NCBI RefSeq assembly: GCF_000772965.1
Contig: NZ_JPVQ01000038.1
Location: 1-32,360 of the forward strand
Length of the DNA stretch: 32,360 nucleotides
DNA from: Ureibacillus massiliensis 4400831 = CIP 108448 = CCUG 49529
GTDB lineage: Bacteria; Bacillota; Bacilli; Bacillales_A; Planococcaceae
Direction of reading: 5' to 3'
Of this stretch, positions 1 through 32,360 are shown one piece after another. The notes under the pieces are model-generated. The model saw only the letters and a program-made list of their open reading frames with translations. It ran no database searches and was not told where the DNA came from. The stretch's first letter is position 1. Each line of letters starts with the position of its first letter. The position numbers and the translations under genes are program-made.

Positions 1-244
1 CTACCTTGAGAAGTTGAAAAGTCATTTACACAAAAATATTGACAGTACCACTTAGTAGTCTGTTATGGGAAAGTCTTTTAAGATATTAGTAATAAACTAG
101 TTATTATTATAATTATGTACACTGTTAATAGATTTGAGTATTAAATGTGTACAGGCTTTAATTATGTGCATGTATGAAAGTTTTAATTTTCCTAGAATTT
201 ATAAGGTGTTGGATAAAAAAATCTAATATGTACATTATATTTTA
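1..244. other. AT-rich stretch with no recognisable gene
   Basis: I see no open frame with a ribosome-binding site and no clear RNA element here. The stretch lies directly upstream of a decayed nuclease gene and probably holds the lost 5' part of that gene and older intergenic sequence. Confidence 0.5.
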
Positions 245-485
245 TGGCGATATGATGGTGATACAATAAAAATAAACTATAATGGATCGACTGAGCTGGT
301 ACGCTTTTTACTTGTCGACACACCAGAAACCAATCATCCTAGCTTAGGACTTCAACCATATGGGGAAGAAGCGAAGGAATTTACGAAACAGTTACTAGAA
401 AATCAAAGACTCCACTATTCCGGAAGAGATGTTTTGTTCTGTAGAAGAAGCAGAAAGTGCTGGATATAATGCAGCTCCAAGATAA
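245..485 (+). pseudogene. Remnant of a secreted thermonuclease (SNase family)
   Basis: The frame through position 254 reads DGDTIKI, then VRFLLVDTPET, then a Lys/Glu-rich helix ending ENQRL. This is the signature core of staphylococcal-type nucleases, including the active-site Arg in VRFLLVDTPE. The frame hits a stop at 467-469. A second frame from about 423 to 485 reads EEMFCSVEEAESAGYNAAPR and stop, which looks like the C-terminal tail of the longer SNase proteins. There is no start codon or signal peptide upstream, and the two frames are joined about 60 codons too early. I infer a gene with a lost 5' end and a large internal deletion that fused its start to its tail out of frame. Seen: motifs and frame break. 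Inferred: the deletion. Confidence 0.75.
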
Positions 486-510
486 TTAGAACTAACTTGT
501 AAACTATACT

Positions 511-547
511 AAACAGCTCATGATAAATAAATCAGAGCTGTTTTTTT
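511..547 (+). terminator. Intrinsic terminator after the nuclease remnant
   Basis: The arms AAACAGCTC and GAGCTGTTT flank a short AT-rich loop and run into a row of T. It probably served the decayed nuclease gene. Confidence 0.75.
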
Positions 548-661
548 GTGGGAAGATCGATGGATTTGAAAAATGATAAAATACATTCTCAAAACAAGGA
601 TTATAATTTACTTAATATAGTAAAAGCTTTTTAGAAAAAAATATAAAAATTATTAATTTCC

Positions 662-689
662 TCAAACTTTTTTCCATACTCTATCCGTC
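662..689 (+). promoter_or_regulatory. Candidate ECF-sigma autoregulatory promoter
   Basis: TCAAAC at 662-667 followed by a T-run, then CGTC at 686-689, resembles the AAC/CGTC elements of Bacillus ECF promoters (SigV, SigM, SigX). The 18-nt spacer is slightly longer than usual. It lies about 53 nt before the sigma gene start, where an autoregulated ECF promoter is expected. A perfect 12-bp palindrome CGTTAGCTAACG follows at 705-716. Confidence 0.4.
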
Positions 690-741
690 TATTTTATGAA
701 ACTACGTTAGCTAACGAGAATAAAACAAGGAGAGTTGTCAT

Positions 742-1245
742 GTGTTAAAGCCTAGGTGGGATAATGTTATATCAGAATACGTTATGCAAAACAAAGAAAA
801 TTTTTATCGACTAGCCTATAGTTATGTACAAAACGCTGATGATGCGCTTGATATCGTGCAGGATTCTATTCAAAAAGCAATTTCAGCAAATACACTAAAA
901 GATCGAAAAGCAATTAAAAGCTGGTTTTATAAAATTGTCGTTAATACATCATTGGATTTTTTACGACGAAGAAAAAAAGTCCAAGTAGTGGATGAAACAA
1001 CAATTGAACAACATTCACCAGGCCAAATTGATCACTATGTAAATATCGATTTACAGCAGGCATTAAATGAATTACCACCTGATTATCGAAGTGTAATCGT
1101 CCTTCGATATCTTGAGGACTTAAAAATTGAGGAAGTAGCTGAAATTTTAGATTTGAACATTAATACGACTAAAACTCGGATTTACAAAGGTTTAAAAGTG
1201 CTGCGTGTTCAAATGGAGGATTTTAATTTTGAGGAGGCAAAATAG
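742..1245 (+). CDS. sigV: ECF RNA polymerase sigma factor, SigV-like
   Basis: This 167-residue protein is a two-domain ECF sigma factor. Region 2 spans about residues 15-85, with FYRLAYSYVQNADDALDIVQDS typical of the core-binding and -10 recognition helices. Region 4 spans about 105-160, with the helix-turn-helix LPPDYRSVIVLRYLEDLKIEEVAEIL recognising -35 elements. Translation starts at GTG 742, 8-9 nt after AAGGAGA; the nearby ATG at 740 meets a stop at once. The next gene encodes an RsiV-type anti-sigma factor beginning 2 nt after this stop, which is why I assign SigV. In Bacillus subtilis SigV answers lysozyme and turns on peptidoglycan O-acetylation; the usual partner oatA is not downstream here. 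The gene symbol rests on the pair and on resemblance. Confidence 0.85.
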   Translation: MLKPRWDNVISEYVMQNKENFYRLAYSYVQNADDALDIVQDSIQKAISANTLKDRKAIKSWFYKIVVNTSLDFLRRRKKVQVVDETTIEQHSPGQIDHYVNIDLQQALNELPPDYRSVIVLRYLEDLKIEEVAEILDLNINTTKTRIYKGLKVLRVQMEDFNFEEAK

Positions 1246-1246
1246 T

Positions 1247-2134
1247 ATGGATCATAAAAATATGGAGAAAAACAAAATGGAAAGATTAAAAGAAGAATAT
1301 AAAAATATACCTATTCCTTCGGAGCTTGATAAGGTTGTGCAAAATGCCTTAATGCAGAAAAAGCCAAAAAGAAAAAGTTTAGGATGGGTTGCCGGAGTTG
1401 CAGCAGCTGCTGTAATTTTTACAACAAGTTTAAATTTAAGCCCTGCATTTGCTCAATCTTTAAAGGATATACCTGTGGTTGGGAGCATTGTTAATGTATT
1501 AACAATTCAGGATTACAGTATTGATGAAGGTAATTATGAAGCAAATATTAAAGTACCAGCAATCGAAAATTTAGAAAATGAATCGTTAGAACAGAGCTTG
1601 AATAATAAATATCTAGAGGAAAGTCAAAAGCTTTATGAAACGTTTATGAATGAAATGGAAACACAAAAGGCATTTGGTGAAGATGGACATCTAAAAGTTG
1701 ATAGTGGGTATATCATTAAAACGGAAACAGATCAACTGTTATCAATTGGTCGTTACGTTGAAGAAACAGTAGCGTCCTCTATGACAACAATTCAATACGA
1801 TACAATTGATAAAAAGAATGAACTACTAGTAACATTACCAAGTTTATTTAAGGATAATAGCTATGTAGATGTGATTAGTACAAATATTAAAGAACAGATG
1901 AACAAACAAATGGAGGATGATTCCTCAATAACATATTTTATTGAATCACCAGATGATCCAGATGGTTTTAAGGAAATTTCATTGAATCAAAACTTCTACA
2001 TTAATTCAAATAACGAATTAGTAATTGCGTTTAATGAATATGATGTGGCACCTGGTTACATGGGTCCAGTTGAATTTATAATACCTACTAAAGTATTGCA
2101 AGAAATTCTTGTTAGTAACGAGTACTTAAAATAA
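1247..2134 (+). CDS. rsiV: Membrane anti-sigma factor, RsiV-like (DUF3298)
   Basis: This 295-residue protein is a single-pass anti-sigma factor. Residues 1-43 form a short cytoplasmic segment (LKEEYKNIPIPSELDKVVQNAL), residues 44-64 a hydrophobic helix, and the rest an extracellular domain with the DUF3298 pattern near the C-terminus. Right after the helix is PAFAQS, a signal-peptidase-like AxA site; in B. subtilis RsiV, lysozyme binding exposes such a site to signal peptidase and starts release of SigV. I chose ATG 1247 because GAGGAGG lies 8 nt upstream; the frame is open further up but only inside the sigma gene. The gene is translationally close to sigV (1-nt gap) and both are likely transcribed from the ECF promoter upstream. 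Whether it senses lysozyme here is inference from the family. Confidence 0.85.
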   Translation: MDHKNMEKNKMERLKEEYKNIPIPSELDKVVQNALMQKKPKRKSLGWVAGVAAAAVIFTTSLNLSPAFAQSLKDIPVVGSIVNVLTIQDYSIDEGNYEANIKVPAIENLENESLEQSLNNKYLEESQKLYETFMNEMETQKAFGEDGHLKVDSGYIIKTETDQLLSIGRYVEETVASSMTTIQYDTIDKKNELLVTLPSLFKDNSYVDVISTNIKEQMNKQMEDDSSITYFIESPDDPDGFKEISLNQNFYINSNNELVIAFNEYDVAPGYMGPVEFIIPTKVLQEILVSNEYLK

Positions 2135-2192
2135 AGGAATTTAGTAGATGAGGTTAAAGTCGAATTAAATACTTCGATCGTTCAATTTTTCC

Positions 2193-2236
2193 TAGAGCTC
2201 GGCATTGTTTACAGTGTCCGAGCTCTAATTAATTTT
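2193..2236 (+). terminator. Terminator-like hairpin after rsiV
   Basis: A 10-bp perfect inverted repeat, TAGAGCTCGG and CCGAGCTCTA, encloses a 15-nt loop and is followed by an AT-rich stretch with TTTTT. It closes the sigV-rsiV unit. Confidence 0.65.
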
Positions 2237-2246
2237 TCATGGTTTG

Positions 2247-2280
2247 CCCCTATTATTAGGAGAACAGGGGTTTTTAGTTT
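2247..2280 (+). terminator. Second short terminator-like hairpin
   Basis: CCCCT and AGGGG arms with a 14-nt loop run into TTTTTAGTTTT. It is weaker than the hairpin just upstream and may be a backup terminator between the sigma unit and the repeat array. Confidence 0.45.
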
Positions 2281-2314
2281 TAAAGTGAATTGTGGATGGA
2301 ATTTCCAGATCTTT

Positions 2315-3873
2315 AGTGGCATTTTTATTTAAAAGTGCCTGAATACAAGGGGATTTTAAGGGGATAGGGAACTTTCGCAATGAAAAGTGCACAAACGGAA
2401 TGCGATTTTCAAGAATAGGGTAACTTTCGCAATGAAAAGTGCCCAAATGCAATGGAATTCTCAAGGAAAAGGGAACTTTCGCAATGAAAAGTGCCCAAAT
2501 ACAATGAAGTTTTCAGTAAAAAGGGAACTTTCGCAATGGAAAGTGCCCAAACGCAATGCGATTTTCAAGGAAAAGGGAACTTTCGCAATGGAAAGTGCCC
2601 AAAAGCAATGAGATTTTCAAGGAAAAGGGAACTTTCACAAATAAAAGTGCCCAAACGGAATGCGACTCTCAAGAAAAAGTGAACTTTTGCAATAAAAAGT
2701 GCCCAAAAGCAATGGAATTCTCAAGGAAAAGGGAACTTTCACAAATAAAAGTGCCCAAACGGAATGCGACTCTCAAGAAAAAGGGAACTTTTGCAATAAA
2801 AAGTGCCCAAATGCAATGGAATTCTCAAGGAAAAGGGAACTTTCACAAATAAAAGTGCCCAAACGGAATGCGGTATTCAAGGAAAAGGGAACTTTCACAA
2901 TGAAAAGTGCCCAAACGCAATGCGATTTTCAAGGAAAAGGGAACTTTCACAAATAAAAGTGCCCAAATACAATGAAGTTTTCAGTAAAAAGATAACTTTC
3001 ACAATGAAAAATGCCCAAACGCAATGCAATTATCAATAAAAAGGCAACTTTCGCAATGAAAAGTGCCCAAATGCATGGAATTTTCAAGGAAAAGGGAACT
3101 TTCGCAAATAAAAGTGCCCAAACGCCATGCGATTTTCAAGGAAAAGGGAACTTTCGCAAATAAAAGTGCCCAAATATAATGAAGTTTTCAGTAAAAAGGG
3201 AACTTTCACAAATAAAAGTGCCCAAATGCAATGAAGTTTTCAGTAAAAAGGGAACTTTCACAATGAAAAGTGCCCAAAAGCAATGTGATTTTCAAGGAAA
3301 AGGGAACTTTCGCAATAAAAAGTGCCCAAATACAATGAAGTTTTCAGTAAAAAGGGAACTTTCGCAATGAAAAGTGCCCAAATGCAATGCGATTTTCAAG
3401 GAAAAGGGAACTTTCACAATAAAAAGTGCCCAAATGTAATGGAATTTTCAAGGAAACGGGAACTTTCGCAATGAAAAGTACCCAAATACATTGAAGTTTT
3501 CAGTAAAAAGGGAACTTTCGCAATGAAAAGTGCCCAAACGCAATGGAATTCTCAAGGAAAAGGGAACTTTCACAAATAAAAGTGCCCAAATACAATGGAA
3601 TTTTCAAGGAAAAGGGAACTTTCACAAATAAAAGTGCCCAAACGGAATGCGACTCTCAAGAAAAAGGGAACTTTCACAATAAAAAATGCCCAAATACAAT
3701 GGAATTTTCAAGGAAAAGGGAACTTTCACAAATAAAAGTGCCCAAACGCAATGCGATTTTCAAGGAAAAGGGAACTTTCACAATAAAAAATGCCCAAACG
3801 CAATGGAATTCTCAAGAAAAAGGGAACTTTCACAAATAAAAGTGCCCAAACGCAATGCAATTATCAATAAAAA
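2315..3873. repeat. Tandem array of 52-bp repeats (29 kept units plus one decayed)
   Basis: From 2367 to 3873 the sequence is made of 29 head-to-tail units, all 52 bp long except one of 51 bp (3043-3093). A strongly diverged unit of exactly 52 bp precedes them at 2315-2366, and a decayed fragment follows at about 3874-3900. Each unit begins GGGAACTTT (unit 1-9) and has AAAGTGCCC at 18-26, an inverted repeat with one mismatch and an 8-nt loop. The second half holds AAAcgcAATG-like sequence and one of five tail types (for example GATTTTCAAGGAAAA or AGTTTTCAGTAAAAA). Units vary mainly in the loop and tail and often by C/T or A/G transitions. Since 52 is not a multiple of 3, every frame is open for only short runs; I see no credible protein. 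There are no unique spacers, so it is not CRISPR. Function unknown. Confidence 0.95.
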
Positions 3874-4220
3874 GTTCCCCACAATAAAGAAAAAATCCAT
3901 CACTTACGTACTTTCACAGCTCAACTAAGATCTTTTCAGCCTCAATCACCCGGTCACCCTCCCCCATAAACAGTATCCAATAAACCAAAAAATCAATTTT
4001 AACTATAAAAACCACATTTCATTACATCTATCGATAGTAGAAAGCCCCCTGTTTTACATTCATCTTTCGAAATATTAGCAAAATTATAATTATCACCCTC
4101 CCTCCTAAAATACGTAAAAACCCAATAACACCAATGTTTTTGTAATATTCTGTCTACGTTTTTTTCTGCTTTACGTTACGAAAAAGCTAAAATAATTAAA
4201 TTTTTTTTAAAAGAAAGGGT
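3874..4220. other. Intergenic DNA between repeat array and alcohol dehydrogenase operon
   Basis: The first 25-30 bases resemble a worn repeat unit (ACAATAAAGAAAAAATCC). The rest is C/A-rich then T-rich with no open frame carrying a ribosome-binding site on either strand. No further element is recognised until the promoter at 4221. Confidence 0.5.
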
Positions 4221-4249
4221 TTTCAACTTACAGAATATTATGCTATTAT
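4221..4249 (+). promoter_or_regulatory. Sigma-A promoter of the adh-TRAP operon, extended -10
   Basis: TTTCAA at 4221-4226 is a 4-of-6 match to TTGACA, followed by a 17-nt spacer and TATTAT at 4244-4249. TGC directly before TATTAT gives an extended -10. Predicted transcription start is near 4256, at the edge of the operator. Confidence 0.6.
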
Positions 4250-4256
4250 GTTCTCA

Positions 4257-4294
4257 AGTTTAATATAATAAAACTGGTTTAATATATTAAACCA
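4257..4294 (+). promoter_or_regulatory. Double palindromic operator, probably for the operon's IclR regulator
   Basis: TGGTTTAATATATTAAACCA at 4275-4294 is a perfect 20-bp palindrome. Just before it, 4257-4275 is an imperfect 19-nt palindrome with 7 of 9 pairs; both contain GTTTAATATA, 19 bp apart. They sit immediately downstream of the -10, where a bound repressor would block initiation or early elongation. The only regulator in this operon is the IclR-family gene at 8474, so I assign it as the likely ligand by context. The core TTAATATATTAA recurs at 7134-7145 over the dctQ stop codon, possibly by chance. Confidence 0.6.
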
Positions 4295-4321
4295 AAATCA
4301 TCACGACAGAGGGGGGATTCC

Positions 4322-5479
4322 ATGTATAACTACTACATGCCAACTAGAATTATCTTTGAAAACAATAGTTCTGGTAAATTGGGAGAAATATTAGAAAAAG
4401 AAAATAAAAAAAATGTTTTAGTCGTCACAGATAAAGGGGTTTTAAACGCTGGACTATTAAATGCAATGTTCCAATCATTCGATAACAGTAATATCTCATA
4501 TGGGATTTTTGATGAAGTGGAACCGAATCCAAAATCATCCACTATTAGAAAAGGGGTTCAAAAGCTTTCTGAAAGTAACTTTGACGCAATTGTAGGATTT
4601 GGAGGGGGAAGCTCCATTGATACAGCAAAAGCAATTGCAGTTATGGCAACAAATGAAGGGGAAATTTTAGACTATGAAGGTGTAGGAAACGTCATTAACG
4701 ACTCGCTATTCTTGGTAGCGGTTCCAACAACAGCCGGAACAGGTAGTGAAGTTACAGCATCCACGATTATTACGGATGAAAATACTTTATTTAAAGCGGC
4801 AATTATAAGTCCTAAAGTATTTCCGAATTTAGCAATTTTAGATGCAACATTAACATTAGGGTGTCCACCAGGGATTACTTCTTCAACAGGGATTGACGCA
4901 TTAACACATGCAATTGAGTCTTACATATCAAAACAAAGTAATCCTATTAGTGGAAGTATTGCCCTACATGCTATTAGCTTAATATCTAAGAATATTCATA
5001 AGGCTTACTATTATGGAACTGACTTAGAGAGTCGAGAAAAAATGTTAGAGGCTTCCATGTTAGCAGGTCTAGCATTTTCTCAAACGAGATTAGGAAATGT
5101 TCATGCAATCTCACAGGCTTTAGGTGGGGTCTTTGATATTCCACACGGGATAGCAAATGCAGCACTTTTACCATATGTTCTAAAATTTAACGCACCAGCT
5201 TGTTTAAAAGAAATGGTCGACATTGCAAATGCAATGGGTATTCAAACTGAAAATGAAAGCGATGTCATTATTGCTGAGAAGGTTGTGAATACAATTGTTG
5301 AATGGAATCACTCCTTTGATATACCAAATAATACAAAGGATTTAGGCGTTGATTTATCTGAGATTGATAAATTAATAGCTGATTCAATGAGAAGTGGAAA
5401 TATATTAGTAAATCCACGTCTTACAACTTCTAAAGATGTAGAAAAATTGATCAGAGATTCTTATGATGGGGTACTTTAA
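4322..5479 (+). CDS. Iron-containing (group III) alcohol dehydrogenase
   Basis: This 385-residue protein is a full-length metal-dependent NAD(P)-linked alcohol dehydrogenase of the FucO/1,3-propanediol dehydrogenase type. The nucleotide site shows GFGGGSSIDTAKA at about 92-104 and PTTAGTGSEVT at 135-145. The four metal ligands are visible as Asp192 and His196 (DALTHAIESY), His261 (GNVHAISQ) and His275 (DIPHGIANA). ATG 4322 follows a strong AGGGGGG site. It is the first gene of a seven-gene operon with a TRAP transporter and an aldehyde dehydrogenase, so it probably oxidises an imported hydroxy compound to an aldehyde or ketone, or reduces the reverse. The substrate cannot be read from sequence. 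Confidence 0.9.
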   Translation: MYNYYMPTRIIFENNSSGKLGEILEKENKKNVLVVTDKGVLNAGLLNAMFQSFDNSNISYGIFDEVEPNPKSSTIRKGVQKLSESNFDAIVGFGGGSSIDTAKAIAVMATNEGEILDYEGVGNVINDSLFLVAVPTTAGTGSEVTASTIITDENTLFKAAIISPKVFPNLAILDATLTLGCPPGITSSTGIDALTHAIESYISKQSNPISGSIALHAISLISKNIHKAYYYGTDLESREKMLEASMLAGLAFSQTRLGNVHAISQALGGVFDIPHGIANAALLPYVLKFNAPACLKEMVDIANAMGIQTENESDVIIAEKVVNTIVEWNHSFDIPNNTKDLGVDLSEIDKLIADSMRSGNILVNPRLTTSKDVEKLIRDSYDGVL

Positions 5480-5510
5480 AAAAATTTTTTAAGGGATGGG
5501 GAGAAATTGT

Positions 5511-6563
5511 ATGAAAAAACTATTTAAAATTTTATTACCTTTATTAGCTACTATTCTTTTCTTAGCAGCTTGTGGTGGTGGAAGTGAATCAGGTTCAAGT
5601 ACATCTGAAGGTGGTGGGGATGATCAAACTTATAAAATTCGTATCGCCCACTCATCAGCAGCAACAAATGATAGACTTGAAAATTCATTACAAGAATTTA
5701 AAAAAGCTGTTGAAGAAAGAAGTAACGGAAGAATTATTGTTGAAACATATCCAAACAGTCAACTTGGTGGTGAACGTGAAGCACTTGAAGGCGTTCAATT
5801 AGGAACAATTGAAATGGCCGTATTATCTACAGCACCATTTGCTGGATTCTTTGAAAAAATGATGGTATTAGATTTACCTTACTTATTCACTGATGAAAAA
5901 ATTGCAGACGAAGTATTAGATGGTCCATTTGGTGATCAACTGTTTGACTTAATGTTAGAGGAAACTGGTCTTAGAGGGTTAGCTTGGGGAGAAAATGGAG
6001 TTCGTCATATGGCAAGTAATGTTCGTCCAATTGAATCACCAGCAGATATTCAAGGACAAAAAATTAGAACACAAGAAAACCAAGCACATATGGATATGAT
6101 TACTGCTTTCGGTGGAAGTCCAACGCCAATCGCATTCCCAGAATTGTATAGCTCGTTACAACAAGGGGTTATTGATGGTTATGAAAATCCAATCTCATTA
6201 ATTACTGGAATGCGTTTCTATGAAGTTACTAAATATATTTCATTAAACTCTCATGTTTATGGAGCATATGCGTTCATCGTTAATGATAGCTACTTCCAAA
6301 CATTACCAGAAGACTTACAAACAATTATTCAAGAAGAAGCGAAAAACTGGAGCACAGTTGAACGTGAAATGAACAGAAAACAAACAGAAGAGGGTATCGA
6401 TTTAGTAAAAGAAAACGGTGTTGAAGTAATTGAGTTAAGCGAAGAACAAATTGCAGAATTCAAAAAATTAGCACAACCTGTTGTGGATAGCTATAGAACA
6501 CAAATTGGTGAAGAATTATTTGATGACTTAATGGAAGCTATTGAACAAGCTGAAGCCAACTAA
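5511..6563 (+). CDS. dctP: TRAP transporter solute-binding lipoprotein (DctP family)
   Basis: This 350-residue protein is the extracytoplasmic receptor of a TRAP transporter. It starts with a lipoprotein signal peptide (MKKLFKILLPLLATILFLAAC), with the lipobox Leu-Ala-Ala-Cys. A low-complexity Gly/Ser linker follows and then the DctP fold. In that fold IRTQEN and the region GSPTPIAFPELYSSLQQGVIDGYENP match the family's ligand-site helix; the conserved Arg (KIRTQ) usually binds a substrate carboxylate. I chose ATG 5511, 8 nt after GGGGAG, since it begins the signal peptide; the open frame extends five codons further upstream. It lies 31 nt after the dehydrogenase. Family knowledge points to an organic acid ligand; which one is open. 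Confidence 0.92.
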   Translation: MKKLFKILLPLLATILFLAACGGGSESGSSTSEGGGDDQTYKIRIAHSSAATNDRLENSLQEFKKAVEERSNGRIIVETYPNSQLGGEREALEGVQLGTIEMAVLSTAPFAGFFEKMMVLDLPYLFTDEKIADEVLDGPFGDQLFDLMLEETGLRGLAWGENGVRHMASNVRPIESPADIQGQKIRTQENQAHMDMITAFGGSPTPIAFPELYSSLQQGVIDGYENPISLITGMRFYEVTKYISLNSHVYGAYAFIVNDSYFQTLPEDLQTIIQEEAKNWSTVEREMNRKQTEEGIDLVKENGVEVIELSEEQIAEFKKLAQPVVDSYRTQIGEELFDDLMEAIEQAEAN

Positions 6564-6578
6564 AAAATAAATTTGACA

Positions 6579-6618
6579 AAAACAATAAAGAAGAAAGTAT
6601 TTTCTTCTTTATTGTTTT
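6579..6618 (+). promoter_or_regulatory. Perfect 18-bp intra-operon hairpin between dctP and dctQ
   Basis: AACAATAAAGAAGAAA and its exact complement form an 18-bp stem (6579-6596 and 6601-6618) around a GTAT loop, ending in TTTTA. The T-rich right arm could act as a leaky terminator, or the stem could protect the dctP message from 3' decay. Either would give more receptor than membrane subunits, a common arrangement for binding-protein transporters. Confidence 0.7.
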
Positions 6619-6636
6619 ATAAAAGGGGTGAACTCT

Positions 6637-7137
6637 TTGAAAAAGGTTATAAGGACATTAGATAATATTTTAACGAAAATCGAAGAAAATTTGACGTTTC
6701 TTCTATTATTATCAATGCTATTAGCGGTTTTTGCCAGCTTCGTGAGTCGCTATATCTTTAACGCTCCGCTTACTTGGACAGAGGAATTTGCAAGATATGT
6801 AATGATCTGGGCTACATTTATTGCTGCAAGTTATGGAGTGAAAACTGGTGCACATATTACTCTGGATGTTTTAGTTATTTACCTATCAGAGAGAGGCAAT
6901 AAAATACTTAGAATTGTAAGCTATCTTTTCGCGCTTGTATATTGTGGCTTGGTTGTATTTATCGGGATTCCGTTTATTAATAGCTTAATAGAAACTCATC
7001 AACAATCACCAGCTATGCATATCCCGATGTATGTTGTTTATTCATCTATAATAGTCGGTACGATTTTCATGTTTTTACGATATATCATACTTTTATTTAA
7101 TGAAATGACGAATTCAAATAAGCCGGAAGAAGCTTAA
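6637..7137 (+). CDS. dctQ: TRAP transporter small membrane subunit (DctQ family)
   Basis: The 166-residue protein has four hydrophobic segments (about residues 17-38, 48-68, 87-108 and 123-150), as expected for the small TRAP subunit. The loop FNAPLTWTEEFARYVMIWATFIAASYGVKTGAHI carries the conserved TWxEExxR pattern of DctQ. I prefer TTG 6637 as start because AAGGGGTG ends 6 nt before it; the in-frame GTG at 6628 overlaps that ribosome-binding site. It works with DctM (next gene) and DctP (previous) to drive sodium-coupled uptake. Confidence 0.88.
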   Translation: MKKVIRTLDNILTKIEENLTFLLLLSMLLAVFASFVSRYIFNAPLTWTEEFARYVMIWATFIAASYGVKTGAHITLDVLVIYLSERGNKILRIVSYLFALVYCGLVVFIGIPFINSLIETHQQSPAMHIPMYVVYSSIIVGTIFMFLRYIILLFNEMTNSNKPEEA

Positions 7138-7168
7138 TATATTAAATCTTTAGATAGGGGGGGTTAGG

Positions 7169-8434
7169 ATGGCGACGATATTAGCTATATTCTTATTAGC
7201 CTTACTAGTTATGAATGTTCCGCTTGCAATTAGTGTTGGATTAGCGTCCACTGCCGTTTTACTAACTTCAGACATAAATCCAATAGTAGCTGTTCAAAGG
7301 ATGATTACTGGTTTAGATAGCTTTTCTCTAATGGCTATCCCGCTATTTATGGTTGCAGGGAAAATCATGGAGATTGGTGGAATTTCAAAAAGACTTGTTG
7401 ATTTAGCTGCTAGTATTGTTGGTTCCATTACTGGAGGATTTGCGATTATTGCCGTAATAGCAAGTATGTTCTTTGCGGCAATCTCAGGTTCAGCACCAGC
7501 AACAGTAATTTCAATTGGTGCCATTATGGTGCCAGCAATGATTAAAGAAGGATATGATAAAAAGTTTGCACTTGCTCTTATTGCAGCAAGTGGAACAATC
7601 GGGATTATCATACCGCCGAGTATACCATTTATAACCTATGGAATTTCAGCTAGCACCAGTGTAGGTGATTTATTTATTGCTGGTGTGTTACCTGGTATTT
7701 TAATGGGAATATCTATGATTATCTATAGTTATATTATCTCGAAAAAACGAGGTTATAAGGGCGGAGAGAAAACAAGCTTAAAGAAGTTCTTTTATAACTT
7801 TAAACGGTCGATTCTTGGTTTATTAATGCCACTGATCATTTTAGGTGGTATTTATGCAGGGTGGTTTACACCAACTGAATCGGGTGCGGTAGCGTGTATT
7901 TACGGACTAATTGTTTCGCTATTTATATATCGTACGATGAAGTTTTCGGAACTTAAAAAGACATTTGTTGAAGCAGGTTCATTATCAGCAATGGTACTTT
8001 TTATCATTGCCACAGCAAACTTACTTAGCTGGTTAATCACAGTTGAACAAATTCCAGTTAAAATCGCATCAGCATTAACATCTTTCACAGAAAGTCCGAT
8101 TGTATTTTTATTAATCATTAATTTAATATTATTATTTGTAGGGACATTTTTGGAATTAAATGCTGCGATTATCTTACTAGTTCCAATTCTATTGCCGATG
8201 CTACAAATGTACGGAATCAATCTTACTCACTTTGGCGTATTGATGATTGTAAACTTAGCAATAGGATTATTAACACCTCCATTAGGAGTCAATTTGTTCG
8301 TAGCAAAGTCGTTATCAGACATTCAATTCAATCAACTAGTTAAGAGTGTTATACCATTTATTTTAATTATGTTACTGAATTTGGCGATACTCATCTTCTT
8401 CCCGGGAATAACGTCTGTTTTAATTTCGAAATAA
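7169..8434 (+). CDS. dctM: TRAP transporter large membrane subunit (DctM family)
   Basis: The 421-residue, strongly hydrophobic protein matches the usual length and pattern of DctM, the transport-catalysing subunit. Hallmarks are the loop MAIPLFMVAGKIMEIGGIS, the segment AAISGSAPATVISIGAIMVPAM, GTIGIIIPPSIPFI, the TPTESGAVACIYG motif and the late LTPPLGVNLF. About ten to twelve membrane helices can be picked out. ATG 7169 follows a G-rich site. It starts 31 nt after dctQ and is followed by the regulator gene; it should form the channel with DctQ. Confidence 0.92.
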   Translation: MATILAIFLLALLVMNVPLAISVGLASTAVLLTSDINPIVAVQRMITGLDSFSLMAIPLFMVAGKIMEIGGISKRLVDLAASIVGSITGGFAIIAVIASMFFAAISGSAPATVISIGAIMVPAMIKEGYDKKFALALIAASGTIGIIIPPSIPFITYGISASTSVGDLFIAGVLPGILMGISMIIYSYIISKKRGYKGGEKTSLKKFFYNFKRSILGLLMPLIILGGIYAGWFTPTESGAVACIYGLIVSLFIYRTMKFSELKKTFVEAGSLSAMVLFIIATANLLSWLITVEQIPVKIASALTSFTESPIVFLLIINLILLFVGTFLELNAAIILLVPILLPMLQMYGINLTHFGVLMIVNLAIGLLTPPLGVNLFVAKSLSDIQFNQLVKSVIPFILIMLLNLAILIFFPGITSVLISK

Positions 8435-8473
8435 TCCGACAACTAGAACGTTTATTTGAAAGGGAGTTATTTT

Positions 8474-9241
8474 GTGAATGAAAAATATTGGAATCCAGCA
8501 CTAGAGAGAGCAGATAAGGTACTCAATCTTATTGCAGAAAACCCAAGTAAATATAGATTAATAGATATTTCTAAAAAGCTTGAGATTAATAAAAGTACAC
8601 TCTTCATACTCATTAATACAATGGAAAAACTGGGCTGGATTACCAAACATATAGGTGATGTATATAGCCTAGGGGGGACAATGGGTTCCCTTGGAGCGGC
8701 TTATCTAAAGCAGTTTAATTTACTTCATGCCTTTTACGAAGAGGCAGCGGAAGTCCAAATGAAAGTGAAAGAGAATTTACAGCTTGGAATATTAGACGGT
8801 GGGGACGTTATTTATCTTGGGAAAGTAAAGGATGATTCAATGGTTCAACTTGTAACAGAACCTGGAATGAAGTTCCCTGCCTATGCCACTTCAATAGGAA
8901 AAATACAATTATCTCAGTACTCCCTTGAAGAGCTAAAAAATATTTACTCTGAAGAGCCATTAATGTCAAAAACACCATATACCATTACTTCTGTTGAGAA
9001 GCTTTATGAAAATTTGCAACAAGCTAAGGTTCAAGGCTATATAGAGGAACATCAAGAATCAGCTGAAGGCATACATTGTGTAGCTGCACCTGTATATGAT
9101 TTTAATAAGCGCATAATCGCTGGTGTGAGTATTGCCATGATTACAGCACACTGGGAGAAAAAAGGGGATATGGCAAGAAAAGAAGTTGTTAAGCTTGCAA
9201 ACCAATTATCTCTACGTTCTGGATATTCAAAAGAGCAATAA
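8474..9241 (+). CDS. IclR-family transcriptional regulator
   Basis: The 255-residue protein has an N-terminal winged helix (about 20-62, LIDISKKLEINKSTLFILINTMEKLGWI) and a C-terminal IclR effector domain with GDVIYLGKV, the FPAYATSIGK stretch and a late CVAAPVYDFNKRIIAGVSIA, all typical of the family. GTG 8474 is preceded at 7 nt by AAAGGGAG; the upstream TTG at 8456 would place that site inside the coding frame. Being inside the operon, it most likely controls the operon's own promoter at 4221 through the palindromes at 4257-4294 and senses the transported compound or a breakdown product. Repressor or activator cannot be told, but operator position downstream of the -10 favours repression. 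Confidence 0.88.
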   Translation: MNEKYWNPALERADKVLNLIAENPSKYRLIDISKKLEINKSTLFILINTMEKLGWITKHIGDVYSLGGTMGSLGAAYLKQFNLLHAFYEEAAEVQMKVKENLQLGILDGGDVIYLGKVKDDSMVQLVTEPGMKFPAYATSIGKIQLSQYSLEELKNIYSEEPLMSKTPYTITSVEKLYENLQQAKVQGYIEEHQESAEGIHCVAAPVYDFNKRIIAGVSIAMITAHWEKKGDMARKEVVKLANQLSLRSGYSKEQ

Positions 9242-9271
9242 ATAGAAAATTTTTAAGAGAAGGTGATGGGG

Positions 9272-10201
9272 ATGGAGAATACACGACAATTTATAAAGGA
9301 ACTAGGATATCCTGAAAGTGATCTATACGACTTACCTTCTTCGACAAAAAGATTTCCTGATGGAGCCCAATATCGATTGGAAATTCCTAGTGTGGAAGGT
9401 CCTAAAGCATTAAAAGCCGTTGTAGAGGAAATGAAAAAGCTAAATGTACCGATTCATCGTGTGTCCCAAGGTAGTGGAATTATGATGCTAAGCGATGATG
9501 AAATTAAAGAAATGTGTCAAATTGCAAATGAAGAGCGTATGGAGTTAAGTTTATTTACTGGTCCACGTGGTACGTTTGATATTAGTGCACAGCCTCTTAC
9601 GCCGAATGGTAAAAATGTTGGTGTACGACATGAAGGAATGGATCAGCTTGTATATGCAATGGAGGATTTACAAAGAGGTGCTGAATTAGGGTTAAGGGGT
9701 GCACTAATCGGTGATGAAGGTCTTCTATTATTAACGAAGGAAATGAAAGAGAAAGGCCTGCTGCCAGAAGATTTTGTGATTAAAGCTTCTGTTCAAATAA
9801 TGGCTTCAAATCCGGTATCCGTAAAATTAATGGCAGAAATTGGAGCGGATACGTACAATGTACCAACAGCCTTGACGTTACCAAAGCTTGCAGCGATACG
9901 CCAAGTAATTGATATTCCAATTGATTTATACGTAGAGGTACCAGATAATCTCGGCGGTTTTGTAAGACATTACGAAATTCCAGAATTTATAAGAGTACTA
10001 GCTCCTGTTTATTTAAAATTTGGATTAAGAAACCATCCAGATGTATATCCATCAGGGTATCATCTAGAGAAGTATAATGAAGATTTATGTAGAGAAAGAG
10101 TAAGAAGAGCGGCACATGGTATGAGAATTATTCAAAAGTATTGTCCTGAGGCAATCATCTCTGAAAAGGGTGCATCAGATCTTGGCATTCCTGTTTTATA
10201 A
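9272..10201 (+). CDS. U32-peptidase-like TIM-barrel protein of unknown role
   Basis: This 309-residue soluble protein looks like the U32-peptidase-like group: SKDLPSS/RFPDGAQYRLEIPSVEGP near the N-terminus, the VSQGSGIMMLSDDEI stretch, FTGPRGTFDIS, ALIGDEGLLLLTKE, and alternating strands and helices suggesting a barrel. I see no classical protease signature or signal peptide. Members annotated as peptidases often have no shown proteolysis, so the name is only a fold label. I chose ATG 9272 because AAGGTG lies 6 nt upstream; GTG 9263 and ATG 9266 overlap that site. Its place between the regulator and the aldehyde dehydrogenase suggests an enzymatic step on the imported compound, for example an aldol-type or hydration reaction. 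That is inference. Confidence 0.6.
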   Translation: MENTRQFIKELGYPESDLYDLPSSTKRFPDGAQYRLEIPSVEGPKALKAVVEEMKKLNVPIHRVSQGSGIMMLSDDEIKEMCQIANEERMELSLFTGPRGTFDISAQPLTPNGKNVGVRHEGMDQLVYAMEDLQRGAELGLRGALIGDEGLLLLTKEMKEKGLLPEDFVIKASVQIMASNPVSVKLMAEIGADTYNVPTALTLPKLAAIRQVIDIPIDLYVEVPDNLGGFVRHYEIPEFIRVLAPVYLKFGLRNHPDVYPSGYHLEKYNEDLCRERVRRAAHGMRIIQKYCPEAIISEKGASDLGIPVL

Positions 10202-10241
10202 TAATTTCTATTATTCTTACTAAAAATTAGGAGGTTTTTAA

Positions 10242-11705
10242 ATGACTGCGACTGTAAAAGAGTTAGTTTGTTTGAATTATATTAATGGAGAGTGGACTAG
10301 TTCAGAATCTGGAGAAACGATTAATAACTTTAATCCAGCAAATGGTGAACTGGTATGCAAAATTCAAGCATCCTCTGCAAATGATGTAGCTGTAGCTGTG
10401 GAAGCGGCAAATCAAGCGAAAAAGGCTTGGTTTAACTTACCTGGAACAGTGCGCGGTAAGTATTTGTTTGATATTGCAACTGAAATTGAAAAAGCAAAAA
10501 ATGAAATCGCTGAAGCAATGACAATGGAAATGGGTAAAACTTATCCAGAATCTCTTGGTGAAGTTCAACGAGCAATCGATATTTTCCGTTATTATGCGGG
10601 AGAAGGTGTTCGTAAGACTGGTGATGTGATTCCTTCATCTGCATCAGGTGCACTTATGTATACAACTCGTGCGCCTCTTGGAGTAGTTGCAGTAATTACA
10701 CCTTGGAACTTCCCCATCGCCATTCCAGCATGGAAGATGGCACCAGCATTAATTTTCGGAAACACAGTAGTCTTTAAGCCTGCTCAAGAAGCTCCTTTAA
10801 CTGCAACAAAGCTTGTTGAATGTGTTGAAAGAGCAAACCTTCCAAAAGGTGTACTCAATTTAGTTCACGGCTCTGGACGTGTAATTGGAAATGAACTAGT
10901 AGAAAATTCACCAATTAACGGTATTACATTTACAGGATCTAATACTGTGGGTAAACAAATTGGTTCTAAGGCTTTTGCCCGTGGAATTAAATATCAATTA
11001 GAAATGGGCGGTAAAAATCCAATTGTTATTATGGATGATGCAGATATTTCTGATGCTGTAACGGCTACTCTTACTGGATCGATGAAATCTACTGGTCAAA
11101 AATGTACAGCAACAAGTCGTGTTATTGTACATGAAGCAATTTATGACCAATTCAAAGAAAAGCTTTTAGCTGAAGTAAACAAAATTAAAGTTGGAGATGG
11201 TTTCTCTCAAGATACTTGGTACGGACCATGTGCAAGTAAGGGCCAAATGGAAACGGTTCTTTCATATATTGAAAAAGGAAAAGAAGAAGGTGCTTCATTA
11301 ATTTTCGGTGGAAATCGTTTAGAAAGTGAAGAGTTTAAAACAGGTTACTTTGTTGAACCTACAATTTTTGAAAATGTTACTTCTGATATGTCCATCGTTC
11401 AAGAAGAGATTTTTGGTCCAGTAATTGCTTTAATTAAAGTTTCTTCATATAAAGAAGCAATCGAAGAAGCAAACAATGTTTCATTTGGTTTAAGTGCTTC
11501 GATCTTTACGAAAAACATTGGGAATATCCTTCAATTTGTTAATGATATTGAAGCAGGATTAGTCCGAATCAATGCAGAAACAGCTGGTGTTGAATATCAA
11601 GCACCATTTGGTGGAATGAAAGATTCTAGTTCACATTCAAGAGAACAAGGGCAAGCAGCTATTGAATTCTTTACTTCTATTAAAACGGTATATATTCAAC
11701 AATAA
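10242..11705 (+). CDS. NAD(P)-dependent aldehyde dehydrogenase (GucD/YcbD-like)
   Basis: The 487-residue protein is a complete ALDH-superfamily enzyme: Asn156 in PWNFP, Lys179 in FKPAQ, Glu254 in LEMGGKNP, catalytic Cys288 in GQKCTATS and EEIFGP near 390. The C-terminal [24 protein letters not shown] resembles the alpha-ketoglutaric semialdehyde dehydrogenase group (B. subtilis YcbD/GucD). That would fit sugar-acid or hydroxyproline catabolism, but no dehydratase for such a route is here, so the substrate remains uncertain. ATG 10242 follows AGGAGG. It is the last gene of the operon, ending 66 nt before a strong terminator, and probably oxidises the aldehyde made by the first-gene dehydrogenase or by the U32-like protein. 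Confidence 0.88.
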
Positions 11706-11770
11706 AACAAAAGTAACCATTAACCATTACTGTTTTAAATTAATTAAAAACCCCCTATAAATATATATTG

Positions 11771-11814
11771 CAGTCAGTTGTTGAAAGTGTGCAACAACTG
11801 GCTGTTTTTATTTT
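11771..11814 (+). terminator. Terminator of the adh-TRAP-ALDH operon
   Basis: A 13-bp stem, CAGTCAGTTGTTG with CAACAACTGGCTG (one G-U pair), is followed by TTTTTATTTT. Confidence 0.88.
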
Positions 11815-11885
11815 GAAAAACTCATTTAAATAAGTAAATAAAATGATCGAGTTTCCTCCATATAACTCTCCCATAAATTGATAGA

Positions 11886-11915
11886 TAGACAGATTTCTCT
11901 TTATGGTGCTACTAT
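11886..11915 (+). promoter_or_regulatory. Candidate promoter of the lipoprotein gene
   Basis: TAGACA at 11886-11891, an 18-nt spacer, and TACTAT at 11910-11915 preceded by TGC (extended -10). The predicted start lies about 45 nt before the ATG at 11969. Confidence 0.5.
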
Positions 11916-11968
11916 AGTTTAGTAATCTATATTACTATTAATTATATTTTTGAGGGGAGAATTTTTTA

Positions 11969-13111
11969 ATGAAAAAAATAGGCCTTTTCTTAGCAGGCGT
12001 TTTAGTTATATTGATGTTAGCAGCTTGTGGAAAAGCATCATTAGACAAATCGGAAGTATTAGCAAAATCGATAGAAGCAAGTGCAGATATTCATAGCTAC
12101 TCGATTGAAATGGATATGGATATTGACATGGATGATATGAAGCAATCAGTATCAATGAAAGGCGATATCACTCATAATCCAGATATGATTCATCTAAACA
12201 TGAACATGGACATGTTAGGGATGAATATGGATATTGAAACTTACTTAAATCAAGATGAAGCATATATGAGTATGATGGGCGAATGGATGGAAATGGATCC
12301 ATCAGAGCTAGGCTTGGAAAGCTTTGATCAAATTAATAAAGAAGAGATGGAAAAGTTAACTAAGTTTACTGAACAATTTGAAATGACAGAGGAAGAAAAT
12401 CAATATGTTTTAAAGTTGTCAGGAAACGATGAAACTTATCGAGAATTAATTGAAGATGTTATTTCTTCATCAATGGGGGAAGTTTCAGCTGATCCATATA
12501 TGGAAGAGTTAATAAATTCGATTAAGATTAAAAATTTAAATTTAGAGTATCATATTGATAAAGAAACATTTATCCATACAATGCAAGTTTTCGATATTGA
12601 GCTTGAGATGGTTGATGGAGATACTACGACTCCGTTGAACATTAAAGGAGAATTAACAACTTCCAATATTAATGGAGTGGAACCGATTGTAATTCCTGAT
12701 GAAGTGAAGGAAAGCGCGGTAACAGAAGATGAGATGTATCCATATTCTGATAGTATGTCTGTTGAAGAATTACAGGAATTAGTGTCTTATGAAATCGTTG
12801 AACCGTCAGCAGTGCCAGAAGGATACATCTTCACTGAAGGCTACTATGATGAAACAATGGATATGGTTACAATCAGCTATGACAAAGATTTTGATAACTG
12901 GATAATGCTGACGATGAATCCGATTGAAGTATTCAGTTTAGCAGACGTAGAAGGTGAATCAATAGAAGTACGCGGCACTGAAGGTATTATTTATGATATG
13001 GAAGGTTATTTAAGCATTAGTTGGGAAGAAAATGGATTATTGTACGAAGTAGGCGGAATGGGAACAGATCTTACTATCGAACAATTATTAGAAGTTGCTG
13101 AAAGTATCTAA
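11969..13111 (+). CDS. Met-rich lipoprotein, DUF6612-like with DUF4367-like tail
   Basis: The 380-residue protein starts with a lipoprotein signal (MKKIGLFLAGVLVILMLAAC, lipobox LAAC). Residues 25-230 resemble the DUF6612/LppX-like fold: SLDKSEVLAKSIEASADIHSYSIEMDM and a run of beta strands rich in Met and Asp (MNMDMLGMNMDIETYL). After about residue 265 a second part, ELVSYEIVEPSAVPEGYIFTEGYYD to WEENGLLYEVGG, resembles DUF4367, a domain found in sigma-linked membrane proteins. It stands alone between terminators. The Met/Asp-dense strand region (about residues 45-100) could reflect metal handling or a lipid-facing surface, but that is speculation. Exported and membrane anchored is well supported; function is unknown. 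Confidence 0.7.
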   Translation: MKKIGLFLAGVLVILMLAACGKASLDKSEVLAKSIEASADIHSYSIEMDMDIDMDDMKQSVSMKGDITHNPDMIHLNMNMDMLGMNMDIETYLNQDEAYMSMMGEWMEMDPSELGLESFDQINKEEMEKLTKFTEQFEMTEEENQYVLKLSGNDETYRELIEDVISSSMGEVSADPYMEELINSIKIKNLNLEYHIDKETFIHTMQVFDIELEMVDGDTTTPLNIKGELTTSNINGVEPIVIPDEVKESAVTEDEMYPYSDSMSVEELQELVSYEIVEPSAVPEGYIFTEGYYDETMDMVTISYDKDFDNWIMLTMNPIEVFSLADVEGESIEVRGTEGIIYDMEGYLSISWEENGLLYEVGGMGTDLTIEQLLEVAESI

Positions 13112-13117
13112 TATTAC

Positions 13118-13152
13118 AACACCTAAGTTGGTTTTCTGACTTAGGTGTTTTT
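13118..13152 (+). terminator. Terminator after the lipoprotein gene
   Basis: AACACCTAAGT pairs perfectly with ACTTAGGTGTT around a 10-nt loop and runs into TTTTT. Confidence 0.9.
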
Positions 13153-13273
13153 TATTATAAATGTTTGAATGATGGAATATAGAGTCTATGTGACAAACGG
13201 AGATTTAAGGGAATATTAGTAATCTATTTGCAACAAAAGTAAATTTGATGAGTTATAAATCAAGTCTCAAAAC

Positions 13274-13303
13274 TTGTCAATAGGTTTTCGATGGAAATAT
13301 ACT
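13274..13303 (+). promoter_or_regulatory. Candidate promoter of the CAP-domain gene
   Basis: TTGTCA at 13274-13279, an 18-nt spacer and TATACT at 13298-13303 give a good sigma-A match. It implies a leader of about 145 nt before the ATG at 13455, in which I see no clear riboswitch. The rest of 13153-13454 shows nothing else. Confidence 0.4.
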
Positions 13304-13454
13304 TTTAACTTGGTAATTTTTATGGAAATGATAGATTCTATACATGCTATTTTAATAGATTGTTGAAGTTAACTGTTACTGTTACCAGTTTATGGTCCAA
13401 ATATTACACATATCGTACTGTACTATAGGTGTTGTAGAAAAGGAGGAATACAAA

Positions 13455-14348
13455 ATGAAAAAATGGTTAATGACATCGTTTTGTGCAACTACATTATTAG
13501 CAACATCAATTACTTCCGCAGACGCGGCTAGTTTAAATCGTGAGACAAAGGATGAAGCAAAAACTGAAAATATCCAAATCATTAAAGAGGATAGTTATCA
13601 AGAATTTGCTTTAAAAATAATGGATAAAATCATATTGCCAAATGGACAGCTTGATATAAATAATATTGAGGATTTAGTAAATAAAAAATTAAATAATTTA
13701 GACGTATATAAAGAACTCGCAAATGGTAAATTTGTAAAAGAAAATAAAGCTAACACTACTGCTAAAAAAGAAACAACAAATGACGCAAAACCTACTGAAA
13801 ATAAAGAAATAAAAAAACAAACACCAACAAAAGAAGCAACATATCCAGAAGTAAATAATGATACAACAGCTCCAGAAGCAAATAAAAACAATAGGACTGT
13901 ACCGTCAAATTCAAATAATCAACAAGCAGAAGCACCAGTAAAGACACCTACTGCAAATGTAAATCAATCCGTTTCTGAATTTGAAAAACAAGTAGTTAAT
14001 TTAACAAATGCTGAACGTACCAAAGCGGGTCTTAAACCGCTTGAAATTTATACGCCTTTAATGAATGTTGCAGAAGCAAAATCTGCGGATATGGCGAAAA
14101 ATAATTACTTCTCACATACAAGTCCAACTTACGGAAGCCCATTTGATCAAATCAAAGCTGCAGGGATTTCATATCGTGCTGCCGGTGAAAATATTGCACA
14201 AGGTCAAAAAACTCCGCAAGAAGTAGTTCAAGCGTGGATGGATTCACCTGGACATCGTCAAAACATTATGAATGCAAATTACACTCATATTGGTGTAGGT
14301 TTTGTTGAAGATGGTAACTATTGGACACAGCAGTTTATCCAACTTTAA
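13455..14348 (+). CDS. Secreted CAP-domain (SCP/PR1, YkwD-like) protein
   Basis: The 297-residue protein has a Sec signal peptide (MKKWLMTSFCATTLLATSITSADAA) and a low-complexity Lys/Thr/Glu/Asn/Pro linker at about residues 95-175. A C-terminal CAP domain spans about 178-297, with VVNLTNAERTKAGLKPL, YFSHTSP, AAGENIAQGQ, WMDSPGHRQNIM and the final HIGVGFVEDGNYWTQQF. The two conserved His and Glu residues that line the CAP cavity are present. ATG 13455 follows AAAGGAGGA; the open frame extends 21 codons upstream but without a signal or ribosome-binding site. Spore-former CAP proteins of this layout are secreted or coat associated; their activity is not settled. Confidence 0.88.
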   Translation: MKKWLMTSFCATTLLATSITSADAASLNRETKDEAKTENIQIIKEDSYQEFALKIMDKIILPNGQLDINNIEDLVNKKLNNLDVYKELANGKFVKENKANTTAKKETTNDAKPTENKEIKKQTPTKEATYPEVNNDTTAPEANKNNRTVPSNSNNQQAEAPVKTPTANVNQSVSEFEKQVVNLTNAERTKAGLKPLEIYTPLMNVAEAKSADMAKNNYFSHTSPTYGSPFDQIKAAGISYRAAGENIAQGQKTPQEVVQAWMDSPGHRQNIMNANYTHIGVGFVEDGNYWTQQFIQL

Positions 14349-14378
14349 TTTATTAAGTAATAGAATATTGTAGTACTT

Positions 14379-14421
14379 TAAAAGATGATCTTTAAGTTAA
14401 TTACTTAAGATCATCTTTTTT
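14379..14421. terminator. Bidirectional terminator between convergent genes
   Basis: AAAGATGATCTTTAAGT pairs with ACTTAAGATCATCTTT with one bulged T. A-run on the left and T-run on the right let it stop both the CAP gene (plus) and the channel-like gene (minus). Confidence 0.85.
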
Positions 14422-14473
14422 ATAGTGGAAGTAAAAGGAGTACTTTTATTGTTATGATAATTGGTCGGATTTG

Positions 14474-14836
14474 CTATATAGCTGAATCATGATTATTACT
14501 TTTTTCTTCTGTTCGTTCAAAATCTGCGACTGCAAGACCAATTCTAATTAAGACCATTAGCATGACACCAATCCCTACAACTAGATAAATCATTGTAAAC
14601 CATTTGCTTAAATTTGCTTGAGGTACTAAGCCTGTACTCACACTTGTAGGCATTAAACTAGTAAACGCAAAGTAAAACGAATCAAGTAATGACCAACCTT
14701 CTACACCTTTATAAAACATTGTGCCTGAAAGTAAAATGATGGCTAAAGTTAAAAGTAGTGATCGAAATAAAGGCTCCTTCATGGTTCTAAAAATAGCAGA
14801 TAGTAATCTTTTTAACGTTAAGAAAAATGAGATCAT
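14474..14836 (-). CDS. Small two-helix ion-channel-like protein with abnormal filter
   Basis: The 120-residue protein has a basic N-terminus, a first membrane helix (about 25-42), a pore-helix-like segment (GWSLLDSFYFAFTSLM, 47-62) and a second helix (about 79-102). This is the order of the Ion_channel (two-helix potassium channel) family. The filter position reads PTSVSTGLVP where potassium channels have TVGYGD-LVP, so the selectivity signature is absent. The flanks (DSFYFAFTSL and the Ile/Val/Gly-rich second helix) are well kept. The ATG on the minus strand follows AAGGAGATG by 4 nt. It may be a channel of other selectivity, a non-conducting subunit, or a decaying copy; only the fold is supported. 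Confidence 0.7.
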   Translation of the reverse strand: MISFFLTLKRLLSAIFRTMKEPLFRSLLLTLAIILLSGTMFYKGVEGWSLLDSFYFAFTSLMPTSVSTGLVPQANLSKWFTMIYLVVGIGVMLMVLIRIGLAVADFERTEEKSNNHDSAI

Positions 14837-15167
14837 ATTACATCTCCTTACAAAAAATTGGTTTGATTAGTTATAGTTATGACCTTATAGCCGAATTACA
14901 AAACTTACTTTAAAAGTAACTTATTGAGTTTAATTTTGCATTCAAAATATCACCTCCTATATTTATTTAGGTATTTTTAAATCAAAATTGGTGTAGCATT
15001 TAAATAAGGTTTTGTTAATAATGAGTCCGTTAATAGACAAGTAAAAATGTTAAATAGATAATTGGTTAATAAAAAATGTATGAATTATTATTAATTTTTC
15101 TCGTGGAAGTAAAAGTTTACGGTAAAAAGTGCAAAGATTATATGAAATATTTTTTGAGGGAGTTATC
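14837..15167. other. Divergent intergenic region with possible minus-strand leader peptide
   Basis: On the minus strand a perfect AGGAGGTGAT site precedes a TTG-started frame of 11 codons, 14945 down to 14910 (MNAKLNSISYF). It ends 73 nt before the channel-like gene. A 15-nt near palindrome TTACTTTAAAAGTAA at 14905-14919 overlaps its end. Plus strand up to 15167 leads into the GGDEF gene; no clear promoter is called. The leader is tentative. Confidence 0.35.
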
Positions 15168-16781
15168 ATGCTAAATTTCATAAACCAGTTTGAGCAAGCT
15201 TTTTACTTTTCGCCGATTGGTATGGCAATCCTTTCATTAGATGGGAATTGGCTTAAAGTAAACCCAGCGTTATCAAGGATTACAGGTTATACTGAAGATG
15301 AACTTTTGTCACTTTCGTTTCAAGCAGTTACCTATCCGGATGATCTAGAAGAAGATTTACATCATGTTCAGGAATTGATTGACAGGAAAAAAGATTCATA
15401 TGAGATGGAAAAAAGATATATCCACAAAAGTGGAAAAATTATATGGGTTTTACTTTCAGTTTCTGTTGTAAGAAAAGGAGAACAAGCTTTATGCTTTATC
15501 TCACAAATGCAAGATATTACAAAAAGAAAGCAATTGGAACTCAGTTTGATTGAAAAGTGAAGAAAAGTTTCGTAGCCTCTTAACCTATACACCAGATCCT
15601 ATCTTTGTACACGATGGGGTAAAGATTATGTACGCGAATGAAGCCGCTGCAAATCTTGTAGGTACCACTGTAAGAGTATTGGAGGGAGGATTTATTAGTG
15701 AATATATTGATCCAACAAAGGTGGATATTGCCAAAAGCATTACCGAAGAAGTTATTAGTAAACATAAACCACTTTATGATTTTGATTTCAAAATTCGAAG
15801 TAAAAGTGGAGAAATAATAGATGCTGTTCTATCTGCAATTCCATTCTCTTATATGGGGAAAAAGACAGTAATGATTAGTTGTCGGGATATAACAGTGAGG
15901 AAAAAAATGGAGTTAGCGTTAAAGGAGAGCGAAGAACGTTACAGACATTTAATTGAAAATGTCCCATTAGGGATAATGATACATCAAAATAGTATTATTC
16001 AATACGCTAATTCAACAGCACTACGTTTATTGGGTGCTGAAAAGATAAAAGAAATTAATGGTTTAAACCTATTTAATATAATTCATCCTGATTATCATCA
16101 GGTAGTTTCAAAACGGATTGAACGTGTAAAAGAGGGACACTTTACTACACCATTATATGAAAGATTTATTCGGCTTGACGGTCGGGAGATAGATGTTGAA
16201 GTGAGTGGATTACCTACTAAAATGAATGGGGAATCTGCTGTCCAATTAGTATTTTGGGATGTGACAGAAAGGAAAAAAGAAGAGGATCTAATTCGATATC
16301 GTGCATATCATGATACGTTGACCGACTTACCAAATCGTCTTAAGTTTCACATAGATTTGGAAGAAGAAATTAAGAAGGACACAATGTTCACCATTCTGTA
16401 TTTAGATTTACATGGACTAAAGCCAGTAAACGATTCGTACGGTCATCAAGCAGGTGATATGGTTTTAATAAAAGTAACTGCTAGGTTAACAGGAATCCTT
16501 AATTCTGAGGGGCGTGTCTACCGAATAGGTGGGGACGAATTTGCTGTATTACTTCAAGGAGTAAAGAATGAAGAAGAGATAAAAGAAATTACACACAAAA
16601 TTGATGAAATATTGAAGCAACCTATTTATATATCCAATACGATTATACAAGTAACAACTAGTATTGGCGTTGTATTTAGTCCTGAGCATGGAAAAATATA
16701 GAAATGCTCATTCGTCATGCAGATATGGCAATGTATCATGCAAAGAAAACTCATACACTTTATAAAATTTATGATAGATAG
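15168..16781 (+). pseudogene. PAS-PAS-PAS-GGDEF diguanylate cyclase, two frameshifts
   Basis: Starting at ATG 15168 (GAGGGAG upstream), a first PAS domain (about residues 5-125, NPALSRITGYTEDELL) ends at a stop at 15558-15560. The same protein resumes in another frame at SEEKFRSLL with a second and third PAS domain and a GGDEF domain (YLDLHGLKPVNDSYGHQAGD, RIGGDEFAVLL). It stops again at 16699-16701, and a third frame supplies the natural end, EMLIRHADMAMYHAKK to 16779-16781. Removing one A from the A4 run at 15553-15556 and adding one to the A5 run at 16692-16696 restores about 537 codons, with junctions LELSLIE-SEEKFR and GKNIEMLIRHADM. The GGDEF active site is intact; the RxxD inhibitory site is not seen. 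Either truly broken, or homopolymer read errors. Confidence 0.85.
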
Positions 16782-16864
16782 TTTTTTCGTGGCAACAACT
16801 ATAAGGTAAAATTTAAATCTATATTATTGCTTTCTTTGGGTAAATTAATAAAGAGGTGATAATA

Positions 16865-17080
16865 GTGAGTAAAGGTAAAGGACACGATAAACAAAGAATT
16901 AATGTAGAATTAGGTGGAATGGATCTTTTCGGGACAACATCTAATGCTCCAGTCGGTGGCTACAAAGCTTCGGGAGACATAGAAAATGCAGGAAGATTAG
17001 ATAAAGGCTTTCAAAAAGTCGAAGAAGAGGACCTAACACCTAATGCTTCATTAAAAGAAGGCGAACAACAAGGATATTAG
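16865..17080 (+). CDS. Hypothetical 71-residue polar protein
   Basis: GTG 16865 follows AAGAGGTG by 6 nt, and a good terminator follows the stop. The protein (SKGKGHDKQRINVELGGMDL at the start) is hydrophilic, with a basic N-terminus, a Gly-rich middle (GTTSNAPVGGYKASGD) and an acidic tail (KVEEEDLTP). There is no membrane segment, Cys or signal peptide. I do not recognise the family. The ribosome-binding site, single-gene terminator and clean frame make it a likely real gene. Confidence 0.65.
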   Translation: MSKGKGHDKQRINVELGGMDLFGTTSNAPVGGYKASGDIENAGRLDKGFQKVEEEDLTPNASLKEGEQQGY

Positions 17081-17125
17081 GCTTCAAAATTAATTAGAAT
17101 CCCCTTAAATGTTGGAAAATGTTAT

Positions 17126-17153
17126 AAAAGACAGGCAAGAGCCTGTCTTTTTT
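17126..17153 (+). terminator. Terminator after the 71-residue protein gene
   Basis: AAAGACAGGC and GCCTGTCTTT pair perfectly around AAGA and end in six T. Confidence 0.92.
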
Positions 17154-17279
17154 CATGTTCAATTGCTACGAATATTAAGTATCTCTTCGTAATATAAAGC
17201 TGTCATATCACTCTTTATGTTAATATTTAAATGAGAATTGATAAACGAATATTCTATTTATGGAAATTGAGGTGAAAAT

Positions 17280-17603
17280 ATGGAGAATAATTCAGAACCG
17301 TCAAAAGTTGGATATACAATTTTCAAGCCCACAGGAGTACGACACGAGTTTCCCAAAGTTGATTTAGTAAATCAACAAGTAACCTGTACTGTTTTATACA
17401 AAGAAGAAACATATATGACTGTCATTATTGATCTTAAACATGATAAAGTGCAAGTTCAAGGAGAGATTGATGAATTAGGAGATTTAAGTATGGATAAAGA
17501 CTCTTATATTGATATGTTCAAACATTGGGCAAAGTTTTTTATTGATAATGACATCTCTAATCCGAGTGATTATTTTGATGAATTAATGAAAACCCAATCC
17601 TAA
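17280..17603 (+). CDS. Hypothetical 107-residue acidic protein
   Basis: ATG 17280 follows GAGGTGAAAAT. The protein is soluble and acidic and reads as a beta-rich first half (VGYTIFKPTGVRHEFPKVDL, TCTVLYKEETYMTVIIDLK) and a helical C-terminal half (YIDMFKHWAKFFIDND). No signal peptide, membrane helix or known catalytic motif is visible and I do not recognise the family. It stands between terminators as a single gene. Confidence 0.65.
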   Translation: MENNSEPSKVGYTIFKPTGVRHEFPKVDLVNQQVTCTVLYKEETYMTVIIDLKHDKVQVQGEIDELGDLSMDKDSYIDMFKHWAKFFIDNDISNPSDYFDELMKTQS

Positions 17604-17666
17604 ATAGGAGGGCTTTAGTTTTACTATCAAAAGGTAATGGCTATTTAGATATTCAACAATGGGGGC

Positions 17667-17696
17667 GCAATTCAGTAACAAGAGTTGCATTTTTTT
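17667..17696 (+). terminator. Terminator after the 107-residue protein gene
   Basis: GCAATTC and GAGTTGC (one G-U pair) around an 8-nt loop are followed by ATTTTTTT. The remaining bases to 17875 show only the ribosome-binding site of the next gene. Confidence 0.7.
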
Positions 17697-17875
17697 ATGT
17701 TTAGGAACATTTACTTGAAAAATAATTGTAACATGATTCCATATAATTCGTTTTAATTATAAGTGGGTTAAAAAAGTGATTATGGGAAATGTTTTTTTAG
17801 ATTAATACATTACTGTGGTATATCATTAGTTCTTTCAAGGTTTATGGTGAAGTTTACTAAACGGAGGTTTTCCAA

Positions 17876-18916
17876 TTGTTTGATGAAATAAAAGGTATGA
17901 TTAATCATTTGGAGGAAAAAGAATTGAAATCATTATTATTACAATTCTTTTTGCGTATGCAAGCTATTGAAGAAAGAAAAGGTTATTCAGAGCAGCAATT
18001 CTTTTTAGATATAAAAGATACATATAACGAACTGTTGAAGTACCAAAAAAATCAAGCGAGTGTTAAGCAACCAACAAAATTTCATACTACTCACATTGTA
18101 TTTGGTAATTCGCCTACAGGTAGCTTAAGAATCGCTTTAAAAGAGTTAGGATTAAATCAACAGGAAAAAATTATAGCCTTTTCTGATTTGTTTTCAATAG
18201 GTTCGATTTGGCATTTACATGACTCACAAGGTATTGCTAATCGATATGAATGGTTAAGAACACATATAAACATAGATGACGAGGTACTATTCGATTATAA
18301 AGACCACTTTAAACAGACTGTAATAAACATTAAACAAACACCAAGTCATCACCCGATTATTATTTGGGTTGGAGAAAATGCACATGAACAGACAGGTTTA
18401 AGATTTGTTCTATATTTATTAAAAGAAAAAACAAACAACATCTTTATCATTAATACAAATGAAGCATATAAAAAGCACTTTGATCGATCCGATACCTATT
18501 TTACGCCACTACATATGGGCGAACTTTCATCTGATGTATTAATAAAAATATATGAAAAAGAGAAAAATGGTCATGCGCTAACTCAAAAGGAACGTAAAGT
18601 ATTTGAACAGCAATGGGAGCAACTATGTGAGGACAAAGAAGTTTTAAGAATTTGGGATAGTCATAAAATAATGAGTGTTCCTGAAACTTTTTTCGATGAG
18701 TTCATTATCAATACAGTGAAGAAGTTCCATCAGAAGAAAAAACAAAATGACTTTATTAAATCAGCTAGGATAATTGGAGAAGTAATCGGTCATTTAGATC
18801 AATATGTTGGCGACCAATTTATTGAATATCGCGTAAGACGTTTAATCGTCGATGGCATATTTGATATGGAAGGTATTCCGAAGGCAATGCGATATTATAG
18901 CATTAAAATTCGCTAA
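17876..18916 (+). CDS. DUF1835/DUF3658 domain protein
   Basis: The 346-residue protein has an N-terminal helical part (1-60). A DUF1835 domain follows at about 70-190, with HIVFGNSPTGSLRIALKELGL, FSDLFSIGSIWHLHD and the R-x-EWL stretch. A DUF3658 domain sits near the C-terminus (LTQKERKVFEQQWEQL to RRLIVDGIFDMEGIPKAMRYY). The pair of domains is common in Bacillales but its biochemistry is not established. It starts at TTG 17876, 8 nt after ACGGAGG; no better start exists. It sits 59 nt before the YdeI-family gene on the same strand with no clear terminator between, so the two may be co-transcribed. Confidence 0.85.
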   Translation: MFDEIKGMINHLEEKELKSLLLQFFLRMQAIEERKGYSEQQFFLDIKDTYNELLKYQKNQASVKQPTKFHTTHIVFGNSPTGSLRIALKELGLNQQEKIIAFSDLFSIGSIWHLHDSQGIANRYEWLRTHINIDDEVLFDYKDHFKQTVINIKQTPSHHPIIIWVGENAHEQTGLRFVLYLLKEKTNNIFIINTNEAYKKHFDRSDTYFTPLHMGELSSDVLIKIYEKEKNGHALTQKERKVFEQQWEQLCEDKEVLRIWDSHKIMSVPETFFDEFIINTVKKFHQKKKQNDFIKSARIIGEVIGHLDQYVGDQFIEYRVRRLIVDGIFDMEGIPKAMRYYSIKIR

Positions 18917-18975
18917 TGTTCCAACTTTATAGGCTAAATTAGACAATTAAAAGAAATTGAAGAGGGGGTTTATTA

Positions 18976-19629
18976 ATGATAAATAGTAGAACAAATCCTA
19001 AGGTGGATGAATTTTTAAATAAAGCTGACAAATGGAAGGAAGAGTTTGAGACGTTGAGAAGCATTGTTCTTGACTGCGGGCTGATTGAAAATTTTAAATG
19101 GATGCACCCTTGTTATACACTGGAGAAAAAAAACGTTGTATTAATACACGGATTTAAAGAATATTGTGCACTACTCTTTCACAAAGGTGCCTTGTTAAAG
19201 GATCCTCATGGAATCCTTATTCAACAAACAGAAAATGTACAAGCGGCGCGTCAGATTCGCTTTACCAATATAAAAGAGATTGTTGAAAAGGAAGCAATTA
19301 TTAAAGAGTATATTAAACAAGCAATTGAAGTTGAAAAAGCAGGGCTAGAGGTAGAATTTAAAAAAAAGGAAGATTATCAAATCCCCGAAGAACTTCTTAA
19401 TAAATTTAATGAAGTTCCTGAATTAAAAACTGCCTTTGAAGCACTAACATCAGGGCGACAAAATGCATATATTTATTATTTTTCTCAAGCTAAACAATCC
19501 AAAACTCGAGAGGCAAGGATTGAAAAAAATATAAAGCGTATTTTAGCTGGAAAAGGTTTAAATGATTGCATTTGTGGACATTCTAAGAAGATGCCTAACT
19601 GTGACGGCTCTCACAAAAATATTCGATAA
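18976..19629 (+). CDS. ydeI: YdeI-family protein (DUF1801 + OmdA) with CDGSH iron-sulfur tail
   Basis: The 217-residue protein has a DUF1801 domain (about 10-110, WKEEFETLRSIVLDCGL, MHPCYT, KEYCALLFHKGAL) and an OmdA/YdeI domain (about 130-190, IPEELLNKFNE, LTSGRQNAYIYYFSQAKQSKTREARI). The last 20 residues carry Cys198-x-Cys200, then Pro207, Cys209, Asp-Gly-Ser and His213. This is an exact match to the CDGSH pattern (C-x-C-x2-S-x3-P-x-C-D-G-S-H), which binds a 2Fe-2S cluster with three Cys and one His. So the gene appears to encode a small fused redox-type protein; YdeI-type proteins are linked to bacteriocin or antimicrobial-peptide protection in other bacteria. ATG 18976 follows AGAGGGGG. 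Confidence 0.85.
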   Translation: MINSRTNPKVDEFLNKADKWKEEFETLRSIVLDCGLIENFKWMHPCYTLEKKNVVLIHGFKEYCALLFHKGALLKDPHGILIQQTENVQAARQIRFTNIKEIVEKEAIIKEYIKQAIEVEKAGLEVEFKKKEDYQIPEELLNKFNEVPELKTAFEALTSGRQNAYIYYFSQAKQSKTREARIEKNIKRILAGKGLNDCICGHSKKMPNCDGSHKNIR

Positions 19630-19702
19630 ATAAATACTTGTGTTTTGTTTTATAAAAAATATGAGGGGAAAGATGAGCCTGTCGGTACATATCAAGTCTC
19701 CT

Positions 19703-19775
19703 GATATCGTTCCAATTTGTGTCAATATCGCTCCATTTTATGTCTGAATCGATTCGATTTGTCTCTATATCGATA
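19703..19775. repeat. Short degenerate tandem repeats of about 21-22 bp
   Basis: Three and a half imperfect copies of an ATATCGnTCCnATTTGTGTCT-like unit lie between the YdeI-family gene and the aldo/keto reductase. They contain several ATCGAT/ATATCG stretches. No coding function is evident; the minus-strand frame here is only a by-product of the repeat. Confidence 0.6.
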
Positions 19776-19874
19776 TGCTCATCCATCGATTAGCATTAAT
19801 TGACATACCCAAAAACTACCTTTAATATTATTCCTATAAAACTAATAGGTTTTAAACTGGAGGGGGTTAGTGGT

Positions 19875-20816
19875 ATGCACTATAGAAGATTAGGGAATAC
19901 GGGTCTAAAGGTTAGTGAAATTAGTTTAGGTAGTTGGTTAACTTATGGCGGGTATGTAGATTCGAACCCTGCGATTAAAACGATTCATCGTGCTTATGAT
20001 TTAGGAATAAACTTCTTTGATACAGCGAATGTATATATGCAAGGAGAAGCTGAAAAAGTTGTCGGAGAGGCGATTAAATCATTCAATCGTGATTCCATTG
20101 TGCTAGCGACAAAAGTATTTTGGCCAATGGGAGAAGGTCCAAATGATCGCGGTCTCTCTAGAAAACATATTATGGAGCAAGCAAATGCTAGCTTAAAACG
20201 CCTTAATGTAGATTATGTCGATATTTACTATGCACATCGCTTTGATCCTGAAACGCCTCTTGAAGAAACGCTTCGTGCTTTTGATGATCTTGTTCGCCAA
20301 GGGAAAGTTTTATATTTAGGTGTTAGTGAATGGACAGCAGAGCAAATTTCAGAAGCAGTGCATATTGCAGACAAGAAACTTCTTGACCGTATTGTGGTCA
20401 ATCAACCACAATACAATATGTTCCATCGTGTAATTGAAAATGAAATTATACCAGTAAGCAAGAAGCATGGAATTGGTCAAGTCGTTTGGTCACCTCTTGC
20501 TCAAGGTGTCTTAGCCGGAAAATATAAAAAAGGTGAAAGTCTACCTGAAGGAAGTCGTGCAACAACAAATAACACTTCTATCAATAAATTCTTAACCGAT
20601 GAGCATTTAACTAAAGTAGAACAATTAACAAATGTAGCAAATGAACTAGGTATTTCCATATCTCAACTTGCAATCGCTTGGATTTTAAGACAACCAAATG
20701 TATCAAGTGCTCTTGTCGGTGCAAGTCGTCCAGAGCAAATTGAGGAAAATGTAAAAGCTTCTGGCATTGTGTTAGACGAAGGAACGTTAGAGAAAATTGA
20801 AAAGATTTTACAATAA
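19875..20816 (+). CDS. Aldo/keto reductase (potassium channel beta/YrpG-like group)
   Basis: The 313-residue protein is a full-length NADPH-dependent aldo/keto reductase barrel. The catalytic tetrad is visible as Asp49 and Tyr54 (FFDTANVY), Lys80 (LATKVFWP) and His121 (YYAHRFD). The coenzyme region shows WSPLAQGVLAGKY and the late ALVGASRPEQIEENV. The sequence starts MHYRRLGNTGLKVSEISLGSW, the usual N-terminus of the group. ATG 19875 follows TGGAGGGGG; the frame is open 25 codons upstream without a better start. It stands alone with its own terminator. It probably reduces carbonyls, and the physiological substrate is unknown. Confidence 0.9.
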   Translation: MHYRRLGNTGLKVSEISLGSWLTYGGYVDSNPAIKTIHRAYDLGINFFDTANVYMQGEAEKVVGEAIKSFNRDSIVLATKVFWPMGEGPNDRGLSRKHIMEQANASLKRLNVDYVDIYYAHRFDPETPLEETLRAFDDLVRQGKVLYLGVSEWTAEQISEAVHIADKKLLDRIVVNQPQYNMFHRVIENEIIPVSKKHGIGQVVWSPLAQGVLAGKYKKGESLPEGSRATTNNTSINKFLTDEHLTKVEQLTNVANELGISISQLAIAWILRQPNVSSALVGASRPEQIEENVKASGIVLDEGTLEKIEKILQ

Positions 20817-20836
20817 CTTGAAAATATATCTTACTG

Positions 20837-20872
20837 CCCTCTAAAGAATACACTCTTTAGGGGGTTTTTTTA
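20837..20872 (+). terminator. Terminator of the aldo/keto reductase gene
   Basis: CCCTCTAAAG and CTTTAGGGGG pair with one G-U around an 8-nt loop, then a run of T. Confidence 0.88.
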
Positions 20873-21052
20873 TAAAGTCTTTGTGTGATAGATAAATAAT
20901 AATGAGGAATTTTTTTGTACTGGCATAATAATGAATTACTTTGGTAAAAGATATTTATATAACATGTACTACCCACACGGAAATATGATCTGGATATTTT
21001 TTAAAGTACAAATTCGCATCAAAGATTATTTCAACACGAAGGGAAGTTTAAA

Positions 21053-22504
21053 ATGTACAATCATTGGAATAAACAGTTTATTAATGGACAATGGCGAGAA
21101 GGTAACAGTAATTCAGTTTATAGAGATGTAAATCCTTTTAATGATGAAGTCCTTGCGGAAATTCGATTGGCGAATATTGAGGATATTGATGAAGCCTATA
21201 AGGCAGCTGAAAAAGCTCAAAAGGAATGGGAAGCAATTAATGTTTATGAAAGAGCAGCGATTATGGAAAAAGCTGTAGATTTATTAGAAGAACGTAAAGA
21301 TGAAATTTTACAGATCTTAGTAGTGGAGAATGGAGCTTCTTACACAAAAGCAAAAATTGAAATTAATGCATCAATCGCGATTATGAAAGAAGCAGCCACA
21401 TTTCCTCTACGTATGCACGGTCGTCTAATGCCATCAGTTATACCAGGAAAAGAGAATCGCATCTATCAAAAGCCAGCGGGTGTCGTCGGAATTATAAGTC
21501 CCTTTAATTTCCCTTTTCATTTGACGATGCGTTCCGTAGCTCCAGCGCTGGGAGCAGGAAATGGTGTTGTATTAAAGCCTGACGTACAAACGATGATTTC
21601 GGGAGGTCTTTTTCTTGGTAAATTATTTGAGGACGCGGGAATTCCAAAGGGTTTGTTTAATGTAACAGTATGTAAAAGTTCAGAAGTTGGGGATTCATTT
21701 GTCGAGCACCCAATTCCAAGTATTATTTCTTTTACAGGTTCTACTCCGGTTGGTCGACATATTGGAGAGTTATGTGGCAAGCATTTAAAACGAGTGGCAT
21801 TGGAGCTTGGTGGGAACAATGCAATGGTAATCTTAAAGGATGCTGATATTGAGCGTGCAGCAAGTTCTGCAGCATTCGGTAAATTTTTAAATAGTGGCCA
21901 AATCTGTATGTCGCTAAATCGAATTATTGTAGAACGACCAATCTATGAAAAATTTTTAGAAGCCTTCGCAGAAAAAGCGTCCCAAGTGAAGTACGGAGAT
22001 CCAAGAAATGAAGATGTTATAGTAGGTCCTTTAATTAACAACAAACAGGTAGTCCGTATCCAAAAACTAGTTGAAGATAGTCTTGCAATGGGAGCAAAAT
22101 ATGCATTACAAGGTAAAGTAGAGGGAAATGTATTCGGCCCAACAATACTATCAGATGTAACAAATAATATGCCCATTGCACAGGAAGAAATTTTTGGCCC
22201 AGTAGTAGGAGTAATCGCAGTTGAAAGTGAGGAAGAAGCGATACAGGTCGCAAATGATAGTGAATATGGATTAAGTGGAGCAGTTCATGCAGGCTCAATC
22301 GAGCACGGGGTAAAGGTAGCTCAACAGATTGTAACAGGAATGATCCATGTGAATGATCAAGGAGTAAATGATGAACCGATAGTTGCATTTGGTGGGGAAA
22401 AAGCATCTGGTCTCGGTCGGTATGGTGGGGAGTGGGCTCTTCATGAGTTCACTACAACAAAGTGGATTTCTGTCCAAACAGAGCCAAGAGAATACCCGTT
22501 TTAA
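21053..22504 (+). CDS. Aldehyde dehydrogenase, YfmT/benzaldehyde-vanillin type
   Basis: The 483-residue protein is a complete ALDH: Asn152 in PFNFP, Lys175, Glu251 in LELGGNN, catalytic Cys285 in SGQICMS, and EEIFGPV. TPVGRHIGELCGKHLKRVALELGGNN and the FNFP-FHLTMRSVAPALGAGN stretch are typical of the YfmT/vanillin-dehydrogenase group, which oxidises aromatic aldehydes. The aromatic specificity is family inference. ATG 21053 follows GAAGGGAAG. It is 236 nt after the reductase gene beyond a terminator, so it is separately expressed. No aromatic-degradation genes lie near. Confidence 0.9.
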   Translation: MYNHWNKQFINGQWREGNSNSVYRDVNPFNDEVLAEIRLANIEDIDEAYKAAEKAQKEWEAINVYERAAIMEKAVDLLEERKDEILQILVVENGASYTKAKIEINASIAIMKEAATFPLRMHGRLMPSVIPGKENRIYQKPAGVVGIISPFNFPFHLTMRSVAPALGAGNGVVLKPDVQTMISGGLFLGKLFEDAGIPKGLFNVTVCKSSEVGDSFVEHPIPSIISFTGSTPVGRHIGELCGKHLKRVALELGGNNAMVILKDADIERAASSAAFGKFLNSGQICMSLNRIIVERPIYEKFLEAFAEKASQVKYGDPRNEDVIVGPLINNKQVVRIQKLVEDSLAMGAKYALQGKVEGNVFGPTILSDVTNNMPIAQEEIFGPVVGVIAVESEEEAIQVANDSEYGLSGAVHAGSIEHGVKVAQQIVTGMIHVNDQGVNDEPIVAFGGEKASGLGRYGGEWALHEFTTTKWISVQTEPREYPF

Positions 22505-22521
22505 TAAATGAAAGCATTACG

Positions 22522-22557
22522 AGCGTTTATTCTGTAAAAGGAATAAACGCTTTTTTA
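22522..22557 (+). terminator. Terminator of the YfmT-like gene
   Basis: AGCGTTTATTC and GAATAAACGCT pair perfectly around an 8-nt loop, followed by TTTTTT. Confidence 0.92.
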
Positions 22558-22639
22558 TTTTAACTAGAGACGTGGATATAGATAAACCCATTCAAAAACC
22601 AAGTTTCCTAATAAAAGATTTATTTAATAAACTAAAAAT

Positions 22640-22672
22640 AATATGCATATTTCTAGTTTAAATGAATATAAT
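22640..22672 (+). promoter_or_regulatory. Candidate promoter with overlapping palindrome, FCD-regulator operon
   Basis: TATAAT at 22667-22672 is a perfect -10. Seventeen nucleotides upstream, TGCATA (22644-22649) is a weak -35 that lies inside the 12-bp palindrome AATATGCATATT (22640-22651). A regulator bound there would block the -35, which would suit autoregulation by the FCD protein encoded next. Tentative. Confidence 0.4.
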
Positions 22673-22710
22673 TCTTTAACTACTCATCACTGAGGAGGAG
22701 GTGAAATGTT

Positions 22711-23445
22711 TTGGTAGGAGAAAATGGGAAGGAAATTAGTTTTACCCAATTTAATCACAACTTATTTATTGCACTGAATTGTTTAGCCAACTCAGATAAA
22801 CCATTGGGGACTTGGATTTTAAAAGAAAGAATGGAAGAATTGGGCGTTAGTATTAGTTTAGCTTCAGTTGGTAGATTACTAAAAGAAATGGACCGTCTCG
22901 AGCTAACAGAAAAAAAGAATTCACTTGGGCGTATACTTACTGAAGTAGGATTTTTAGAGCTTGAGAGAATGAAATCTTTGGTGGAAAGACAGCAAATTGA
23001 ACATGAAGTAAAGGAAGCAACAGACGCAGAAAATCCTCAAGATATTATTGATTTACTAAAGGTGAGATTATTAATAGAACCTGAAATCATTAAACAGATT
23101 GTTGGACATGCATCGATAGAAGACATCCAATTATTGCAAGAGACTGTTTGTGTACATGACAAATATGTGAGAGAAAAAATAGAAGTTAATACACTTCCTA
23201 TGAGTTTTCATAGTATTGTTTCTGACCTTTCGTGTAACCGCTTTCTTGGTGCGATGTTAAAGCTTTTGATACATGAGGAACTAAAGCTAGAAGAAAAATT
23301 TCCTGATATAGCCCAAAAGCTTCGCCAGGCACATCACCTAGATGAACACAAGCTAATTCTTGATGCGATATTAAGCCGAGATTCTGAGAAAGCTTCTTAC
23401 TATTCTAAAATGCATATTCAAAAACTAATTGATTGTATTGATTAG
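22711..23445 (+). CDS. FCD-domain transcriptional regulator with non-GntR winged helix
   Basis: The 244-residue protein has a C-terminal FCD effector domain (about 110-244: DIIDLLKVRLLIEPEII, FHSIVSDLSCNRF, EHKLILDAILSRD, MHIQKLI) as in FadR-type regulators. His167, His213 and His235 are in the usual metal-site places; the Asp that normally precedes the first His by four is replaced by Pro. The N-terminal DNA-binding part (10-80, LGTWILKERMEELGVSISLASVGRLLKEMDRLEL) does not look like the GntR winged helix and resembles another winged-helix type. TTG 22711 follows GAGGAGGAGGTG; the nearby ATG runs straight into a stop. It heads the operon with the transporter and amidohydrolase and probably senses their substrate. 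Confidence 0.75.
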   Translation: MVGENGKEISFTQFNHNLFIALNCLANSDKPLGTWILKERMEELGVSISLASVGRLLKEMDRLELTEKKNSLGRILTEVGFLELERMKSLVERQQIEHEVKEATDAENPQDIIDLLKVRLLIEPEIIKQIVGHASIEDIQLLQETVCVHDKYVREKIEVNTLPMSFHSIVSDLSCNRFLGAMLKLLIHEELKLEEKFPDIAQKLRQAHHLDEHKLILDAILSRDSEKASYYSKMHIQKLIDCID

Positions 23446-23478
23446 TCCTGGGATAAAAAACAAAAGGGGTGTATTACG

Positions 23479-25032
23479 TTGGAATATGGAATCCTGTCTC
23501 TTCTGCCACCTGTTCTTGCCATTGTAATTGCGATTATTACAAGACAAACGATTCTTTCTTTGTTCATTGGTGTTTGGTTAGGGGCAACAATTATTAGTGG
23601 ATGGAATCCTTTTGTCGGGTTTACCTCTTCCATTACAGATGTTGTCATACCTTCTATTGCAGATCCATGGAATGCTAGTTTACTAGTCCTCGTTACATTA
23701 GCTGGCGGTTTCGTGAACATCCTCCGTGTTACGGGCGGAGCAAAATCTTTTGCAGATCTTATGTCAAAAGGCATTAACACTAGAAGGAAAACACAAAACT
23801 TTATTTGGGGAAGCTCCTTCTTATTTTCTTATACAGAACCTGTTTTAATTCTTGGAACAGTTACACGACCATTAGCGGATAAAATGAAAGTATCACGTGT
23901 CAAATTGGCTTATATTTTAGATTCGATGGGAAGCCCCCTTGCAGCGATGTCACCGATAAGTAGTTATGGTCCATTTATAACAGGGCTAATCGCAACACAG
24001 CTCGCAGCTTTAGGATTAAGTGATAACCCATGGAACTTATTTATACAAATGATTCCATATAATCTTTATGGGCTTTTTGCAATGATTGGTGTATTATTTG
24101 TGATCAATTTGAAACTCGATATTGGGCCGATGTATTACGCTGAAAAACGAGCAATCGAAAACGGTCAGCTTTACGGGGAAAATGACAAGCTTATGATTGA
24201 TGAGACTGCTGAGAATGAAGTAAAGGTAAGTGAAACGAAATCTGATATCTTTAGTTTCATTATTCCAATGGTAGTATTAATGGTTTCAATTTTCGGAGTA
24301 ATTTTCTGGACTGGAGATATATCAGAAAATGGTTTCCGTGGTGCATTTTTAAATGCAAATATTGTACTAGCAATTATTTCTGGTTTTATTTTTGGAGCTA
24401 TTAGTGGAATTTTATATGCACGTATTCGTTATAAAACCTCACTTCTTTCCTTATTTGATGAATTAACAAATGGTATTTTAAAACTGATGATTGTACCTCT
24501 TATCTTAGTAATGGCTTGGTCCATTGGTTCTGTAGCTGACACGATGGGGTTAGGTGCTTATATTACGAATATTGTAAGTGGAAATATACCAGCTTTCATA
24601 GTTCCTTTAATCATTTTCGTAATTGGTGCTTTAATTGCCTTTGCTACTGGAAGCTCGTGGGGTGTATTTGCAATAATGATGCCGATTGCAATACCTTTAG
24701 CGACTGCATTAGATTTAAATATTGCACTAGCGATTGGTGCGGTTATTAGTGGAGGTTTATTTGGTGATCATTGTTCGCCAATTTCAGATACGACTATTAT
24801 GTCATCTACTGGTGCAGCAGCCGATCATATCGAGCATGTTCGTACACAGCTTCCATATGCGATAATCATTGCACTTTCTTCAGCAGGTGGATTCCTTGCA
24901 TCAGGCTTTACACAAAATGCGATTGTAGGAATTATAGTATCTGCCATACTTCTGTTAGTTTTATTGTACATTCTGAATAAAAGAGTAAAAGGAAATCCTG
25001 TAACTCCTGTAGAATCTCACAAAGAAGCATAA
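23479..25032 (+). CDS. NhaC-family sodium/proton antiporter-like transporter
   Basis: The 517-residue, strongly hydrophobic protein carries family hallmarks: LFIGVWLGATIISGWNP near the start, TEPVLILGTVTRP, the core GSSWGVFAIMMPIAIPLA, and GGLFGDHCSPISDTTIMSSTGAAADHIEHVRTQLPYA. About twelve membrane helices are likely, with a hydrophilic loop near 225-250. It begins at TTG 23479, 9 nt after AAAAGGGG. NhaC relatives such as MleN exchange organic solutes rather than ions alone. Placed between a regulator and an amidohydrolase, I infer it carries that enzyme's substrate or product in exchange for sodium or protons. Confidence 0.88.
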   Translation: MEYGILSLLPPVLAIVIAIITRQTILSLFIGVWLGATIISGWNPFVGFTSSITDVVIPSIADPWNASLLVLVTLAGGFVNILRVTGGAKSFADLMSKGINTRRKTQNFIWGSSFLFSYTEPVLILGTVTRPLADKMKVSRVKLAYILDSMGSPLAAMSPISSYGPFITGLIATQLAALGLSDNPWNLFIQMIPYNLYGLFAMIGVLFVINLKLDIGPMYYAEKRAIENGQLYGENDKLMIDETAENEVKVSETKSDIFSFIIPMVVLMVSIFGVIFWTGDISENGFRGAFLNANIVLAIISGFIFGAISGILYARIRYKTSLLSLFDELTNGILKLMIVPLILVMAWSIGSVADTMGLGAYITNIVSGNIPAFIVPLIIFVIGALIAFATGSSWGVFAIMMPIAIPLATALDLNIALAIGAVISGGLFGDHCSPISDTTIMSSTGAAADHIEHVRTQLPYAIIIALSSAGGFLASGFTQNAIVGIIVSAILLLVLLYILNKRVKGNPVTPVESHKEA

Positions 25033-25062
25033 TCACTAAAATAAATGATCGGGGATGAGTAA

Positions 25063-26490
25063 ATGAAGGTTGATATCATACTACACAATGGCCACCTCTT
25101 AACGATGGAGAGAGTAGGTGTTGGCTATATAGAGAATGGTGCGATAGCGATTAAGGGAAATTTAATCATGGATGTTGGTTCTACAGATGAAATCATAAAG
25201 CAGTATTCAGCAGATCGAATGATTGATGCCCATAATAAACTGATAATGCCCGGGTTTATTGATGCACATATTCATACAGGTATTAATATTTTTCGCGGTG
25301 TTGCTCAGGATATGTCAAACTGGATGCAAAAAGGTTTATGGCCCTTCCAGAAACATTTGACTCCTGAAGCAAGTGTAGCGGGCTCGATGGTTAATATAAT
25401 CGAAGGCATTAAGGCAGGAACAACAACCTTCTGTGATTATGATGGAAGGATGGATCTAATCGTAGAAAATTACAAAAAAATAGGGGCACGTGCAAGAGTT
25501 GCAGAACTCATTAATGAAATTCCGAATAATATTGGAGATTTACCAGTAGGGGAACTTTACCAATTTGAACCTTCAATTGGAGAAGAAAAGCTTAATCGAA
25601 ACTTAAAACTTTATGAAGAATATCATGAATCGGAAAATGGACGCATCTCAGTTATTTTAGGACCTCATGGACCTGATATGATGAGTATTGAATTATTACA
25701 GGAAATACGAAACCATGCTGAGAAATTAGATACAAAGCTGCATATGCATGTATCTCAAGGTGATCGTGAAATTTATCAAATAGAGAAGCGCTATGGAAAA
25801 CGTTCTATTGAGTTTTTAGCAGAACAAAATTATTTAAATGAACGACTAATTGCAGTGCATTTAACGGAAGCTACTGATGACGAGACGGCAATTGTTGCAA
25901 AAAGTGGGGCAACAATGATTTATTGCGCGGGCAGTATTGGAATAATTGACGGAATGGTTCCACCAGTTCAAGCGTTTATAGATGCTGGTGGTACAGCCTG
26001 TTTAGGATCGGATCAATCCCCAGGGAATAACTGTAATAATATGTTCAATGAGATGAAAATGGCTGCAATCTTAAACAAAGTAAAATATAAAGATCCTAGA
26101 ATTTTCAATGCTACTCAGTCTGTTCGTATGGCTACAATTGAAGCAGCGAAAGTAATGGGGATTGAACGGGAAGTGGGATCTCTTGAGAAAGGGAAGAAGG
26201 CTGATATTCTTATCATAGATTTAACGGCGCCAACATTTTTCCCAGTGTTAAACTCACCTATTAGAAATATTGTACCAAATCTCGTTTATTCAGCTCGTGG
26301 AGATGAGGTTGAGACTGTAATTATTGATGGTAAGATAGTAATGGAAGGTCGCCAAATTCTTACCATTAATGAAAAAGAAGCGATTGAAAAAGGACAGAAG
26401 GTAGCTGAAGAAATTGCAAAGAATGCAAAGGAAGATATACTTCAAGCAGACAGTGATATTCTCCAAATGGTTCGTGGAGGATTATTATAG
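25063..26490 (+). CDS. Amidohydrolase of the deaminase/chlorohydrolase group
   Basis: The 475-residue protein is a TIM-barrel metallo-hydrolase. It shows the usual small beta domain (about 1-60 and 380-430), PGFIDAHIHTG with His69 and His71, His229 in LHMHVSQ, His266 in AVHLTEA and Asp317 in LGSDQSPGNN. These are the metal and catalytic positions of the ATZ/TRZ/guanine-deaminase group. The position three after His229, Glu in SAH/MTA deaminases, is Gln232. The late ADILIIDL and VIIDGKIVMEGR segments are typical. Substrate is likely a nitrogen-containing ring or guanidine-like compound brought in by the preceding transporter; it is not determined. It is last in the operon (30 nt after the transporter). 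Confidence 0.85.
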   Translation: MKVDIILHNGHLLTMERVGVGYIENGAIAIKGNLIMDVGSTDEIIKQYSADRMIDAHNKLIMPGFIDAHIHTGINIFRGVAQDMSNWMQKGLWPFQKHLTPEASVAGSMVNIIEGIKAGTTTFCDYDGRMDLIVENYKKIGARARVAELINEIPNNIGDLPVGELYQFEPSIGEEKLNRNLKLYEEYHESENGRISVILGPHGPDMMSIELLQEIRNHAEKLDTKLHMHVSQGDREIYQIEKRYGKRSIEFLAEQNYLNERLIAVHLTEATDDETAIVAKSGATMIYCAGSIGIIDGMVPPVQAFIDAGGTACLGSDQSPGNNCNNMFNEMKMAAILNKVKYKDPRIFNATQSVRMATIEAAKVMGIEREVGSLEKGKKADILIIDLTAPTFFPVLNSPIRNIVPNLVYSARGDEVETVIIDGKIVMEGRQILTINEKEAIEKGQKVAEEIAKNAKEDILQADSDILQMVRGGLL

Positions 26491-26500
26491 AAACAAAAAC

Positions 26501-26534
26501 AAGGAAGGTGTCTAAATCAGGCACCTTCCTTTAT
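26501..26534. terminator. Bidirectional terminator after the amidohydrolase operon
   Basis: GGAAGGTG pairs with CACCTTCC within a longer stem (AAGGAAGGTG and GCACCTTCCTT), 10-nt loop, then T-rich. The stop of the minus-strand gene at 26531-26533 lies in the tail, so it can serve convergent genes. Confidence 0.85.
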
Positions 26535-27016
26535 TTCATTGCTTCATGTTTAAAATAGTCCTCTGTAATAGAAGGAAGAGTAGCGTAGTTTTTCATGGCC
26601 ATTTTTGATAAATTTTCTCCATCCATCAAGAAGGACATGAGTGTAATATCCTCATTTAATTGCCATGATATTTTAAACGATGTGATATCCCCGATTGAAG
26701 AAGCTTGTAATAATATAGGATAACTTTGTCTTAGTAAATTTTCTTCTGTGAGAATATCTTGACTAAGAAGCTTTAGTGAAACATGTTCTTCCTCACCTTT
26801 TGGGGTAACATGTAAATCTAAAATAGCTTCATTACCTAACTGTCTTTCTACAATTTTTGAAATGCTCATCATTGTCGAATATCCCGGTGCTTTATACATC
26901 GCTTCTACTTCAGGTAAATTAGTAGACTTTTTATCCTTATTGAAAAATACTCCTGTAAATCCATATAGGATAAATACAACTAAAACGAATACAAAAATAA
27001 TAGTAAATTTTCTCAA
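26531..27016 (-). CDS. Hypothetical membrane-anchored protein, 161 residues
   Basis: The protein has an N-terminal hydrophobic segment (about 4-25, MRKFTIIFVFVLVVFILYGF) that is an uncleaved anchor or a signal. It is followed by a mixed alpha/beta domain with KSTNLPEVEAMYKAPGYSTM and VTPKGEEEHVSLKLLSQ. No known domain is recognised. It begins at a minus-strand TTG at 27016-27014, preceded by GAGGAGGAATTT. The stop lies in the shared terminator, and the gene is transcribed opposite to the amidohydrolase operon. It is followed by a further small minus-strand frame upstream of it. Confidence 0.7.
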   Translation of the reverse strand: MRKFTIIFVFVLVVFILYGFTGVFFNKDKKSTNLPEVEAMYKAPGYSTMMSISKIVERQLGNEAILDLHVTPKGEEEHVSLKLLSQDILTEENLLRQSYPILLQASSIGDITSFKISWQLNEDITLMSFLMDGENLSKMAMKNYATLPSITEDYFKHEAMK

Positions 27017-27102
27017 AAAAATTCCTCCTCAAATCATTAATAGTATATTAATGGAGAGAAGGAATTAGTAATTATTTCTATCAATTTTCCTAAAATTTCA
27101 CT

Positions 27103-27258
27103 TTATTCATTATTTAATTTGTTTTCTTCATTTGGCAATTCTTCTTCAGTTAAAAATAAAAACGATTCGTCCTCTAATTGATGAACCTTTTCCTCATTTA
27201 GACCTACAGCCAGAGGTCCTGAAAATATTTTTTCCCACCAAGTATCAGTCGAAATCAT
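27103..27258 (-). CDS. Possible 51-residue acidic protein, minus strand
   Basis: ATG (27258-27256) is preceded on the minus strand by AAGGGGGCAATTTAT. The frame runs 51 codons to TAA, reading MISTDTWWEKIFSGPLAVGL then an acidic helix-like part (NEEKVHQLEDESFLFLTEEE). The protein is hydrophilic with a Trp-Trp pair near the start and no membrane helix. I recognise no family. It lies upstream of, and co-directional with, the 161-residue membrane-anchored gene (86 nt apart). The well-placed ribosome-binding site and clean frame support it, but it is short. Confidence 0.5.
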   Translation of the reverse strand: MISTDTWWEKIFSGPLAVGLNEEKVHQLEDESFLFLTEEELPNEENKLNNE

Positions 27259-27445
27259 ATAAATTGCCCCCTTTTTCGTATCAAATATACTACGTTCTAC
27301 TAAGCATCTTTGTACTTAAAATTAAAAATTTTAGTTATGCTAGTAGAAGGAAAAACTCTACAAAATGTAGTAAAGAGTACACTGTTATTATGAGCAAATT
27401 AAAATTGTTTATGTAAAAAAAAATAAAAATGAGAGGAAAATAAAT

Positions 27446-28834
27446 ATGAACTTTACTTCTCAAGAAGTCGAAAAAATGATTGAAAATCAAAGACAATTCT
27501 TTGATTCCGGTGCTACGAAGTGCATTGAATTTCGAAAAAATCAATTACGTAATTTAAAAAAATCAATTCAACATCATGAAAAAGAAATTTTAAATGCTTT
27601 ACGACTTGATTTAGGGAAAAGTGATTTTGAAGGCTATACAAATGAGGTTGGCATCGTTTTAGATAGTATTCGTTTTATGTTAAAAAATTTAGATGAATGG
27701 ATTGAACCTGTAGAGACAAAAACACCAATATCATTACAGCCAGCAAAAAGCTTTATTATCCGAGAACCTTATGGTGTCACTCTTATCATTGCCCCATTTA
27801 ATTATCCTTTTCAACTTGTCATGGAGCCATTGTTAGGAGCGATTATTGGGGGGAATACTGCAATTGTAAAACCATCTGAATCAGCAGTGCATACTTGTGC
27901 TATCGTGAAACAAATAATTGAAGAGTCCTTTGAGCAACAATACATCCGAGTTGTAGAAGGTGAGAAAGAAGAAGTAACAGCACTTATTCACGCTTCCTTT
28001 GATTACATTTTCTTTACCGGAAGTATCGCAGTTGGAAAAGTAGTGATGAGAGCTGCTTCTGAAAGACTTACGCCTATTACATTAGAGCTAGGCGGGAAAA
28101 GTCCAACTATCGTTGATCATACAGCAAATTTAGAGGTTGCGGCTAAACGAATTGTGTGGGGTAAATTTAATAACAACGGACAAACATGTGTCGCACCAGA
28201 TTATTTACTCGTTCAGCGTTCCATATATGATAAGTTTGTACCGATTTTAAAGAAAACAATTACGCAATTTTTTGGTAATGACCCTCAAAAGAGTTCGGAT
28301 TATGGAAGAATTATTAATAAAAAGCAATTAGAAAGACTTGTACAGCTTTTAGATATTGAAAAAAATCAAATTACATTTGGCGGTAAATATGATTTTGAGG
28401 ATCGTTATTTAGAACCTACAATACTTGAGAATATAACTTGGAATCATTCGATTATGGAGGATGAGATATTTGGCCCGATTCTTCCGATTATGCCATACGA
28501 CGATTTACAAGGAATCATTCGTGATATAAAAAGATTACCAAAGCCTTTAGCTGCTTACTTCTTCTCTGAAAACGAAAAGGCAATCAACTATTTTCTTGAC
28601 CATTTACCATTTGGTGGCGGCTGTATTAATGATACAATTACACATGTTGGGAATGTTTACTTACCATTTGGTGGAGTAGGACCATCTGGTGTAAATGCTT
28701 ATCACGGAAAAGCTTCTTTTGAGAACTTTACACATCCAAAATCAATTATGAAACGTTCAACAAAAATTGCCCATGATATGTTATTCCCACCTTATAAACA
28801 AAAATTAAAATTAGTTCGTATGGTTTTAAAATAA
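27446..28834 (+). CDS. Class 3-type aldehyde dehydrogenase (YwdH-like)
   Basis: The 462-residue protein is shorter than classical ALDHs, as are class 3 (fatty aldehyde) forms. Key residues: Asn119 in APFNYPFQL, Glu214 in LELGGKSP, catalytic Cys248 in NNGQTCVAPDY, EDEIFGPILPI and PFGGVGPSGVNAYHGKASFENFTH near the end. These are the hallmarks of the YwdH/ALDH3 group, which oxidise medium or long-chain or aromatic aldehydes. A short C-terminal part (KQKLKLVRMVLK) is basic but not a clear membrane anchor. ATG 27446 follows AGAGGAAAATAA. It stands alone. This is the third ALDH in the window. Confidence 0.9.
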   Translation: MNFTSQEVEKMIENQRQFFDSGATKCIEFRKNQLRNLKKSIQHHEKEILNALRLDLGKSDFEGYTNEVGIVLDSIRFMLKNLDEWIEPVETKTPISLQPAKSFIIREPYGVTLIIAPFNYPFQLVMEPLLGAIIGGNTAIVKPSESAVHTCAIVKQIIEESFEQQYIRVVEGEKEEVTALIHASFDYIFFTGSIAVGKVVMRAASERLTPITLELGGKSPTIVDHTANLEVAAKRIVWGKFNNNGQTCVAPDYLLVQRSIYDKFVPILKKTITQFFGNDPQKSSDYGRIINKKQLERLVQLLDIEKNQITFGGKYDFEDRYLEPTILENITWNHSIMEDEIFGPILPIMPYDDLQGIIRDIKRLPKPLAAYFFSENEKAINYFLDHLPFGGGCINDTITHVGNVYLPFGGVGPSGVNAYHGKASFENFTHPKSIMKRSTKIAHDMLFPPYKQKLKLVRMVLK

Positions 28835-28841
28835 AATTTTG

Positions 28842-28879
28842 TCCCAAGATGATGTTGTCAAGTAAACGTCTTCTTGGGA
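28842..28879 (+). terminator. Weak hairpin after the YwdH-like gene
   Basis: TCCCAAGA and TCTTGGGA form an 8-bp stem with a 22-nt loop, but the following ATAATACTTT lacks a proper U run. Possibly a weak or incomplete terminator. Confidence 0.3.
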
Positions 28880-29046
28880 TAATACTTTCTATTTATAAAT
28901 GTATGATAATTTTATGACAAATAAAAAATTTATGTCGATTTATAGTGATTTTTGATATGATTATTTTTATTAAATGAACTAGATATAAGTACATAGTTGT
29001 GTTAGGTAAATATAGATTACCATGTTTGAATGGAGGATATTTAAGG

Positions 29047-30519
29047 ATGTATGCAGAAGAATTGTTAAGTGTGATTCCTTTAAAAAAGGTTATTGGGCAG
29101 CTACCTAATAATATAAAAGATATATCGATTGATTCTAGAAGTGTGCAACCGAAAAGTTTATTTATTTGTATTAAAGGCTATACAGTTGATGGACACGATT
29201 TTGCACAAAAAGCAGTAGATGCAGGTGCAACAATCGTTGTAAGTGAAAAGGAATTGCAATTAGAAGGGAATGTTGCACAAGTAATTGTTCCTGATACGGA
29301 TCGAACTTTAGGGTTACTAGCTGCAAAATTCTTCGAATATCCATCAAATGATATCACGATGATTGGCGTAACTGGGACGAACGGGAAAACAAGTGTAGCG
29401 GGAATTATTCATCATATGCTTGTTGGAATGGGCGAAAAATCGGCACTCTCAGGTACGATAGGTTTTAATTTAAATGGTGTATTATATGAGTCAGCAAATA
29501 CAACGAGTGATGCATTAAATACGCAACAAATGATCTTCCGTGCGAAAATGGAAGGTTGTAGAGCAATGGTAATGGAAGTTTCCTCTCATGGACTTGCACT
29601 TGGGAGATTAGCTGGCGTTGATTATGATATAGCAGTGTTTACAAATTTAACTCATGATCATTTAGACTTCCATGGAACTATGGAAGAGTATGGAAATGCA
29701 AAAGGCTTACTATTCTCACAACTTGGTCAGGATTTCACTAAAAATAAGTTTGCCGTTTTAAATGCAGATGATCCATGGTCTGAAAAATATGCAAGATTAA
29801 CTTCCTATCCAATATGGACTTACGGATTAAAAAATGAGGCGAATTTTAGAGCTGAAAATTGTAATTATGAAGATGGCATTACTACCTTTGATATGATTAC
29901 ACCTGAAGGGAAATTTCCTGTAACAATGAAGCTTTTAGGTGAATTTAATGTTTATAATATCCTAGCAGCTACTGCTGTGTTTTACGGTAAAGGCTTCCCA
30001 ATGGATGCAATACTTGAACAAATTGAAGATTTGAATCCTGTTAGAGGTCGCATGGAAAAGGTGTTAACTGATTTACCAATTCAAATTTATATTGATTATG
30101 CTCACACACCTGATGCAATCGAAAAAGCGATTGAGGCTGCATTACCTTATAAAAAGCCTGGTAAGAAATTAATATTCCTTGTTGGTACTGGTGGAAACCG
30201 CGATAAATCAAAAAGACCTGCCATGGCAAAAAAGGCGTCAAAGGCAGATTATGTAGTGTTAACGACAGATGATCCTCGCTTTGAAGAGTATGATAGCATT
30301 ACCGGTGACTTAGCAAAAGGTATGCTTCATGACAACTATGCTTGTATTGGTGATCGTGCAGAAGCAGTTCGCCATGCTGTAGCTGTTGCCGAACCTGGAG
30401 ATATTATTATTTTTGCAGGTAAAGGTCACGAGGATTATCAAATTATCGGAAATACAAAATATCCACATAGCGATGCAGATATTGCTATTAAAGCTGGAGA
30501 ATTAAAGTTTGTAAAATAA
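29047..30519 (+). CDS. murE: UDP-MurNAc-tripeptide synthetase MurE
   Basis: The 490-residue protein is a complete Mur ligase that adds the third amino acid to UDP-MurNAc-L-Ala-D-Glu. The ATP loop GTNGKTS is at about 110-116. The carbamylated Lys is likely Lys219 (YGNAKGLLFSQ), and NPVRGRMEKV and DYAHTPDAIEK mark the C-terminal domain. The specificity motif reads DDPR (about 408-411) and AGKGHEDYQ is intact, closer to diaminopimelate enzymes (DNPR) than to Lys enzymes such as S. aureus DNPA. I chose ATG 29047 because GGAGG sits about 10 nt before it; the frame extends 16 codons upstream. It lies outside any cell-wall cluster, next to prfC, so it may be a second or relocated murE. Confidence 0.92.
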   Translation: MYAEELLSVIPLKKVIGQLPNNIKDISIDSRSVQPKSLFICIKGYTVDGHDFAQKAVDAGATIVVSEKELQLEGNVAQVIVPDTDRTLGLLAAKFFEYPSNDITMIGVTGTNGKTSVAGIIHHMLVGMGEKSALSGTIGFNLNGVLYESANTTSDALNTQQMIFRAKMEGCRAMVMEVSSHGLALGRLAGVDYDIAVFTNLTHDHLDFHGTMEEYGNAKGLLFSQLGQDFTKNKFAVLNADDPWSEKYARLTSYPIWTYGLKNEANFRAENCNYEDGITTFDMITPEGKFPVTMKLLGEFNVYNILAATAVFYGKGFPMDAILEQIEDLNPVRGRMEKVLTDLPIQIYIDYAHTPDAIEKAIEAALPYKKPGKKLIFLVGTGGNRDKSKRPAMAKKASKADYVVLTTDDPRFEEYDSITGDLAKGMLHDNYACIGDRAEAVRHAVAVAEPGDIIIFAGKGHEDYQIIGNTKYPHSDADIAIKAGELKFVK

Positions 30520-30552
30520 CGTAAATTAATAAGTGACGAAATTTAACATCAA

Positions 30553-30588
30553 TCCCTCTCTAATAGTTAGTTAGAGGGGGTATCTTTT
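30553..30588 (+). terminator. Terminator of murE
   Basis: CCCTCTCTAA and TTAGAGGGGG pair with one G-U around a 7-nt loop, followed by TATCTTTT. Confidence 0.8.
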
Positions 30589-30633
30589 ATCTCTAAATTT
30601 AAACGGAGATAACTAAAATCATCATGAAAATAG

Positions 30634-30663
30634 TTGTAACAATAGGCAAACTTCTTTTATGAT
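30634..30663 (+). promoter_or_regulatory. Candidate prfC promoter
   Basis: TTGTAA at 30634-30639, an 18-nt spacer and TATGAT at 30658-30663. Transcription would start about 26 nt before the prfC ATG. Confidence 0.5.
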
Positions 30664-30695
30664 AGGTAAGGTAGAAAAAAGGAGATTCGAATAGA

Positions 30696-32273
30696 ATGAA
30701 TTCAAAAATAGAACAAGATATTTTATCACGTCGTACATTTGCGATCATTTCTCACCCGGATGCTGGGAAAACGACGATTACGGAAAAGTTATTATTATTT
30801 GGTGGTGCCATTCGCGATGCGGGTACAGTAAAGGGGAAGAAAACCGGTAAATTTGCCACGAGTGACTGGATGGAAATTGAAAAACAACGTGGTATCTCTG
30901 TTACTTCTTCTGTTATGCAATTTGATTATGACGGCTTCCGAGTAAATATTCTAGATACACCAGGGCACCAAGATTTCTCTGAGGACACGTACCGTACATT
31001 AATGGCTGTAGACAGTGCAGTCATGGTGGTCGATGCTGCAAAAGGGATTGAAGCACAAACACTTAAATTATTTAAAGTATGTCGTATGCGCGGGATTCCA
31101 ATATTTACATTTATAAACAAATTGGACCGACAAGGGAAAGAACCATTAGAACTAATAGAAGAGTTAGAAGAAGTACTTGGAATTAATGCTTATCCAATGA
31201 ACTGGCCGATTGGTATGGGGAAAGAGTTCCTTGGGATCTATGATCGTTTCAATAAAAGAATCGAGCAATTCCGTACCGATGAAGATAATCGTTATTTACC
31301 AATTGATGAGGATGGAGAATTAGCCGTTGATCATCCGATGAAAGAAACATCTTATTATACTCAAGCAATGGATGATATTGCTTTACTAAATGAAGCGGGA
31401 AATGAATTTTCAGAGGATAAAATTCGCCGTGGAGAGTTAACACCTGTTTTCTTTGGTTCTGCTTTAACAAACTTTGGTGTACAAACGTTCCTCGAAACAT
31501 ATTTGAAATTTGCACCTGCGCCACAACCTAGAATTACAGAAGATGAGCAATTTATCGATCCTGTTGATCATGATGATTTTTCAGGCTTTATCTTTAAAAT
31601 TCAAGCAAACATGAATCCAGCACACCGCGACCGAATTGCTTTTGTACGTATTGTATCGGGTAAATTTGAACGCGGTATGAACATGACATTATCACGTACA
31701 GGTAAATCCTTTAAAGTAACCCAGTCTACACAATTTTTAGCAGATGATCGTGAAACGGTCGATGAAGCGGTTGCTGGAGATATTATCGGGTTATATGATA
31801 CGGGAACTTATCAAATTGGTGATACGGTTGTTGGAGGAAAGAAAACCTTCCAATTTGAAAAATTGCCTCAATTTACACCTGAAATTTTTGTACGGGTAAC
31901 TGCAAAGAACGTTATGAAACAAAAACAATTCCATAAAGGGATTTTGCAGCTTGTACAAGAAGGAGCTATTCAATATTATAAAACGTTACACACTGAGGAA
32001 GTCATTCTTGGTGCTGTTGGACAATTACAATTTGAAGTATTTGAACACCGAATGAAAAATGAATATAACGTAGAGGTTCAAATGCAGCCAATTGGTTCAA
32101 AAATTGCCCGTTGGATTGAAAATGAAGAAGATGTAAAAGAGTCCATGTCGTCGGCTCGTTCGATGCTTGTTAAAGACCGTTTTGATAATTTAGTATTCCT
32201 TTTCGAAAACGAATTTGCAATGCGCTGGTTCTCAGAGAAAAACGAACAAATTAAATTATATAGCTTACTTTAA
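30696..32273 (+). CDS. prfC: Peptide chain release factor 3 (RF3)
   Basis: The 525-residue protein is a full-length translational GTPase that recycles RF1/RF2 from the ribosome after stop-codon release. GTP-binding motifs are all visible: SHPDAGKTT (19-27), the switch Thr region, DTPGHQDF and NKLD. The domains after the G domain ([14 protein letters not shown], the beta-barrel [17 protein letters not shown] and the C-terminal [23 protein letters not shown]) match RF3 rather than EF-G. ATG 30696 follows AAAAAGGAG. It ends 14 nt before a strong terminator, and a group II intron starts right behind that. Confidence 0.96.
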
Positions 32274-32286
32274 TTTAATCCATTAT

Positions 32287-32317
32287 GGAAGTGCCGAGAA
32301 ATCGGTACTTCTTTTTT
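32287..32317 (+). terminator. Terminator of prfC, probable group IIC intron target
   Basis: GAAGTGCCGA and TCGGTACTTC (one G-U pair) around a GAAA loop, then TTTTTT. Its T run ends 1 nt before the intron-like sequence. Confidence 0.92.
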
Positions 32318-32318
32318 A

Positions 32319-32360
32319 GTGTGCCCGGCATGGGCTACAACTTGGTGGTGAAAGTCCACT
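32319..32360 (+). mobile_element. 5' end of a group IIC intron (cut by window edge)
   Basis: The last 42 bases begin GTGTGCCCGGCATGGGC and later GGTGGTGAAAGTCCACT. The first block matches the start of bacterial group IIC introns as I recall it, for example the Oceanobacillus iheyensis intron (GTGTGCCCGGCATGGG), with its GUGYG 5' splice end. The second block corresponds to the domain I stem that in that intron reads GGGTGAGAGTCCC. Class IIC introns characteristically insert directly after intrinsic terminators, and this one starts 1 nt after the T run of the prfC terminator. The rest, including any reverse transcriptase gene and the 3' end, lies beyond the window. Confidence 0.85.

Follow-up and report, generated by a model that had tools for sequence, protein, structure and literature searches.

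A 52-bp palindromic repeat array of Ureibacillus massiliensis belongs to a lineage-restricted, multi-copy DNA satellite

The window analyzed here, a stretch of 32,360 nucleotides from Ureibacillus massiliensis (genome G000), carries on its forward strand a gene for an ECF-type sigma factor (742..1245; Pfam Sigma70_r2 and Sigma70_r4_2), a gene for an RsiV-like anti-sigma factor with DUF3298 and DUF4179 domains (1247..2134), a tandem array of 52-bp repeats, and the gene for an iron-containing alcohol dehydrogenase (4322..5479; Pfam Fe-ADH) that starts a catabolic/TRAP operon. The array lies after the 3' end of the RsiV-like gene and is co-oriented with it, and a gene for a TRAP DctP binding protein is also found downstream. 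An earlier note, made from the sequence alone, had placed the array behind sigV-rsiV and before a catabolic operon, and the Pfam domains (Sigma70 and DUF3298/DUF4179; Fe-ADH and TRAP DctP) support both flanks. Ahead of the sigma factor gene, a short fragment (287-421) matches the beginning of a staphylococcal-nuclease-like (SNase) domain (Pfam E 3e-8) and is apparently a degraded gene. A 40-bp inverted repeat (6579-6618; 95% self-complementary) separates the TRAP binding protein gene from the next gene and is also present in the orthologous stretch L035. Sigma-70-like promoters are matched twelve times between 2100 and 4330, where 5.4 matches would be expected; eight of these (six on the + strand, two on the - strand) fall within the array region or overlap it. 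The motif GGAAC in the repeats resembles the -35 element of ECF promoters, but no -10 element was seen and an ECF promoter reading was rejected.

Tandem Repeats Finder delimits the array at 2366..3874 (+ strand), with a period of 52, 29.0 copies, 83% matches and 0% indels. Parsing unit by unit places 29 cores from 2368 to 3823, with 27 spacings of 52 bp and a single one of 51 bp (unit 14, 3044-3094, + strand), the exact copy number being uncertain in this 156-contig draft assembly. A unit is made up of an imperfect palindrome (26 or 27 bp) plus a linker (26 or 25 bp). For the window's class, the core sequence is GGGAACTTT-N8-AAAGTGCCC, with conserved flanks AAAAG and RAA; unit 3 (2471..2496, + strand), with half-sites GGGAAC and GTGCCC, is representative of its 26-bp palindrome. 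A decayed outermost unit (2315..2366, + strand) precedes the array: its right half-site, AAAGTGCC at 2332-2339, lies exactly 52 bp ahead of the equivalent in unit 1 (2384), its left arm is two bases out of register, and the same sequence stands at the left end of the orthologous array. The right end, AAAAAGTTCCCC (3869..3880, + strand), is identical in L035, and the array closes with AAAGTTCCC, an inverted half-site (the opposite arm form) at the expected start of unit 30. This confirms what the earlier note had counted, 29 units (one of them of 51 bp) plus a decayed unit. Its statements that the array has no unique spacers and no credible frame also hold, as linkers recur within arrays, 52 is not a multiple of 3, and the ORFs inside the arrays merely follow the repeat, so that a coding reading was rejected.

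The window array is not unique. Two more arrays of the same genome lie on contig C146, one of which (L031) has the same core in 9-10 units, and G013, a genus member with a one-contig genome, has ten array loci with about 260 units (255 plus a block of 4). When searched with one mismatch allowed, the exact core matched in 12 of 261 family genomes, with more than two matches only in G000 (36) and G013 (190 and 36 by strand), and the tandem form of the inner core was found in 2 of the 261. A looser pattern of the outer half-sites matched 16 of the 261 genomes, a dozen or more times in G000, G013, G006 and G011, all of one genus, and once or twice in the others; a single core match in G141 (L049) is regarded as chance. 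This stretch is 100% identical over 3025 bp to a record of Lysinibacillus sphaericus (L077), so that the family searched, Planococcaceae, includes Lysinibacillus. Among seven stretches of G006 and G011 that were inspected, six carry 52-bp arrays of other palindrome classes, and the seventh (L213, a contig end) has no 52-bp array. Such arrays are therefore present in at least 4 of 25 genus members, a count that would miss classes outside the search patterns, also in G013. A covariance model, applied to 150 candidates in each genome, recovered G000 and G013 alone among the 25 and missed G006 and G011. Relatives of the unit, for which the earlier note had proposed a search, exist in the same genome and in genus members; with the patterns used, arrays were seen in few genomes.

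Plasmid and phage collections gave no match to the window array, and viral contigs none to the core; the tandem form matched eight viral stretches with one pair each, taken as chance. A scan of genome_contigs returned 26 stretches with one match each and no arrays, although near relatives may be absent from such scans. In Rfam, no array in 10 sources matched at the gathering threshold, and three sub-threshold matches are taken as chance. We found no description of such arrays in the open-licence literature, and the main text of a REP survey (PMC12306157) does not contain the word 'tandem'. We regard the array as one member locus of a multi-copy DNA satellite restricted to this lineage.

The satellite comprises several palindrome classes. 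L150 and L151 in G013 have arms GGTCACTTT and AAAGTKCCC, and L175 in G000, at the locus orthologous to L036 of G013, is a different array of eight 104-bp dimers (sixteen 52-bp units) with arms GGKAACAT and ATGTKCCC. G006 and G011 contain classes with arms GGTAACATAG/CTATGTGCCC and GGTAACAGAG/CTCAGTGCCC, and two further classes, TGTCTCGTAG/CTATGGGACA and TGTCCATT/AATGGACA, occur in G006 only (L208 and L210). The palindrome measures 26 bp in the CTTT classes and 27 bp in the others with a period of 52 in both, so palindrome and linker lengths shift in opposite directions. In L208 (2515-3780) two array classes stand back to back, the first having the inner palindrome sequence of the L214 class with switched outer half-sites, and higher-order repeats of three and two units are seen in L151 (700-2400) and L037 (2972-3851), respectively. 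Elsewhere, a permease-like gene ahead of an array is itself preceded by a glycine riboswitch (L209:1044-1119), and an ORF with a reverse transcriptase domain (L033:71-682) lies upstream of an Hsp20 gene and an array.

The arrays show rapid gain, loss and turnover. Between the window and its orthologous locus in G013 (L035), the flanks are 95% identical upstream and 99% downstream, and the first and the last unit of the array are identical; the left third is largely common and the rest is reshuffled, with 29 units counted in the window and 36 in L035. Nine of the ten G013 loci were compared in G000. Arrays of the same class stand at two of them (the window and L031), remnants at two (about 1.5 units in L040, about three degenerate units in L039), an array of another class at one (L175) and no array at four (L173, L174, L176, L177), which indicates that an array is not needed at those four places. 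The earlier note had seen no flanking transposase; this is correct for the window but does not extend to G013, where two arrays are split by insertion sequences (IS21 in L032, an IS3-type element in L037). NERD-domain genes follow arrays at non-orthologous places in G013 (L032:7470-8384) and G000 (L175:1456-2361) and are 82% identical over 972 bp, and array and NERD-domain gene may travel together.

Within the window's class, conservation is very uneven. Mean pairwise identity among 11 array consensuses (one of them from a single unit, and two, the window and L035, orthologous) is highest in the core (0.989), followed by the linker (0.598) and the loop (0.352), and 221 units have 70 distinct loops, 9 further units with more than four core mismatches being left out of this count. 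The earlier judgement that the array is too conserved for idle drift is thus upheld for the core, at 98.9% against 60% for the linker and 35% for the loop. Lengths are kept as well: the loop is 8 nt long in 270 of 277 units, and 237 of 249 gaps between one core and the following one measure 34, as counted in 13 array blocks (GGTCAC variants included) from units with an intact inner core, damaged units excluded. Over all palindrome classes in the four genomes, spacings below 70 bp are exactly 52 in 347 of 367 cases, 51 in 16 and 53 in 4, some units of L212 being counted twice where two patterns overlap. Substitutions outnumber indels 1205:40 in 205 array units and 101:32 in six intergenic flanks compared between G000 and G013 (Fisher p 1e-15), a contrast that sets paralogous units against orthologous flanks and that may be inflated on the flank side, where the ends were picked by eye.

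The symmetry of the palindromes was assessed in 21 hand-chosen examples, one to two per array, with 10-base arms and with L152 and L035 left out; right arms were permuted among arrays, a procedure that ignores kinship by descent. At inner arm positions 7-10, 69 of 84 cells are paired (shuffled mean 45.6; 0 of 20000 shuffles reach 69), and at outer positions 1-6, 100 of 126 (shuffled mean 90.6; 187 of 20000). When only the 11 distinct arm pairs are considered, 84 of 99 are paired against 64.4 in shuffles (0 of 20000). Pairing at positions 3-4 is at chance (17 of 42 against 16.7), yet left position 3 is K (G or T) and left position 4 is M (A or C) in 213 of 214 units each, and their right-arm counterparts fit in 210 of 214 in either case, counts to which a single form (GGGAAC, GTGCCC) contributes most. 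Of the 21 palindromes, 18 have two half-sites that fit GGKMAC; the L034 example has one half-site off by its first base, and the two TGTC classes differ. As positions 3-4 are restricted with pairing at chance, the outer half-site seems to be read as sequence, whereas the inner arm appears to keep its symmetry while its sequence changes. Inside the window's class the core is almost invariant, and covariation is accordingly absent. Matched arms could also arise without selection, through quasi-palindrome correction during replication.

Half-site centers lie 20-21 bp apart within a palindrome and 31-32 bp between neighbors. With a helical turn of 10.4 bp these distances amount to about two and about three turns, so that all half-sites would face one side of the helix. 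The period is likewise near a whole number of turns and is kept independently of sequence, to which descent from a common ancestor may contribute. AA/TT steps at 10.4 bp take first or second rank among harmonics 1-12 in each of ten arrays. At the 0.05 level, however, the phasing of the consensuses exceeds shuffles in no more than 5 of the ten, and the AA/TT sum stays the same when loop and linker are shuffled around a fixed core (73.6 against 73.9), which assigns the signal to the conserved core. As loop and linker contribute nothing, intrinsic curvature was rejected. The earlier proposal that the array may bind a protein or shape DNA is favored, as far as sequence can indicate, by the conserved spacing and by the distances between half-sites, about two or three turns; phased A/T tracts occur in the conserved core only.

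The orientation of the arrays was assessed in G013, whose sequence starts at dnaA and in which samples from 0 to 1.8 Mb show a positive GC skew (9 of 10) and those from 1.9 to 3.8 Mb a negative one (10 of 10). In the window's class, the unit strand is + at the seven loci between 0.85 and 1.54 Mb and - at the remaining locus at 2.92 Mb, so that 8 of 8 are in leading-strand orientation (two-sided sign test, 0.008). The two GGTCAC arrays (1.06 and 2.96 Mb) follow this orientation only by their A-rich flanks and are opposite by best core match. In the ORF lists, all ten G013 arrays follow a gene in their own direction (for L151 this gene was inferred from the orthologous G000 stretch L039), and the gene on the far side of the array runs the same way in four loci and is convergent in the other six. 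In G013, the direction of replication is consequently confounded with that of transcription, and the gene-direction rule is not absolute, as L208 of G006 sits between divergent genes.

Our preferred, though tentative, explanation, held with somewhat less than even confidence, is that the array provides phased sites for a putative DNA-binding protein, similar in logic to REP/BIME elements. A sequence-specific protein, probably a dimer, would occupy each palindrome through its two inverted half-sites (GGKMAC in most classes). The 52 bp would correspond to five helical turns, which would explain why the unit length is held, and bound dimers would align on one face of the DNA to form a regular, polar nucleoprotein array. 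It might serve to structure the chromosome or to insulate at the ends of genes, similar to what is proposed for the BIMEs of E. coli, which are named as candidate barriers of supercoil domains (PMC6907758). We infer the protein, its dimeric state, its binding to double-stranded DNA and its role; that double-stranded DNA is occupied in register is suggested by conserved half-sites, by a spacing conserved free of sequence and by the whole number of turns. Against phasing, 20 of 367 spacings are 51 or 53 bp, so that units of these lengths are tolerated, and if all classes descend from one 52-bp ancestor, the fixed period would partly be inheritance. The covarying hairpin arms and the replication orientation are explained as well or better by a single-stranded mechanism.

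Such a single-stranded process is the strongest rival, somewhat unlikely in our estimate, and accounts better than phased protein sites for hairpins, turnover and orientation, but not for length conservation. The palindrome would fold on the lagging-strand template and an HUH enzyme (TnpA-REP/IS200-like) or slippage would copy units head to tail, giving a selfishly spreading satellite that may do nothing for its host. Processes of this kind, acting on single-stranded hairpins of the lagging strand, are described for IS200/IS605 and REP (PMC6006769, PMC8266576), and at all eight G013 loci of the window's class the strand that bears the unit serves as lagging-strand template. Folded units form hairpins whose conserved internal mismatch (A.G) is reminiscent of the AA-GC mismatch or bulge that the TnpA of E. 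coli REP requires (PMC8266576), a resemblance and not proof. The concerted arm changes between classes, the fast turnover, the dimer and trimer higher-order repeats and the sites found empty or collapsed in sister species also fit. On the other hand, a hairpin does not need fixed loop and linker lengths, and the hairpins are of modest stability: ten folds of five units gave -7.3 to -12.8 kcal/mol with z from -0.9 to -4.6, and the unit of the window itself folds most weakly. There is no GTAG or CGTC tag, there are no inverted BIME pairs, no Y1 transposase is present among 18 proteins searched in Pfam, and the two GGTCAC arrays obey the orientation rule only by their flanks. A passive minisatellite, generated by hairpin-promoted slippage and unequal recombination with neither sequence-specific recognition nor function, would agree with copy number and interior differing between sister species whose array ends are common, and with arrays in only 4 of 25 genus members by the patterns used. 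We nevertheless consider it improbable: the core is 99% identical between separate loci against 35% for the loop, and positions free of any need for pairing are restricted, both of which argue that the sequence is read by something.

The earlier note had also raised a template for a processed RNA, which we keep as a doubtful alternative: the array would be transcribed into a long RNA in which every unit forms a hairpin and which works as a sponge, as a stabilizer or as terminators in antisense direction. The position of 10 of 10 G013 arrays downstream of a co-directional gene is consistent with transcription, and in the window's class the reverse strand reads as a hairpin followed by TTTT, so that weak antisense terminators are conceivable. 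However, a terminator scan of 2100-4330 found 0 against 2.6 expected (the scan disallows a stem mismatch), no T run follows the hairpin in the L208 (first array) and L210 classes, the window's class lacks covariation, and there is no match to an Rfam family. Loop and linker lengths as constant as these would be unexpected in an RNA hairpin array, where the linker should be free to vary. Finally, an assembly artefact, conceivable for a window from a 156-contig draft and considered in the earlier note, is refuted as regards the existence of the array, since the one-contig genome G013 has an array with a diverged interior at the same locus; we give it almost no credence.

Beyond the phased protein sites themselves, the family might be a bacterial counterpart of satellite DNA: dispersed polar arrays in which geometry is conserved over sequence and a lineage-specific binding protein co-evolves with its site. 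Its geometry would be the five-turn period with inverted half-sites two and three turns apart, its arms would switch in concert, and one locus may hold different classes in sister species; taken jointly, we rate these propositions as rather unlikely. If phased protein sites are the correct reading, a bacterium has hundreds of evenly phased binding sites in kilobase arrays that are gained and lost between sister species, and the arrays would offer a clean natural system in which to study the effect of repeat arrays on the shape of a bacterial chromosome and the co-evolution of a satellite with its binding protein. If the hairpin process holds instead, the family would be a tandem-forming relative, in spirit, of REP with a length ruler, for which we also found no description in the open-licence literature.

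When compared with known systems, the arrays represent a variant kind of palindromic intergenic repeat, lacking a defining feature of each of REP, BIME and CRISPR. REPs are described as intergenic imperfect palindromes of 20-50 nt in many, clustered copies, with a conserved stem mismatch in E. coli (PMC8266576, PMC6907758), and GTAG- and CGTC-tagged repeats, some of them in tandem, are also described (PMC3733652). With palindromes of 26-27 bp between genes and about 260 units in G013, the arrays fall within these dimensions, but the GTAG/CGTC tag is absent beside palindromes flanked by AAAAG and RAA in the window's class, and the REP-associated Y1 transposase (TnpA-REP/RAYT) is not among the 18 proteins searched. 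BIMEs combine REPs in alternating orientation or inverted pairs, whereas the units here run head to tail in one orientation, and fixed loop and linker lengths within a fixed 52-bp period also set them apart from both. CRISPR arrays share the regular repeats, with a palindrome and a spacer-sized interval; here linkers are repeated within an array instead of being unique, for which a CRISPR reading was rejected, and no cas genes occur among the 18 proteins searched in Pfam, most flanking ORFs being unannotated. With regard to arrays of intrinsic terminators, which have a GC-rich hairpin followed by a T run, the reverse strand of the window's class reads a hairpin and then TTTT, whereas two other classes lack the T run. 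Bacterial MIRU/VNTR minisatellites are intergenic tandem repeats of about 50 bp whose number varies between strains; in contrast to these, core and geometry of the arrays are conserved between loci while the rest drifts, and the arms covary. In the hr regions of baculoviruses, dispersed tandem arrays have each repeat centered on an imperfect palindrome bound by a dimeric protein, which would make them an analogy only, being viral and of other sequence and period. Eukaryotic satellite DNA shows concerted evolution, dimer and trimer higher-order units, locus replacement and a short conserved box in a drifting monomer, and differs from the arrays described here in that these are bacterial, intergenic and of kilobase scale.
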